Positions 1 to 64,000 of a DNA stretch of 64,000 bases are shown here, piece after piece. Below the pieces are notes generated by a model that was not told the origin of the DNA, did not search any database, and saw only the letters and a list, made by a program, of their open reading frames with translations. Every line of letters starts with the position of its first letter. The first letter of the stretch is position 1. Where the stretch lies: the NCBI GenBank assembly GCA_003216415.1, contig QCIY01000003.1, positions 62,001-126,000 of the forward strand, written 5' to 3'. Made by a program: the position numbers and the translations under genes. Source of the stretch: Prochlorococcus sp. AG-402-O16. GTDB taxonomy: Bacteria > Cyanobacteriota > Cyanobacteriia > PCC-6307 > Cyanobiaceae.

Positions 1-158
1 CAATCATAGCTAGAGAAGATTTCTGAATTAATTAGATATGTAGAATCATTTTCAATACATTTGGAAATTATTCTCCCAAAAGAATATATGTGTTCCCACC
101 TAATACTTTGATCTCTCAAAAAATTTTTCAAATATTGATGACTTAAAATTTCAAGCAT
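1..158 (-). CDS. 5' end of a gene, possibly a DinG-type helicase
   Basis: The reverse strand reads open from an ATG at 158 to the window edge, giving 52 codons that begin MLEILSHQYLKNFLRD and continue through RWEHIYSFGRIISK. The pattern of short N-terminal helices with RxW followed by xxRIxxK resembles the start of DinG-like helicases I associate with marine picocyanobacteria, but no helicase motif lies inside the window. It is divergent from tyrA, with 95 bases between them. What is seen is an open frame with a sensible start; the helicase name is inference from memory. Confidence 0.5.
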   Translation of the reverse strand, partial: MLEILSHQYLKNFLRDQSIRWEHIYSFGRIISKCIENDSTYLINSEIFSSYD

Positions 159-253
159 TTATAATTAATTTAAATTCAAATACATACAAAATTTATGAAC
201 CTAATATACAAAAAATTGGTATCAATATAGGAGGGTCTTGAATTAATCAATCT

Positions 254-1093
254 ATGAAAATTGGAATAGTAGGATTAGGTTTAATTGGCGGTTCTTTAGG
301 ATTAAAACTCCAAAGTCTAAATCATACAATTTATGGAATAGCAAATAATGAATTGAATGAAAAAAAAGCTAAGGATAAAAAACTTGCAAATTTTGTTAGC
401 TGTGATCTGGGCTTATTAAAAAAATGTCAGCTAATAATCTTAGCATTGCCTATCAAAGATTTGATCAGTCCGTCTCAACAATTAGTAGCATCAATACCTA
501 AGGAAACAATACTAACTGATGTAGGCTCTGTAAAAGAACCAATTGTAAATACATGGGAAAATTTACATCCTCTATTTATTGGATCTCATCCAATGGCAGG
601 AACAGAAAAAAAAGGAGTTGATTCAGGTTTTGAAGGTCTTTTTACACAGGCAAAATGGATTATTACCCCAACACAAAATAGTGATTTAAATTCAGTCAGA
701 ACTATTTCCGAGCTCATAAAATCAATGGATTGCGAAATTTTCCAAGCTACGCCAAAAGAGCATGATGAAGCAGTATCTCTAATTTCTCATTTGCCTATAT
801 TTTTAGCTTCTGCCCTCATAGAAACTGCACAAACAAAAAATAATCAATCTTTATTAGATCTCACGCAAAAATTAGCTGCTACAGGATTTGCTGACACTTC
901 AAGAGTTGGCGGAGGCAATGAACAACTAGGCTTAGATTTAGCTATTTTTAATCAGATTAATGTTTTAAATTCCATAAATAATTTTAAAAATAAGCTAAAT
1001 ATACTGGAATCTCTTATTAAAGAGAAAAATTGGGATTTACTTTCTAAAAAACTTGCTGAAGCAAAAGAAAACAGACAAAATTTTATAAACTAA
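254..1093 (+). CDS. tyrA: prephenate/arogenate dehydrogenase
   Basis: A TyrA-family NAD(P)-dependent dehydrogenase of tyrosine synthesis, which oxidatively decarboxylates prephenate or, more usually in cyanobacteria, arogenate. The 279-residue protein opens with the Rossmann motif GLGLIGGSLG (7-16). It carries DVGSVK (89-94), the substrate-site stretch GSHPMAGTEKKGV (110-122) and ISHLP (177-181), all family hallmarks. There is no ACT or chorismate mutase domain, so it is the single-domain cyanobacterial form. A GGAGG lies about 20 bases before the ATG, rather far for a ribosome site. The 3' end overlaps crtD on the other strand by 11 bases. Substrate choice cannot be read from the sequence. 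Confidence 0.92.
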   Translation: MKIGIVGLGLIGGSLGLKLQSLNHTIYGIANNELNEKKAKDKKLANFVSCDLGLLKKCQLIILALPIKDLISPSQQLVASIPKETILTDVGSVKEPIVNTWENLHPLFIGSHPMAGTEKKGVDSGFEGLFTQAKWIITPTQNSDLNSVRTISELIKSMDCEIFQATPKEHDEAVSLISHLPIFLASALIETAQTKNNQSLLDLTQKLAATGFADTSRVGGGNEQLGLDLAIFNQINVLNSINNFKNKLNILESLIKEKNWDLLSKKLAEAKENRQNFIN

Positions 1094-2588
1094 AGTTTTC
1101 TATGCCTTTAGAAGCTAAAATTTGCCTTGAAACCATTAATGCAGACTGACTAACACCTGCAGTCCCCTCTCCTGGATAAATCGAATCTCCACATAACCAT
1201 AAACCTTCAAAAGGTGTCCTGCTTGATAATCCAAATAAACCAAAAATATCTGGATTTTGACCAAGCCCGCCCACTATTCCATTAGGTCTTTTTGTCCATT
1301 TTTCAAAGCCCAATGGAGTTGCTAATTCTCTATGTAGCCATTTTTCAGGATCAATATTAAATTGACTTTCCAATTCAAGCGATATTTTTTTCATGAAACC
1401 ATTTTTCTTCTTTAAGTAAGTTTGTTTATCTAGATCAAACCAATCTTTAGTTTTGGTAAAGATACTGGCAATTAAAGTAACCTCTCCTTTTGGAGCTCTT
1501 CCATCACCATCATCACTAATTGATACAAATAACGAACAAAATTCTTTCGAAACAAATTGATAATGATTGGAGAATATTTTTTTAATATGTTCCTTTTTTA
1601 ATGCTGAATAAAAAACTACAGCTCCACTTGGATCAGGCAAATTTTTAAGTCGATTTTTATAATTTTTTTTTCTTTCTAAAGAATATTTCAAATGCTTGAG
1701 CAAAGATTGTGGAGGCGCGGTATAAATCACATCTTTTGCTTGGTAAATAAATGATTTTTTTTTCGAATTAGCAGATACTTGCCAACACATATTTACGTCG
1801 TCAAAAGTTATAGAATTAACTTCTTGTCCAAAAATTAATTTAACTCCAGTTTTAATCAATGAACTTTCTAATGATTCACTTAAAGACTGCATAGATTTTT
1901 TAAGATGCCACAGACCATGTGGCTGTTGACACATCTGAAGAACAGTAGATCCATATAATGCTGCGGTATTATAAACGTCCTCTTGAGAATAAAGTTTTAG
2001 TTGAAGATTTAAAAATTTAATCAAGCGATCATTCTTAGATAATCCACATATCCGCAATAAATCAAAAATAGTAGATTTAAGTAAGATACCTGTGACAAGG
2101 TTTGAAGGTACTAGTGCTTTAAGAAGTTGAGAAAAATCCCAAAAATTACTGATTGGTAATACAGGATTATTATTAGCAAATATCCAATTACTTTCATGTA
2201 TGAGGGTACAAAGTTTCCAAAACCTTTGACTCCCAGGAAACTGCATTTCTTGTTCAGCAATCCATTTACTTTTTTCATACCAAATAGGTATAGGAGTACC
2301 ACCATCATTTAAATCAACAATGCAAGCAGGATCTAAAATTGTGGCTTCTGGGGATGGAATATCTAAAAAATCAAAAATTCTAGAATGTATTCCTCCCTTC
2401 TCTAAACCCGCAACTTGAGTTGCACCAACATCAAAAATATAATTCTTTCTTTTAAAAGTACCAGCACATCCTCCTGCTTGAGTATGAGATTCGATTAAAG
2501 TCACTGATAAGCCTTGTTTTGATAAAATCGCTGCAGAAGTTAGTCCTGCTATACCGGCGCCTACAACAATAACTTCAGACTTTTTCAT
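1083..2588 (-). CDS. crtD: CrtD-like carotenoid desaturase
   Basis: A 501-residue FAD-dependent oxidoreductase of the phytoene-desaturase superfamily. The N-terminal dinucleotide motif GAGIAGLTSAAILSKQG (11-27) is followed by ESHTQAGGCAGTF, and the C-terminal FAD motif is WLCGDSIYPGEGTAGVSQSA. It matches the group annotated CrtD (C-3',4' desaturase) in cyanobacteria, where it acts on monocyclic carotenoids destined for myxoxanthophyll. Prochlorococcus is not known to make myxoxanthophyll, so the true substrate here is open. Start codons of this gene and the next are only 4 bases apart and divergent, so the two promoters must overlap coding sequence. Confidence 0.75.
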   Translation of the reverse strand: MKKSEVIVVGAGIAGLTSAAILSKQGLSVTLIESHTQAGGCAGTFKRKNYIFDVGATQVAGLEKGGIHSRIFDFLDIPSPEATILDPACIVDLNDGGTPIPIWYEKSKWIAEQEMQFPGSQRFWKLCTLIHESNWIFANNNPVLPISNFWDFSQLLKALVPSNLVTGILLKSTIFDLLRICGLSKNDRLIKFLNLQLKLYSQEDVYNTAALYGSTVLQMCQQPHGLWHLKKSMQSLSESLESSLIKTGVKLIFGQEVNSITFDDVNMCWQVSANSKKKSFIYQAKDVIYTAPPQSLLKHLKYSLERKKNYKNRLKNLPDPSGAVVFYSALKKEHIKKIFSNHYQFVSKEFCSLFVSISDDGDGRAPKGEVTLIASIFTKTKDWFDLDKQTYLKKKNGFMKKISLELESQFNIDPEKWLHRELATPLGFEKWTKRPNGIVGGLGQNPDIFGLFGLSSRTPFEGLWLCGDSIYPGEGTAGVSQSALMVSRQILASKGIENFSL

Positions 2589-2592
2589 TAAA

Positions 2593-3471
2593 ATGCAAAA
2601 ATTATCCCCTATTGAAATTAACGAAATTTGTGAAGAATTAGGTGAAACCTATCCAAAAAGTATTGAACAAGTACATGGTGGTGATATTCATAGTGCCTGG
2701 CGAATAGAATTCTCAAACAAAAAGTTATTCCTTAAAATAAACATTAGAAACAAAAAGTTTCTTGAATTTGAAAAATATTGTCTCCAAAATTTGAGGAAAC
2801 ATATTAATCAAGAAAACTTAGTTATTCCTGAAGTTATTGCATATAAAAATATAAAAAATAAAGAGATTATTTTACTTGAATGGATAGATATGCATAACTT
2901 TGACCAAAAAAAGCTTGGAAAAGGTTTAGGTGAATTGCATTTAAAATCAGCTGATTCTAATCCTAAAATGTTTGGGTTTTCAGTTGAGGGTTTTATCGGA
3001 ACAACAGATCAGAAGAAAGGCTTTGAAGATAATTGGATAGATTGTTTTTTAAACTTAAGGATAATACCCCAACTATTAATTCTTAAATCATCGACTTTAG
3101 ATAAAGAAATTATCAATAAAGTTACAGAAAAAATTAAATCAGAATTACTGAACCACAAACCAATAAATGCTCTAGTTCATGGTGATTTGTGGTCAGGCAA
3201 TGCAGGAATGGAAAAAAGTGGAAAGGGGGTTATTTTTGACCCGGCATCTTGGTGGGCAGATAATGAAGTAGATATCGCTATGACAAAATTATTTGGAGGT
3301 TTTAGAGAAGAATTTTATGAAGAATATCATAAAATTTTTCCTATAAAAGAGGGATTTGAAAAAAGAATTATTATTTATAATTTTTATCACATATTGAACC
3401 ATGCCAATATGTTTGGGGGAGGGTACTTAAAACAAGTTGAACATTACGTAAATGCAATACTCAATATGTAA
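2593..3471 (+). CDS. fructosamine kinase family protein
   Basis: A 292-residue protein with the aminoglycoside-phosphotransferase/kinase fold of the fructosamine-3-kinase family. The catalytic-loop motif is HGDLWSGN (about 196-203), and the metal-binding stretch FDPASWWADNEVDIAM follows, as in bacterial YniA-type proteins. An N-terminal HGGDIHSAWR corresponds to the nucleotide-binding loop. Family members phosphorylate ketoamines such as fructosamine or ribulosamine on glycated protein, a repair role. The bacterial substrate is generally uncertain and cannot be decided here. It is divergent from crtD (4-base gap) and ends 5 bases before the convergent CAAD gene. Confidence 0.82.
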   Translation: MQKLSPIEINEICEELGETYPKSIEQVHGGDIHSAWRIEFSNKKLFLKINIRNKKFLEFEKYCLQNLRKHINQENLVIPEVIAYKNIKNKEIILLEWIDMHNFDQKKLGKGLGELHLKSADSNPKMFGFSVEGFIGTTDQKKGFEDNWIDCFLNLRIIPQLLILKSSTLDKEIINKVTEKIKSELLNHKPINALVHGDLWSGNAGMEKSGKGVIFDPASWWADNEVDIAMTKLFGGFREEFYEEYHKIFPIKEGFEKRIIIYNFYHILNHANMFGGGYLKQVEHYVNAILNM

Positions 3472-3476
3472 TTTTA

Positions 3477-3842
3477 CTAACCTAAATATGTCTTCTTAAG
3501 ATTTTGTACCTTATCTAAAACAGCTTCACGATTTTCACTAGTACGAAGATTTTGCCAGCTCCATTGACCGACAACAATAACACCTAGTAGTTCTAGTAAA
3601 CCAGGGAGAATTGGGAAAAAGTTTATCGTGTCAATGACAACTTTAATTATTATCTGAGCTATTACGACAACAGCAATTATGCCTGCCGCCTTGCCGTACT
3701 TACCCATTTGAGTCCAATCAACGTTACCGAGGGTTTCGTTGACTTTCCCCATAACATCAGAGTACTTCTCTGAAAAACTTTTGGTTTCTGAGCTTGTATC
3801 GGTGCCGGAGTCTTGGTTTGACTCTGGAGTGTTATCACTCAT
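3477..3842 (-). CDS. CAAD/CURT1-like thylakoid membrane protein
   Basis: A small 121-residue protein with an acidic, Ser/Thr-rich N-terminus (1-25) and an amphipathic stretch containing KVNETLGNVDWTQM. Two hydrophobic segments follow (about 51-70 and 76-93), then a basic helical tail. This is the layout of the CAAD domain, found fused to some cyanobacterial aminoacyl-tRNA synthetases and alone in CURT1-type proteins that shape thylakoid membranes. The stand-alone form here suggests the latter role. The NVDW and VGQWSWQNLRTSENRE stretches are what I recognise. Function in membrane curvature is inferred from plant and Synechocystis relatives. Confidence 0.75.
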   Translation of the reverse strand: MSDNTPESNQDSGTDTSSETKSFSEKYSDVMGKVNETLGNVDWTQMGKYGKAAGIIAVVVIAQIIIKVVIDTINFFPILPGLLELLGVIVVGQWSWQNLRTSENREAVLDKVQNLKKTYLG

Positions 3843-4136
3843 GAATTCAGTAAACTTAATATATGAACCAGACAGTATCGGAAAAAACGTCTGTTGACTA
3901 CCTTTTTGTTGTGCAAAATTCCGAACCGAAACATTTTGTATTTTTTTAGATGCGTTGGTATGCAGGGTTTCTGAAGATATTTAAACTTAAAATTGATTTA
4001 TAAAAACTTCACATTATCGTCTAGTTCTAACAAAAACATTAATAAATCACAGTAATAAGAAAAATTTAAAAGGCTAAAATTTTTATTTTAATTATTATGT
4101 TTTCATAGTTTATCTCGCAAACATTAAGGGATCGAA
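3843..4136. other. 294-base divergent intergenic region
   Basis: This is the longest stretch without a recognised gene. It separates the divergently transcribed CAAD gene and the MoeB-like gene and so should hold both promoters. The half next to the CAAD gene (about 3870-3980) is less AT-rich than the rest. I see no open frame of credible length, no tRNA-like fold and no strong hairpin. An AAGGG at 4126-4130 is a good ribosome site for the downstream gene. Confidence 0.6.
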
Positions 4137-5282
4137 ATGTCCAAAGATATCAAATTTAATTTCTTAAACTCTGATGAAGAAGAAAGATATCAAAAACATT
4201 TCACCCTCAAAGAAATAGGTTATAAAGGTCAACTGTATCTAAAAAACAGTTCAGTATTATGTATCGGAGCAGGAGGGCTTGGATCTTCCGTTTTGCTTTA
4301 TCTAGCCGCAACAGGAATTGGGAAAATTGGAATAGTTGATAACGATCGAGTTGAAAAGTCTAATCTCCAGAGACAGATAATTCATGAAACAAACACTATT
4401 GGTAATCTTAAAATTAATTCTGCCAGGGAAAGAATTAAAAAAATTAATCCTAATTGTGAAATATTAACCTTTTCAGAGAGAATGAATCCTAAAAATGCTC
4501 TTGCATTAATAAAGGAGTTTGATGTTATTTGTGATTGCTCGGATAACTTTGGCACAAGATATTTAATAAATGATTCATGCCTGATATTAAATAAACCCCT
4601 AGTCTTTGGGAGTGTACAAGGCTTTGAAGGGCAAGTGAGTGTTTTCAATTTATATAAAAATAGTCCTAATTTAAGAGACTTACTTCCAGAATCACCTTCA
4701 AAAAATGCTGCCCCTAGTTGTGCAGAATATGGGGTTGTGGGCGTTTCAACAGGTTTTATAGGAATTCTTCAGGTTAATGAAATTATCAAAATCATTTTGA
4801 AAAAAGGTGAAATTTTAGATGGGAAGATTTTAATTTTTGATCTATTGAATATGAATATGAAAAAATTACATCTAAAAAGTGATCAGTTAAATAAACGAAT
4901 AAAAAATCTGTCTCAGTTTGAGAGTTTTTATAATAGTGATGAATATTGTGAGAAAAACGATGAAATTTACAGTATTAATGCAAAAGAATTTAATAGCTTG
5001 TACAAAGCAAAACCCAACAAAATTCTTTTAATTGATGTTAGAGAAAATGAAGAATTTTCTACTTCTGCAATAGAGGGATCTATATCAATTCCCTTAAGTC
5101 ATTTGAACCAAGAATCAGACTTAAAATTTATTCAAAAAGAAAGTTTAAATAAAGAGGTTTTCACTATATGTAAATCAGGGAAACGTTCTGAAAAAGCGTC
5201 AAGAATCTTGTCTAAATTCAAAATTCAGTCAAGATCTGTTCAGGGCGGCATTGAAAAGGTAAAAAAAATATTATGCAATTGA
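4137..5282 (+). CDS. MoeB/ThiF-type adenylyltransferase with rhodanese domain
   Basis: A 381-residue E1-like enzyme fused to a rhodanese domain, the MoeZ architecture. These enzymes adenylate the C-terminus of a ubiquitin-like sulfur carrier (MoaD, ThiS or similar) and pass sulfur to it. Residues 44-51 are the nucleotide motif GAGGLGSS, 68-80 read DNDRVEKSNLQRQ, and 133-137 are DCSDN. Cys195 in PSCAEYGVVG is the likely E1 cysteine. The rhodanese domain (about 275-380) has active-site Cys345 in CKSGKRS. The two CxxC pairs that bind zinc in E. coli MoeB are absent: the first site reads NLRDLLPE and no later CxxC exists. Whether it serves thiamine, molybdopterin or tRNA thiolation is not decidable here. 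Confidence 0.85.
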   Translation: MSKDIKFNFLNSDEEERYQKHFTLKEIGYKGQLYLKNSSVLCIGAGGLGSSVLLYLAATGIGKIGIVDNDRVEKSNLQRQIIHETNTIGNLKINSARERIKKINPNCEILTFSERMNPKNALALIKEFDVICDCSDNFGTRYLINDSCLILNKPLVFGSVQGFEGQVSVFNLYKNSPNLRDLLPESPSKNAAPSCAEYGVVGVSTGFIGILQVNEIIKIILKKGEILDGKILIFDLLNMNMKKLHLKSDQLNKRIKNLSQFESFYNSDEYCEKNDEIYSINAKEFNSLYKAKPNKILLIDVRENEEFSTSAIEGSISIPLSHLNQESDLKFIQKESLNKEVFTICKSGKRSEKASRILSKFKIQSRSVQGGIEKVKKILCN

Positions 5283-5296
5283 CATTTTAAGAATAT

Positions 5297-6457
5297 TTAG
5301 TAATCTACACCTCTTTTCAAATCAACTCCAACATTTGCATAATGCTTATGACACACCATTTCAGAATAAACATCGGCGAGTTCAAAGTATGACGGTTCAT
5401 TTTTACATCTTCCAGTAATTACAACTTCTGTTTCTACTGGTTTTTTTAAGAGAGTTTGATGTATTGATTCCACAGGTAGCAGCTCTAAATCAACAGTTGG
5501 ATTCAATTCATCCAAAATTATTGTTTTATACAAACCACTCAAAATAGCAGCTTTAGCAATTTCCCATGCTCTCTCAGCCTCAACATAATCAATTGGTTGT
5601 TGTTGACCTCTCCATACGATTGCATCTCTGCCAGAACGCAAATGATCTACCAAATGTGGGTAACTTTCTCTCAAAGCTTCTATGGCGGCATCCTCTGTAT
5701 AACCATTACCACCTTTCAACCACTGCAATATTAAAACTCTATGACTTTTATCTTGAGATATTCCTTTACCAATAGCTTGAAGAGCCTTACCAAGTGCACT
5801 GGTAGATTTTCCTTTTCCTTCACCTGTATAAATCTCAATTCCACCATTACAACTTCTTTGTCCTTTTCGGTTTGATAAGTCCCCTCCTAAACGTGGTCTC
5901 ATTTCTGAATGAAGTTGCGATATTCTTACCAAAGAAGGAGGGGCTCCCCTTCCGGTAATAATTATTTCCAATCCATCAGGACGATTTTGAAGAGAATCAA
6001 CTACTTCCTTTATATCAAGCATTCCTAAATCAAGAACTGGATTCAACTCATCTAGCACAACTACAGAATAAAGAGAACTAGCAATTGCTCCTTTAGCAAT
6101 ATTCCAACCTCTTTCAGCCTCACTAATATCAAATTTTGTAACTTGATCAGCAGTAAAGAATTCAGATCTTCCTGTCCTTACATGATCAATTAAGTGTGGG
6201 AAGCCTCTTTGTAAGGCTTCTATAGCCGAATCTTCGTCATATGACCTCTCAGGACCTTTTAAAAACCTGAGAAGCAGGACCCTTGACTGTCTTTTTTCAC
6301 ATATTCCTAATCCTATCGTCCTTAACACAACACCCAAGGCAGCCTGACTTTTACCCTTACCTTCTCCATCATAAATATGCAATTGCCCTTTTGACCTTTC
6401 TTGGCTGTCACTGGCTGTGACTATTCCAATTCCTCTATTTCTACTTGTATTCGACAA
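5297..6457 (-). CDS. cobO: tandem-duplicated cob(I)alamin adenosyltransferase
   Basis: A CobO/BtuR-type enzyme that transfers the adenosyl group of ATP to cob(I)alamin, the last activation step for adenosylcobalamin. The family is usually about 200 residues; this protein has 386 and contains two complete copies. Copy one has P-loop GEGKGKSQ (31-38), DELNP (136-140) and TGRG (168-171). Copy two has GEGKGKST (212-219), DELNP (316-320) and TGR (348-350). Only the second copy keeps the C-terminal tail KHYANVGVDLKRGVDY typical of single-domain CobO. The start is TTG at 6457, with no earlier ATG in frame. It is convergent with the MoeB-like gene, 14 bases apart. Confidence 0.88.
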   Translation of the reverse strand: MSNTSRNRGIGIVTASDSQERSKGQLHIYDGEGKGKSQAALGVVLRTIGLGICEKRQSRVLLLRFLKGPERSYDEDSAIEALQRGFPHLIDHVRTGRSEFFTADQVTKFDISEAERGWNIAKGAIASSLYSVVVLDELNPVLDLGMLDIKEVVDSLQNRPDGLEIIITGRGAPPSLVRISQLHSEMRPRLGGDLSNRKGQRSCNGGIEIYTGEGKGKSTSALGKALQAIGKGISQDKSHRVLILQWLKGGNGYTEDAAIEALRESYPHLVDHLRSGRDAIVWRGQQQPIDYVEAERAWEIAKAAILSGLYKTIILDELNPTVDLELLPVESIHQTLLKKPVETEVVITGRCKNEPSYFELADVYSEMVCHKHYANVGVDLKRGVDY

Positions 6458-6565
6458 TTAAATAACGTAAATAAATTTAATCTAAGATATAGTTAAGAAT
6501 ATTATTAAAAATTTAATAATAAATTCAACCTATTCATAGGTAATTTGAATTTTAAAGTAATTAAC

Positions 6566-7390
6566 ATGTTCAATCAACTAGAAATTCTCTCTGATGAACA
6601 AAGTGAAAAGCTTTATACAATAAGAAGATACATTAAGAATCTTGATAGCGCTTGTATTGCGTATTCAGGAGGAGTTGACAGTACATTAGTAGCATCATTA
6701 GCATTTGAGCAGTTAGGCATAAAAGCCATTGCAATTACTGGTATCTCACCTGCATTAGCGAATACACTTCGTGAAGAAGCAAAAAGTCAAGCAAAATGGA
6801 TTGGGGTAAAACATATAGAAATTAAAACATCAGAATTAGACCAATCAAGTTACAGTAAAAATCCTAAAGATAGATGTTTTGCATGCAAAAAAGAGCTTCA
6901 TAAACATACAACCTACTTATCTAAAAAACTTAAGTACAAGAATGTTTTAGATGGAGTAAACCTTGATGATCTTAAGGATTATAGGCCAGGTATAGAAGCC
7001 GCAAAAAAAGTAGGAGTTATTTCTCCCCTTGCAAAATTTAAATTTTCAAAAAAAGATATTAGGGATATATCAAGGGCATTAGGTTTCCCTTGGTGGGATA
7101 AACCTGCTCAACCTTGCCTTTCATCAAGATTTCCTTATGGTCATGAAATAACTAGTGAGAGACTAAAAATGGTTGAGAAAGCAGAAGAATATCTTAAAGA
7201 AGGTGGGTTGTCCGATGTCAGAGTTAGATGCCAGGGCTCAACCGCAAGAATAGAAATTCCCCAAGATGAATTAAAAAAATTTTTTTATAAATATAATTTT
7301 AATGAATTAGTTCAATATTTTTCTAATTTAGGATTTAATTGCACAAGCCTAGATCTCGAAGGACTAATTAGTGGAAAATTAAATAGATAA
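6566..7390 (+). CDS. larE: LarE-type ATP-dependent sulfur transferase
   Basis: A PP-loop ATP pyrophosphatase of the LarE family, which adds sulfur to the nickel-pincer nucleotide precursor of lactate racemase. The PP-loop is SGGVDS (34-39 from this start), and the C-terminal region VRVRCQGSTARIEIP is typical. Cys104 and Cys107 (CFACKKELH) plus Cys184 (QPCLSSR) form a three-cysteine set. In some LarE proteins such a set holds an iron-sulfur cluster, whereas the Lactobacillus enzyme uses a single sacrificial cysteine. No larA, larB or larC is visible nearby. I prefer the ATG at 6566; an in-frame TTG at 6545, with AGG just upstream, would add seven residues. Confidence 0.82.
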   Translation: MFNQLEILSDEQSEKLYTIRRYIKNLDSACIAYSGGVDSTLVASLAFEQLGIKAIAITGISPALANTLREEAKSQAKWIGVKHIEIKTSELDQSSYSKNPKDRCFACKKELHKHTTYLSKKLKYKNVLDGVNLDDLKDYRPGIEAAKKVGVISPLAKFKFSKKDIRDISRALGFPWWDKPAQPCLSSRFPYGHEITSERLKMVEKAEEYLKEGGLSDVRVRCQGSTARIEIPQDELKKFFYKYNFNELVQYFSNLGFNCTSLDLEGLISGKLNR

Positions 7391-7400
7391 TTATTTCAAG

Positions 7401-7835
7401 TTAAACAAATGTTCTCGTCTGTCTAAGAACTTCTGCAGGTGGATTTCGCTCAATGACACGTAAAGAATGCTCTTCAGCCTGTAAAACTTCGATTAAATAT
7501 TCGCTAGCAAGTTGTGGCATCATATTTTGACCACATGTAAAGATATCTACGGCAGAATAATTAGACTCAGGCCAAGTATGTATTGAAATATGGGATTCAG
7601 CCAGTAACGCTATTGCCGTAACACCCTGAGGCTCAAATTTATTACTTATCAAATTCAGAACTGTTGCCTTTGCTAATTTGGCAGCTCTATTTAAAGTACA
7701 GCGCAAAAAAGATTCGTCATTTAATTTTTCGTAATCACATCTATAAAGTTCCAACAAAAAGTGTTTACTTTGATGAATTAATTTTTGGTCATTATAAAAA
7801 GAACTTAAAATTTGATTTTTTTTGTGGACTTCCAT
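7401..7835 (-). CDS. speD: S-adenosylmethionine decarboxylase proenzyme
   Basis: A pyruvoyl-dependent enzyme that makes decarboxylated SAM, the aminopropyl donor for spermidine. The 144-residue proenzyme should cleave itself between Glu80 and Ser81 in LAESHISIHTWPE, turning Ser81 into the pyruvoyl group. His86 and Cys101 (FTCG) sit 5 and 20 residues after that serine, the spacing of the catalytic pair in the Thermotoga enzyme. The N-terminus is about 15-20 residues longer than the shortest family members. It lies downstream of recF on the same strand (51-base gap) and converges with larE. Confidence 0.93.
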   Translation of the reverse strand: MEVHKKNQILSSFYNDQKLIHQSKHFLLELYRCDYEKLNDESFLRCTLNRAAKLAKATVLNLISNKFEPQGVTAIALLAESHISIHTWPESNYSAVDIFTCGQNMMPQLASEYLIEVLQAEEHSLRVIERNPPAEVLRQTRTFV

Positions 7836-7886
7836 TAATAAAATTTATATGAATATAAGATTAGCTAAAAATGGTGACTTTTAAAA

Positions 7887-8999
7887 TTATAAGTGAATCA
7901 TTTGTGAAGGACCTAAAAAAGACTGGTTAAATTTGTTTAGATGTGTCGCACTTATAATACATTGACTATCTTTACCAACAGAATTTAATAACAAATTTTG
8001 TCTAGTTATATCTAGTTCAGCCAAGACGTCATCCAATATAAGTATTGGAGGTACATTAAATGTTTTAGTTAATAAATCTAGTTCAGCCATTTTTAAAGCC
8101 AAGATAAAAGTCCTTTGCTGGCCAGATGAACCATATTTTCTTACCGAAATATTATTAATTAAAAACTCAATATCATCACGATGAGGTCCAAAATTACATT
8201 TACCAGTTAATGCTTCAATTGAACGCTGATTTAATAGTTGTTCTGCAATTTTCTTACTAATCATTTCTTCTTCTTCTTCTTCTGGACTTATATTTTGAAT
8301 CCCAGAAAGATAATTAATACCTATTTTCTCTTTAGATTTACTTAAGTGATTATGCCAATATTCAACATATGGTTTTATTTTTAATAAAGCTCTTCTTCTG
8401 CGCCTAAAAATTCTTGTACTTATTTTTGACATTTGAATATCAAAGCTTTCAACAATGTCTGAAGATTGATTATTTAGATAACCTGCTGAACGCCAAAAAT
8501 GACTTCTTTGTTTTAAAAGCCTATAAAATCTACTTATCAAATCTAAATATACTGGTTCAAGCTGAGATACAATCTTATCAATCCACGTTCTTCGATAACT
8601 GGGTTCACTTCTCACAATATCTATATCATTAGAACAGAAACATACACTCCGAATATAATTCTTTATTTCACTCTGCCTTTTCAAGATTGATTCATTAACA
8701 TATATTCTTTTAGGTCCTTTTCGAAATAAATTTAACTTTAAATCATCTCTAAAATCTATCTGTCCTAAAACTACAGCCATATCACTATCATTTTCTATTA
8801 AGTCTTTATCGCTTAATGCTCTATTAGATTTTAATTGACTTAAAAATTCAACAGCTTCAAGTAAATTTGACTTGCCAATACCGTTACAACCTAGAACAAT
8901 TGCTCTTTGCTCTTTTAAGTCAATTTCAAAACTTTTATGGTTCCGAAAATTTTGAATTTTTAATTTATTTAAAAAAATTTTTTTTGTGCATTCATTCAT
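7887..8999 (-). CDS. recF: DNA replication and repair protein RecF
   Basis: An SMC-like ATPase that helps load RecA at single-strand gaps. Starting from the ATG at 8999 the protein has 370 residues. It has Walker A GCNGIGKS (37-44), the ABC signature SSGQQRTFILALKMAEL and Walker B ILILDDVLAELD near the C-terminus. The open frame extends upstream to 9062, but that start would lie inside the tRNA gene on the other strand, so I use 8999, giving MNECTKKIFLNKLKIQNFR. A run of glutamates (GAA repeat) occurs near 8267-8283. It is unlinked to dnaN or gyrB here. Confidence 0.9.
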   Translation of the reverse strand: MNECTKKIFLNKLKIQNFRNHKSFEIDLKEQRAIVLGCNGIGKSNLLEAVEFLSQLKSNRALSDKDLIENDSDMAVVLGQIDFRDDLKLNLFRKGPKRIYVNESILKRQSEIKNYIRSVCFCSNDIDIVRSEPSYRRTWIDKIVSQLEPVYLDLISRFYRLLKQRSHFWRSAGYLNNQSSDIVESFDIQMSKISTRIFRRRRRALLKIKPYVEYWHNHLSKSKEKIGINYLSGIQNISPEEEEEEMISKKIAEQLLNQRSIEALTGKCNFGPHRDDIEFLINNISVRKYGSSGQQRTFILALKMAELDLLTKTFNVPPILILDDVLAELDITRQNLLLNSVGKDSQCIISATHLNKFNQSFLGPSQMIHL

Positions 9000-9056
9000 T
9001 AAATTAGCTAAATTTAAAATATTTAGATTTTCTTTAAAGAAATTGAAAAAATAAGG

Positions 9057-9130
9057 GGGCATGTAGCTCAGTTGGATAGAGCATCAGATTCCGGTTCTGA
9101 GAGTCGGGGGTTCGAATCCCTCCATGCTCG
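9057..9130 (+). tRNA. tRNA-Arg (anticodon CCG)
   Basis: A 74-base cloverleaf. The acceptor stem GGGCATG pairs with CATGCTC (one G-T pair), with G as discriminator. The anticodon stem TCAGA/TCTGA closes the loop TTCCGGT, so the anticodon is CCG, reading CGG arginine codons. The T-loop TTCGAATC is canonical. CCA is not encoded. It sits between the divergent starts of recF and the next gene's 3' end. Confidence 0.95.
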
Positions 9131-9139
9131 TAAATGATT

Positions 9140-9583
9140 TTAAAGTTTATATCCCATTACTCTTATTCCGTTTGGATCAAGTATAAATCCACTTTCTTCT
9201 AAACTCTTAAATGAAGATACTGGAGCTTGTACAGAAATACTGCATCCTGGCATTTCTCTATTTATTTTCTCGAGAGTTACTTGAAGCAATACAGAATAAA
9301 ACAGTCTCTGATTATTTCCTGTCAATGCGCTTAAATTCCACAAGTTTGCATTCAATCCCCTGTCTGATGTAACCCTTACAAAGCCATATATTTTATTTTT
9401 CGATTCATTTTGTATAGTAAAGAAGAAATTACTTTTCTGAATAGCCTCAGAAAGCAGTTTTATTGGAAATGGCTCACAACCACAATTAACTAAAAGTTTG
9501 TTAACTTCTTTAGCTAAAGGAATCTGAGAAGAGTTAACAAAATAACCTTCAGGTAGAACAAGTTTTTTTGGAAAATATTGCAA
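9140..9583 (-). CDS. conserved protein, possible GNAT acetyltransferase
   Basis: A 147-residue protein I recognise only as a conserved marine-picocyanobacterial hypothetical. The layout, with a beta-rich centre (FFFTIQNESKNKIYGFVRVTSD), a helix (RLFYSVLLQVTLEKINREMPG) and the ending FKSLEESGFILDPNGIRVMGYKL, resembles the GNAT acetyltransferase fold, where LEESGF often marks the last part of the domain. A clear acetyl-CoA loop (Q/RxxGxG/A) is not visible, so activity is doubtful. The only early start is TTG at 9583. It follows ppc after 3 bases and is probably co-transcribed. Confidence 0.55.
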   Translation of the reverse strand: MQYFPKKLVLPEGYFVNSSQIPLAKEVNKLLVNCGCEPFPIKLLSEAIQKSNFFFTIQNESKNKIYGFVRVTSDRGLNANLWNLSALTGNNQRLFYSVLLQVTLEKINREMPGCSISVQAPVSSFKSLEESGFILDPNGIRVMGYKL

Positions 9584-9586
9584 GTC

Positions 9587-12556
9587 TCAACCTGTATTTC
9601 TCATGCCAGCTGCTATACCATTAATAGTTAAAAGTGCGCCTCTTAATAGTTCGCTTCTACTATAAGCTCTTCTAGATTCATCTTTATCAATAAGAAATTC
9701 GCTAATTGGGGGTTGTCTTGTTTGGTCTCTAAGTCTTCTTAAAAGTGAAACCTGCAAAAATCCTAATGGAATAATTGTCTTATTTCTCAAGTTTACTGAT
9801 GATTTCAAGTCTCTATCAGATTCTAAGAGCTTATTTTTACCAGTAATTTGAAGTATTAAAGATTTTGTAAGATTATATTCTTTAGATATGACTTCAAAAA
9901 TAACATCAAAAGACTCTCTATTTTCTTTACTACCAAGAGTGTCAACATAATATTTGGCAACTTCCAAATCTACTTTAGATAGAGTCATTTCTACTTTAGA
10001 TATGAGCATCCTAAAAAACGGCCATCTTTGATGAATAACTCTAAATAATTCAATTTGTTTTGGATCTGAATGCAATTCAGATGATAATGCAGTACCCACT
10101 CCAAACCAACTTGGCAAAAGAAATCTACTTTGTGTCCAACCAAATACCCATGGAATAGCTCTTAAACTTGACAAATCTTTTGCACCTTTCTTTCTTCTCG
10201 CAGGTCGACTAGAAATCTGTAATTTACTAATTTCTTCAATTGGAGTGACCTCTTGAAAAAAATTTAACAGATCAGGATTCTCATGAACCAATTTTCTGTA
10301 GTGAGACCTTGATGTTTCTGCCAACCTAGACATTAATTCATTCCATTCTGGAGTAGCATCAAGCCTATTATTTACTAAACTATTTTGAATAACAGCTGTG
10401 GTAACAGTTTCTAGATTATATAAAGCCAGTTCTGGAAGACTATATTTTGAAGCTAAAACTTCACCTTGTTCTGTTATTTTTATTCGCCCTTTTAAAGTAC
10501 CGCTTGGCTGAGCTAATATCGCCTGATAAGCGGGTCCTCCCCCTCTACCTACAGAGCCGCCTCTTCCATGAAAGAGCCTAAGCAAGAGATTATTGCTACT
10601 TGCAAGATTTTGAAGAGCTATTTGAGCTCTATGAATTTCCCAATTACTAGAAACAAACCCTGAATCTTTATTACTATCAGAATACCCAAGCATTAATTCT
10701 TGCAGAGGTTTAAAAGATTCTCCAACTTTTGGCAATAATGATCTGTAAAAATCCAATTTGAATAACTTTTCCATTACTTCTGGTGCTCTTTTAAGATCTT
10801 CAACAGTTTCAAAAAGAGGAACGACTAATAATTTTGACTTTTGTGAATTTTGATCAAGAAGACCCATTTCTTTGGCCAGTAAAAGAACTTCAAGTAAATC
10901 AGATGCACTATGACTCATTGAAATAACATAAGAATGGCAAATGCGACTTCCAAATTCTTGCTGTAATCTCTTAACCATCTTGAAAACTGAAAAGGTTTCC
11001 TCTGTAGTTTTTGTCCAGTTCACATCAGAGGGGATTAAAGGCCTTTTTGTATTTAATTCATCTATTAGCCATTTAATTTTTTCTTCTTCAGACATTTGGT
11101 CGTATAACACAGTTAAATCGAGATAATTTGTAAGCTCTTGAATAGCGTCACTATGCCTTGTACTTTCTTGACGGATATCTAAACTTGCTAAAGAAAATCC
11201 AAAAATATGAACTTGAGTAAGTAAATTATTTACTGCCTCGCACGTTAAATCTGTACTAATAAGGCTATTTTTAATCAGTTCGAGATCATAGGTAAATTCA
11301 TGCACTGATTTGTAATATAAGTTTTCAACTTTATCTATATTTTTAGTATCCATGTCCCCTTGTAAGTCGGATTTCCATCCACTATCAGATAAAAAATTAT
11401 TCCTTTCTTGCGTTAACCTCAATTTTTCTAGAATATAACTTAATTTCAATCTGTAAGGTTCTGATCTATATCTTGTCGCCCTAGATTCGTATATTTCTGG
11501 GAACTTAACCCTATCCGTTTCCAATGACTCTAATAAAGAAGAACTTACTTGACTCCATTGCATAGATACACTTAACTGATCTCTAAGATTAGAAATTGCA
11601 ATTATATATCTTTCCAACATCAACTGCCTTTGATAGCACGCAGTCCTCCATGTTATATCAGGAGTTACAGATGGATTGCCATCCCTATCTGAGCCAACCC
11701 AAGAACCAAAGTTACAAAAAGATTGAGAGGGCATCTGCACATCTGGATAGTTTTCGGTAAGTGCTTCAGAGATTCTGCCTCTCAATTGAGGCATTGCATT
11801 AAATAAAACTTGCTGAAAATAATGCAAGGCATAATCTACTTCGTCTAAAACTGAAGGTTTAAATTGATGCAATTCATCTGTTCTCCACCAAAGTCTGACC
11901 TCCTCTTTTAATTGAGTTTTTAAAGAATTTTTTTCTTCTATTGTTAAAAATTGCTCAACCTGTATTTTTTTTAACAAATTAGCGACTCTAGTTTGTTTAT
12001 GTCTAATCGTATGTCTTACTATCTCAGTCGGATGAGCAGTAAAAACTAAACGAATATCTATTTCCTGCAATAACGCCTCTAATTTTCCTGGAGGCACATT
12101 CAATTTCCTTAGCCTATAAAATAATTCTCTAAAAGTTACTGGAGCATTTTGTCTAGCTAATGCTGGTGCAAAAGGATCAAGATTATCGGGAGACGTTTGA
12201 ACATTCTTATTGGTAAAGCTTTGAATATATCTATCTTCCTCAACTCTTTGTTCCAAAATGTTCACTAGTTGAAAATATAATGAAAACGCCCTTGCTGCTG
12301 CTATTGATTCTGCCAAATCCATAGAATTGACAATATCAACTATCTCATTTTTAAAAGTTTTTGAACTATTACTATCAATTTGTTTTGAATAACTTAATTC
12401 TTTAAGTTGAATCAATCTCTCTGCTTGATCTTCTGGGCATTCTTCTCTGAGCACAGATTCCCATAAATCCTCTATTAAAAGACGATTTTTATTAAGTGGA
12501 TCATTATTACTTATAAGGTCCACTTTATTATTTTCATTCTTTTGAAAAGATTCCAT
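9587..12556 (-). CDS. ppc: phosphoenolpyruvate carboxylase
   Basis: Carboxylates PEP with bicarbonate to oxaloacetate, the anaplerotic entry to the incomplete cyanobacterial TCA cycle and to aspartate-family amino acids. The 989-residue protein has catalytic His175 in [13 protein letters not shown], the lysine-bearing stretch [11 protein letters not shown] and the glycine-rich loop [14 protein letters not shown]. The C-terminus ends [10 protein letters not shown], the conserved family ending. Like other cyanobacterial forms it lacks the plant N-terminal phosphorylated serine. The start is an ATG at 12556, with a 53-base gap to gshA. Confidence 0.97.
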
Positions 12557-12609
12557 ATATTTATTATGTCACAAGTAAAAATGTTCAGTTCAAATGTTTA
12601 TTTAAATAA

Positions 12610-13728
12610 TCAAATACTCACGTCTTCATTCTTGATCATATCATCGATAGTACTTCTCATAATTTGCTCAATAGAAAGACCTTTTTCATATTGATTTATC
12701 CATTTCATAGATTGATTCCCTTCTTCAAGTACTGAATGGATAGGTTGCAAAAGATGTTTCATATTAAATTTTTTGGCAGTAGATGTTAAATCGGATAATA
12801 AGTTTTGAATCCATTCTCTACAAATAATTTTTTTACCATCTTGCCAACGAATTAATTCTGCGTTCAAACTATCTTTAGCAGCATTAATTTCATTCTGATC
12901 GCATATTTCTGATAATTCATCAATAGAAAAAATACTCGCAGTCAAAGGATCTAAAGAATTTATATTTTCAAAAAGATTTAAAATCCTAAGTTCTAGCATG
13001 GCCGTTATTCCTAATAACAAATTAATATCATGGACGAAGTCGCAAATTCTTAATTCCAATCGATCAAGAATTAAAGGCCTTTGGGGACCATTTGGTCGGA
13101 TTGACGACCAAAAATGTCTTATATTTTGCATATTTTTATTAGATATATTTTCCTCGATCCAATCGATATAAGAACTATGATTTACAAAAAAAGGCACTTT
13201 ACTTGGAGTTTTGGGAAACTGAATCCATCTCTGAGAGTGATTTTCCGTAATTTTATTATTTAAAAAAGGAGAGCTAGCACTGATGGATAGATATAAAGCG
13301 GCCTCTGCTCTTATCAGTCTAATAGCAGCAAAAAGCTTATCTAAATCATCTATTCCTATATTTATATGGACACTTGAAGTTGCAATAGAAATTCCATAAT
13401 TATCTTGAATAAATTGATGATAAACATTGTCAATTTCAGATCGTTGAAATTTAGTATCGTGTCTAAAACAAAGTGTAGATGAAGGAATAATTGTTAACCC
13501 TTTATTTTTTAGCCATTTTCTTAAATCTTTTCTTGGAGTTATTAATCTCTCGTATAACAACTTATAGTCAATTTCAGGTTTTGTTATGTATTCAACATTT
13601 CTATTATCCGGCTCTTTTACAAAATTAGAAAATTTTTTCTCAATCTCAGCTGAAATACCAATATGAGAATTAAAAGAGCCTGTGAAAAGTTCCACTTCAA
13701 AACCCTTATAAAGATTAACTTCACTCAT
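12610..13728 (-). CDS. gshA: glutamate-cysteine ligase, cyanobacterial type
   Basis: Makes gamma-glutamylcysteine, the first step of glutathione synthesis. The 372-residue protein matches the cyanobacterial GCL family, not the E. coli GshA type. It begins LYKGFEVELFTG, has SSTLCFRHDTKFQ and the central SSVHINIGIDDLD, and continues with RLELRICDFVHD. It starts exactly one base after the trpE stop, so the two genes are certainly co-transcribed although their pathways differ. The call rests on recognised family patterns and length. Confidence 0.88.
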   Translation of the reverse strand: MSEVNLYKGFEVELFTGSFNSHIGISAEIEKKFSNFVKEPDNRNVEYITKPEIDYKLLYERLITPRKDLRKWLKNKGLTIIPSSTLCFRHDTKFQRSEIDNVYHQFIQDNYGISIATSSVHINIGIDDLDKLFAAIRLIRAEAALYLSISASSPFLNNKITENHSQRWIQFPKTPSKVPFFVNHSSYIDWIEENISNKNMQNIRHFWSSIRPNGPQRPLILDRLELRICDFVHDINLLLGITAMLELRILNLFENINSLDPLTASIFSIDELSEICDQNEINAAKDSLNAELIRWQDGKKIICREWIQNLLSDLTSTAKKFNMKHLLQPIHSVLEEGNQSMKWINQYEKGLSIEQIMRSTIDDMIKNEDVSI

Positions 13729-15249
13729 TTATTTTTCCAAACAGGCTAATGCTTTTAATATCCCCTTGGCTTTATTAATTGTCTCTTGATATTCATTTTC
13801 AGGAGAAGAATCAGCAACTATTCCAGCGCCTGCTTGAACTGAAACACTATATTTTCCATCTTTTGAAGGTTTAACTATCATAGTTCTTATTGTAATTGCC
13901 GTATTTAATGCACCATTAATATCAATAGATCCGTAAACACCAGCATAAGGTCCTCTAGCTTCTTTTTCAAAGTGTTTAATCAATTGCATCGCTCTTATTT
14001 TTGGAGCACCAGTGACTGTTCCAGCTGGAAAACATGCCTTTAACAAATCCCATACATCTGTATTTTTTTTTAAAATTCCCTCGACCTCACTCACTATATG
14101 CATAACATGCGAATATTTTTCAATAACCATTAACTCTTTGACTTCCACAGTACCAATTTCACAAACTCTTCCAAGATCATTTCTTCCAAGATCTATTAGC
14201 ATTACATGCTCTGCTATCTCTTTTGGATCTTTTAATAAATCCTTTTCTAATTCTCGATCTTTTTTAGGATCATTACCTCTAGGTCTTGTACCAGCTATTG
14301 GTCTTAAGCTTGCAACAATCTGACTTTTTTTATTTTTTTCTGCTTTAACCATAACTTCAGGACTAGAACCTATTAAAAACCATGAGCCAAAATCAAAAAA
14401 TGACATATATGGAGATGGATTAACCATCCTTAAACTTCTGTATAAATTAAAGGGATCATTATTAACTTGAGTATGAAATCTTTGACTTATAACTATTTGG
14501 AATACATCTCCTTTTCTTATAAATTCTTTTGCGGAAAGAACTGCATCCTCAAAATCTTTTTTCTCCCAATTACTTTTAATATCTAAATTCAAATTCTCAT
14601 TTTCATTCCAATCTAAAAATTCGTTTTCTTTGAGAGGAATTTTCATCAAATTTCTAGTTTTCTTAATTTTAGAAATTGAGTCTAAATAAACTTCTTCGAT
14701 AGAAGATTCATTTAAAGAAGTTGTATCTGCATATACTACCGCGGTTAAACATCTTTTTATTTGATCAAAAACAACTAACTGATCAAAAAACATCCAAGAA
14801 CCATAAGGCAAATTATTTTCTTCTATTTCATTTATTGGAACACTTGGTTCTATTCGATTAATTAATTCATAACCCCAAGAACCATATAACTGTCCAATTG
14901 ATGGAAATTCATCTAGCATAGATGACTTATATTCCTTTGTCCAAGTTTTTAAAAGATTAAAGGGATCGCCTTTAAATATTTCAGTTTTTCCATCATTCCA
15001 AGTTTTAACAATCTCTTCTCCGTAGCAAACTGCTTCCCAAAGAGGTTTGGTAGCAACAATACTCCATCTACCCAAATTCTCACCACCCTCTACAGACTCA
15101 AGAAAAACACCATGTGTATCTTTTTCGGATAATTTTAACCAAGTCGATAATGGAGTCTCTAAATCTGCTGGCCAAGTTTGAGAAATAGGTATAAAATTTT
15201 TACCTTCTTTGTGAGCCTTGAAGAAACTATCTTTCTGTGAGCTGATCAT
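13729..15249 (-). CDS. trpE: anthranilate synthase component I
   Basis: The chorismate-using subunit of anthranilate synthase, the first committed step of tryptophan synthesis; it works with TrpG, which is not in the window. The 506-residue protein has the N-terminal LESVEGGENLGRWSIVAT region that binds feedback tryptophan. The catalytic stretches are SLRPIAGTRPRG, HVMLIDLGRNDLGRV and GTVTGAPKIRAMQLI. There is no fused glutaminase domain. It is directly upstream of gshA and 59 bases downstream of psaD on the same strand. Confidence 0.95.
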   Translation of the reverse strand: MISSQKDSFFKAHKEGKNFIPISQTWPADLETPLSTWLKLSEKDTHGVFLESVEGGENLGRWSIVATKPLWEAVCYGEEIVKTWNDGKTEIFKGDPFNLLKTWTKEYKSSMLDEFPSIGQLYGSWGYELINRIEPSVPINEIEENNLPYGSWMFFDQLVVFDQIKRCLTAVVYADTTSLNESSIEEVYLDSISKIKKTRNLMKIPLKENEFLDWNENENLNLDIKSNWEKKDFEDAVLSAKEFIRKGDVFQIVISQRFHTQVNNDPFNLYRSLRMVNPSPYMSFFDFGSWFLIGSSPEVMVKAEKNKKSQIVASLRPIAGTRPRGNDPKKDRELEKDLLKDPKEIAEHVMLIDLGRNDLGRVCEIGTVEVKELMVIEKYSHVMHIVSEVEGILKKNTDVWDLLKACFPAGTVTGAPKIRAMQLIKHFEKEARGPYAGVYGSIDINGALNTAITIRTMIVKPSKDGKYSVSVQAGAGIVADSSPENEYQETINKAKGILKALACLEK

Positions 15250-15308
15250 ACTAATAATGTCAACCCAAATTATAATTATTTTTTTCTTTTATATCAACTT
15301 TGAGGAAT

Positions 15309-15731
15309 TTAATCAAAAGTATTCTTAGTTGTAAATTTCAAACCAGCAGGATTAGGATTCTCACCTATTCTCCTAGGATTATGGCCTACTTTTTCTCTTC
15401 CCTCATTAACTTTCTCAGGAAAAACACCATCTTTTGGATGTAAGAATTCAACATCACCACCTGGGAAAATTCTATAGATTTTAAAGTCCTCAATTCTTGG
15501 CTTGAAAGCTCGTAATTGTGTCCCTAGTGCAAGGCATTGTTCTTTTCTAGAAAAATACATTAAATTATCACCTTCATGCATAATAGCGGCACCACCGGTA
15601 GGCAATTCAAATGCTTGTTCTTTTGAACTTTTCCATACAATTGCATATTTTTCTTCGGTTTCTGCAGAGTTTAATAAACCCCCAGTACTTCCTATATGCT
15701 TTGGAAATTGACCAACTAAAGTTTCAGTCAT
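15309..15731 (-). CDS. psaD: photosystem I subunit II
   Basis: The stromal-side PSI subunit that helps dock ferredoxin and stabilises PsaC. The 140-residue protein has the conserved FGGSTGG-like start region reading [10 protein letters not shown], then [34 protein letters not shown] (one continuous conserved block, positions about 29-62). The basic segment [17 protein letters not shown] near the C-terminus is the ferredoxin/PsaC contact region. The upstream gap (15732-15841) should contain its promoter. A TTTACAAA at 15775 resembles half of an RpaB-type HLR1 site, but I cannot find a good second half. Confidence 0.97.
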
Positions 15732-15841
15732 CCTAAATTTTAAGTTATTTATAATAAGAAATTAGCATTCATATTTTACAAAATTCAAAATTGATAAGAA
15801 ATTTTCTACATTATTTAATATATATGAAACTTATAGTCAGT

Positions 15842-17206
15842 TCATTTTGAATCTGAAATCGGAAAAAATACTGTCAAACCTGTATCCCGCCTTTTTGTGA
15901 CATGTCCTCCTAAACTAGCTAACAACTTTTGAGTGGCATTTTGACTTAGTTGTAAACTACCTGTTTGAGGATCCCAATTTAAAACAGGACCAATATCAGA
16001 ACTATTATCTTTCTTTAGAATTTCTTTTTGATTACTACCTAATTTTTGTACTTTTAGTTGAAGTTTCAGTTTTTGACCAGCTGGTCTTAATTCTAAAATT
16101 AATGTACTTCCTTCTTTTAATCCCCTAGTATTTTTATCAATTAATCCTCTTAACATTAATTCTAATTTTTCAGAATCACTCAAAATTTGAGGGAGTTGAT
16201 TGGGGATATCGATCTTTAAAGAAATCCCACGTCGATTTAATTGTTTATTCCATGCAGGAGAAAGTTTTTTAAAAATTTCGGCTAAATTTATTTTTGCTAA
16301 GTTATTTAATGAAGGAATTTCATTATTTACTAATTCTGCTGCATTAAAGATTAAACCAAACCTATCAATTTGTTCATTACATTCATTATCTATTTGAATT
16401 AAACGATTTCTCATCGATTCATCCATATTATATTTTTTTAAAGTAGAACTTATTAGAGTTCTTATTGTTGCTAAAGGAGTTCTCACCTCATGAGAAATTG
16501 CACGTAACAATTTAGCTTCAGTGATTTGTCCATTTTTTTCATCGTTTTTTAAAGAATTCTTTATGTTGTGATTTGGTCCCAACTTTGCTAATTTTGTCGA
16601 TAATATTGGCCAAAAAAAATTTTCAAATTGATTATTGATATTAAGGTTACCTAGAGTTTTGATTGCCTTACGAAATTTAACTCCCTCCTCGTAATTCTCT
16701 TGATTTAATTTTGCATTCATTAATTCAATGGTAAGCTTTAAGCTTTCCTCATCACATTTCATGAGTAGGATTTTCTTATCTTTTTCTCCTGTAATTGATA
16801 ATATGCATTGAAAATTTGGGGTAATTATCATCAAAAAAGGTTCATAACCATCTTTTTGACTAAGATTTAAGACTTTATAATTACTAACTAAATCAAAATC
16901 TTTTTTTATCTTATCTGAATTTTTCACTGGTAAAAAACCTGCATTCTCTTTTTGAAAGGATGGGAACCCATCAGGTGCCCAAAGCCATCCATGAAGTTTT
17001 TTGAAAAATTTTTTATCATTAAGAGCTGGCAAAGGAGAGGCAACCCAAATACCTCCTTGTTGGTAATTCTGAGAAAGAAAATCTTTTTGAATAACTTCTA
17101 AAGAGGCCCACCACATCCTTCTTGAGGTGTCATCATCCACATGTATAGTTTGAACTCCTTTAATCAAAAGTTCTTGAATTTTTTTTATTGTTATTTGTGA
17201 TTCCAT
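15842..17206 (-). CDS. divergent sensor histidine kinase
   Basis: A 454-residue protein with a good phosphoacceptor H-box, LLRAISHEVRTPLATIRTL (His239). The ATP-binding domain that should follow is poorly conserved: the N-box region reads LRGLIDKNTRG instead of NLLxNA. No DxGxG G1-box is present, and only a weak G2-like TGSLQLSQNATQKLLASLGGH remains near residue 420. The N-terminal 230 residues show no transmembrane segments and no domain I recognise. The ATG at 17206 overlaps the rodA stop (TGATG), implying translational coupling. It could be a phosphotransfer or pseudokinase partner for an unlinked response regulator. Confidence 0.7.
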   Translation of the reverse strand: MESQITIKKIQELLIKGVQTIHVDDDTSRRMWWASLEVIQKDFLSQNYQQGGIWVASPLPALNDKKFFKKLHGWLWAPDGFPSFQKENAGFLPVKNSDKIKKDFDLVSNYKVLNLSQKDGYEPFLMIITPNFQCILSITGEKDKKILLMKCDEESLKLTIELMNAKLNQENYEEGVKFRKAIKTLGNLNINNQFENFFWPILSTKLAKLGPNHNIKNSLKNDEKNGQITEAKLLRAISHEVRTPLATIRTLISSTLKKYNMDESMRNRLIQIDNECNEQIDRFGLIFNAAELVNNEIPSLNNLAKINLAEIFKKLSPAWNKQLNRRGISLKIDIPNQLPQILSDSEKLELMLRGLIDKNTRGLKEGSTLILELRPAGQKLKLQLKVQKLGSNQKEILKKDNSSDIGPVLNWDPQTGSLQLSQNATQKLLASLGGHVTKRRDTGLTVFFPISDSK

Positions 17207-18474
17207 CAACTCTTTAATGATCTAGAACGTTTTAAAATAGATAAGACAAATCCTACAGAAATAAAATTAATCACCAAAGATGTTCTACCATAGCTCATAA
17301 AAGGAAGAGGGATTCCAGTAACTGGTCCTAATCCAATTGTCATAAATAAGTTAATAACTATTTGAAATAAAAAAGTTGCTGTAATTCCAATTACAATTAA
17401 AGATTCGAAGTCACTTCTAGCAATTTTTGCAATATTAATAAGTTTTTTAATTAAAAAAAAGAACAAAAATAAAACTATTGTGCATCCTATAAAACCCAAC
17501 TCTTCACCTAGAGCACTAAATATAAAATCTGTATGTTGCTCTGGTATAAATTGCAAATTAGTCAACTTTCCGTTTAACAAGCCAGTCCCAAAAAGCCCTC
17601 CAGAACCAATCGCAATTTTACTCTGTATCAAATGATATCCACCATCTAATGGATCTCTATTTGGATCTACAAATGAAACCAATCTAGCTTTTTGATATTC
17701 TTTTAGGCCAAATTCCCATAAAATTGGTGTAATTTTTGCAACCAATAAATGAAAGGAAATAGCAAGACCAGAAAAAATAACTTTCTTTTTCGAAGATCTA
17801 TAAGCAAGATAGCCTATAAATGGAATCCAAAAAATAAGAAAAGTTGGTAAGTTTAAATAAAGTATTGAAGTAACAAGACAAAAGACTAAAATCAAAATCC
17901 ACTCTATGGGCATTTGCGACCAATAGAGCATCACACCTGTCAAAACTAATAAAACCAAAGAGGTGCCTAAGTCAGGTTGAAAAAAAATTAATAACCAAGG
18001 AAAAATAACTACTAATAAAGGCAAGACTAAATCTCTAATTGTTAAAATTATTTTTTTGTCGAGGACAAAAGCCAGAGTTAAAACAGTACTTAATTTAGCT
18101 ACTTCTGAAGGCTGAAAGGAAAAAATTCCCAAGTTTAACCATCTTTGAGCTCCAGAAATTGAGATCCCAAAAAAATGAATTAAAAATAAGGATACTAAAG
18201 TACAAAAATAGAATGGTAACAAGTAATTTCTAAGTCTCTCTAAAGGAATATAAGAAACAAAAAATGCCAAAAAATAACCTAATAGACCAGTTAATATGTG
18301 ACTAGAATAATTTGATGCTAGATTGACTCCCTGAATACTTTTTATTAAAAAACCAGAAATAATAACTAAAAATAGGGGAATTAATAATATTGGAGAAAAT
18401 AAAAATCCACTAATAAATTTATCTTTTTTCTGAAAAAAGCCTCTCTTATTAAATAAAGAAATTCTCTTCAACAT
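17206..18474 (-). CDS. rodA: SEDS glycosyltransferase RodA
   Basis: A polytopic membrane peptidoglycan polymerase of the SEDS family that works with the elongasome (MreBCD, encoded at 58,740-61,082). The 422-residue protein has about ten hydrophobic segments and the family motifs GISISGAQRWLNLG and FQPSEVAKLS. It ends with GIPLPFMSYGRTSL, where FtsW/RodA carry the conserved PFxSYGGS-like signature. Choice of RodA over FtsW is by overall resemblance. It follows mrp after 3 bases and overlaps the sensor kinase start by one base. Confidence 0.9.
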   Translation of the reverse strand: MLKRISLFNKRGFFQKKDKFISGFLFSPILLIPLFLVIISGFLIKSIQGVNLASNYSSHILTGLLGYFLAFFVSYIPLERLRNYLLPFYFCTLVSLFLIHFFGISISGAQRWLNLGIFSFQPSEVAKLSTVLTLAFVLDKKIILTIRDLVLPLLVVIFPWLLIFFQPDLGTSLVLLVLTGVMLYWSQMPIEWILILVFCLVTSILYLNLPTFLIFWIPFIGYLAYRSSKKKVIFSGLAISFHLLVAKITPILWEFGLKEYQKARLVSFVDPNRDPLDGGYHLIQSKIAIGSGGLFGTGLLNGKLTNLQFIPEQHTDFIFSALGEELGFIGCTIVLFLFFFLIKKLINIAKIARSDFESLIVIGITATFLFQIVINLFMTIGLGPVTGIPLPFMSYGRTSLVINFISVGFVLSILKRSRSLKS

Positions 18475-18477
18475 TAA

Positions 18478-19548
18478 TTATCTATTAACAAATTGATTTT
18501 TAATTAATTGAGCTAAATTACCAAATTCAATAGAACTTTTTGTATTAGGTTGGCTTATTGAGATTGGTATTCCTTTATTACTTTCATCAACCAGCGGAAT
18601 TTCAATAGGGATTTGAGCTAATAATGGTAAATTATTTTCTTTAGCTAAGGTTTGTCCACCACCTTTACCAAAAATTTCATATTTTTTACTAGGTATATCT
18701 GGCGGAATAAATACTGACATATTTTCTACAATTCCCAATAAAGGCACACCAAGTTGTTTAAACATTGCTAATCCTCTACGTGCATCCTGCAAAGATACTT
18801 GTTGTGGAGTGGTAACCACAATAGCTCCAGAAATAGGAACAGATTGAGAAAGAGAAATTTGAGCATCTCCTGTTCCTGGAGGTAAGTCAATAACCAAAAA
18901 ATCAAGATTTTTCCATTCAACTTGGTAAAGAAATTGACGGATAATGCTATTAAGCATTGGTCCTCTCCATATGACTGGCTGACCTTCTTCTATAAGAAAA
19001 CCCATTGATACTAATGAAATTCCATATTTATTTATTGGTATTAATCTTTGATCATTACCACTTCCCTCTGTAACTTTTGGATTCTGTTCAGAAACTCCCA
19101 TCATTGAGGGAGTATTAGGTCCATAAATATCCGCATCCAGTAAACCAGTTTTTAGGCCTAATTTAGCTAAAGAACAAGCAAGATTAACTGCAATAGTACT
19201 TTTTCCAACTCCACCTTTACCACTACTAACGGCGATGATATGTCGAATCCCTTTAATCTGCTGCAATTCAGGTCCACTACTCTCAGTTTTAGATCCAGTA
19301 TCGGAAACATTATTATCTATCTCAATTTGAACATCATCAATATCTTCAAATTCCAAAAGTATTTTTCGAACCTCTTTTACAATTCTGTCTCTCTGGGAAT
19401 TTGCAAATGATGGTAATGATAGCGTTACGATTACTCTTGGTATTATTACTCTTACATTTTTAATCCAAGATAAATCAATTACATTTTTCTTTGATCCATT
19501 ATCTAGAACCTTTTGTAAAGCAGAATTCGCATCTTCTATTGTGGTCAT
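18478..19548 (-). CDS. mrp: Mrp/ApbC-type iron-sulfur carrier ATPase
   Basis: A P-loop ATPase of the Mrp/NBP35 family, implicated in carrying or inserting iron-sulfur clusters. Residues 1-80 form a MIP18-like (DUF59) domain. The deviant Walker A is SSGKGGVGKST (108-118), followed by DADIYGPNTPSMMG and the Walker-B-like DFLVIDLPPGTGD. The C-terminal CxxC that bridges the cluster in many Mrp proteins is missing; the equivalent place reads ENMSVFIPPDIPSKKYEIFG. I recall the same replacement in other cyanobacteria. It heads a mrp-rodA-kinase run and is divergent from hemF (158-base gap). Confidence 0.9.
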   Translation of the reverse strand: MTTIEDANSALQKVLDNGSKKNVIDLSWIKNVRVIIPRVIVTLSLPSFANSQRDRIVKEVRKILLEFEDIDDVQIEIDNNVSDTGSKTESSGPELQQIKGIRHIIAVSSGKGGVGKSTIAVNLACSLAKLGLKTGLLDADIYGPNTPSMMGVSEQNPKVTEGSGNDQRLIPINKYGISLVSMGFLIEEGQPVIWRGPMLNSIIRQFLYQVEWKNLDFLVIDLPPGTGDAQISLSQSVPISGAIVVTTPQQVSLQDARRGLAMFKQLGVPLLGIVENMSVFIPPDIPSKKYEIFGKGGGQTLAKENNLPLLAQIPIEIPLVDESNKGIPISISQPNTKSSIEFGNLAQLIKNQFVNR

Positions 19549-19706
19549 TAAATTTTTAAATATTTTGATATGGTAGTCGACTTTAAAAAAGGTTAAGAAC
19601 TATGTCGAACTATCAAATAATAGGAAATAAGCACCCCTTAAGAGAAATTATAAAGGGAAACTTATAATTAACCAAAAAATTTTTATCTTCAAGATTTATT
19701 CAATAA

Positions 19707-20735
19707 ATGTTTAAAGAACCTCCTAAAAACTCGAGAGAAAAAACTAAAAATCTCTTATTAACTCTTCAAGACAAAATTTGTTCAGGCCTTGAAAATGTAG
19801 ATGGCGAAGGAAAATTTGCCGAAGAATCCTGGTTAAGAGACGAAGGTGGTGGTGGAAGATCAAGAGTATTGAAAAATGGTGCTATTTTTGAACAAGCAGG
19901 AGTAAATTTCTCTGAAGTTAATGGAGAAGAATTACCTCAATCAATAATTTCTCAGAGGCCCGAAGCAAAAGGTCATAAATGGTTCGCGACAGGAACTTCT
20001 ATGGTGTTGCATCCAAAGAATCCTTATATTCCTACAGTTCATCTCAATTATCGTTATTTCGAAGCTGGTCCAGTTTGGTGGTTTGGCGGAGGTGCAGATT
20101 TAACACCTTTTTATCCTTATCTTTCTGATGTAAGACATTTTCATAAAGAACATAAAAAAGCTTGTGAAAAGGTTGATAAAGATTTACATAAAGTTTTCAA
20201 ACCATGGTGTGATGAATATTTCTTCTTGAAGCACAGAAATGAATCTAGAGGTATAGGAGGTATTTTTTATGATTATCAAGATGGATCAGGCAATATTTAT
20301 AAAGGAAATAATCAAAACGGAGAGGCATCAAAAGCTTCCCAGAATATTGGCAAATATAATTTAAATTGGGAAAATTTATTTTCTTTAGCGGAAAACTGTG
20401 GGGATGCATTCCTCCCTTCATATATACCCATTATTGAAAACAGAGCTAATCAAAGATATACATCAAAGGAAAGAGAATTCCAGCTATATAGAAGAGGTAG
20501 ATATGTCGAATTCAATTTGGTTTGGGATAGAGGGACAATTTTTGGATTACAAACAAACGGTAGAACTGAATCAATATTAATGTCATTACCGCCTTTAGCT
20601 AGATGGGAGTATGGATATAAAGCTAAAAAGGGTTCTAGAGAGGAATTTCTCACATCAATCTTTACAAAACCCCAAGATTGGTTAAATGATAAAGATTTAG
20701 AAAATTTCTGTATGGAGAACAATATCTTTAATTAA
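19707..20735 (+). CDS. hemF: oxygen-dependent coproporphyrinogen III oxidase
   Basis: Converts coproporphyrinogen III to protoporphyrinogen IX using O2, on the shared route to heme and chlorophyll. The 342-residue protein has the family blocks [37 protein letters not shown] and [12 protein letters not shown]. It also has the C-terminal [16 protein letters not shown], and its length matches the family. It stands alone on the plus strand between divergent mrp and convergent CCB1-like genes. Confidence 0.97.
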
Positions 20736-20763
20736 AAATTATCCAATTACTTTTTAACTTACC

Positions 20764-21321
20764 TTAAATAGGAGTTTTAAATAAAGAACCATCGCTTTTT
20801 AATTGAAGTTTTTCTCCAAGTTCATTTTCTAAAGATATTAATTCATCCCTATGCGCTCTTAATCTCATTAAAGTTGAATCATTTTCATTTTCATTAATCA
20901 ATCTTAATTCAAATTTTTCCTCTCTTGCTGATTTTTTAAAATAAACCATGCCAGAAAAAGGGCCCCCAATTAATCCCAAAAGAATAGGCCACCAACCTAG
21001 TTGAGGATATATTTGAATAATTACTAATCCCAAAGCGCAAGATCCAAAACCGCCAAGAAAACCTAAAAAAATTGCTAAAAATTTACTAGAAACAACTTGA
21101 CCCTTAAATATTAAAATTCTTTGTTCAAAATCTCCTCCCGTTTGCTTCCATCCCCTTAAATTAAGCCATTCACATAAACTATTCAAAACCCTAAGAGGCT
21201 CCTGAGCAGATGAAATTTCAACAATAGTTGTTCTATCTTTACTCGAAGCTCTAAGAAAAAAAAATAATCCTATAGCAAGTAGAATTGTCAGCAATAGTGT
21301 TGAATTTAAGGAATAGGACAT
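20764..21321 (-). CDS. CCB1-like cytochrome b6 maturation protein
   Basis: A 185-residue membrane protein conserved in cyanobacteria. One N-terminal hydrophobic helix (7-24) is followed by the sequence RASSKDRTTIVEIS and the soluble segment VLNSLCEWLNLRGW. Two further hydrophobic segments (about 80-103 and 108-127) precede a charged C-terminal helix. I associate the SKDRTT start and this layout with the family named cofactor assembly of complex C subunit B, which attaches the unusual heme c to cytochrome b6. That assignment is from memory and is moderate at best. It faces hemF's 3' end. Confidence 0.55.
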   Translation of the reverse strand: MSYSLNSTLLLTILLAIGLFFFLRASSKDRTTIVEISSAQEPLRVLNSLCEWLNLRGWKQTGGDFEQRILIFKGQVVSSKFLAIFLGFLGGFGSCALGLVIIQIYPQLGWWPILLGLIGGPFSGMVYFKKSAREEKFELRLINENENDSTLMRLRAHRDELISLENELGEKLQLKSDGSLFKTPI

Positions 21322-21485
21322 TAAATGATTTTTAAAAACTAACTCGAGAATAAAAATTAAAGTTACATCATATTATAATTTTTTAGATTTATTCTGTAAA
21401 ATATTCCTATTAGATAAAAATTCTTAATTAAATAAAATCTTAAGTAATATTCTAAATCTTAAATTACTTTTAATACTTATTAAAA

Positions 21486-22121
21486 ATGACTATTGAAAAT
21501 AAAAATATTGATCTTCTTTTTAGCGATTTAACAGAGGATTTATACAATCTTTATAAAGAATCATCCTACCTAGCTATTGACACTGAAGCAATGGGTTTAA
21601 TTCATGGAAGAGATAGACTCTGTTTAGTACAAATATGCAATGAATTTAAAAGAACATCCTGTATAAAAATCGAACTTAATACATCTTCTTCACCACATTT
21701 AAAAGCTCTTCTTGAAGATGACAAAATTACTAAAATATTTCACTATGCGAGATTTGATGTAGCAGCTCTAAAATGCAATCTTGAAATTAATACAAAAAAT
21801 ATTTTTTGTACAAAAATTGCTAGTAAGTTGGCAAGAACTTATACAAATAAACACGGTTTAAAGGATTTAATTAATGAATTGTTAGGCATAGAACTGGACA
21901 AAAGCTCTCAAAGTAGTGATTGGGGTAGCAACGAAGATTTAACAAAAGATCAATTAGATTATGCAGCAAATGATGTTAGATATTTAATTGAAGCTATGCA
22001 TAAATTAAAAGTTATCTTAGAAAGAGAGAATAGATATGAATTAGCTCAAAAATGTTTCGAAACAGTTTCTGTACATGCTGATTTAGACATACTAAAATTC
22101 TCAAATATATTTGAACATTAA
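21486..22121 (+). CDS. rnd: ribonuclease D-like 3'-5' exonuclease
   Basis: A DEDDy-type exonuclease domain of 211 residues. The first acidic pair is in LAIDTEAMGL (about 31-34), the second motif is FHYARFDVAALK, and the last is the QLDYAANDVRYL helix with the tyrosine/aspartate signature. It lacks the HRDC domains that E. coli RNase D carries at its C-terminus, so it is the short cyanobacterial form. The likely role is tRNA 3' trimming or RNA turnover. Its stop is 3 bases from the convergent small gene. Confidence 0.88.
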   Translation: MTIENKNIDLLFSDLTEDLYNLYKESSYLAIDTEAMGLIHGRDRLCLVQICNEFKRTSCIKIELNTSSSPHLKALLEDDKITKIFHYARFDVAALKCNLEINTKNIFCTKIASKLARTYTNKHGLKDLINELLGIELDKSSQSSDWGSNEDLTKDQLDYAANDVRYLIEAMHKLKVILERENRYELAQKCFETVSVHADLDILKFSNIFEH

Positions 22122-22124
22122 GAA

Positions 22125-22391
22125 TCAATCTTCAGTTAAAAAATTATCTTCACCATCAAGAGTTTCCATAAGCTTATCAAGTATTCTTGAAGAACTTAAT
22201 TTATCTCCATCATTTTTTTCACAAATTTTTAAGACATTTTGCGCAACTTGTATTTTTTCTTGAATAGTTTTCGAGCCTTCTTTTGCAATTTGAATTTCTA
22301 CTTTCTTCTTAGCAGAAGATAAGCTTATACTCATAAGTTTTGCAATCTCTGCACAAATTTTTAGATATTGCCGATCATTTATTGGATACAT
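22125..22391 (-). CDS. small conserved protein of unknown function
   Basis: An 88-residue, helix-rich, soluble protein that I do not recognise by name. It begins MYPINDRQYLKICAEIAKL and carries SLSSAKKKVEIQIAKEG and IQEKIQVAQNVLKICEK, with an acidic tail DGEDNFLTED. The alternating charges suggest a short helical bundle. There are no cysteine clusters or membrane segments. It is downstream of the LpxB-like gene on the same strand (35-base gap). Confidence 0.65.
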   Translation of the reverse strand: MYPINDRQYLKICAEIAKLMSISLSSAKKKVEIQIAKEGSKTIQEKIQVAQNVLKICEKNDGDKLSSSRILDKLMETLDGEDNFLTED

Positions 22392-22426
22392 AAAAGAATT
22401 AATAATTAATAAGCTAGTGCCATTTA

Positions 22427-23656
22427 CTAAGATAACAAATGAAGGTTTATCGCATCTACGATTTTCTTACTTGCACCGGATTCCCCCATTCTTTTTTTTC
22501 CAATTTTTGCTTGTTCTAAGCTATCAACTTTGCCTTTCAAAAGTAAATTTAAACGTTTTAAAAGAATTTTTTTGTTCTTGCAAACTAAAACACTACCTCC
22601 CAATAATCTTGATTGCCTTTTGGCAAATGATTTTGTAAATTGTGGTCCAGGTCCAGGCAGAGAAAGAGATGGGATTCCAAGGCCAGTAATTTGCTCTGTA
22701 GCAGTTCCTGCATTAGATAAGCCAACTTCTGCCATATTGGCCCATGAATTGAATTTACCTTTTCCAATCACTACATATTGATCTTTCTTTTTCCATACTG
22801 AATCTTCATCAATTAGAAATTTAACTTTACTCTCTTTTATAAAACCATATTTGTTTAAATAACTTTGAATTTGAATCACATTCGCATTAATGCTCAAAGG
22901 CAAAAGTATTACCAAATCCTTTGATAAATCAAAATCTTGCAAACAATTAAGAAAATTATCAAGATTTTTAAGAGCTTCAGGGTATCTACTTCCAACTAAT
23001 AAAATAATCCTTTTAAAAGAAATAATATTTGATATCTTTTCGTTTGTTGCATTAACAAAATCCATCATTGGATTACCCAAGTATTTTGCATAAATATTTT
23101 TTCTATTCAAATTATTAGCTGTAATTTTATCTCTCATAATTAAATTTTTACATCTTGGAGATTTCATTAAAAACATTTCCCATGGATCCCATTCAGAACC
23201 TTTCAACTTATGATAAAAATCGCTGAAATCCCAACCTGGCCCACTACTCCAAGTATGATCACTTTTGGGAGTTCCAATGAAACTAAATTCGCATTCAGAA
23301 CTCCAAGCGTAAAGTAATGGCAAGAAATCGCCTACTGCAATAATTTTGCAGTTATGTTTTGACTTCTGTTTTACAAGTAGAAAATTTCTTAAATTATCGA
23401 TTAAAAATCCTGCAAACAAATCAAGCACAAATCCCTTCAGACTTTGATTACTAAAACCTCCACTAGGCAGCTCTTTAAAATGTCCTATTTTACGAAAATT
23501 CTTTGATTTTATGGAATTAAATACATCTCCATTTCCTACTAACGGCAAAACTTCAATATTTTTATTTTTTATTTTTTTTAGTAATCTTTTTATTATTTCC
23601 AATGCGATCACATCTTCTCCATGACCGTTGCATATAAATAATATAGAATGAGACAC
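22427..23656 (-). CDS. lipid-A-disaccharide synthase-related protein
   Basis: A GT-B-fold protein of about 409 residues resembling the cyanobacterial family described as lipid-A-disaccharide synthase-related. Visible blocks are FICNGHGEDVIALEIIKRL at the start and GLSNAGTATEQITGLGIPSL near the C-terminus, the latter typical of a UDP-sugar site. The pyrophosphate-like PLVGNGDVF region follows the first block. The open frame runs on to 23845, but that part translates the antisense of the tRNA-Cys gene (the artefact APRFELG...ALPLGHAA). I therefore start at GTG 23656. The acceptor substrate is unknown; high-light Prochlorococcus is not known for classical lipid A. Confidence 0.72.
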   Translation of the reverse strand: MSHSILFICNGHGEDVIALEIIKRLLKKIKNKNIEVLPLVGNGDVFNSIKSKNFRKIGHFKELPSGGFSNQSLKGFVLDLFAGFLIDNLRNFLLVKQKSKHNCKIIAVGDFLPLLYAWSSECEFSFIGTPKSDHTWSSGPGWDFSDFYHKLKGSEWDPWEMFLMKSPRCKNLIMRDKITANNLNRKNIYAKYLGNPMMDFVNATNEKISNIISFKRIILLVGSRYPEALKNLDNFLNCLQDFDLSKDLVILLPLSINANVIQIQSYLNKYGFIKESKVKFLIDEDSVWKKKDQYVVIGKGKFNSWANMAEVGLSNAGTATEQITGLGIPSLSLPGPGPQFTKSFAKRQSRLLGGSVLVCKNKKILLKRLNLLLKGKVDSLEQAKIGKKRMGESGASKKIVDAINLHLLS

Positions 23657-23698
23657 CTTACTGTTAAGATCATAAAAAGACTCAATCGAATCTTTTTC

Positions 23699-23769
23699 GG
23701 CGGCATGGCCAAGTGGTAAGGCAGAGGATTGCAAATCCTTTATCCCCAGTTCGAATCTGGGTGCCGCCT
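23699..23769 (+). tRNA. tRNA-Cys (anticodon GCA)
   Basis: A 71-base cloverleaf with acceptor stem GGCGGCA pairing with TGCCGCC and T as discriminator. The anticodon stem GAGGA/TCCTT closes the loop TTGCAAA, giving anticodon GCA for cysteine. The T-arm CCCAG-TTCGAAT-CTGGG is perfect. A T-rich run (TTTTTTT) starts about 10 bases downstream and may help termination. The minus-strand reading frame through this gene is an artefact. Confidence 0.96.
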
Positions 23770-23875
23770 TATTTAATTTTTTTATGCATTTAATTATGAA
23801 ATTTTCGAAGAACTTCAATTTCAAACAAAGGGTATAAAGTTTCAACTACTTATTGATTTATAAATTTGAATTATT

Positions 23876-24043
23876 TTAGTAATCATTATCTGCTACACAC
23901 ATTCCTAAACATCTAACACCATTTGATGCAGTCCTTTTGCAATGATTACATAAAATATAATCTTTATCTGAAATAAGTTTAATTTTTGAATTATTTTGGT
24001 CTTTAGAACTTATTAACTCTTGTGTTGAATCAAATAGAGTCAT
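23876..24043 (-). CDS. small cysteine-containing conserved protein
   Basis: A 55-residue protein that starts MTLFDSTQELISSK and ends in a cysteine-rich segment, ILCNHCKRTASNGVRCLGMC. Four cysteines are arranged CxxC...CxxxC, suggesting a small zinc-binding ribbon. The start at 24043 overlaps the end of the upstream gene by 14 bases; upstream ATGs at 24055, 24058 and 24088 would extend the overlap. I do not know a function. The cysteine pattern and tight overlap argue that it is real. Confidence 0.55.
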   Translation of the reverse strand: MTLFDSTQELISSKDQNNSKIKLISDKDYILCNHCKRTASNGVRCLGMCVADNDY

Positions 24044-24674
24044 TCTTGGAATCATCATTTGAATCGATACTAACAACAAGTGAAGCATTTGTGTTGGAAG
24101 AGGGTATATCCATAATTTTTACAGTTTCTTTAGGCTCATCAATAACTTGATTTTCTTCAGTACTCTCATCAACTGCACAAGCTTCAAGAGCCTCTCTAAG
24201 TAGTGAATCAAAAGTTGCTCCAGGCAATCTATGTCTCGCAACCTCAAGAAAAGTTCTCGGTAACGATTCAGATGCAGCATCTCTTAAAGCAGGATTATTC
24301 TTTCTATGTTCTTGTTCTTCTTCTATTGATTTAATAAACCTAAGTGTGACATCTCTTTTGGTAGAGGCTTTTATCAGCGTATCGTTTTCAGGATTACTAA
24401 CATTAGGTTCACTTTCAAGATCACTAAGTCTTTTTTCTAAACTATTTAAAACTTCATTAGCTTCTTTACTAATATGCGCTAATTGACCATCGGACAAATT
24501 AGGTAAATCAGCGACAAAAACTTTCCCATGATCCCTTAGTGTCAAGAAAGTTGGTCTTGGGCCTTGAGCCTGTCTACCATTTGATTCAGAATTATTACCT
24601 ATTGGTCTTTTTGGAGGTGTAGGGCCAGCGGAACTACGTCTACGTGTAATTCTTTGATTATTTGCAAAGGGCAT
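24030..24674 (-). CDS. conserved picocyanobacterial hypothetical protein
   Basis: A 214-residue soluble protein I recognise only as lineage-specific. The N-terminus (1-40) is basic and low-complexity (RITRRRSSAGPTPPKRPIG). The centre, HGKVFVADLPNLSDGQLAHI, is the most protein-like part. It is followed by a predicted coiled coil (EANEVLNSLEKRLSDLESE) and a segment PRTFLEVARHRLPGATFDSL. The C-terminal 40 residues are acidic and disordered. No catalytic motif or membrane segment is visible. It overlaps the small cysteine protein by 14 bases. Confidence 0.65.
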   Translation of the reverse strand: MPFANNQRITRRRSSAGPTPPKRPIGNNSESNGRQAQGPRPTFLTLRDHGKVFVADLPNLSDGQLAHISKEANEVLNSLEKRLSDLESEPNVSNPENDTLIKASTKRDVTLRFIKSIEEEQEHRKNNPALRDAASESLPRTFLEVARHRLPGATFDSLLREALEACAVDESTEENQVIDEPKETVKIMDIPSSNTNASLVVSIDSNDDSKNDSI

Positions 24675-24807
24675 TGAATAAAAGGTTAAATCTTAATACT
24701 TAAACTTCCGATATAATTCGGCGGTAATTTTATTATATTACACCTAACTTTTTCATTTGGGTATAAAAAATAATTTTTTAAAACTCATTTAAAAAAGATA
24801 AAAAAAT

Positions 24808-25851
24808 TTAAGTTAAAATTTCTGGCAAAAATTTACTAATTGTTGAATCATTTTTTCGAACTATCTTTCCAATTTCCCAACTATCTATGTCATGATCTTT
24901 GCAGATACTTAATATCGCGTCCTTAAATTGTTTATCAATAATTAAACAAAATCCCACTCCAAGATTGAAAGTATTCCAAAAATCTTTTTCAGGAATCGAT
25001 CCTTTCTCTTTAAGGAATTTAAATAAAATAGGTATTTCCCAAGAACTGGTATTGATATAAGGAATAAAATCAGAAGGCATACATCTTGGTAAATTTTCTG
25101 GAATTCCTCCTCCAGTAATATGAGACATTGCTTTAATTTCTATATTTTCAGATAACATTTGGTTAATCACATTATTGTAAATTTTTGTAGGTTTCAATAA
25201 CTCATCATAAAAATTTAAGTGAGAAACTTTTTCAAATTCTTTATCTATTTGATTATGATTTTGAATAATTTTTCTCACTAAACTAAAGCCGTTACTATGA
25301 ACTCCATTACTTTTTAAAGCAATTATTAAGTCATTTTCAGATACTTTTTTACCATTAATAAGCTTATGCTCATCAACTATTCCAACACAAAATCCTGCAA
25401 GATCATACTTATTTTTTGAATAAAATCCAGGCATTTCAGCAGTTTCTCCACCGAGTAATGAACAGTTATTTTCTCCGCAGCCATGTGAAATACCCTGAAC
25501 AACCCTCAATAATTGTTTCTTATCAAGTTTACCAGTAGCAATATAATCCAGAAAAAATAAAGGTTTTGCCCCACTAGTAATGATATCGTTCATGCACATA
25601 GCAACTAAATCAATACCAACCTCAAAGTGAAAGTTTTTACTTTGGGCTAATTCTAATTTTGTTCCAACACCATCAGTTCCAGAAACAAGAACTGGTTTTT
25701 TAAAACTATCGATAGGAATTCTAAACAAACCTCCGAACCCGCCAATACCCTCAATCACATTAGATGTATGAGTTCCTTCAACTGCCTTTTTAATTTCGAA
25801 AACAAATTCTCGCCCAGCTTCTATATCAACACCTGATGTTTTGTAATCCAT
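24808..25851 (-). CDS. purM: phosphoribosylformylglycinamidine cyclo-ligase
   Basis: The AIR synthetase of purine biosynthesis (FGAM to AIR, ATP-dependent). The 347-residue protein has the N-terminal YKTSGVDIEAG, GIGGFGGLFRI, the ATP-site blocks LVSGTDGVGTKLELA and CMNDIITSGAKPLFFLDY, and GGETAEMPGFY. The C-terminal HITGGGIPENLPR completes the pattern, and length is standard. It is divergent from panC-cmk; the 98-base gap holds both promoters. Confidence 0.97.
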   Translation of the reverse strand: MDYKTSGVDIEAGREFVFEIKKAVEGTHTSNVIEGIGGFGGLFRIPIDSFKKPVLVSGTDGVGTKLELAQSKNFHFEVGIDLVAMCMNDIITSGAKPLFFLDYIATGKLDKKQLLRVVQGISHGCGENNCSLLGGETAEMPGFYSKNKYDLAGFCVGIVDEHKLINGKKVSENDLIIALKSNGVHSNGFSLVRKIIQNHNQIDKEFEKVSHLNFYDELLKPTKIYNNVINQMLSENIEIKAMSHITGGGIPENLPRCMPSDFIPYINTSSWEIPILFKFLKEKGSIPEKDFWNTFNLGVGFCLIIDKQFKDAILSICKDHDIDSWEIGKIVRKNDSTISKFLPEILT

Positions 25852-25949
25852 GAAATAAAAATGATAGACTTTCCCTATATAGATATTCCTCCTAAGATTG
25901 CTTTTGTCCAGTAATTATTTATCAAATAGATTTATTTTTTAAAAACAAA

Positions 25950-27482
25950 GTGAAGAAAGTAATCATAAGAAAAACTGAAGAAATAGAAAATTGGAGAAGA
26001 AATATAAATAGTGAAATTAACTTCATTCCGACAATGGGTAATCTTCATAATGGACATATAAAACTAATATCAACAGCAAAAAATGACAATTCTAATGTTA
26101 ATTTAGTAAGTATTTTTATTAATCCACTTCAATTTGATAACAAGTTAGATTTAGAGAATTACCCTAAAACAATTGATAATGATATAAAAATCTCCTTTTC
26201 AAATGGCGCAGATGCCATCTTCATCCCAAGTAATGAAGATATATATCCACCGAATAATAGAAATATTAAATTCCTAAAAGCTCCAATAGAATTATCTTCT
26301 GCATTATGTGGATTAAATCGAATTGGACATTTTGATGGCGTTTGTACAGTAATTTATAGATTCCTTAATCTCATCAAGCCAAAAAATCTTTACTTAGGAG
26401 AAAAAGATTGGCAACAACTTTTAATCTTAAAAAATCTTATCTTAAGAAAGAAATTAAATGTTGATATTAAATCTATTCCTACACAAAGAGATTTTGATGG
26501 AATTCCTTTAAGTTCACGTAATGTACATTTATCAAAAAACGAAAGACAATTGATTAGGTCTTTTTCAAATGAGTTATTAGAAGCAAAAAAAAATTTTCAT
26601 CAAGAAAAAAAGATCAATTTAAACGAAATAATCAAAAAGCTATCTGCAAAAAAAATTTCAATTGAATATTTAGAACATTTACACCCTCATACACTCCAAA
26701 AAGCAAAACTTGAGGATAATATTTCGTTACTGGCTGGTGCGATAAGATGTGGAGAGACAAGATTAATTGATCACGTTTTTCTAATGAAAAGAAGGCCGAT
26801 TATTGCAATTGATGGTCCTGCAGGATCAGGTAAAAGTACTGTAACAAAGTTAATAGCTAAGAAACTTAAACTTTTATATTTAGATACTGGAGCAATGTAT
26901 AGGGCTTTGAGTTGGCTTATGATAAAAGAAAGTATTGATTATAAAAAAGAAAAAAAATGGCAGAATATTCTCAAAGATATATCTATTGTTTTCAAGTCGA
27001 ATACAAATTCAAATCAGGATGTTTATATTAATAACTACTGTGTTACTGAAGAAATTAGATCGCAAAAGATAAGTTCCATCGTTTCTAAAATTTCCTCAAT
27101 AAAAGAAGTAAGAAAATTCTTAGTAGAAGAACAAAGAAAAATTGGAGAATCAGGCGGACTTGTAGCTGAGGGAAGAGATATAGGAACTACTGTTTTTCCT
27201 CATGCAGAACTTAAAATATTTTTAACTGCTAGCATCGATGAAAGAGCAAAAAGAAGAAAATCTGATAAAAATAGTAAAGACTCACAAGAAATAGAACTTC
27301 ATACATTAAAAGAACTTATAAAGAAAAGAGATTTTGAAGATTCCAATAGGGAAATTTCACCTCTAATAAAAGCGAATGACGCAATAGAAATTATTACTGA
27401 TGGATATTCAATTAATGAGGTAGTGGATCAAATTATTGATCTTTATAATGACAAGATTCCTAAAGAGACTGAAATTAAATAA
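25950..27482 (+). CDS. panC/cmk: pantothenate synthetase-cytidylate kinase fusion
   Basis: A bifunctional 510-residue protein. Residues 1 to about 275 are pantothenate synthetase, joining pantoate and beta-alanine: PTMGNLHNGH (27-36), the central GLNRIGHFDGVCTV and GEKDWQQLLILK. The rest is CMP kinase: P-loop GPAGSGKST near 289-297, LDTGAMYRALSWL, and GLVAEGRDIGTTVFPHA. This fusion is a known cyanobacterial arrangement. The start is GTG at 25950. It runs alone on the plus strand, and its end is 2 bases from the phosphatase gene. Confidence 0.95.
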   Translation: MKKVIIRKTEEIENWRRNINSEINFIPTMGNLHNGHIKLISTAKNDNSNVNLVSIFINPLQFDNKLDLENYPKTIDNDIKISFSNGADAIFIPSNEDIYPPNNRNIKFLKAPIELSSALCGLNRIGHFDGVCTVIYRFLNLIKPKNLYLGEKDWQQLLILKNLILRKKLNVDIKSIPTQRDFDGIPLSSRNVHLSKNERQLIRSFSNELLEAKKNFHQEKKINLNEIIKKLSAKKISIEYLEHLHPHTLQKAKLEDNISLLAGAIRCGETRLIDHVFLMKRRPIIAIDGPAGSGKSTVTKLIAKKLKLLYLDTGAMYRALSWLMIKESIDYKKEKKWQNILKDISIVFKSNTNSNQDVYINNYCVTEEIRSQKISSIVSKISSIKEVRKFLVEEQRKIGESGGLVAEGRDIGTTVFPHAELKIFLTASIDERAKRRKSDKNSKDSQEIELHTLKELIKKRDFEDSNREISPLIKANDAIEIITDGYSINEVVDQIIDLYNDKIPKETEIK

Positions 27483-27484
27483 AT

Positions 27485-27958
27485 TCAAGAAATACTTTCC
27501 AAAAAACCGTTTACAGAGTCTTCTAAAATATCAAGTACATAATCGAAGCCCTCATCACCTCCAAAATATGGATCAGGAACTTCTTGCTCATTAAAAACTG
27601 ATCTAAAATCTTGTATTTTTTTAATTGATGCAAAATCAGTTGAAGCTGTTCTATTCTTAAGATCTTGAATATTTATAAAATTTGAATCGTCCATCGCAAG
27701 AATATAGTTAAATTCATCAAAATCTTTGCTAGTAACTTGACGAGCCCTGCTTAAGATATTTATATCTCTTCTTTCTGCCGCAATTCTCATCCTAGAGTCA
27801 GCTTTTTTTCCAATATGCCAACTCCCAGTTCCAGCAGAATCTACAATAAAGGCATCGGTTAATCCCTTCTTTTCAAGTAGATTTATAAAGATAGCTTCTG
27901 CTGCAGGAGACCTACAAATATTTCCCAAACATACAAAAAGAACAGAAATTTTTTTCAT
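27485..27958 (-). CDS. low-molecular-weight protein-tyrosine phosphatase
   Basis: A 157-residue phosphatase of the Wzb/LMW-PTP family. The P-loop is VCLGNICRSPAAE, with nucleophile Cys10 and Arg16 in CX5R. The general-acid aspartate lies in VPDPYFGGDEGFD near residue 130. The central RARQVTSKDFDEFNYILAMD block is typical. It is the last gene of the minus-strand group that includes pebB, pebA and ho1, but a 32-base gap and unrelated role leave co-transcription uncertain. Confidence 0.93.
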   Translation of the reverse strand: MKKISVLFVCLGNICRSPAAEAIFINLLEKKGLTDAFIVDSAGTGSWHIGKKADSRMRIAAERRDINILSRARQVTSKDFDEFNYILAMDDSNFINIQDLKNRTASTDFASIKKIQDFRSVFNEQEVPDPYFGGDEGFDYVLDILEDSVNGFLESIS

Positions 27959-27990
27959 ATGATTTCAAATTTCAGTTAATTATAAGACTT

Positions 27991-28752
27991 TTAAGTAGTA
28001 AATAAAACTTCCTTAATTAAAGATTCAGTAAATTCTTTACCAAACAAACTCGACAACATTGGCCTTGCTGGATCGTTATCTCTTCTATATTTCAAATAAT
28101 TATTTTGACCATTTATTAATTCTTTTTGCAGTTCCATATTGGCTTCTTTGCTTTCAAAAAGAATTTCTAAATACAAATCAAGATATTCCTTAAATGAGGT
28201 ATAAAGCTGATTAGCAATTAAAAAGTCACTTCTTTCTTCTTTTGGTAATTTTGACCAGATTACTCCTGGAGAAAAAAATCTAGCTACATCTCTAGACATA
28301 TTTTCAGCTAATGGGAGTGATGAATGACAATGATTTTTGAGTTTTATAAGTTTTTCTAATAACTCATTATTGTATTGATTTTGTATTTTTAATGAAGGCT
28401 GAAAATCTAATACTAATAAATGACTATTAGGTAGAGAAACAAAATCTACTCCAAAAAATGGGACGTTATAAACAGTATTTGGAATAATTAAAAAATTTAA
28501 AACAGAATAATTTGGACTATTTATACATACTGCTCTTGCAAATTGAATTCTTTTCTTATGCGTTACACCCCAAGTAGAGAGATTCACATTTTTTTTTGAT
28601 TTTTTTGAACCATAAGTTGAATCTTTATAAGAATATTCCGAGGGTATTATTTTTTCTAAACAGTTATATTTACTTAAATTATTAGTTAAATATTTTAGAA
28701 AATTATGCCATCTCCAATCTGGCCTGTAAAAAATAGTATCTTGTATTAACAT
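27991..28752 (-). CDS. pebB: phycoerythrobilin:ferredoxin oxidoreductase
   Basis: A ferredoxin-dependent bilin reductase of the HY2 family, 253 residues, that reduces 15,16-dihydrobiliverdin to phycoerythrobilin. Recognised blocks are [20 protein letters not shown] and [12 protein letters not shown], with the family C-terminus [15 protein letters not shown]. It follows pebA with no gap (pebA ends at 28753, this starts at 28752), so the pair is translationally coupled and the enzymes act in sequence. Order and similarity give the pebB rather than pebA assignment. Confidence 0.92.
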
Positions 28753-29463
28753 TCAATGAATAATCTCATTATTTAATGTAAAAAGAAATTTATTGATAAA
28801 TTTTTTTGTCCATTTTTCTCCAAAAAAAGATTTAAACAATTTATCAGCAGGGTCTTTTTCAAAACTGTACTTATCATATTTAATTTGATTAATCTTTATT
28901 TCTTCTGCATTTAAAAATTGATTAACAGAATTCGATTTATAAATTTTCAAATAATTGTTTACAAATGTATGGAATATATTATTTAAATCTCTATCAAGAT
29001 TTAATTTATTTCCTCTACATATAATCACCCATGGGGAAAAATACTTTTTTGAATCATATATATTCTTCATTTTATTATTATCAAATGCAGAATATTTTCT
29101 CTTAATATTACTTAGACTTGAACAATATTTTTCAAGATACATGTTTTCTTGAATTAAAGGTTGATAATCAAGTATTGCTAATAACTTTTGAGAAGTTCCA
29201 AACCATAAAATATCAGCTCCTAAAATAGGCATTTCACTATCAAAATTTGGATATGCGACAGTATTAAAGACTTGCAGTTTTTTTCCACCATCTAATCTTG
29301 TTATTCGCCACTTTCTATATTCGGGAGATGAAAAAAGCCAATTTTTAATAATATATTTTGAGTCTTCATTGTGATGTTCTTTGAATTCGCTAGATATTTG
29401 TAATTCATGACCATTTAATTCATCAATATTGGTTTTAAGGAAATTAACTAATGAATCAAACAT
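28753..29463 (-). CDS. pebA: 15,16-dihydrobiliverdin:ferredoxin oxidoreductase
   Basis: The first of the paired HY2-family bilin reductases, 236 residues, reducing biliverdin IXalpha at the C15-C16 double bond. Conserved segments are [30 protein letters not shown] and the C-terminal [15 protein letters not shown], parallel to the same blocks in pebB. It starts 6 bases after heme oxygenase, which makes its substrate, giving a compact ho1-pebA-pebB operon. Confidence 0.92.
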
Positions 29464-29469
29464 AAATTA

Positions 29470-30180
29470 CTAGGTCTCGGTGCTTCCTTTCCTTACTTTT
29501 TTTGTAATGTAATTAAATACAATCTTGCCTAAAACAGCAATCAAGTTACCTTCAAGCTCCTTAAACATTTTCATATTGTAAGTAAAAGCTTGATTAGCTT
29601 CATCAATAATTTGATCAGCAGTCTTTTGATTTATTGGAAGTTGATTCAAAGTAAGGGAATATTCTTCCTTGAATTTCTTTTCATCAGCAATTAATTCAAA
29701 CTCATAAAAATTTAAACCATCATTTCCCTGCAAATTTAATGCTTTTTTAGCGATCCTTTTCAAAATTTGCCCCCCAGATAAATCTCCTATATAGCGAGTG
29801 TAATGGTGACCAACCAATAGCTCTGGTGAATTTTTTGCTACCTCTCGAATTCTTTCAACGTATTCTTTTGCTGAGTGAGAAATATTAATTTCATTCTTCC
29901 AGTTATCACCAAAATAAAATTTAAGATCATTTACAAGAGTTTCTTTCCTGAATAATGATTTAAAACCTATAGGTTTTATTACGGGATGTTCCTCATTGAC
30001 CAGTCTTTCAATTTCTTCTTCCATAGCGTCATAAACAAAATATAAATCACTAATTAATTTTCTATAAGATTTTTTTTCAACAACTCCTTTTAAAAAACAA
30101 GCCACAAATCCAGTATTTTCTGCCATGGTGTGGGATTTTTTTGTCCCTTCTCTTAATTGTCCTGCAAGAGCGACTGCCAT
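29470..30180 (-). CDS. ho1: heme oxygenase
   Basis: Opens heme to biliverdin IXalpha, CO and iron, using ferredoxin. The 236-residue protein has the proximal-histidine region LREGTKKSHTMAENTGF (His17) and the distal helix YTRYIGDLSGGQILKRIA with its conserved glycines. Length matches cyanobacterial HO1. It heads the bilin operon, and its promoter should lie in the 57 bases between it and the next upstream gene at 30238. Confidence 0.95.
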   Translation of the reverse strand: MAVALAGQLREGTKKSHTMAENTGFVACFLKGVVEKKSYRKLISDLYFVYDAMEEEIERLVNEEHPVIKPIGFKSLFRKETLVNDLKFYFGDNWKNEINISHSAKEYVERIREVAKNSPELLVGHHYTRYIGDLSGGQILKRIAKKALNLQGNDGLNFYEFELIADEKKFKEEYSLTLNQLPINQKTADQIIDEANQAFTYNMKMFKELEGNLIAVLGKIVFNYITKKVRKGSTET

Positions 30181-30237
30181 ATATTTTGAATTATTTTTGT
30201 AAGTGTATTTAATCTACAAGGAAAATACATAAAACAG

Positions 30238-30669
30238 CTAATTTTTGTTACCAGCGGATGTTGTAGAGAATAGCTTATAAAGTTCTTTACAAACCAAAAA
30301 AAGGTTATCTTTTTGTTCCTTTTGCGGTAGATGAGTACCAGTCATTTCCCAATCACCGATGGTAGCCACTCTCCATCTCTCAGAGGGAACAATCATACCT
30401 CGCATTATTATTCCCAACAATTTCGGGACTCTGTCATCATTATCATTTTCAATTCTTAATTGTACGAGTATTGCTCTACATTCGATAAGAGGACTCCAAC
30501 CAGGGAAATGAAACGCAAAATCAATAGAATCTTGCATGGATTCATTATTTGAATTCTCCCAGGGACTAAAATTTACTCTTGCATCTGGAAAATATTTCCG
30601 AAACAAAGCAGCTGTAGAAGCAACTTTATTAGCTATTTCAATATTACTTACATTTGAACTCGCATTCAT
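30238..30669 (-). CDS. conserved cyanobacterial hypothetical protein
   Basis: A 143-residue soluble protein of unknown function, which I recall as conserved across marine picocyanobacteria. The most distinctive part is FHFPGWSPLIECRAILVQLR followed by KLLGIIMRGMIVPSERWRVAT and GDWEMTGTHLP. Hydrophobic strands alternating with polar loops suggest a compact alpha/beta fold. No catalytic motif stands out. It lies just upstream of ho1 on the same strand and is divergent from icd. Confidence 0.65.
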   Translation of the reverse strand: MNASSNVSNIEIANKVASTAALFRKYFPDARVNFSPWENSNNESMQDSIDFAFHFPGWSPLIECRAILVQLRIENDNDDRVPKLLGIIMRGMIVPSERWRVATIGDWEMTGTHLPQKEQKDNLFLVCKELYKLFSTTSAGNKN

Positions 30670-30879
30670 AAGTAGCTGAGTATTTTTTTGAAAATGACAT
30701 AATTTGCTTTAACTTGCTTATTAACTACTTTTTCTTTTAATAAAGATGTTGAAATGCTGATCAATAAAGTATTCTCTATTCACATTTGAATAATAAATTT
30801 CTAGGTTTTAAAGAAAATAACTCATCGCAAATTACAATACGAAGAAATTCAATAAGTTATCTTTTATTAATTCAATGCT

Positions 30880-32304
30880 ATGCCAAAATTTGAAAAATTA
30901 ACTTTACCTAATGAAGGCGAGATAATAACTTTTAATCAAGGCAAACCTAATGTTCCGAATAATCCAATTGTCCCATTTATTAGGGGTGATGGTACTGGAG
31001 TTGATATTTGGCCTGCTACTCAAATCGTTCTTGATTCAGCGATTAAAAAAAGCTATGGAGATGAAAGAAAAATTAATTGGTTTAAAGTCTATGCAGGCGA
31101 TGAAGCTTGTGAACTTTATGGAACATATAATTATCTGCCTCAAGATACTATTGAAGCAATAAGACACTTTGGTGTGGCCATCAAAGGTCCTTTAACCACT
31201 CCCATCGGTGGAGGTATTAGATCTCTTAATGTTGCATTAAGGCAAATCTTTGATTTATATAGCTGTGTTAGACCATGCAAATATTATTCAGGAACTCCAA
31301 GCCCTCACAAAAATCCTCAGAATTTAGACGTTATTGTTTATAGAGAAAATACTGAGGATATCTACATGGGAATTGAATGGGAAGCGGAGGATAATAATTG
31401 TCTTGAGTTAATTAATCACTTAAATAACGTTGTCATACCAAAAAGTAAAGATTTAAAAAATAGATCCATACCAAACGGATCAGGTATTGGAATAAAACCG
31501 GTGAGTAAATCTGGGAGCCAAAGGCATATTAGAAAAGCTATTGAACATGCTAAAAGATTATCAGGAGATAAAAGGCATGTAACTCTTGTACATAAAGGGA
31601 ATATTATGAAATATACAGAAGGTGCATTTAGAGATTGGGGATATGAATTAGCAGTAAATGAATTTAGAGAAGATTGCATTACAGAAAGAGAAAGCTGGAT
31701 TTTAGATAATATTCAGAAAAATCCAGAAATCACAATTGAAAATAATGCTCGAAAAATTGAACCAGGTTTTGACAAGCTTACAAATAACAAAAAAGCATTC
31801 ATTTGCGAAGAAATTAAAGAAGTTATTTCATCAATATCAAATTCTCACGGAGATGGAAAATGGAGAAAACTTATTCTTGTTGATGATCGGATAGCTGATA
31901 GTATATTTCAACAAATTCAAACTAGACCTCAAGAATATTCAATTCTTGCAACATTAAACCTTAATGGAGACTATGTGTCTGATGCAGCTGCAGCAATTGT
32001 TGGAGGCCTAGGTATGGCTCCCGGTGCAAATATTGGAGATAATGCAGCAATTTTCGAAGCTACGCACGGCACCGCTCCAAAACATGCAGGCTTAAACAAG
32101 ATTAATCCAGGCTCAGTAATTCTTAGTGGTGTAATGATGCTTGAATATTTTGGTTGGGATGAAGCAGCTAACTTAATTACTAATGGTTTAAGTAAGGCAA
32201 TAGAGCAAAAAAAAGTCACCTATGATTTAGCACGCTTAATGGAACCAAAAGTAGAACCCTTATCCTGCAGCAGTTTTGCTCAAGAAATTATCTCAAATTT
32301 CTAA
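30880..32304 (+). CDS. icd: isocitrate dehydrogenase, NADP-dependent
   Basis: Oxidatively decarboxylates isocitrate to 2-oxoglutarate, the carbon skeleton for ammonium assimilation in an organism without a complete TCA cycle. The 474-residue protein has the isocitrate-site block GGGIRSLNVALRQ, RENTEDIYMGIEW, the lysine block VHKGNIMKYTEGAFRDWGYE, and DAAAAIVGGLGMAPGANIG. It also has GTAPKHAGLNKINPGS. It is about 55 residues longer than the E. coli enzyme, owing to an insertion around 275-330, usual for cyanobacteria. A 210-base divergent promoter region precedes it. Confidence 0.96.
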   Translation: MPKFEKLTLPNEGEIITFNQGKPNVPNNPIVPFIRGDGTGVDIWPATQIVLDSAIKKSYGDERKINWFKVYAGDEACELYGTYNYLPQDTIEAIRHFGVAIKGPLTTPIGGGIRSLNVALRQIFDLYSCVRPCKYYSGTPSPHKNPQNLDVIVYRENTEDIYMGIEWEAEDNNCLELINHLNNVVIPKSKDLKNRSIPNGSGIGIKPVSKSGSQRHIRKAIEHAKRLSGDKRHVTLVHKGNIMKYTEGAFRDWGYELAVNEFREDCITERESWILDNIQKNPEITIENNARKIEPGFDKLTNNKKAFICEEIKEVISSISNSHGDGKWRKLILVDDRIADSIFQQIQTRPQEYSILATLNLNGDYVSDAAAAIVGGLGMAPGANIGDNAAIFEATHGTAPKHAGLNKINPGSVILSGVMMLEYFGWDEAANLITNGLSKAIEQKKVTYDLARLMEPKVEPLSCSSFAQEIISNF

Positions 32305-32306
32305 TT

Positions 32307-33656
32307 TTAAAAATTATTTTTATTTTCAAAAACTTTCCAAATATTAACCAGTGAATCTTTAGTGCCAATGTTTCCAGGATGAGTAACAATAGGAAGTTTT
32401 TCGTCATTTTTGAGGTCATAAGTCACCACTGAAATGCCTGTTAAAATCTGTCCCTCAAGATAAACATAATCTGCATTAAGTCCATTACTAAGGATCAAAT
32501 TTGTTGTTATTCCACCTTTTGAAATCAAATAGCCTATTTCATACTTCAAATCTGCGACTAATTCAGCAATAAAACAAGCAAGTAAATTATAAAAATTAAA
32601 TAGTTCAGAAGAATCTAAGGACATAAATTTTCTTGAAGTAAACAAAACAGGAGTTTTTCCTTTCTCAAAAGAAAATCTAATTTCTTTCAAAAATTTATTT
32701 TTAAACAAATTCCTTCTCTTCTGATTATTATCTGATGAAGAAATTTTAAAGAATTCAAAAACATCTAATTCAACTGGATTGCAATGACTTATCTCTAATA
32801 AATTATTCAATTGTATTGTTGAAAGTTCTACATAAGATCCAACAATTATCAGTCCTGGAAGAAAACTCTTTTTTTGATTTCTTATTCTTAAATTAGAGAA
32901 AAATATTTCACTCTGAGGGACACTTTTTTTCTCAGAAATTGAACTTATAAAACTTGCTGCAGTTCGAAAAAGGAATTTTTTTTGTTTGATTAATTTTTTA
33001 ATTACTAAAGAAAATTTTTTTAGTTGAGAATAATTTTCTACATCTACAATTACATGTTTATTATTCTTCAAGTTCTTTAATTTTTTAAAAACAATATTGT
33101 TTTCTTCATCATTTAGCATTTCGATATCTGACAATAAAAGATTCTGAATATCTTCAAAATTTATTTGAGATTTACTCTTCTGAAATAAAAGATTCTTGAC
33201 ATTACTTGTCTCATATCCAAAAATTTTATCTGTTGCAAAAATTGTTTGACTAATAGGGGTTTTATCAACAAAATGTAATCCATTAATTGTTAATCTTTTA
33301 CCCTCTATGAAAGCAGGAATATGAAAAGTAGCATCAAAAGGACCTAAGCAATTATTTATGGCATTAGGTTCCAAAAAATTATGCCCACGCAGAGTAGAAT
33401 CTCCTCTACTGATAAAAATAATTTCTTCTTCATATTTTTCAGAAGCTATGACGACCTTAAGATTTTTACAAATTTCTTCTATTGTTAATTTCGCATGATT
33501 TTCATCTAGTGATCTTGTGTTAGCCAAAATAAAAAATAGATTCGATTCAGATTCAAAACCTTTAACTAAGGTTGAGTAGTCCCACTTAAGAAGTAATAAA
33601 CAATCATGAACAGTTTGAGAGCCTGTTGGATCATCATCAATAACAACAAATTTCAT
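32307..33656 (-). CDS. four-carbon acid sugar kinase family protein
   Basis: A 449-residue member of the OtnK/DtnK (formerly DUF1537) kinase family, which phosphorylates four-carbon acid sugars such as threonate or erythronate. The N-terminal DDDPTGSQTVHD (7-18) and FISRGDSTLRGHNFLEPNA are hallmark substrate-site blocks. The nucleotide domain has IVGSYVELSTIQL and, near the C-terminus, ISKGGITTNL followed by the serine/glycine-rich THPGNIGTKDSL. No aldolase or dehydrogenase partner of the pathway is nearby, so the substrate here is unclear. Confidence 0.85.
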   Translation of the reverse strand: MKFVVIDDDPTGSQTVHDCLLLLKWDYSTLVKGFESESNLFFILANTRSLDENHAKLTIEEICKNLKVVIASEKYEEEIIFISRGDSTLRGHNFLEPNAINNCLGPFDATFHIPAFIEGKRLTINGLHFVDKTPISQTIFATDKIFGYETSNVKNLLFQKSKSQINFEDIQNLLLSDIEMLNDEENNIVFKKLKNLKNNKHVIVDVENYSQLKKFSLVIKKLIKQKKFLFRTAASFISSISEKKSVPQSEIFFSNLRIRNQKKSFLPGLIIVGSYVELSTIQLNNLLEISHCNPVELDVFEFFKISSSDNNQKRRNLFKNKFLKEIRFSFEKGKTPVLFTSRKFMSLDSSELFNFYNLLACFIAELVADLKYEIGYLISKGGITTNLILSNGLNADYVYLEGQILTGISVVTYDLKNDEKLPIVTHPGNIGTKDSLVNIWKVFENKNNF

Positions 33657-33669
33657 AAGTATTGCATAA

Positions 33670-34524
33670 TTACTTGAGATTTTTTATTTGTATTGAAGCA
33701 TTAAACCTTTTACTATCATTTGATGGAATCATAATATTTCTATAACCATCAACAAAAGAATTCCGAGGACTAGTCCAAGGTTCAAGACATATCATTCTTC
33801 TTGGAGGATCACTCCAAATAACGCCTAGATCAAATGGATATGGATGATTTAAAGTTACCTCTCTTTTAAAAATATTATCTCGAAAAGAACTTTTACCTGA
33901 AGTGTACATAAGAAGATCAACTCCTAAATTAATATTTTTTAATTCATCCAAAGTATTACTTATAATGTTCCTTTCTTGATCCTGACAATTAAGTGGATTA
34001 TCAATAAACTCTAAATTTTGGAAATCTGAAATATTAAAATAAGGATGTAATCCAAAATTTATAGGCATTGCAGTATCTGTTTTGTTTTGAATACTAATTT
34101 CAAATTTTAAACAATTAATCTTTAAGGTAACTTCAATCCTCAACTCAAATTCGAAAGGATAATATTTTTTGGTTTTTTTAGATGCATTTAAGAATAAGCA
34201 TAAAAATTTTTCATTTTCATTGAAGGAGTATTGCCATTGCAAATCCCTAGCGAAACCATGTTGTGGTAATTGCAAATAACCATTTCCAAATGCTGAACTA
34301 GAGGTATTGAGATTTCCACATATTGGAAATAAGATTGGAATGCCTCCCCTAATACTTTTAGTCTTGTCCATAAATCTTTTTTCATCGAAATAAAGTATTT
34401 CATTACCTTCCGAAACCCAATTTGTAATAACTCCTCCTCTTGCAGGACAAAATTTGATGTAGTTATTTTTATCTAATTGAAAGACAAAAACTTCTTGGTC
34501 TTTATTAGATAATTTAATGAGCAC
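33670..34524 (-). CDS. aldose 1-epimerase-like protein
   Basis: A 284-residue galactose-mutarotase-fold protein, closest in style to the YeaD/hexose-6-phosphate epimerase branch. Visible blocks are FCPARGGVITNWVSEGNEILYFD, GGIPILFPICGN and PQHGFARDLQW. A catalytic-histidine block NFGLHPYF follows, and the ending is VIWSDPPRRMICLEPWTSPRN. It likely interconverts sugar anomers. The start is GTG at 34524. It sits between the acid-sugar kinase and a hydrolase, 13 and 9 bases away, so the three may form an operon. Confidence 0.8.
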   Translation of the reverse strand: MLIKLSNKDQEVFVFQLDKNNYIKFCPARGGVITNWVSEGNEILYFDEKRFMDKTKSIRGGIPILFPICGNLNTSSSAFGNGYLQLPQHGFARDLQWQYSFNENEKFLCLFLNASKKTKKYYPFEFELRIEVTLKINCLKFEISIQNKTDTAMPINFGLHPYFNISDFQNLEFIDNPLNCQDQERNIISNTLDELKNINLGVDLLMYTSGKSSFRDNIFKREVTLNHPYPFDLGVIWSDPPRRMICLEPWTSPRNSFVDGYRNIMIPSNDSKRFNASIQIKNLK

Positions 34525-34533
34525 AATTATTAC

Positions 34534-35433
34534 TTAAAGAGAATCAACCCAATCCAAAATATGCTGATTAACTAATTCAGGTATCTCATCATGAGGACAA
34601 TGTCCTGCATCAAGAATGATTTCTTTTGTATTCTTTGGTGTAAATTTTTTATATAGATTTCTTTTTTTTGGAGTATTCATCCATGGATCTTTCCCTCCCC
34701 AAAGAAGTAATAATGGTGCATTTAGTCTTGCGAATAACTTGTCCAATGGCAATCCCTGAGGACCTGATGGGTTAAATACACTTCTAAAAACATTAAAAGC
34801 TCCGAAATCTAGCGAAGGCTTCCTTATTGACTCAACTAAAAAATCATCAACATTTTTTTTATCAACATAAACTTGATTCAAAGTTTTTTTAATATTGTTT
34901 GGATTTCTCATATTCTCAAAAATCAAACGTTGAAGAACAATATTTTTCAAAAATATACCAGCAACTGTTTCAATTGAAGTTTGCAACATATTCTTTTTGA
35001 TAGTTTTTTCTTCACTAAAATATCCCGCAGCATTAAGTAATATCACTCCCGCGTTGAGCTCTTTTAATTCTGAACCAGCTGCTAATGCTGCGTAACCACC
35101 TAATGAATTTCCAACAATAATTGTAGGTTTTTTTATTTTCTCTTTTACATAAGCGACAACTTGATCTTTCCATAAAGATCCTGAGTATTCGACGTCTTGA
35201 GGCTTAGGACTTTTTCCAAACCCGAGTAAATCCATAGCATGAACTTCGTATTTTGTACTCAAAACAGGGATATTAAATCTCCAATGATCCGTAGAAGCGC
35301 CGAAACCATGAATCAATAAAATTGCGTAATCTTTTGATGTTTGTTCGGGGTTAGCTGAAACAGTATGTATTGGGTAATTTAAAAAATTCCAGTCATAATT
35401 TACATCACTATCTTTCAGAGCTGATTTTTCCAT
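34534..35433 (-). CDS. alpha/beta hydrolase
   Basis: A 299-residue alpha/beta-hydrolase-fold enzyme. The oxyanion-hole stretch is LLIHGFGASTDHWR, the nucleophile elbow GNSLGGYAAL, the acid is probably Asp in WGGKDPWM, and the histidine is in DAGHCPHDE. The motif set is complete, so it should be active, but the substrate cannot be inferred. A cap domain occupies about residues 125-215. It is upstream of the aldose-epimerase-like gene on the same strand. Confidence 0.85.
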   Translation of the reverse strand: MEKSALKDSDVNYDWNFLNYPIHTVSANPEQTSKDYAILLIHGFGASTDHWRFNIPVLSTKYEVHAMDLLGFGKSPKPQDVEYSGSLWKDQVVAYVKEKIKKPTIIVGNSLGGYAALAAGSELKELNAGVILLNAAGYFSEEKTIKKNMLQTSIETVAGIFLKNIVLQRLIFENMRNPNNIKKTLNQVYVDKKNVDDFLVESIRKPSLDFGAFNVFRSVFNPSGPQGLPLDKLFARLNAPLLLLWGGKDPWMNTPKKRNLYKKFTPKNTKEIILDAGHCPHDEIPELVNQHILDWVDSL

Positions 35434-35477
35434 TTATTGAAAAACTTTTTGTTTTTTGATTCTAATAAACTTATTTC

Positions 35478-36845
35478 CTAAAGAAGACCCACAGGATCAG
35501 CTGCAACATCATCTGAAATTTTATTGCCATCATTTGGGGGCTTATCTTTTAGGACAATTCTCAAGAGAACAGGTGCGAGAAATGTAGTTCCTATAACCAT
35601 TAATAAAATAGCTGCTTCAAGAGACGGAGTTAACAACTTAGCGCTTGTTCCTAGCCCAAGAAAAATTAAACCAACCTCTCCTCTAGGCATCATACCCAAA
35701 CCTACAACTAATCTATTTGTAGGTTTATCACTCGAAAATACCCATCCGGCAGCAATTTTACCAATAATTGCAACAACTAATAAAAATCCTGCAACCACAA
35801 GAGCTGATCTACTTGTTGGATCAAGTGGATTGATAACTGATAAATCCATTCCAGCTCCAACTAATACAAAGAAAATAGTTGCGAATAAAGAAACTAAAGG
35901 TAATACAGATTGTTGTATTGCATGATTATTTTTAGAACTACTAAGAATCAATCCTGCTGCAAAAGCACCTAAAGCTGCTTCTAATCCAATAGCTGTTGCG
36001 ACAAAACAACATAAAACAAGTATGACAAAGGATGCTACTACTACAGCTCCAGGGGCTTTCAATCTATCTAATAACCAATCAAATCCTGGTGCTGCTGTTC
36101 GACTTAATGCAATAGCAGCAATAACAAATACTACTGCTGCCGCAACTAATTTAACAATAGGAGCGATCTCTAAAGAACCTCCTGCAGCAAGAGCCACAAC
36201 AACTGCCAGAATAACAATTCCCAAAATATCATCTAGCACTGCTGCACCAATAACAATCTGTCCTTCTCTAGTTTTCAAATATCCTAATTCACCAAAAACA
36301 CTTGCAGTTATTCCTATACTCGTGGCTGTCATAGATGCTCCAGCAAAAACTGCTGGAATTAGATCTACTTGGAAAATAAACATTAATCCGAGCGTTCCAA
36401 ATGCAAAAGGTAAAATTACCCCAGCCATAGCAACAGTAAAAGCCTGCGCACCGACAGCTACCAATTCCTCTAACTCACTTTCTAATCCTGTTAAAAATAA
36501 AAGTGCATATAAACCAAGTGTCGCTACTGCTTGGAGAGATGGAAAACTTTCGAAATAAACATCAGGTACTGCTTCTGGGGGAATTGAAGCTAATGAACTA
36601 ATAACATTTACCAGTCCTTCATTTAGTTCCGTTCCAGCTGAGGGCGGTATCAATAAATGGAATCCTGATGCTCCTATTACAACCCCTGCAAGAAGTTCAC
36701 CTACAATCGTTGGTAAACTTAGTCTTACTAATACTTCTGCTAATGCTCTAGCTGCTAAAAAGATCAATAAAAATCTTATAACTCCAATCAAAGTTTCAGC
36801 AACTTCTAAATCATGTGCACTTAATTCAGCAAGTAAACAGTACAT
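35478..36845 (-). CDS. cation:proton antiporter (NapA/CPA2 type)
   Basis: A 455-residue polytopic membrane protein with about 12 hydrophobic segments, of the CPA2 monovalent cation/proton antiporter family. Characteristic stretches are LPTIVGELLAGVVIGASG near the N-terminus, ASMTATSIGITASVFGELG, and AAVLDDILGIVIL, where the paired aspartates bind the cation. GMMPRGEVGLIFLGLG is a C-terminal signature. There is no TrkA-N regulatory domain, so it is the short form. It likely exports sodium, fitting a marine life. Confidence 0.88.
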   Translation of the reverse strand: MYCLLAELSAHDLEVAETLIGVIRFLLIFLAARALAEVLVRLSLPTIVGELLAGVVIGASGFHLLIPPSAGTELNEGLVNVISSLASIPPEAVPDVYFESFPSLQAVATLGLYALLFLTGLESELEELVAVGAQAFTVAMAGVILPFAFGTLGLMFIFQVDLIPAVFAGASMTATSIGITASVFGELGYLKTREGQIVIGAAVLDDILGIVILAVVVALAAGGSLEIAPIVKLVAAAVVFVIAAIALSRTAAPGFDWLLDRLKAPGAVVVASFVILVLCCFVATAIGLEAALGAFAAGLILSSSKNNHAIQQSVLPLVSLFATIFFVLVGAGMDLSVINPLDPTSRSALVVAGFLLVVAIIGKIAAGWVFSSDKPTNRLVVGLGMMPRGEVGLIFLGLGTSAKLLTPSLEAAILLMVIGTTFLAPVLLRIVLKDKPPNDGNKISDDVAADPVGLL

Positions 36846-36996
36846 TTAAGTGTAAAAAAATAAACTCCCTAATTGGAAGATAGTTTATTGAGGGCCCACT
36901 TTAAGAAATATGTAAGAAAAAAGCAAAAATACTCAACAAGTGTGGATCTGAAGTTACAACAAAGAAATTTTCAAAAAAATGGCTATTGTCTGATAT

Positions 36997-39543
36997 ATGG
37001 CTAATCCAATGAATTCCAACGAACCCTTTGATCTACGTTTGCCTACCCCCGGCTGCTACTTAGATCCTGAAAAAGCTGGCATGGATTCTGATGCAGTTTT
37101 CCAAGGAATGACAGCTCATCTCTTTTATACTCTTGGAAAGTTAGCCACTTCTGCAAGTCCTCACGACTTGTATATGGCTTTAAGTTACGCAGTTAAAGAT
37201 AGGCTAATGACAAGATATTTAGCCAGTCAGGAGGTCATAAGAAAAAAACCACAAAAAACAGTAGCCTACTTATCAGCAGAATTTTTGATAGGCCCTCAAT
37301 TAAGTAATAATCTCCTCAATCTTGGAATAACTAAAGAAGCAGAAGACGCTTTAAAGAGATTTGGCATTGAATCATTGTCAACAATTCTTGAAGTAGAAGA
37401 AGAGCCTGGATTAGGTAATGGTGGACTTGGAAGACTTGCAGCATGTTATATGGAATCATTAGCATCTCTACAAGTTCCAGCCGTTGGTTATGGTATTAGA
37501 TATGAATTTGGCATATTCAATCAGTTAATTAGAGATGGTTGGCAAGTTGAAGTAACTGATAAATGGTTAAAAGGTGGATGGCCATGGGAACTTCCACAAC
37601 CTGACGAATCATGTTTCGTTGGTTTTGGAGGCAGGACTGAAAGTTACAGAGATGATAAAGGGAACTACAGATCAAGATGGATACCTTCAGAACATGCAAT
37701 TGGAGTACCTCATGATGTTCCGGTTTTAGGATACAGAGTAAATACATGTGACAGATTAAGATTATGGAGAGCTGATGCAACAGAAAGTTTTGACTTTTAT
37801 GCATTTAATATTGGTGATTATTATGGTGCAGTAGAAGAAAAAGTTGCATCTGAAACTCTTTCAAAGGTTCTATATCCAAATGATGGAACTGACGAAGGTA
37901 GAAGATTAAGACTCAAACAACAACACTTTTTTGTAAGTTGTTCTCTTCAAGATATGTTGAGAAGCCTTGAAAAAAGATCAATACCAATAACTGAATTTGC
38001 TAAACATTGGACAGTTCAGTTAAACGATACTCATCCAGCTATTGCAGTAGCTGAATTAATGAGACTACTTATTGACCAATATCAAATAGGTTGGGATAAA
38101 GCTTGGAATATCACAACTTCTTCAGTTGCTTATACTAACCACACTTTACTTCCGGAAGCTTTAGAAAAATGGGATTTAGGTCTATTTAATGACCTCCTTC
38201 CAAGGCATCTAGAAATTATTTATGAAATTAATTGGAGATTTCTACAACAATTAAGACTACGTTATCCAGGCGATGACAAAATCCTTCAAAAACTGTCAAT
38301 CATTGATGAAGAAGGCTCTAAGTCAGTAAGAATGGCTCACTTGGCTACGATTGGAGCTCATCACGTCAATGGGGTTGCTGCTCTTCACTCAGATTTAATA
38401 AAAAGACAACTTCTTCCTGAATTTGCAAATCTATGGCCTGAAAAATTTACAAATGTTACTAATGGAGTTACTCCAAGAAGATGGGTTGCTCTCTCAAATC
38501 CATCCTTATCTAGCCTTCTTGAAAAAGAAGTTGGTCCAGATTGGATAACTAATATGGAACTTCTGAAAAAATTAGAGGAAAAGAAAGATGACACCAATTT
38601 TTTACAAAAATTTGAGGAAACTAAACTAACCGGTAAAAGGAAATTAGCTAGTTATATCCATTCAAAAACAAGCATACTTGTTGATCCGTCAAGTTTATTT
38701 GATGTTCAAGTAAAAAGAATCCATCAATATAAAAGACAACATTTAAACGCTTTACAAATTATTGCACAATACTTAAGAATCAAAAACGGCACAAACAAAT
38801 ATGAAGTCCCAAGAACAATAATATTTGGAGGTAAAGCTGCCCCAGGTTACTTTATGGCCAAACTAATGATTCGATTCATTAATGGTATTGCTGATGTTGT
38901 TAATTCTGATCCAGATATGGAAGGGCTACTAAGAGTTGTTTTTTTACCTGACTACAATGTAAAACTTGGTGAAATAGTTTATCCCGCAACTGATCTTTCA
39001 GAACAAATTTCAACCGCTGGAAAAGAAGCATCTGGAACTGGAAATATGAAATTTGCCATGAATGGAGCATTGACTATTGGAACCCTAGATGGAGCTAACG
39101 TGGAATTAAGAGATCTTGTGAAAAAAGAGAATTTCTTTCTTTTTGGAAAAACTGAAAGTGAAATTATGGATTTAAAAAATAATAATTACTCGCCAAAAAC
39201 TTTTATTGATGAATGTTCAGAATTAAAAGAAGTAGTACGATTAATTGAAATAGGTCATTTTAGCAATGGAGATAAAGAATTATTCAAACCTTTATTGAAT
39301 AGCTTAACTGGACATGACCCATTCTTTGTTATGGCTGACTTCGAAGACTATTTAAATAAACAGGATGAGGTCAGCAAATGTTGGAATAATAAAAAATCCT
39401 GGAATAAAATGGCGTTATTAAATACAGCAAGATCTGGATATTTCTCATCAGATCGGTCTATTAGAGAGTACTGTAAATCGATTTGGAAGGTTTCTCCAAT
39501 GCCTGTAGAGATTACGTGCGATGTTGAAGAATTAACTAATTAA
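36997..39543 (+). CDS. glgP: glycogen phosphorylase
   Basis: Releases glucose-1-phosphate from glycogen during the night. The 848-residue protein has EEEPGLGNGGLGRLAACYMES near the N-terminus and the pyridoxal-phosphate lysine in EASGTGNMKFAMNGA. The continuation is LTIGTLDGANVE, both invariant in the family, and the length is typical. The 151-base upstream gap (36846-36996) separates it from the divergent antiporter and shows no other gene. Confidence 0.97.
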   Translation: MANPMNSNEPFDLRLPTPGCYLDPEKAGMDSDAVFQGMTAHLFYTLGKLATSASPHDLYMALSYAVKDRLMTRYLASQEVIRKKPQKTVAYLSAEFLIGPQLSNNLLNLGITKEAEDALKRFGIESLSTILEVEEEPGLGNGGLGRLAACYMESLASLQVPAVGYGIRYEFGIFNQLIRDGWQVEVTDKWLKGGWPWELPQPDESCFVGFGGRTESYRDDKGNYRSRWIPSEHAIGVPHDVPVLGYRVNTCDRLRLWRADATESFDFYAFNIGDYYGAVEEKVASETLSKVLYPNDGTDEGRRLRLKQQHFFVSCSLQDMLRSLEKRSIPITEFAKHWTVQLNDTHPAIAVAELMRLLIDQYQIGWDKAWNITTSSVAYTNHTLLPEALEKWDLGLFNDLLPRHLEIIYEINWRFLQQLRLRYPGDDKILQKLSIIDEEGSKSVRMAHLATIGAHHVNGVAALHSDLIKRQLLPEFANLWPEKFTNVTNGVTPRRWVALSNPSLSSLLEKEVGPDWITNMELLKKLEEKKDDTNFLQKFEETKLTGKRKLASYIHSKTSILVDPSSLFDVQVKRIHQYKRQHLNALQIIAQYLRIKNGTNKYEVPRTIIFGGKAAPGYFMAKLMIRFINGIADVVNSDPDMEGLLRVVFLPDYNVKLGEIVYPATDLSEQISTAGKEASGTGNMKFAMNGALTIGTLDGANVELRDLVKKENFFLFGKTESEIMDLKNNNYSPKTFIDECSELKEVVRLIEIGHFSNGDKELFKPLLNSLTGHDPFFVMADFEDYLNKQDEVSKCWNNKKSWNKMALLNTARSGYFSSDRSIREYCKSIWKVSPMPVEITCDVEELTN

Positions 39544-39991
39544 TATTTTTCTTATCTGGAAAATCAGGAGTTTGATGAAATAATCTATTTAAAATTAATC
39601 TATCCACATTTAATGGGTCTGGTGCCAATTCTTTAGCAATTTCTTTAAATTTTGATTCAATATTGTTTGAAATTTTGGTATCAAAAATTCTTTCCATTAG
39701 TGCTTCAATTGAATATAAATAAGCATTAACACTTTCAAGTTCATCTAAAGCTTCAGTAAGCTCTATATCAGAAATATGTTTTTCTTCTGGATTTGTATCT
39801 TTATTAGATTCTCTTTCAGATAATTCTCTCTGCAATTCATTAGTAACCTTACTACAAAGAGTTCTGAAAGATTGAATTGATGCCCAGTTTAATTCCTGTT
39901 GCTGATTAAAAGTAGGAAACTCTCTAATAAGACGATCATGCTCTTTATAAAATCTCTGACAATCAGAGCATTGACAAGGTTCTTCAGTCAA
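39536..39991 (-). CDS. conserved hypothetical with N-terminal cysteines
   Basis: A 151-residue protein of unknown function. It begins MTEEPCQCSDCQRFYKEHD, with three cysteines in CxCxxC, a small metal-binding possibility. The rest is largely helical and charged (NQQQELNWASIQSFRTLC, ELTEALDELESVNAYLYS). It ends LAPDPLNVDRLILNRLFHQTPDFP. It overlaps the glgP 3' end by 8 bases on the other strand. I recall similar proteins only in picocyanobacteria. Confidence 0.62.
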   Translation of the reverse strand: MTEEPCQCSDCQRFYKEHDRLIREFPTFNQQQELNWASIQSFRTLCSKVTNELQRELSERESNKDTNPEEKHISDIELTEALDELESVNAYLYSIEALMERIFDTKISNNIESKFKEIAKELAPDPLNVDRLILNRLFHQTPDFPDKKNIN

Positions 39992-40022
39992 AAGAAAAAA
40001 TATCTCTTGTTATATCATCTCA

Positions 40023-40355
40023 CTATTTGGGCATAATTGTTGGACCATCCAATAATTCGTCATTTTCATCAAGTGTATCTGGACTATCAGGCAAAGGTAT
40101 CTCAATACTAGTTACCAAGTTGATAACATCTCTTAATCTCATAGAATCAGCAAACCATCCCATTGCCTGTTCAGCATCTCCTCTTTTTTCAGCATCATTT
40201 GCTTGATCTTCATGAGCTTCTGCTAACAAAGCAAGCCAGCATAAGCATCTTGCTTGAACTATTGAAAGATCTAAATCATTAGGTTGGGATTTAGAAATAC
40301 GTTCATGCTCTTGTTGAATTAAGAGCTTTAAACGCATATCATGCAACTTAGCCAT
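40023..40355 (-). CDS. conserved hypothetical protein
   Basis: A 110-residue helical protein of unknown function. The middle, LCWLALLAEAHEDQANDAEKRGDAEQAMGWFADSMRLRDVI, looks like a TPR-like helical pair, and the C-terminus is acidic (DTLDENDELLDGP). No catalytic residues stand out. It lies 31 bases upstream of the cysteine-containing gene on the same strand and 78 bases downstream of tRNA-Arg(CCT). Confidence 0.65.
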   Translation of the reverse strand: MAKLHDMRLKLLIQQEHERISKSQPNDLDLSIVQARCLCWLALLAEAHEDQANDAEKRGDAEQAMGWFADSMRLRDVINLVTSIEIPLPDSPDTLDENDELLDGPTIMPK

Positions 40356-40433
40356 AAAAGATTTATTACTAACTATACGCTAGCTAGAGAGTAGCAACTT
40401 TGCACACATACTACATATAGTTTATTACTTTAA

Positions 40434-40507
<74 letters not shown>

Positions 40508-40545
40508 AATAGATGTTTTTTGGAGTAATAAGCATTATGCTAAAT

Positions 40546-40921
40546 GAAAGCAGGAGAGGCAATCGCAAAAAAGTTTTATTTTGTTTCCAAAATAAAACTT
40601 TTTTGAGGAAAGTCCGGGCTCCCACATGGTCAGGCTTGCTGGGTAATTCCCAGTGCGGGTAACCGTGAGGATAGTGCCACAGAAACATACCGCCTAATAC
40701 TTCATGTATGGCAAGGGTGCAAGGGTGCGGTAAGAGCGCACCAGCAACATTGAGAAGTGTTGGCTAGGTAAACCCCGGCTGGGAGCAAGGCTTAGTAGAT
40801 TTATGACCATTTCACAATCTACTTACAAGCGCCGCTTGAGACTGTGAAGTAATTCCAGCCCTAGATAGATGATTGCCCATCTTATTTAAGATGAACAGAA
40901 CCCGGCTTATGACCTGCTTTC
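40546..40921 (+). ncRNA. rnpB: RNase P RNA
   Basis: The catalytic RNA that matures tRNA 5' ends, type A. The ends form a perfect P1 helix, GAAAGCAGG (40546-40554) with CCTGCTTTC (40913-40921). The conserved core AGGAAAGTCCGGGCTCCC follows at about 40605, and the GAGGATAGTGCCACAGAAA stretch is at about 40668. ACAGAACCCGGCTTATG closes the core near the 3' end. Helix P3 is a 16-base-pair, almost all A-T stem (40567-40582 with 40589-40604). The universal 5' core and 3' ACCCGGCTTA make the identification firm. Confidence 0.97.
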
Positions 40922-40946
40922 TACTTGTTGTGATTATTTCAATCAT

Positions 40947-41696
40947 ATGACAAATAAGTTAAACGGAAAAAGGATTGATCAAATAATTACTTTTTTAAAG
41001 TGTTTAAACATCAAATCAAAAAGATTCTCTGAAATAATTAGAACAAAAAATATTTCAACAATTCAGAATTTTAATCAAGCATTAATCCATTCCTCAGATG
41101 ACAACATAATAAATTACGAAAAATTAGAATTTTTTGGAGATGCAGTACTCAGATTAGCTGCATCGAATTTTATTGAAAAAAAATATCCTCAAATGAGCGT
41201 AGGCGAGAGATCAGAGCTAAGAGCACAAATTGTAAGTGATGAATGGCTAACTAAATTAGGCAAAACAATTGAGATAGAAAAATTAATAATTAAAGGGCCT
41301 AAAGCTATTGGTGATGAAAATTCAAAAAACACAATTATTGGGGAATCCACAGAGGCTTTAATTGGTGCTCTTTATAAGTGCTTTAACTCAATCCAGGAAG
41401 TAAATATATGGCTAGATGATATTTGGGAGAATGATTCAGAAATGTTTTTAAAAGCCCCATATAAATTTAAATCTAAGACAGTATTACAAGAATGGTGTCA
41501 AAGTAAAGGCTTGGATTTGCCAACTTATGAAATAATTGAAGTCTCTAAAATAAATGGAGATCCAAAAAGATTTTCTTGCGATATATTCATTGAAGGATTA
41601 AAAGAATCATCCGCTTTTGGCAAATCCCATAAACAAGCAGAGACTAATGCAGCTAGAGTTCTTATAGAAAAGTTTATGTCTATAGGTAAGATTTAA
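40947..41696 (+). CDS. rnc: ribonuclease III
   Basis: A double-strand RNA endonuclease for rRNA and mRNA processing. The 249-residue protein has the signature EKLEFFGDAVLRLAA, the second acidic motif GESTEALIGALYKC, and a C-terminal dsRNA-binding domain from about 170 (KTVLQEWCQSKGLDLPTYE, ending NAARVLIEKF). The start is 26 bases after rnpB, so it is probably transcribed through or just after it, an apt pairing of two RNA-processing genes. Confidence 0.93.
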   Translation: MTNKLNGKRIDQIITFLKCLNIKSKRFSEIIRTKNISTIQNFNQALIHSSDDNIINYEKLEFFGDAVLRLAASNFIEKKYPQMSVGERSELRAQIVSDEWLTKLGKTIEIEKLIIKGPKAIGDENSKNTIIGESTEALIGALYKCFNSIQEVNIWLDDIWENDSEMFLKAPYKFKSKTVLQEWCQSKGLDLPTYEIIEVSKINGDPKRFSCDIFIEGLKESSAFGKSHKQAETNAARVLIEKFMSIGKI

Positions 41697-41699
41697 TTT

Positions 41700-41885
41700 T
41701 TAAACTATTTCTAAATTAGTGAGCTGGAAAGTTATGAGTTTATCCCAATTACCTCCTTCAAAAAGAACAGCTGCTCGTTTTTTTGTCACTCTCTGTACAA
41801 ACCCTTTGTATCCTCTGTATATAGAATTTCTATCTTTTACAACTACAAAAGAACCAGGGAGTATAGGTTTAGTCGATGATTCCAT
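41700..41885 (-). CDS. ndhS: NAD(P)H dehydrogenase subunit S
   Basis: A 61-residue SH3-like protein matching NdhS, the ferredoxin-binding subunit of the photosynthetic NDH-1 complex. The stretches [27 protein letters not shown] and [18 protein letters not shown] are very close to what I know of the cyanobacterial family, and the size fits. It lies between rnc and rimM on the opposite strand; its promoter must overlap the start of rimM (24-base gap). Confidence 0.88.
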
Positions 41886-41909
41886 AAAATACCTTACTCA
41901 ATACAATAT

Positions 41910-42449
41910 ATGATAAATAAAAATGAATGGTTGATTGTTGGATTAATAACATCATGTCATGGAATTAACGGCCAAGTAAAGGTTAAATCTTTAAGTGATT
42001 TTGAAGAAAGATTTTTAAAGCCTGGAATAAGATGGTTACAAAAAGATAATGAAGCCCCTTCAAAAATAGAACTTACATCTGGCTACAAACAGCCTGGGAA
42101 AGAAACCTTCGTCATTAAGCTCCAAGGAATAAATACTAGAAATCAAGCAGAAGAACTTAAAAAAAATAAGATTCTTGTAAAAACAAATAGTCTTCCAAAA
42201 TTAAAAAAAGAAGAATTTCACTTGTTGGAACTTGTAAATTTGCAAGTCAAGATTTTAGAAAATGATGAATTAAAAATAATTGGAAAAGTTCTTGACTTGG
42301 ATAATGAAAAGAATAATTTACTAATTATTGAACTACTTAAAAATCAAAAAAAAGTTCTAATACCCTTTGTTAAAGAAATAGTGCCAGTAGTAGATATAAA
42401 AAATAATTTTCTTATCATAAAGCCCCCAAAAGGACTTCTAGAACTATAA
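41910..42449 (+). CDS. rimM: 16S rRNA processing protein RimM
   Basis: A 179-residue ribosome-maturation factor that binds S19 and helps assemble the 30S head. The N-terminal domain begins [19 protein letters not shown], and a PRC-barrel-like C-terminal domain follows ([15 protein letters not shown] and [19 protein letters not shown]). The usual partner genes trmD, rpsP and rplS are not adjacent. It is followed by the restriction-modification cassette. Confidence 0.93.
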
Positions 42450-42533
42450 ATATCCGAATAAAAAATTAAAATTTTCTATAAAGTTAAATTACCAAGACAA
42501 ATAAAAAGTAACTTTTATATGTTGTTTTTTTAT

Positions 42534-42561
42534 TTGACGTTATATTGAAATCATTTAATTT
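42534..42561 (+). promoter_or_regulatory. candidate promoter for the methyltransferase gene
   Basis: TTGACG at 42534-42539 and TAATTT at 42556-42561 are separated by 16 bases and lie about 27 bases before the methyltransferase start, matching a sigma-70 promoter layout. Prochlorococcus promoters often lack a -35 box, so this one being recognisable is slightly unusual. It would give the cassette its own transcription apart from rimM. AT-rich sequence makes chance matches common. Confidence 0.35.
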
Positions 42562-42587
42562 CTTATCTAAGGTCGTAGCAAATAATT

Positions 42588-43796
42588 ATGAAAAAATCGT
42601 CAGAAAAACAACCTTCAGTCGTTGGATTATTTTCTGGATGCGGTGGATTAGATTTAGGTTTTAAGCGTGCTGGTTTTGATATCCTATGGGCAAATGATTT
42701 TAATGCTGATTCCGTAAAGACTTATGCGAGAAATATTGGTGATCATATAGTTCTAGGAGACATTACTAAAATACCAAGTAAGGAAATACCATCAAACTTT
42801 GACGTACTTTTAGGCGGGTTTCCTTGTCAGGGTTTTTCTGTCGCAAATACTAAGAGAAGCATGAAAGATGAGAGAAATTATTTATATCTAGAAATGTTGA
42901 GAATTCTCAAGGATAAAAAACCAAAGTTTTTTGTTGCGGAGAATGTAAAAGGTCTTCTTTCATTAGAAAAAGGAAACGTCATTGAGATGATTTTGAAGGA
43001 TTTTGAAAATATAGGCTACAAAGTTGACTACAGACTTTTGATGGCGAGTGATTATGGTATTCCCCAACACAGAGAAAGGGTATTTATTATTGGCAACAGA
43101 ATTGGTAAAGAAAATCCCTTTCCTAAATATAGTCATGGCCTTAAGAATGACTTATTTAACCCCATATTGGAACCTTACATATCAACAAAAGAAGTACTTG
43201 AACACTTAGCTAATGTAAGAACAAGGGACAAACCTTTTAAGCTAGGAAAAAAAACTATCTATAATCATGTCGCCAGAACCAATGTAAGCGATAAGTTTTG
43301 GGGAAGAAAACATAAAGTAAATCAATTTGATATTTGTGATTACCTAAAAAAGTGGAGAAAAGATAGTGGCTGGTCAACTAAAAAAATAGATGAATATTTT
43401 GGTTATGCTCATACAGCAGGTCATTGGTTTAGAAAAGATAATAATTCTGGTTGCATTCCTAATCCTGATGATTGGAAGGTTTTAAAAAAATTATTAAAAT
43501 TCGATGATAAATATGATAAACAAGTTACTGAACTAGAACAAAAAACAATAGTATTTGAACAATCATTGCGCATTAATAATTGGGAAGAACCAAGTGATAC
43601 AATTACTGCCACTGGGCCAGAAATTCACCCCAATAGAAAAAGAAGAATGAGTGTAAGAGAATGTGCAATCCTTCAAACCTTTCCGGATGATTTCGTTTTT
43701 GAGGGTGCCATAGGTAGTATGTATAAGCAAATAGGAAATGCAGTCCCTGTAGATTTGGCATACAAAATTGGATTTGCTATAAAACAACATCTATAA
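42588..43796 (+). CDS. C5-cytosine DNA methyltransferase
   Basis: A 402-residue enzyme that transfers a methyl group from SAM to cytosine C5 in DNA. All key motifs are intact: I, LFSGCGGLDLGF (14-25); IV, GGFPCQGFS with catalytic Cys80; VI, ENV (118-120); VIII, QHRERVFIIG (160-169); IX, RMSVRECAILQTFPDDF (353-369); and X, GSMYKQIGNAVPV (376-388). The target-recognition region is about 185-350 and includes GHWFRKDNNSGCIPNPDDW. The recognition sequence cannot be read from this. The spacing to the next gene (11 bases) marks a type II modification gene. Confidence 0.95.
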   Translation: MKKSSEKQPSVVGLFSGCGGLDLGFKRAGFDILWANDFNADSVKTYARNIGDHIVLGDITKIPSKEIPSNFDVLLGGFPCQGFSVANTKRSMKDERNYLYLEMLRILKDKKPKFFVAENVKGLLSLEKGNVIEMILKDFENIGYKVDYRLLMASDYGIPQHRERVFIIGNRIGKENPFPKYSHGLKNDLFNPILEPYISTKEVLEHLANVRTRDKPFKLGKKTIYNHVARTNVSDKFWGRKHKVNQFDICDYLKKWRKDSGWSTKKIDEYFGYAHTAGHWFRKDNNSGCIPNPDDWKVLKKLLKFDDKYDKQVTELEQKTIVFEQSLRINNWEEPSDTITATGPEIHPNRKRRMSVRECAILQTFPDDFVFEGAIGSMYKQIGNAVPVDLAYKIGFAIKQHL

Positions 43797-43807
43797 AAAA
43801 TACTCAA

Positions 43808-44611
43808 ATGGACCTCAAAAAAATAGAAGAACTAGAACTTAAGTATTTAAATAAATATTTTTCGTTTTTAAAGTTCAGTTTAGAAGAAATTCTAGTAGGT
43901 CTTAAAACTCGAGATAAAATTATTGATGACTGGATAGGTCTTTATGGCACAAATATTAGTGACTATTCAACTGGTGCAGAAAGAGTTATTTATTCTCTTT
44001 TGAATGGAAAAGGAATTGGAACTCCTAACTCAGCACCTGTTGGCAGCGACCTGTTTTTTGAAGTTGATGATGCATTCATTCACATTGATCTTAAAACTGT
44101 AGGGGCAACCCTATCACCCATTAAACAAGATAAAGCAAATAATATAGTAGGAAAGTCAAATAATATAGGAGATTTTGCAGATAAAATTTTTATTGGTACT
44201 AATCAAAATTCTTACAGTTCAAAAATCTTGATTTATGAGGGTAAGCCAAAGCAATTTTCAAGAAATTACAAAGCTCATCTTCCCCCAATTTATAACAGAA
44301 AAGACAAAAACAAGGCGAAACCTTGTTTAACTTATTTTATAACTATTCTTTATGACAAAGATACTCGAGAAACACTTGTTATCAATCTTCTTTGTATGCC
44401 AAACGGTGAACTAAACAAGATTTATGAACATAAGCCTATTAGTGCAGGGAAAAATCCAGACAAAACAAGATTTAACTTTAAAAGAACCCCAGACTTTGAA
44501 TTATTAAATAAGGAAAAAAGAGTAAAGATTGTATTTTTTAAAGAAAATATGGACAAAAAATATCTGAAGAGATTAAAGTTTCAAGATAATTTATTTAAAA
44601 GTCAAAAATAA
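43808..44611 (+). CDS. putative type II restriction endonuclease
   Basis: A 267-residue protein without a family I can name. Asp81 and the Asp94-x-Lys96 in VGSDLFFEVDDAFIHIDLKT form a PD-(D/E)XK-like nuclease centre, and Glu57 in a preceding helix (GAERVIYSLL) could be the extra acidic residue. The remainder is mixed strands and lysine-rich loops, as expected for DNA contacts. It starts 11 bases after the C5 methyltransferase, the classic restriction partner position. Activity and site are unproven; the inference rests on context plus the motif. Confidence 0.7.
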   Translation: MDLKKIEELELKYLNKYFSFLKFSLEEILVGLKTRDKIIDDWIGLYGTNISDYSTGAERVIYSLLNGKGIGTPNSAPVGSDLFFEVDDAFIHIDLKTVGATLSPIKQDKANNIVGKSNNIGDFADKIFIGTNQNSYSSKILIYEGKPKQFSRNYKAHLPPIYNRKDKNKAKPCLTYFITILYDKDTRETLVINLLCMPNGELNKIYEHKPISAGKNPDKTRFNFKRTPDFELLNKEKRVKIVFFKENMDKKYLKRLKFQDNLFKSQK

Positions 44612-44646
44612 TTTTAATTATTTAAATATTAACTTTAATAGCCTTA

Positions 44647-44670
44647 TTCTCTTTAAGAGAAAAAATTTTT
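44647..44670 (+). terminator. weak terminator candidate after the cassette
   Basis: TTCTC (44647-44651) and GAGAA (44657-44661) form a 5-base-pair stem around a TTTAA loop, followed by A and T runs ending TTTTT at 44666-44670. The stem is short and A-T rich, so strength is doubtful, but it lies between the convergent endonuclease and glmS genes where a terminator is expected. Confidence 0.3.
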
Positions 44671-44693
44671 AAATGATTTGATTTATAGGCCAA

Positions 44694-46589
44694 CTACTCT
44701 ACGGTTACACTTTTAGCTAAATTTCTTGGTTGATCCACGTCAAGTCCTCTATGAGCTGCGATATGGTAACTCAATAACTGCAAAGGGACTATGTTCAATA
44801 AAGGTGAAATCCATTCATTGGAGGAAGGGATTTTCATTAAATAATCAAAGATTTCAGTACCATTACATTCAGGAGCTATCCCAATCAAGTATGAATCTCT
44901 AGCTTTTGCTTCTTGTGCATTACTAATAACTTTATCAAAAACTTCACCAGGAGAAGCTATAGAAATTACAGGTACTTTTTTATCTAACAAAGCTATTGGA
45001 CCATGTTTCATTTCACCAGCTGGATATCCTGCGGCATGAATATAACTTATTTCCTTCAGTTTTAATGCTCCTTCAAGAGCAATAGGATAATTTATGCCTC
45101 TCCCTAAAAATATAACATCTTTAATATTAAAAAAGTCATGAGCTAACTTTTCTGATGATTGATCATGTTTTTCTAGAAGATCATCTAATAATGGAGGAAG
45201 TTTTATAAGTTCTTTTATTAATTTTTCTATTTCATCAGGACTTTGACTACCTTTAATCTGGGCAAAGTATATTGCTAATCCATAAAAAGAAAGTAATTGT
45301 GCAAAAAAAGTTTTTGTTGCAGCAACTCCAACTTCTATCCCTGCACAAATATCGATTATATTTGGAACCTGCCTTCCTATAGAGCTCTCTCTTCTATTTG
45401 TTATTGCAATAAGATTGGGTCTAAATTTTTTATCTTTAATTACGGACCTTCGTTTGATTTCCATATCAATAGCTGCAATTGTATCAGCAGTTTCTCCAGA
45501 TTGAGAAACTCCAATAGTTAATGTATTTGGTAATAGTGGAGGGGGAGAATAACGAAATTCGCTAGCATAAAAAACATTTGTAGGAATACCTGAGAATTGC
45601 TCTAATAAAAAGCTACCTACCATTGCAGCGTGTTTACTTGTTCCACAAGCAATAATTTCAATTCGCTCGATTGACTCAAAAAATTTTGTATCAAAAGGAT
45701 ACTTTATTTGATATTGACCATTTTCTGAATTTTCTATTAAATAATTTTCTAACCAATTTTTTGCAGTTTCCGGCTGATCATATATCTCTTTTAGCATGAA
45801 GTGTTTGAAGTTCATCTTATCAATTATTTGCTCTGAGACTTTTAAGGAAACAGGATTTCGATATTGTCTCTCGTTATTTGAGTCATATATTTCTATTCCA
45901 AGAGGAGTTAATAAAGCTATTTCCTCATCCTCCATAGGCAGAATAATGTTTGTAAAGTTTGCAATAGCTGGAGTATCACTTGCACAAATAAATTCTCCTT
46001 CACCCAAACCAATAATCAAAGGTGCTTGTTTTCTTGCAACTACAAGCGAGGTTGGGGCACCAGCCCACAAAACTGCCAAGGCATAAGATCCTTCCAAATC
46101 AGATATTACATTTCTAACAGCTACTAATAATGTTGATCCGTTATTCTCAAGCTTTAGTTTACTTAATGTATTTAATTCTCTTTGAATTAAATGAGGAATT
46201 ACCTCAGTATCTGTATCAGAATTGAAAATTATGCCCTCATTCTCTAATTTATTTTTTAAGTCTTGAAAATTTTCAATAATTCCATTTTGAACAACTGCGA
46301 TTGCTCCTGAACTATCGGTATGAGGATGAGCATTTTTAACCTCAGGTTTCCCATGAGTAGCCCAACGAGTATGAGCTATACCAACGGTTCCAGGAATATT
46401 CTTTTCATTAAGATTAACTCTTAAATTTTTAAGTTTTCCCTCAGCTTTGTCACAAGTAATAGAATTTGTTTCAGGATTAATTACTGCAATACCTGCTGAA
46501 TCATATCCTCTATATTCAAGTTTTTCTAAACCATTCATCAACAATGGTAAAGCTTTTTTATAACCAGTTACAGCAACTATTCCACACAT
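44694..46589 (-). CDS. glmS: glucosamine-fructose-6-phosphate aminotransferase
   Basis: Makes glucosamine-6-phosphate from fructose-6-phosphate and glutamine, the entry to peptidoglycan and other amino-sugar synthesis. From the ATG at 46589 the protein starts MCGIVAVTGYK, where Cys after the removed Met is the glutaminase nucleophile. The open frame extends six codons further up (to 46607), but the cysteine must be N-terminal. Its 631 residues include the glutaminase block RGYDSAGIAV and two SIS sugar domains with GTSKHAAMVG and SQSGETADT. The C-terminus ends LAKSVTVE, as it should. Confidence 0.96.
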   Translation of the reverse strand: MCGIVAVTGYKKALPLLMNGLEKLEYRGYDSAGIAVINPETNSITCDKAEGKLKNLRVNLNEKNIPGTVGIAHTRWATHGKPEVKNAHPHTDSSGAIAVVQNGIIENFQDLKNKLENEGIIFNSDTDTEVIPHLIQRELNTLSKLKLENNGSTLLVAVRNVISDLEGSYALAVLWAGAPTSLVVARKQAPLIIGLGEGEFICASDTPAIANFTNIILPMEDEEIALLTPLGIEIYDSNNERQYRNPVSLKVSEQIIDKMNFKHFMLKEIYDQPETAKNWLENYLIENSENGQYQIKYPFDTKFFESIERIEIIACGTSKHAAMVGSFLLEQFSGIPTNVFYASEFRYSPPPLLPNTLTIGVSQSGETADTIAAIDMEIKRRSVIKDKKFRPNLIAITNRRESSIGRQVPNIIDICAGIEVGVAATKTFFAQLLSFYGLAIYFAQIKGSQSPDEIEKLIKELIKLPPLLDDLLEKHDQSSEKLAHDFFNIKDVIFLGRGINYPIALEGALKLKEISYIHAAGYPAGEMKHGPIALLDKKVPVISIASPGEVFDKVISNAQEAKARDSYLIGIAPECNGTEIFDYLMKIPSSNEWISPLLNIVPLQLLSYHIAAHRGLDVDQPRNLAKSVTVE

Positions 46590-46669
46590 ACAATCAATTT
46601 TTTTCAATTATATTGAAAAAAATTGAGTATTTATTAAAGTATGGACTCTCTTAAAACTGCACTATAAAT

Positions 46670-46939
<270 letters not shown>

Positions 46940-47048
46940 TTATATAATACTATTGTCTTACAAAGAAATTAAAAAAATTAAGATATGCTTCACTCTTGTT
47001 AACTCTAGGGCATAAAATCTTATAGATAATTAGTAAATTCCATAAACT

Positions 47049-47288
47049 ATGTCACAAGAAATCCTCGAAAAAGTCTGTTCTATTGTTTCAGAGCAATTAA
47101 GCGTTGAAGCAGAAGAAGTAAAATCAGATTCAAATTTCCAAAATGATTTGGGTGCAGATTCTTTAGATACCGTTGAATTAGTAATGGCTCTAGAGGAAGC
47201 ATTTGATATTGAAATTCCTGATGAAGCGGCTGAAGGTATCGCAACAGTTGGCGATGCAGTTAAATTCATCGAAGAAAAAAAAGGTTAG
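47049..47288 (+). CDS. acpP: acyl carrier protein
   Basis: A 79-residue acidic carrier of fatty-acid intermediates. The phosphopantetheine serine is Ser38 in [16 protein letters not shown]. It is followed after 6 bases by fabF, its classical partner, so they form an operon. The preceding 133-base gap is divergent with psaC and should hold both promoters. Confidence 0.97.
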
Positions 47289-47294
47289 TCAAGG

Positions 47295-48539
47295 ATGCCA
47301 AATTTCCATCGAGTAGTTATTACTGGTATTGGAGCAGTAACTCCAATTGGTAACAACATTGATGAATATTTACTCAGTCTTCAAAAAGGGGTAAATGGTG
47401 TCTCAGGAATTACACTCTTTGATCCAGGACAACATCCTTGTAAATTTGCAGCAGAAGTTAAAAATCTTCAAACTGAAAATTTTATTGAAGCTAAAGAATC
47501 AAAAAGGTGGGATCGCTTTTCCCAGTTTGGAGTTATTGCAGCAAAGCAAGCCTTTAGTGATTCTGGACTAGAAATTACTGAAGCTAATGCATCAAGAATT
47601 GGAGTAATTATTGGCTCTGGAGTTGGAGGCTTACTCACTATGGAAAGTCAAGCTCAAATACTGAGTCATAAAGGTCCAAAAAGAGTAAGTCCATTTACAG
47701 TCCCAATGATGATTCCAAACATGGCAACTGGACTAGCTGCCATCGCCTTGGGAGCAAAAGGACCAAGTTCATCTGTTTCAACCGCATGCGCTGCTGGTTC
47801 AAATGCAATTGGTGATTCATTTAGATTACTCCAACTTGGCAAGGCAGATGCAATGATCTGTGGGGGAGCAGAAGCCAGTATTACGCCTCTTGGAGTTGCT
47901 GGTTTTGCTAGTGCAAAAGCTCTTTCTTTCAGAAATGAAAGCCCCAAAACAGCAAGTAGACCTTTTGATGCAGAAAGAGATGGATTTGTTATTGGAGAGG
48001 GATCAGGAATTCTTGTTTTAGAAACTTTAGAAAATGCACAAAAAAGGGATGCAAGAATTTACGCGGAAATTATTGGATATGGCACTACATGTGATGCTCA
48101 TCACATCACTGCTCCCTCTCCAGGAGGGGTTGGAGGTGCAGAAGCTATCAAACTAGCAATTGAAGATAGTTCTATAAGCCTTGAAAAGGTTGATTACATA
48201 AATGCTCATGGAACTAGTACATCAGCTAACGACAAAAATGAAACTTCTGCAATTAAATCAATATTTAAAGACAGATCTTACCTTATTCCTGTAAGCTCTA
48301 CTAAGTCGATGACTGGTCATCTCTTAGGAGGTTCAGGAGGTATAGAAGCTGTAGCTTGTGTACTTTCTTTGACACATAATTTTATCCCTCCTACAATTAA
48401 CTACGTCAATCCAGATCCTGATTGTGATCTTGATTATGTACCAAATAATGCAAGAGAAACTCAAGTAGGAGTCGCTCTTTCTAATTCCTTCGGCTTTGGT
48501 GGTCATAATGTTTGCCTTGCTTTCAGCAAAATGAATTGA
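47295..48539 (+). CDS. fabF: 3-oxoacyl-[ACP] synthase II
   Basis: A 414-residue condensing enzyme that extends acyl chains with malonyl-ACP. The catalytic cysteine is in [13 protein letters not shown], with histidines in [14 protein letters not shown] and [10 protein letters not shown]. The ending SFGFGGHN is the usual KAS II block. It follows acpP (6-base gap), with an AAGG just before the ATG as ribosome site. Confidence 0.96.
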
Positions 48540-48582
48540 TGACAACCAATTCTCTATTTCCAACTTATCTCGTTTTAAAACA

Positions 48583-50589
48583 ATGGTCGCTGCATCTGTT
48601 TCATTAGAATCACTTTGTGTAAATAGTATAAGAATGCTTGCTGTAGATGCAGTAAATAAATCTAATAGTGGTCATCCTGGTTTACCAATGGGATGTGCTC
48701 CTATGGGTTATGCACTATGGCAAAACATACTTAATCACAATCCCAATAATCCAAAATGGTTTAACAGAGATCGTTTTGTATTATCAGCTGGCCATGGCTG
48801 TATGTTGTTATATTCTTTGCTTCATCTGACAGGGTACAAATCAGTTTCCATAGAAGATATAAAAGAATTTAGACAATGGGGGTCGAAAACTCCTGGACAT
48901 CCTGAAACATTCGAGACTGAAGGAGTTGAAGTGACAGCTGGACCTCTCGGAGCCGGAATTTCTAATGCAGTTGGTTTAGCAATAGCTGAAACTCACCTAG
49001 CAGCTAAATTCAATAAGCCTGATTGCAATATTGTTGATCATTACACTTACGTCATAATGGGTGATGGTTGCAATCAAGAAGGTATCGCATCAGAGGCTTG
49101 CTCATTAGCTGGTCATCTTAAACTTGGAAAGTTAATTGCACTTTATGATGATAATCAAATTACAATTGATGGCCGTACCGATGTTTCTTTTACTGAGGAC
49201 GTTTTAAAAAGATATGAAGCTTATGGATGGCATGTTCAACATGTAGAAGATGGAAATCATGATGTTAGAGGAATAACTGAAGCTATCGAAAAAGCAAAAT
49301 TAGTTACAGATAAACCCTCAATAATAAAAATTTCTACAACCATAGGATATGGATCACCTAATAAATCAGATACTGCTGGAATTCATGGGGCAGCAGTTGG
49401 AGAAGAAGAAGCTTTATTAACCAGAGAATTTTTAAATTGGGAGTATCCTCCATTTGAAATCCCAAATGAAGTATACGAACATTTTAGAAAATCAATTAAT
49501 AAAGGTGAAGATCTAGAAAAAAAATGGGATTTTAAATTTGAAGAATATCAGAAAAAATATCCTTCTGAAGGCGCTGAGTTCAAAAGAATGTTAACAGGCC
49601 AATTACCTGAAAATTGGGACTCAGATCTACCCTCTTATTCACCTGATGATAAAGGTTTAGCCACCAGAAAACATTCACAAATATGTTTAGGTGCCCTTGG
49701 TCCTAACCTACCTGAATTGATTGGCGGATCAGCAGATTTAACTCACTCTAACTACACGGATATCAAAGGCGAAACTGGATCATTCCAAGCATCTAGCCCT
49801 GAAAAAAGATATTTACATTTTGGTGTTAGAGAACATGCTATGGCAGCAGTTCTTAATGGCATTGCATATCACAACAGTGGTCTTATACCTTATGGGGGAA
49901 CCTTCCTTGTTTTCGCCGATTACATGAGAGGTTCAATGAGGCTTTCAGCACTTAGCGAATTAGGAGTTATCTATGTATTAACCCATGATTCAATTGGTGT
50001 AGGTGAAGATGGTCCAACACATCAACCTATTGAAACTATCCCTTCTCTTCGTGCTATGCCTAACATGCTAGTTTTCAGACCTGGAGATGGTAACGAGACT
50101 AGCGGAGCTTATAAGCTTGCGATTCAAAATCGAAAAAGACCTTCAGCGCTTTGTTTAAGTAGACAAGGTATGCCAAATCAAGAAAATACTTCGATTGATA
50201 AAGTTGCATTAGGAGGATATATAGTTTCTGATTGCGAAGGAACACCAGATTTAATATTTATCGGTACTGGAAGCGAACTAAATCTTTGTATTGACGCAAG
50301 TAAAGAGATTTCTAACTTAGGTAAAAAAACTAGAGTTGTCTCTATGCCTTGTGTAGAACTATTCGAAGAACAAGAAGAATCTTATAAAGAAAGTGTTTTA
50401 CCTAGTAATGTAACCAAAAGAGTTGTAGTGGAAGCTGCCCATTCATTTGGATGGCATAAATATACAGGTTTTGATGGAATTTGTATTACAATGGATAGAT
50501 TTGGTGCATCAGCACCTGGAGGTGAGTGTTTGAAAAATTTTGGATTTACAGTCGAAAATGTAGTTAACAAGACGAAAGAAATTCTCTAA
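48583..50589 (+). CDS. tktA: transketolase
   Basis: A thiamine-diphosphate enzyme of the Calvin cycle and pentose phosphate pathway, 668 residues. The cofactor motif is [13 protein letters not shown] followed by DDNQITIDG. Further blocks are [18 protein letters not shown] at the N-terminus and [13 protein letters not shown] with catalytic Glu. The phosphate-binding [10 protein letters not shown] is also present. It runs in the same direction as fabF, 43 bases behind. Its thiamine cofactor comes partly from the thiC pathway just downstream. Confidence 0.97.
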
Positions 50590-50600
50590 CAATTCACTAG

Positions 50601-51977
<1,377 letters not shown>

Positions 51978-52021
51978 TTATAAATTTTTAAAAGTGGTAT
52001 TACTAAAGATTGATCAAATTT

Positions 52022-52100
52022 CCACTTCCCTGTATCAGGATTAATGATTCAGGTTCAAAGGGTATGATCTCAGCTAAGTCATATTTCTTAGCACCCCTAG
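52022..52100 (-). promoter_or_regulatory. TPP riboswitch (THI element) upstream of thiC
   Basis: Read on the minus strand, the leader contains CTAGGGGTGC, then GCTGAGATCATACCCTTTG continuing into GAACCTGA, and later CAGGGAAGTGG. These are the conserved thi-box pieces: 5' GGGGUGC, CUGAGA, ACCCUUUGAACCUGA and a GGGA-type 3' segment. This aptamer binds thiamine pyrophosphate and turns thiC down when thiamine is plentiful. It lies 48 bases before the thiC start. Confidence 0.92.
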
Positions 52101-52171
52101 TATTTATTTTATTAATAGCTCCTTTATAAAAAATAGTCATCACATATTGCGTAAAAATATATAAAGTATTT

Positions 52172-52387
52172 TTATTTAACTTTTTGACAATACTTTATTT
52201 TTTTTAAAATATTTTTTCTATCTAACTTTCTTCTCATATCTTTTTCCAAAATAATTGATATCCCCATTAAACCAATAGGCAAATAAAAAATCTTCCTAGA
52301 TTTATCCCTGAATATCAAACCAATTCCAGAAAAAAGGATCATAAAAGGAGCAACAAAAGACAAAATAAATCTTTTATTCATTTTCAT
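52172..52387 (-). CDS. small membrane protein of unknown function
   Basis: A 71-residue protein with two hydrophobic stretches (about 6-25 and 33-48) and a very basic tail (RRKLDRKNILKKIKYCQKVK). I take it to be a two-helix inner-membrane protein, perhaps of a small DUF family I recall as cyanobacterial. Its ATG overlaps the upstream amidohydrolase stop in ATGA, so it is translated with it. The function is unknown. Confidence 0.6.
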   Translation of the reverse strand: MKMNKRFILSFVAPFMILFSGIGLIFRDKSRKIFYLPIGLMGISIILEKDMRRKLDRKNILKKIKYCQKVK

Positions 52388-53568
52388 TTATCAACTTTAT
52401 GAATTATTTCATTATTTAATTTTACTATGGATTCTGTTATCACTTTAATTCCAACAGCAATTGCTCTTTCATCTGGATCAAATTTGGAACTATGTAATGG
52501 TGCACATCCATTTAAACTAGAAACACCAAGTCTAAACATAGCCCCAGGGATCTCATTCAAGAACTCAGCGAAATCTTCAGCACCTAATGATGGTTTTTGT
52601 AATTCGATAACATTCTCTTGACCCAAAACCTTAATTCCAGAATCTCTAAGGACTCTATTAATTTCAGAATTATTATTAACTGGTGGAGTAATTTCTCTAA
52701 ATAATACTTTTGCATCAGCTCCAAAACTATTTGCCAAAGAAGAGATATTGTCACTGAGCCAGTTACCAATATTTCTGAATAATTTTAGATTAGTGCATCT
52801 AACAGTACCAATTAAATTAACCTTTTCGGCAAGAACATTAAATGCATTTCCACCATTAATTTTACCAAAAGTTATTACTACAGGATCTAAAGGATCTAAC
52901 TTCCGTGTTATTAATTCTTGGATTCCTGAAATAACTTTAGAGGCCACCCAAATAGCATCTAACCCTTCATGAGGTCTAGCACCATGACCGGATTTTCCTT
53001 TAATCTCTACCTTTAATTCTCCAGCAGCTGCAGTAAGACTTCCCTCTTTAATCCCAATAGTACCTACAGGTAAATCGGGGTATACATGCAGTCCCAAAAT
53101 ATGAGTTAAACCATTCGTTGCGCCATCCTTAATCATCCATTTAGCTCCACTCGCAATTTCTTCAGCGGGCTGAAAAATTATTCTAGTCCCAAAATTCAGT
53201 TTTAAATCCTTCACAATTTTTGCTACACCCAACCCAATAGATATATGTAAATCATGACCACACGCATGCATAACACCATCTACTTTTGAAGAAAAACTTA
53301 ATTTAGTTTCCTCAAATATTGGTAAAGCATCCATATCCACTCTTATACCTATGATACCTTTATCTGAAGGCCCAAAATCAGCTACAACTCCAGTCCGGCC
53401 TATAGATTCAGTAACATTCCAACCAATATTTTTTAAATAACCACTAATCAAAATTGCTGTTTGATTTTCAAGCCCACTTAATTCAGGGTGTGCATGAATA
53501 TGTCTTCTTAAGTTAATTAATTCGTCATTCAACGAATCAATTTTGTTAAAAAACTGATCTCTATTCAT
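52384..53568 (-). CDS. M20-family amidohydrolase
   Basis: A 394-residue di-zinc enzyme of the M20 peptidase group, of the N-acyl-amino-acid amidohydrolase or auxin-amidohydrolase type. The first metal ligands are in HACGHDLHISIG. GIRVDMDALP and GLHVYPDLPVG are family blocks, and SLGAEDFAEFLNEIPG carries a C-terminal ligand. It probably removes acyl or other groups from amino-acid conjugates; the natural substrate is unknown. It is followed by the small membrane protein and preceded at 3 bases by the TPR gene. Confidence 0.9.
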   Translation of the reverse strand: MNRDQFFNKIDSLNDELINLRRHIHAHPELSGLENQTAILISGYLKNIGWNVTESIGRTGVVADFGPSDKGIIGIRVDMDALPIFEETKLSFSSKVDGVMHACGHDLHISIGLGVAKIVKDLKLNFGTRIIFQPAEEIASGAKWMIKDGATNGLTHILGLHVYPDLPVGTIGIKEGSLTAAAGELKVEIKGKSGHGARPHEGLDAIWVASKVISGIQELITRKLDPLDPVVITFGKINGGNAFNVLAEKVNLIGTVRCTNLKLFRNIGNWLSDNISSLANSFGADAKVLFREITPPVNNNSEINRVLRDSGIKVLGQENVIELQKPSLGAEDFAEFLNEIPGAMFRLGVSSLNGCAPLHSSKFDPDERAIAVGIKVITESIVKLNNEIIHKVDK

Positions 53569-53571
53569 GAC

Positions 53572-54360
53572 TTATTTTAAAACGATAAATTTCATTAAAT
53601 CTTTAGTTGGTTTTGGAGGCCATCTTCTTACTTTCATTAACCACTCCTCATCACTATATCGAGGATCTAATTCGGTTACTGCAATCCAATTACTCTCTGC
53701 ATTACCATATTCACCCTTGGACCAGTTCAAAGCAGTCAAAGCTGCCCTAGCATCTGCGAAATTTGGATAACGTCTAATTAATTTTTTTAATTCTTTTTCA
53801 GATTCATCAATATTGCCTAACTGATAATCTGCTAAAGCCATACTTGACCTTGCCATTGCAAATCCTGGATTGTACAAAGCAGCCTTTGCAAATAAATCTC
53901 TTGCCTTTTCCCATTCTGAGGTAGAGCCTTGAACATTAGCCAAATTATATAAGGCAGAGAAATTTTTACTATCTTTCGAAATAGCAAACATATAATCTTT
54001 TTGGGCTTGCGACCATAGGCCCAAAGTTTCCTCTGCAATGCCTCTGTTAATATAAGGATCTATTTCATTAGGATTCAGACTTATTGCATTATTTTGGTCA
54101 TCTATTGATCCCTCTATATCTCCAATGACAAGTCTTACATTTCCTCTATTACTGAAACCTGCAGCATCATCAGGATAGGAATCGAGATAGCGATTCCATT
54201 CTTGTAAAGCAAGATTAAATTTCCCTGCTGAACTTAAATCTAATGCATACTTAAAAAAATCCTCCCTCGAAGATAATGAATAGCATGGTGCGATATAAAA
54301 AACGTTGACAATAATTAAAATTAATAAAAAACAACCCTTTACTTTTTTAAAAGTTATCAT
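53572..54360 (-). CDS. exported TPR protein
   Basis: A 262-residue protein that begins with a hydrophobic export signal (about residues 10-28, ending near APCYSLSS). About five tetratricopeptide repeats follow, visible as [63 protein letters not shown] and similar. Such proteins act as scaffolds in periplasm or thylakoid lumen, for example for photosystem assembly. Which one here is unknown. Its start lies inside the end of ruvB (14-base overlap). Confidence 0.8.
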
Positions 54361-55405
54361 TTTCGGAATTAATGTATTTTTTACCTAAATCAGTAAGCAA
54401 TCTTCCTCGAGGAGTTCTCATAAGAAAACCAATTTGGATGAGATATGGCTCAACTACAAATTCTAACATTGAGGAATCATCACCCAAGCCAGCTGCGATT
54501 GAATCGAGACCAGTTGGAATATTATTATTCAAATTTAAAAAAGATAAATATTGTCTATCTAAAGAATCCAATCCTTTTTCATCTATTTGGTAAGAAATTA
54601 AAGCTTTTTTTACTAAAATTGTGGAGATATAATTAGTTTTTTTTACAACTTGAGCATAATCCCTAACTCGTTTTAATAATCTTAAAGCAATTCTTGGAGT
54701 CCCTCGAGATATCTTTGCTAATTTATACGATGCTTCATCATCTAAATTAAGGTTTATTAATCGAGCAAAATTAACAATTATTTGTTTTAGTTCATCATTT
54801 GTATAAAATTCAATTTTCTGAGATATACCAAATCTATCTCTCAAAGGAGGACTAATTGAAGCTAATTTAGTTGTTGCACCGATCAGGGTAAATCTGGGAA
54901 TATTAATTGTTCTACAACGTGCTCCTCTATTAGCTCCCATAGTTAAATCGAGTCTAAAATCCTCCATTGCAGAATATAACAACTCTTCAGTTAACCTATT
55001 TAAACGATGTATTTCATCGATAAATAAAACTTCACCTTCTTTTAAGCCGAGCAATAATCCTACAATATCTCTAGGTCTTTCAATTGCGGGTGCAGTAGCT
55101 ATTCTACATTTTGTATTCATTTCATGAGCTATCAAAAAAGCTAGGGTAGTCTTACCTAAACCAGGCTGTCCATATAAAAGAGTATGCTCCAAAGGTTCTT
55201 TCCTATAAACTGCAGCATCTATAGCTATTCTTAAAGAAGACTTAAGTTGATCTTGGCCAATAAATTCTTGTAAAGTAGTTGGCCGAGCTAAGTTCAAATT
55301 ATTATTACTTTTTTCTTCTGGAATAATTTTTGAATCAACTAGCCTAAGCTCTTTTTTACGAAGAGAAAAGTCATTATCGCCTATATTTGAAGAAATTATT
55401 GCCAT
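54347..55405 (-). CDS. ruvB: Holliday junction branch-migration ATPase RuvB
   Basis: The hexameric motor of RuvAB, 352 residues. Walker A is [14 protein letters not shown], Walker [11 protein letters not shown], and the sensor II region is [17 protein letters not shown]. The C-terminal winged-helix domain includes [19 protein letters not shown]. There is an N-terminal extension of about 25 residues. ruvA and ruvC are elsewhere. It overlaps the TPR gene by 14 bases, an unusual but clear pair. Confidence 0.96.
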
Positions 55406-55457
55406 AATGAAAGGTTAATTGCAATTGTTCTGAGTAGAAAGAGTTTTTACAACTAAA

Positions 55458-55952
55458 ATGGCAAAAAATTCAAGCAAAGTTCAAAAAATTACAAAAAAAG
55501 AAAATATATTTAAACGTCTAGCTGAGAATAAATATGCAAAATTTCAATATGAAATATATGAAACAATCGAAGCTGGAATTGAACTTTTAGGCACTGAAGT
55601 AAAGTCAATTAGAAACGGAAAAGCAAATTTAAGAGATGGGTACTGTTCATTTCGAGATGGTGAGATTTTATTGTTAAATGTTCACATTTCACCACACAAA
55701 AATGTAGGGTCATTTTTTAATCATGATCCATTAAGAAACAGAAAATTGTTACTGCACAAGAAAGAAATAATCAAACTGAAATCCAATACAGAAAAAAAAG
55801 GGATGACTATTGTGCCACTATCTATTTATTTAAAGGGCTCATGGATAAAACTAACTATTGGAGTTGGTAAAGGGAAAAAATTGCATGACAAAAGAAAATC
55901 AGAAAAACAGAAAAGCATAACAAGAGAAATCAAAGCCGCCTTAAAAAGATAA
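55458..55952 (+). CDS. smpB: SsrA-binding protein SmpB
   Basis: Partner of tmRNA in rescuing stalled ribosomes, 164 residues. It has the block YEIYETIEAGIELLGTEVKSIR, then NLRDGYCSFRDGEILLLNVHI, and a basic C-terminus KLHDKRKSEKQKSITREI that enters the ribosome's decoding site. The tmRNA gene itself is not in the window. It is divergent from ruvB (52 bases). Confidence 0.96.
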   Translation: MAKNSSKVQKITKKENIFKRLAENKYAKFQYEIYETIEAGIELLGTEVKSIRNGKANLRDGYCSFRDGEILLLNVHISPHKNVGSFFNHDPLRNRKLLLHKKEIIKLKSNTEKKGMTIVPLSIYLKGSWIKLTIGVGKGKKLHDKRKSEKQKSITREIKAALKR

Positions 55953-55971
55953 AATTCTTGCTCAGTCTTAA

Positions 55972-56217
55972 TTAATCCAAACTAACAGAACTTGGGGGAG
56001 GGGAAGGATCTGGATCTGCGATTAACATATGCTGTAGAACAGTTTCAGGTCTCTCACTATCTCTCCATCGTATTTTGTACGCAGGCATCTTTGTGCCCCT
56101 ACTAGTAGTTTGTTCTACTGGTTCAATAACCCATCCTCTTCTAGATCGGCCTTGAGGATTTCTTTTCACTACTGCATCCGCGTGTTTAAAACGGAAACCA
56201 ACACGTTCACCACTCAT
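55972..56217 (-). CDS. conserved small cyanobacterial protein
   Basis: An 81-residue protein of unknown function with a basic core: FRFKHADAVVKRNPQGRSRRGWVIEPVE and KMPAYKIRWRDSERPETVLQHML. It probably folds as a small beta-barrel of the kind seen in SH3-like nucleic-acid-binding proteins. The tail (ADPDPSPPPSSVSLD) is proline-rich and disordered. It lies 28 bases downstream of lysS on the same strand. Confidence 0.65.
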   Translation of the reverse strand: MSGERVGFRFKHADAVVKRNPQGRSRRGWVIEPVEQTTSRGTKMPAYKIRWRDSERPETVLQHMLIADPDPSPPPSSVSLD

Positions 56218-56245
56218 TTAAAAATTTCGTATTGGAATAATTTTT

Positions 56246-57784
56246 TTATTTTACTCCATTCGAGGGTAATTTTTCATTTTTTTTAGAAGTTATTTCTGGT
56301 TTTAACAATGGGAAAGGAATCACATCTCTAATAGATGGGCTATTAGTAATTAGCATAATAAGTCTATCAATACCTATGCCTAAGCCTCCAGTAGGAGGCA
56401 TACCAATTTCTAAAGCATTCAGAAAATCTTCATCTATACAATGAGCCTCAAGATCTCCTTGATCTCTAAGAGATTGTTGTAATTGCATTCTTTCTCTTTG
56501 ATCCACTGGATCTATCAATTCACTAAAAGCATTAGCTAGCTCGCGACCGACAATAAATAATTCAAATCTCTGAACCATTCCTTTATTATCAAAATGAGGC
56601 CTAGCTAGAGGGGAAATTTCAACAGGATAATCTATAACAAAAGTAGGATCCATCAACTGTGACTCTACTTTTTGCTCGAAGACTTCATTTAACAGTCTTC
56701 CGATAGTATTTATTTTAGTAGATAATTCAACATTTATTTTTTGAACAGCTATTTTTGCTGCTTGAAAGTCTCCATCAAAAGAATCAAAATCAATCCCAGT
56801 ATGTTTCTTGACTATATTTTTCATAGATATTCTTGACCAAGGTTTAGAAAAATCAATCTCCTTATTTTGATAATTTATAATTAAAGAACCACATGTATTA
56901 GCTACGATTTCTTTGATTAATTCTTCCGTTAAATTCATCATATCGACGTAATTAGAAAACGCTTGATATATTTCAACTGAGGTAAATTCTGGATTATGCC
57001 TGGTGCTTATTCCCTCATTACGGAAGATTCTTCCTAGTTCATAAACTTTCTCGAATCCTCCAACAACCATTCTTTTTAGATGTAATTCTGTAGCTATTCT
57101 TAAATACAGCGGAATATCTAATGTATTGTGATGGGTAATAAATGGTCTTGCTTCTGCACCACCTGCTTCGGATTGAAGTATGGGAGTCTCTATCTCTAAA
57201 AAGTTTCTTTTATCGAGCCAACTTCTTATAAAACTTATGCATTTTGCTCTTGTTTTAAATACATTTTTCGATTGAGGATTCACTATTAAATCAAGATATC
57301 GTTGTCTATATCTTTTTTCAATATCAGTCAATCCATGCCATTTATCTGGTAAAGGTTGTAATGATTTGGATAACATTTCCCATTTTTCTACTTTTATTGA
57401 AAGTTCACCCTTATTAGTTTTTTTAATAGTTCCGCAGACGCCTATCCAGTCACCTATGTCTACTATTTCCTTAATATCTTCAAAAGAAAGAGATTTTTGA
57501 TTTTCTAAATTTAAATTAATGATACTTTTATCTAAGTAAAGCTGAATCTGACCTTCTTGGTCGTTTATTGAGAAAAAGGCAATTTTACCCATTACCCGTT
57601 TTGCCATCACTCTGCCTGCAATAGAAACTGTGAAGTCTTCTTCTTGACCATTATCTAGGTAATCAAATTTTTGAGTAAGAAATTGTGTGGAATGGGAAAT
57701 TCTAAAACTTTCTGCGTAAGAAACAAATCCTTTACTTACTAGTAAATTAGCTTTTTGTAAACGGGCTTCTCTAATTTCGGACAA
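56246..57784 (-). CDS. lysS: lysyl-tRNA synthetase, class II
   Basis: Charges tRNA-Lys. The 512-residue protein has an OB-fold anticodon domain (about 50-150), motif 2 around [21 protein letters not shown], and motif 3 [13 protein letters not shown] near the C-terminus. The HPF-type ending [14 protein letters not shown] is typical. The start is TTG at 57784. It runs in the same direction as rpaB, 50 bases downstream of that gene. Confidence 0.96.
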
Positions 57785-57834
57785 AATTTAATTTAATATA
57801 TTTGCTTTATTTAATAAAATTATCAGAAGAAGGA

Positions 57835-58581
57835 TCAACTTGCCAAAGATGTTGCTGTTTCACCAACTCTCTGGGATGCATAACCGATACCTCTAACAGT
57901 TAATATTAATTCTGGATTTCTTGGATCGGGCTCCAATTTACCTCTTAGTCTTGCTACATATACATCTACAACTCTTAAATCAGCAGCTCTTCTAGGGGGA
58001 TATCCCCACAACTGTTCTAATATTTCAGCTCGTGGAACAACCTTCCCAGGTTCATCAAATAACAATTCTAGAAGACTAAATTCGGTATAAGTTAGGCTAA
58101 TTCTCTCGCCAGCTCTAGAAACTTGTCTTCTATTAGTATCAACAACTAAACTTCCAAATTTCATAACTCCTTTGCCGGATGGTACCTCTTTAGTTTCGGC
58201 AACCGAGACGGTAGGGCCCATTCTTCTCAAAATAGTTGCAATCCTGGCTTCTAACTCTTTTGGGCTAAATGGTTTCGATAAATAATCATCAGCTCCTAAA
58301 TCCAAACCTGCAACCCTCTCTGAAATAGCTTCTAGTGCAGTCAAAAATATTATTGGTACAACTGATTCTGCCCTAATTCTTCGGCAAACTGCAAAACCAT
58401 CCATTTTTGGGAGCATAACATCAAGAACTATCAAGTCAGGGGAATCTCTGTGAAAAGATTCAAGAGCTTCTTCACCATTAGTGGCTGAATTAACTTGATA
58501 TCCTGCCAGTTGAAGTCTCGTAACTAATACCTTCAAAACTGCTGGTTCATCGTCAACAACTAAAATTCTTGCTTTTGACAT
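57835..58581 (-). CDS. rpaB: OmpR-type response regulator RpaB
   Basis: A 248-residue regulator with receiver (Asp54 in LIVLDVMLPKMDG, Lys in LSKPF) and winged-helix domain (SLTYTEFSLLELLFDEPGKVVPRAEILEQLWGY, one conserved block). This is the very conserved cyanobacterial RpaB/Ycf27, which represses high-light genes and activates photosystem I genes such as psaD and psaC through HLR1 sites. Both of those genes are in this window. Its cognate kinase (NblS type) is not visible here. Confidence 0.93.
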   Translation of the reverse strand: MSKARILVVDDEPAVLKVLVTRLQLAGYQVNSATNGEEALESFHRDSPDLIVLDVMLPKMDGFAVCRRIRAESVVPIIFLTALEAISERVAGLDLGADDYLSKPFSPKELEARIATILRRMGPTVSVAETKEVPSGKGVMKFGSLVVDTNRRQVSRAGERISLTYTEFSLLELLFDEPGKVVPRAEILEQLWGYPPRRAADLRVVDVYVARLRGKLEPDPRNPELILTVRGIGYASQRVGETATSLAS

Positions 58582-58739
58582 AGTTAAAAAAGATTTCCAG
58601 ATATTTCAAAGCAAAGATTTATTGCTATTGAATTTACATTCTAACAATTAAAAATATAACATTACGAAGCCTCAATGAGATATTTTCAAGATTTATAAAA
58701 TTTTAAATAATTTAAAAATATAAATTTTTCAAATACTTT

Positions 58740-59276
58740 TTACTTCTTTGCAAAATTTATTGTGCTTTTCTCCCTAGAAAATTTAAAAATTCTCAAAAGT
58801 TGGGAGCAAATTAAAGGAGCGAAAAAACCGGTTAGAAAAAGTTCAGCCAAGATATTTTGAATACTAGGGATAAAAAGTAAAAAATTACTTTCTGAAAAAT
58901 TTTTAACCAAAATCTGCGCAAAATATAAAGTTCCACATAAAAAACTTGCGAGGGAACAGATTAAACCATATCTAAAGTGTCCCACCCAAATATCACTATG
59001 AATTTTAATTCTCCCAAACCATATCCCACATAAAATTAAACCAGGAATTTGAGTAAAACTATTATCAAGAGTGACCGAATCTAAAATTAGACCTAAAAAC
59101 AAACCAAATATTAGTCCATTGATTGATCCATTAATCATTGACCATGGCAATAACCAAAATAAAGGCCAATATGGCTGAATACGTAAAAATCCTAGCCAAT
59201 TTGGGTGCCATAAAAAAATTATTGGAATAAAAATAAAGCAAATTATTGAAAAATTTTTTGTAAAAAATTTATTCAT
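58740..59276 (-). CDS. mreD: rod shape-determining protein MreD-like
   Basis: A 178-residue protein with about five hydrophobic segments, sitting third in the mreB-mreC-mreD order. The WPLFWLLPWSMINGSINGLIFGLFLGLILD segment matches the MreD core. The ATG at 59276 overlaps the mreC stop in TAATG. A TTG 30 bases further up would add ten residues but is less plausible. MreD is weakly conserved, so order is the main support. Confidence 0.85.
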   Translation of the reverse strand: MNKFFTKNFSIICFIFIPIIFLWHPNWLGFLRIQPYWPLFWLLPWSMINGSINGLIFGLFLGLILDSVTLDNSFTQIPGLILCGIWFGRIKIHSDIWVGHFRYGLICSLASFLCGTLYFAQILVKNFSESNFLLFIPSIQNILAELFLTGFFAPLICSQLLRIFKFSREKSTINFAKK

Positions 59277-60025
59277 TAAATTTTTACTTTTAAAATTTGT
59301 ACCCAATCTATTATCTGAGGTTTTGCCAAAAGTAATATTTTTGCTGTTTTTTTTGCTTTAAATGGCTTGTTTATTGATTGGACAATACCAATAGGTATAT
59401 TTGGGGGTAATAAAGTACTAGCAGGAGAAGATGAAATAAAATCCCCTTCTTTTATATCAGCATCTTTTGAATACAGTATTAAATTAGGATAATCATCTCC
59501 TGAACCAATGAGTATTCCATTAACTTGAATTCTATCCACCCATACGCCTACTTTACTTTCTGGAGAGGTTAACAATATTACTGATGAAGTAAAAAAGGAA
59601 GTACTTTTTACTCTTCCTAATAATCCACCCGGGCCCATAACAATACTTCCAATTTCAACCCCATCTTTTGAGCCTTTATTTAATAAAATTTGTCTCCACC
59701 AACTACCTGTTTTTCTAGAAATAACAGCAGCTGAAATAGTATCACTGTTAGATGATTGTTGAAGATTTAAAATTTCCCGCAATCTTATATTATCCTTTTT
59801 AAGAAGATTTAATTTTATTAGAGATTCTTGGTCTGAGCTCTTTATAATTACTTCCTTTTGAAATTGACCTGGCCAAAAAGGCTTTGAAACAAAATAATAC
59901 AAATTTTTATAAAGAGAACCTTTTGAAATTCTGACAAAAACCAAAAATAAAAAAATTGCGAACAAAATCCAATTTTTCTTTTTATGCCACCAACGACTAG
60001 TAGAAATTCGTCGGACATCGAACAT
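59276..60025 (-). CDS. mreC: rod shape-determining protein MreC
   Basis: A 249-residue membrane-anchored scaffold of the elongasome. One N-terminal transmembrane helix (about 17-31) is followed by a coiled segment and the periplasmic beta domains. Recognisable parts are VISRKTGSWWRQILLNKGSKDGVEIGS and VMGPGGLLGRV, the MreC core. It follows mreB after 4 bases and overlaps mreD by one base. Confidence 0.92.
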   Translation of the reverse strand: MFDVRRISTSRWWHKKKNWILFAIFLFLVFVRISKGSLYKNLYYFVSKPFWPGQFQKEVIIKSSDQESLIKLNLLKKDNIRLREILNLQQSSNSDTISAAVISRKTGSWWRQILLNKGSKDGVEIGSIVMGPGGLLGRVKSTSFFTSSVILLTSPESKVGVWVDRIQVNGILIGSGDDYPNLILYSKDADIKEGDFISSSPASTLLPPNIPIGIVQSINKPFKAKKTAKILLLAKPQIIDWVQILKVKI

Positions 60026-60029
60026 ATTA

Positions 60030-61082
60030 TTAATCTCTAATAGCGTTCCTTATAAAGTCTGGAGTATCAACAACTCTTTTGAGTTTTTTAAAATCATCTA
60101 AAACCTCTCCACAACCATTAACTACGCAAAGCAGTGGATTTTCTGCAATGTGAGTAAAAATTCCAGTTTCATCGCTAACCAAATCATTAATACCTCTTAC
60201 TAAAGCACCACCCCCTGCAAGCATAATACCCCTATCAACAATATCTGCGGCAAGTTCAGGAGGGGTTCGCTCTAAAGTTCTCTTTACAGCTTCAACTATT
60301 TTGCTTAGTGGATCGGCCATAGCTTCTCTAATTTCTCCCGATGTCAAAGTAACTGACCTTGGTAAACCAGATAAAAGGTGCAAACCTCTAACTTCTAAGG
60401 TAGTTTTATCAAAATCATCGTCTGGAAATGCAGATCCAATTTTGATTTTGATATCCTCTGAAGTTCTTTCTCCAACAACTAAATTGTGAACTTTTTTAAG
60501 ATATATAGCAATTGATTCATTGATTTCATCCCCAGCTATTCGAACGGATTCACTTAATACAGTGCCACCAAGACTTAATACTGCAACCTCTGTAGTACCA
60601 CCACCAATATCAACAATCATAGTTCCAATTGGCTCAGTTACTGGTAATGATGCTCCTATAGCAGCTGCCACAGGTTCGTCAATTAAGTGAACTTCTCTAG
60701 CTCCAGCCAATCCTGCTTCTCTGACTGCTCTTCGCTCAACACTAGTAACTCCGCTGGGAATACCAATAACTATTCTTGGAGCTAATAAGCCCTTACCTTC
60801 GTTACATTTTTGAATAAATGTTTTGATCATTTGTTCCGCCGCATCAAAATCTGCGATAACCCCATCTCTTAGTGGTCTTACGGCTCTTATATTACCGGGA
60901 GTTCTTCCGAGCATTAACTTTGCTTCTTTACCTACTGCCAATGGAACCCCTTCTTCTAAGTCCATGGCCACTACTGAAGGCTCTTGTAAAACAACTCCCT
61001 TCCCTGATACATGTATAAGGGTGTTGGCCGTTCCCAAATCAATGCCAATATCTCTAGAAAATTTAAATCTGTTGAAAATCAC
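60030..61082 (-). CDS. mreB: actin-like cell-shape protein MreB
   Basis: The bacterial actin that directs side-wall growth, 350 residues from the GTG at 61082, giving the expected MreB start [20 protein letters not shown]. Nucleotide-site blocks are [25 protein letters not shown] and [13 protein letters not shown]. The frame extends upstream to a TTG at 61133; neither start is ATG, and the GTG gives standard length. It heads an mreB-mreC-mreD operon with spacings of 4 and -1 bases. Confidence 0.95.
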
Positions 61083-61213
61083 GATAAGAAATCTTTTTTT
61101 AAATAATATATCTATTTTTTGTTGAGCTCTCAAAAATCACTCATTTAGTTATGAATAGCACGTAAAACTTTGAGCAAAAACTCAAAATATGAGTAGTATT
61201 AAAAAAAAAAATT

Positions 61214-61585
61214 ATGGAAATTAACACTATTAACCTAGTTGGCAGAGCTGGCCGAGAACCAGATGTCAGATATTTTGAATCTGGTAGCATCGTAGCCAAT
61301 TTTACTTTGGCAGTTAACAGAAGGAGTAGAGATGAAGAGCCAGACTGGTTTAATTTAGAGATATGGGGTAAACAAGCACAAATAGCAGCAGATTACGTTA
61401 AAAAAGGTTCCTTAATTGGAATTACAGGAAGCTTCAAAATTGATAGTTGGAAAGATAAAAATACTGGTGAAGACAGATATAAACCAGTTGTTAGAGTAGA
61501 TAGATTAAATTTGCTAAGCTCACGAAAAGAGTCTGAAAATAACCAATATTCTAGTAGTAGTAACTCTAGTGAAATCCCTTTTTAA
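61214..61585 (+). CDS. ssb: single-stranded DNA-binding protein
   Basis: An OB-fold ssDNA-binding protein of 123 residues. The fold is seen in INTINLVGRAGREPDVRYFESGSIVANFTLAVNR, one conserved block at about 4-37, and WFNLEIWGKQAQIAADYVKKG. The C-terminal tip, which recruits repair proteins, reads SSNSSEIPF instead of the usual acidic DDDIPF, so its contact strength may be lower. It is divergent from mreB and converges with the DedA gene (4-base overlap). Confidence 0.93.
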   Translation: MEINTINLVGRAGREPDVRYFESGSIVANFTLAVNRRSRDEEPDWFNLEIWGKQAQIAADYVKKGSLIGITGSFKIDSWKDKNTGEDRYKPVVRVDRLNLLSSRKESENNQYSSSSNSSEIPF

Positions 61586-62241
61586 GCTCTATTTTTTTTA
61601 AAAAATCTAATAAGTATTCTTATAAAAAAATATAATAAAATTAAAATTAAAATTGGCTTGACAACATATTTGATTTGATCTAAGTAAGTTTCAATGATTG
61701 GATAATTTTCACCAAATAAATAACCTGCATAAGTTAGAAGTGCTACCCATATCAAGCTCCCAAATGTAGTCCAAATTAAAAATTTTCTTAATGGCATAAG
61801 TTCTATACCAGCTGGTACTGAAATTAAAGTTCTTATACCTGGTACTAATCGGCCCCAAAAAACTAAAGAAACCCCGTACTTGTCAAACCACCTTTTACTT
61901 TTACTTAAATCACTAGAAGAAATACCCAAATATTTTCCTTTTTTATCTAGAAAATTTGAAAGTCTTTTTTCATTTACTAATCTTCCTAAATAATACCAAG
62001 GCAAAGATCCTAAGATAGTTCCAAATAATCCCCAAAAAACTAATATATAAAAATTTAATTTTTGTTGATAAACGAAATAGCCTCCTAATGGCATAATTAT
62101 CTCAGAAGGAATGGGAGGTATTATATTTTCTAAAAACATAGCCAAACAAATAGTGAGGTATGCAATTAATGAATTCTTTTCAACAGCCAAACTAATATAG
62201 TCGGGGATTGAAGTAAGAAAATTTACAAAAATTAAACTCAA
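61582..62241 (-). CDS. DedA-family membrane protein
   Basis: A 219-residue polytopic membrane protein of the DedA/SNARE-associated family, linked to undecaprenyl-phosphate or phospholipid flipping. The motif block is FLENIIPPIPSEIIMPLGGYFV, followed by YYLGRLV and a glycine/arginine loop WFDKYGVSLVFWGRLVPGIRTLIS. Four to five hydrophobic segments are visible. The start is TTG at 62241, as no early ATG exists. Its 3' end overlaps ssb by 4 bases. Confidence 0.87.
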   Translation of the reverse strand: MSLIFVNFLTSIPDYISLAVEKNSLIAYLTICLAMFLENIIPPIPSEIIMPLGGYFVYQQKLNFYILVFWGLFGTILGSLPWYYLGRLVNEKRLSNFLDKKGKYLGISSSDLSKSKRWFDKYGVSLVFWGRLVPGIRTLISVPAGIELMPLRKFLIWTTFGSLIWVALLTYAGYLFGENYPIIETYLDQIKYVVKPILILILLYFFIRILIRFFKKNRA

Positions 62242-62243
62242 AC

Positions 62244-63662
62244 TTAATATCTATAAAGCTCTGGTTTATAAGGTCCATCAACAGAAACATTAATATAATC
62301 AGCTTGTTCCTTAGTTAATTTTGTTAATTTTGCACCAATTTTCTTAAGATGTAATCTAGCTACCATTTCATCTAAATGTTTTGGTAAAACATAAACCTCC
62401 TTAGCATATTTTTCTGACTTATTGAAAAGTTCAATTTGAGCTAGTACTTGATTAGTAAATGAATTACTCATAACAAAACTTGGATGTCCAGTGGCACAAC
62501 CTAAGTTAACTAATCTACCTTCAGCTAAAAGGATTATTTTATTGCCACTCGGTAAAGTTATGTGATCAACCTGCGGCTTAATATTTTCCCATGGATAATC
62601 TTTCAATGAAGCCACATCAATTTCATTATCGAAATGGCCAATATTACAGACTATGGCCTCATCTTTCATCTTGACAAGATTTTCTTTAGTTATTACCTGA
62701 TAGTTCCCAGTTGCTGTAACAAATATATCTATATCTTCCACAACATCGTCTAATGTAACAACGCTAAAACCTTCCATTGCCGCTTGAAGAGCACAAATTG
62801 GATCTACTTCAGCAACTTTTACAATAGCACCAAGTCCTCTAAGGGACTGGGCTGAGCCTTTACCTACATCTCCAAAACCCATTACTAAAGCAACCTTTCC
62901 AGCAATCATCACATCAGTAGCACGCTTTATACTATCAACCAGAGATTCTCGGCAGCCATATAAATTATCAAATTTACTCTTAGTTACTGAATCATTAACG
63001 TTGATAGCAGGAAAAGGTAAAGCATTTTGATTTTGCAATTGATAAAGTCTTGCAACTCCCGTTGTAGTTTCTTCAGTGACACCAATGATATTACTCTTAA
63101 TTCTAGAATAGAAGTCACTATCATTTTCCAACTTAGATTTTATAGATTTGAATAAAGCAATTTCTTCTTCATTACCGGGATTATCTAAAACAGATAAATC
63201 TTTTTCTGCTTTACTGCCGAGTATCAATAAGCCAGTTGCATCTCCACCATCATCAAGAATCATATTCGGAGAATCGGAGCCCCAATCAAGAATATAGTGG
63301 GTATATTGCCAATATTCATCAAGAGTCTCACCTTTTTTTGCATATACAGGGATGCCTTGATCTGCGATAGCTGCAGCCGCATGATCTTGAGTTGAAAAAA
63401 TATTGCATGAAGCCCATTTCACTTCTGCACCAAGATCAACAAGAGTTTCTATTAATACTGCTGTCTGAATAGTCATATGAAGACTTCCAGCTATTTTTGC
63501 ACCTCTTAGTGGCTTTTCAGATTGATATTTATCTCTAAGCGCCATTAATCCCGGCATTTCAGTTTCAGCAATTTTAATTTCTTTACGACCAAAATCTGAT
63601 AAAGAGATATCAGCAATTACGTAATTAGTTGTAGAGGTCTTAACTGAATTTGCGATAACCAT
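62244..63662 (-). CDS. ahcY: S-adenosylhomocysteine hydrolase
   Basis: Splits S-adenosylhomocysteine to adenosine and homocysteine, clearing the product of all SAM methylation, including DNA methylation and the SAM used in pigment synthesis. The 472-residue protein has the substrate blocks [22 protein letters not shown] and [12 protein letters not shown]. The NAD motif is [18 protein letters not shown], and the C-terminus is KPELYRY. It starts 2 bases upstream of the DedA gene and is divergent from tsaE. Confidence 0.97.
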
Positions 63663-63701
63663 ATCTAGTAAATACTTTTTCTATTAAACTATATATGATT
63701 T

Positions 63702-64000
63702 TTGAGTAATTTTGTGTTTGTTGAGAATTTAAAAGAGACTTTAAAGTTAGGAAAAAAACTTTCATATAAATTAAATCCACAATCAATTGTTTTATTACAG
63801 GGTCCAATTGGGGCTGGAAAAACTTCTTTTGTTCAAGGGATTGCTAAAGGCTTATCAATCTCTGAAGACATTACAAGCCCTACATTTGCTTTATCGCATC
63901 ATTATAACTCCGGAAAAATTCCACTGATTCACCTTGATTTATACAGGTTAGAAAATGTTTCTTCAGCAAAAGAAGTTTTTTTTTCAGAAGAAGAAGAGGC
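63702..64000 (+). CDS. tsaE: TsaE-type ATPase, 5' end only
   Basis: The gene runs off the window, so only about 99 codons are seen. They begin SNFVFVENLKETLKLGKKLSY, and the P-loop is GPIGAGKTSFVQGIA. The conserved ITSPTFALSHHY and LIHLDLYRL of TsaE follow. TsaE is needed for threonylcarbamoyladenosine in tRNA. The start is TTG at 63702, just after an in-frame stop, or GTG at 63714. It is divergent from ahcY. Confidence 0.9.
   Translation, partial: MSNFVFVENLKETLKLGKKLSYKLNPQSIVLLQGPIGAGKTSFVQGIAKGLSISEDITSPTFALSHHYNSGKIPLIHLDLYRLENVSSAKEVFFSEEEE

Follow-up and report, generated by a model that had tools for sequence, protein, structure and literature searches.

The window, by which we mean the whole 64,000-nt stretch of Prochlorococcus sp. 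AG-402-O16 DNA that was analysed, contains two adjoining forward-strand genes. The first encodes a 402-aa C5-cytosine DNA methyltransferase (ATG start; PF00145; positions 42588..43796) and the second a 267-aa protein (ATG start; 43808..44611), assigned from its predicted fold and a PF14562 match as a BglI/SfiI-fold restriction endonuclease. Re-reading the open reading frames confirms the arrangement given in an earlier note on this DNA: the genes lie 11 bases apart and are flanked by rimM on the 5′ side (41910-42449, + strand) and by the convergent glmS on the 3′ side (44694-46607, − strand). A 138-bp leader (42450..42587, + strand) leads from rimM to the methyltransferase, and leaders of equal length and similar sequence are present in genomes G265 and G089 (G-numbers denote Prochlorococcus genomes, with the window as G000; L-numbers denote loci or contigs elsewhere, cellular or viral; G000, G089, G228 and G265 carry the cassette). 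The 82-bp gap between the nuclease and the glmS stop (44612..44693) is where the exchanged stretch discussed below appears to end, as judged by comparing the gaps of the four carriers by eye. Base composition is indeed like that of the surroundings (GC 0.333 and 0.291 for methyltransferase and nuclease, 0.321 for the window). The candidate promoter of the cassette's own found no support: a scan of 42300-44800 for sigma-70-type promoters gave 9 sites against 12.2 ± 3.2 in shuffled sequence, and the same scan, which is blind to other promoter types, gave none in the leader at 42450-42587. Rfam families gave 0 matches in 41500-45000.

Residues 11-399 of the methyltransferase match PF00145 (Pfam, E 1.1e-85). 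The motifs that had been called intact are readable as FSGCGGLDLG, GGFPCQGFS (with Cys80), ENVKG, QHRERVFIIG, RRMSVRECAILQTFPDD and QIGNAVP, with key residues invariant in 36 aligned sequences; we take these to be the motifs numbered I, IV, VI, VIII, IX and X. Cys80 of the PCQ motif (codon 42825..42827, + strand), itself invariant in the 36 sequences, is presumably the catalytic cysteine of C5 methyltransferases. An AlphaFold2 model (pLDDT 86.3) has M.HaeIII (1dct) as its best PDB match (Z 33.7 over 290 residues, 2.7 Å), with DNMT1 chains tying within 1 Z, and conserved motifs, catalytic Cys and C5 fold are all found in this enzyme. It resembles M.HaeIII and other C5 methyltransferases in core fold and motifs, but its recognition region carries a module of about 90 residues marked by the sequence HTAGHWFR. 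A Cro/C1-type helix-turn-helix domain (HTH_26) is fused N-terminally to the methyltransferase in all four longer relatives tested (L120:3737-5311, L118:2718-4196, L056:6211-7857 and L044:4863-6455), where it is perhaps a built-in controller; Pfam finds no domain of this type in the window's methyltransferase.

The second protein reaches the Endonuc_BglI family (PF14562) with 26.7 bits against a curated cut-off of 25. Structure prediction, proposed in the earlier note as the check on a nuclease fold, returns one of the BglI/SfiI kind: a model from a 45-sequence alignment (pLDDT 87.2, pTM 0.87) matches BglI (Foldseek E 4.5e-9; VIA-align Z 18.9, 215 residues, 2.7 Å) and SfiI (Foldseek E 2.4e-7; VIA-align Z 18.7, 210 residues), after which the next structural match drops to Z 8.2 (VIA-align). 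Matches to SwaI, NaeI, HincII and EcoRV, with Z of about 6-8, were taken to reflect the common nuclease core. Among sequence searches, the Pfam BglI family is matched at E 0.01 by just 5 of 45 members of the nuclease family, and searches of PDB sequences with the nuclease and with alignments A1 and A2 gave zero matches, so that the tie to the BglI family rests mostly on the predicted fold; NCBIfam and PADLOC gave no match for the nuclease. The PD-(D/E)XK-like centre that had been read from the sequence holds up, as Asp94 and Lys96 do not vary among the 45 aligned sequences and Asp81 is conserved to at least 90%. Across 56 family nucleases, Glu58 (codon 43979..43981, + strand) and Asp81 are each kept in 55, and Asp94 and Lys96 in all 56 (Asp81 to Asp94-x-Lys96 spanning 44048..44095, + strand). 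Active-site residues are given as E87, D116, D142 and K144 for BglI and, as predictions, E55, D79, D100 and K102 for SfiI (PMC548270); residue order and modelled fold, rather than a superposition, suggest that Glu58, Asp81, Asp94 and Lys96 are their counterparts.

Relatives of the nuclease are spread over many bacterial and archaeal phyla. When 84,980 species genomes were scanned with a three-sequence alignment and exact peptide patterns, 52 were found, which is a lower bound, and among 72,556 plasmids two more turned up, one in Vagococcus lutrae and one in Picrophilus oshimae; when 60 relatives were searched with the single nuclease protein, the window's own copy was the only match. By manual count, a methyltransferase or a fragment of one adjoins the nuclease in 50 of these 54 loci (52 genomic, 2 plasmid), 42 times a C5 enzyme and 8 times an amino-methyltransferase with an SPPY motif (PF01555 confirmed in 3 of 3 tested). 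The four loci in which none was seen (L049, L057, L058 and L075) all lie near a contig end, and L058, from a mycoplasma, was read without what we take to be the mycoplasma code. Six of the C5 loci hold a methyltransferase that is split or cut by a contig end (L033, L034, L039, L046, L059 and L065); in Mycoplasmopsis felis (L039:2722-4756), methyltransferase and nuclease are both split under table 11 and whole under code 4. Three loci (L041, L055 and L056) have two nucleases and one methyltransferase detected by BLAST in the available stretch, and a fourth (L057) has two nucleases on a contig that ends before any methyltransferase; such loci would look like intermediates of a nuclease swap, or like two nucleases under a shared protector. 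The nearest cassette found outside the genus lies in a SAR86 single-cell genome (L025:3980-6024; methyltransferase 83%, nuclease 62% identical), with its two genes convergent.

Separate, adjoining methyltransferase and endonuclease genes, the latter assigned by predicted fold, make up a Type II layout, and the proposal of a restriction-modification cassette is backed by the predicted fold, the active site and the conservation of the partner across many phyla. The best reading, drawn from these models, is an intact-looking Type II system of the BglI/SfiI kind with a C5 partner. With the BglI system of Bacillus globigii it shares the nuclease fold, the Pfam family, the Glu-Asp-AspxLys order and an adjoining methyltransferase, but the nuclease is 20% identical to BglI over the structural alignment, and its partner is a PF00145 C5 enzyme, whereas M.BglI makes N4-methylcytosine in GCCN5GGC (PMC4882945). 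Partners of the amino type do exist, in the 8 of 54 related loci given above. The likeness to SfiI, a tetrameric Type IIF enzyme, is one of fold, at 16% identity. The sites of the two enzymes are given as GCCNNNN|NGGC for BglI and GGCCNNNN|NGGCC for SfiI (PMC4081073, PMC548270). In a comparison meant to reveal the recognition site by its avoidance, GCCNNNNNGGC occurs 25.5, 25.3, 24.0 and 33.3 times per Mb in the carriers versus 26.4-37.9 in 27 non-carriers. The density of GCCN5GGC is the lowest, by a slight margin, in three of the four carriers and average in the fourth (31 genomes; p 0.016, control pattern p 0.14), a difference confounded by kinship and rounded genome sizes.

Within Prochlorococcus, the cassette is present in 4 of 266 genomes (G000, G089, G228 and G265), on which searches with a nuclease profile and with the recognition part of the methyltransferase agree; completeness reaches 90% or more in only 87 of these genomes, one of them a carrier. 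A PF14562 search of the same genomes retrieved G265 only and missed the window's own nuclease, and was as an insensitive search not used for the carrier count. These numbers bear out the rarity of Type II systems in the genus, for which 0 to 1 restriction-modification systems per genome are described as typical (PMC8262939). A rimM search matched 113 of 131 genus genomes, and in the best 30 of the 113 loci glmS directly follows rimM 27 times, 21-34 bp apart (an empty site), and a methyltransferase occupies the interval three times (window, G265 and G089). The contig of G228 starts within the methyltransferase, and glmS lies directly 3′ of its nuclease. A recent acquisition, which the earlier note had thought possible, is doubtful although 27 of the 30 sites are empty: in the three full-length pairs, dS of the methyltransferase (0.33-0.45) is not lower than that of its neighbours (rnc 0.25-0.58, rimM 0.20-0.25, glmS 0.28-0.36), and the insertion is shared by four genomes, so that, as the sequences read, the insertion probably predates the split of the carriers or travels with the locus.

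The two genes differ in how far they have diverged. The methyltransferase is 94-96% identical (aa) among the four carriers (for G228 over its 315 available residues), and in a methyltransferase tree the four form one group (support 0.975). The nucleases come in three forms that fall into separate groups of the nuclease tree. G265 has the window's form (77-79% aa identity), and the two group with SAR86 L025 (support 0.989). Their dS (0.36, dN 0.13) equals that of glmS, which makes the G265 nuclease a fast-evolving ortholog, and an exchange between these two was dropped as an explanation on the same grounds. G228 has a 372-aa form with 32% local identity to the window's, which is closest to, and groups with, the second nuclease of L041 (47%; support 1.0). 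The 331-aa form of G089 has 26% local identity to the window's and is closest to that of viral contig L118 (36%, 212 aa) and to the second nucleases of L056 and L057 (about 30%), with which it groups (support 0.996). All four keep the D..DxK motif; Glu58 is kept in three and is Gln in G089. The gap sequences place the start of the exchanged stretch at or just 3′ of the methyltransferase stop and its end before glmS. Comparing carriers thus points to the nuclease as the later change at the locus, a change that was not visible in the window by itself. Exchange may at times have reached further: in every pair, dS of the 3′ part of the methyltransferase exceeds that of the adjacent part of glmS, most extremely in G228 (0.52-0.63 vs 0.23-0.27), so that in G228 recombination may have exchanged the entire cassette. 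In a 204-nt gap of G265, a remnant score was reached by 5 of 1000 shuffles against the start of the G228 nuclease, by 35 against the window's and by 889 against that of G089; a scar of a G228-type nuclease start is suggestive only. Among the open-access literature matches listed, we found no description of a rotation among three nuclease forms at one methyltransferase. A precedent is offered by Helicobacter pylori, where one study found the methyltransferase gene hpyIIIM in all of its 116 strains and where hrgA can stand in for the nuclease gene hpyIIIR; the Prochlorococcus slot differs in holding three members of one nuclease superfamily, whereas hrgA is not described as a nuclease in the available part of that source (PMC9705970).

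The module in the recognition region (residues 226-315, GYxHTAGHWFRKD; 43263..43532, + strand) is shared across methyltransferase classes. BLAST aligns the window's C5 enzyme with the amino-methyltransferase of Picrophilus mainly over residues 229-382, most closely near GYxxTAGHWFR. Among 554 open reading frames, a profile built from C5 copies of residues 226-315 matched 48 and no others: the 41 C5 frames that defined the module and seven of the eight amino-methyltransferases (E 3.6e-24 to 9.4e-13), the eighth (L070) being truncated by its contig end. Module and nuclease searches retrieve the same 2 records from the 72,556 plasmids, and 388 genomes sampled from the class hold no copy of the module besides the window's own. 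In C5 enzymes, the target-recognition domain sits at the position of the module, because of which we presume the module to be the target reader of the whole family, borne by two unrelated catalytic scaffolds. The tree nests the nuclease of L053, an amino-type system, among C5-paired nucleases, which suggests a change of catalytic class there, with nuclease and module retained. Recognition domains are described as moving within Type I and between Type III genes (PMC3983042); a module common to C5 and amino-methyltransferases was not found described among the open-access literature matches listed. If the shared module is indeed the target reader, specificity could be read across from C5 to amino-methyltransferases.

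Viruses carry this methyltransferase as well. Among 84 viral loci (80 of 112 viral methyltransferase relatives plus 4 from another search), the module is present in seven contigs: L019 (the same as L117), L020, L022 (a fragment), L118, L119, L120 and L121. The genes of L019 (Erf-like annealing protein, SSB, RusA-like resolvase, replication initiator and minor tail protein) mark it as a tailed phage. Its methyltransferase shares 86% identity with the window's and branches as the sister of the Prochlorococcus clade (support 0.952); no nuclease was found with it on the contig. Of the seven contigs, one (L118) has a relative of the nuclease close to the methyltransferase, and a profile search of six of the seven found one, in records that may be fragments. 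All six module-bearing cellular records (4 Prochlorococcus, 2 plasmids) have the nuclease, a difference from phage (Fisher p 0.005) that is weakened by four of the six being orthologs. Neither nuclease nor module gave a match in 50,697 phage records, nor did the nuclease as a single protein in IMG/VR; the A2 nuclease profile found one IMG/VR locus, L196. Nuclease-free phage methyltransferases would fit self-protection or counter-defence by the phage. The methyltransferase frame of L019 (4926-6215) opens with about 28 residues, ending in ITSP, that seem to resemble the beginning of an amino-methyltransferase joined in frame with the C5 enzyme; a second C5 methyltransferase frame lies one gene upstream, at 3728-4501.

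The usual view has a restriction gene and its modification gene evolving together, as partners matched to each other. A modification gene that is near-constant at one site in four Prochlorococcus genomes, next to non-orthologous nuclease genes, departs from this view. The locus is very probably a Type II restriction-modification system in which the methyltransferase stayed fixed and the nuclease was exchanged among distant members of its superfamily. As we picture it, the C5 methyltransferase would mark a short, probably interrupted, GC-containing palindrome in the cell's own DNA, and the nuclease, as a BglI/SfiI-type PD-D/ExK dimer or tetramer, would cut the same site in unmarked incoming DNA. 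The system may in this way act against phage, and the earlier note had held an effect on phage resistance possible. That both act at one site is inferred because the methyltransferase is shared; recombination would have swapped the nuclease gene between distant superfamily members, with one methyltransferase presumably protecting against all. An alternative without later exchange is that tandem nucleases were acquired once and that different lineages lost different copies. Tandem nucleases do occur (L041, L055, L056 and L057; 4 of 54 loci), and the G265 gap may hold a remnant of a G228-type start, yet differential loss requires three nucleases at one Prochlorococcus locus where no carrier has two, the tree sets the forms well apart, and at 11 nt in the window and 0 nt in G089 the gap 3′ of the methyltransferase is too short to hold a remnant at that end; we consider differential loss unlikely.

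Two further explanations concern the nuclease itself. The locus might serve chiefly for orphan or epigenetic methylation, or as a selfish addiction pair, with a decaying or neutral nuclease, as could be suggested by dN/dS, which is about 0.36 for the window/G265 nuclease and about 0.05 for the methyltransferase, and by the lack of an adjoining nuclease in most of the phage methyltransferase copies found; with the nuclease frame open and D..DxK present in all four carriers, and dN/dS still far under 1, this seems distinctly improbable. Some PD-D/ExK nucleases cut modified DNA, and a methylation-dependent enzyme (Type IV or IIM) would be a further candidate, but such an enzyme would turn on the very DNA that its partner marks, and the nearest folds, BglI and SfiI, are described as ordinary Type IIP/IIF enzymes (PMC4081073, PMC548270), so that we give this explanation hardly any credence. 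Returning to the fixed methyltransferase with an exchanged nuclease, a wider picture is possible, which we hold tentatively and at somewhat less than even chances: a modular immune locus in which one module on two scaffolds sets the target, distant BglI-fold nucleases rotate through the slot, the mark stays constant and phages copy the methyltransferase. A cell could then change its cutter, perhaps escaping phage inhibitors, with its epigenetic mark unchanged. If the nucleases share a target, the carriers would form a natural test of why a cell replaces its nuclease and keeps its mark, and the phage copy of the methyltransferase, in a restriction-poor genus, points to a testable exchange of defence and counter-defence.

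Other C5 methyltransferase-like genes are found in 9 of the 24 other genomes of the genus that were searched (G003, G005, G010, G012, G013, G020, G021, G023 and G024). They share 30-50% identity with the window's enzyme, chiefly in the conserved core, and further cytosine-modification genes thus exist in the genus.
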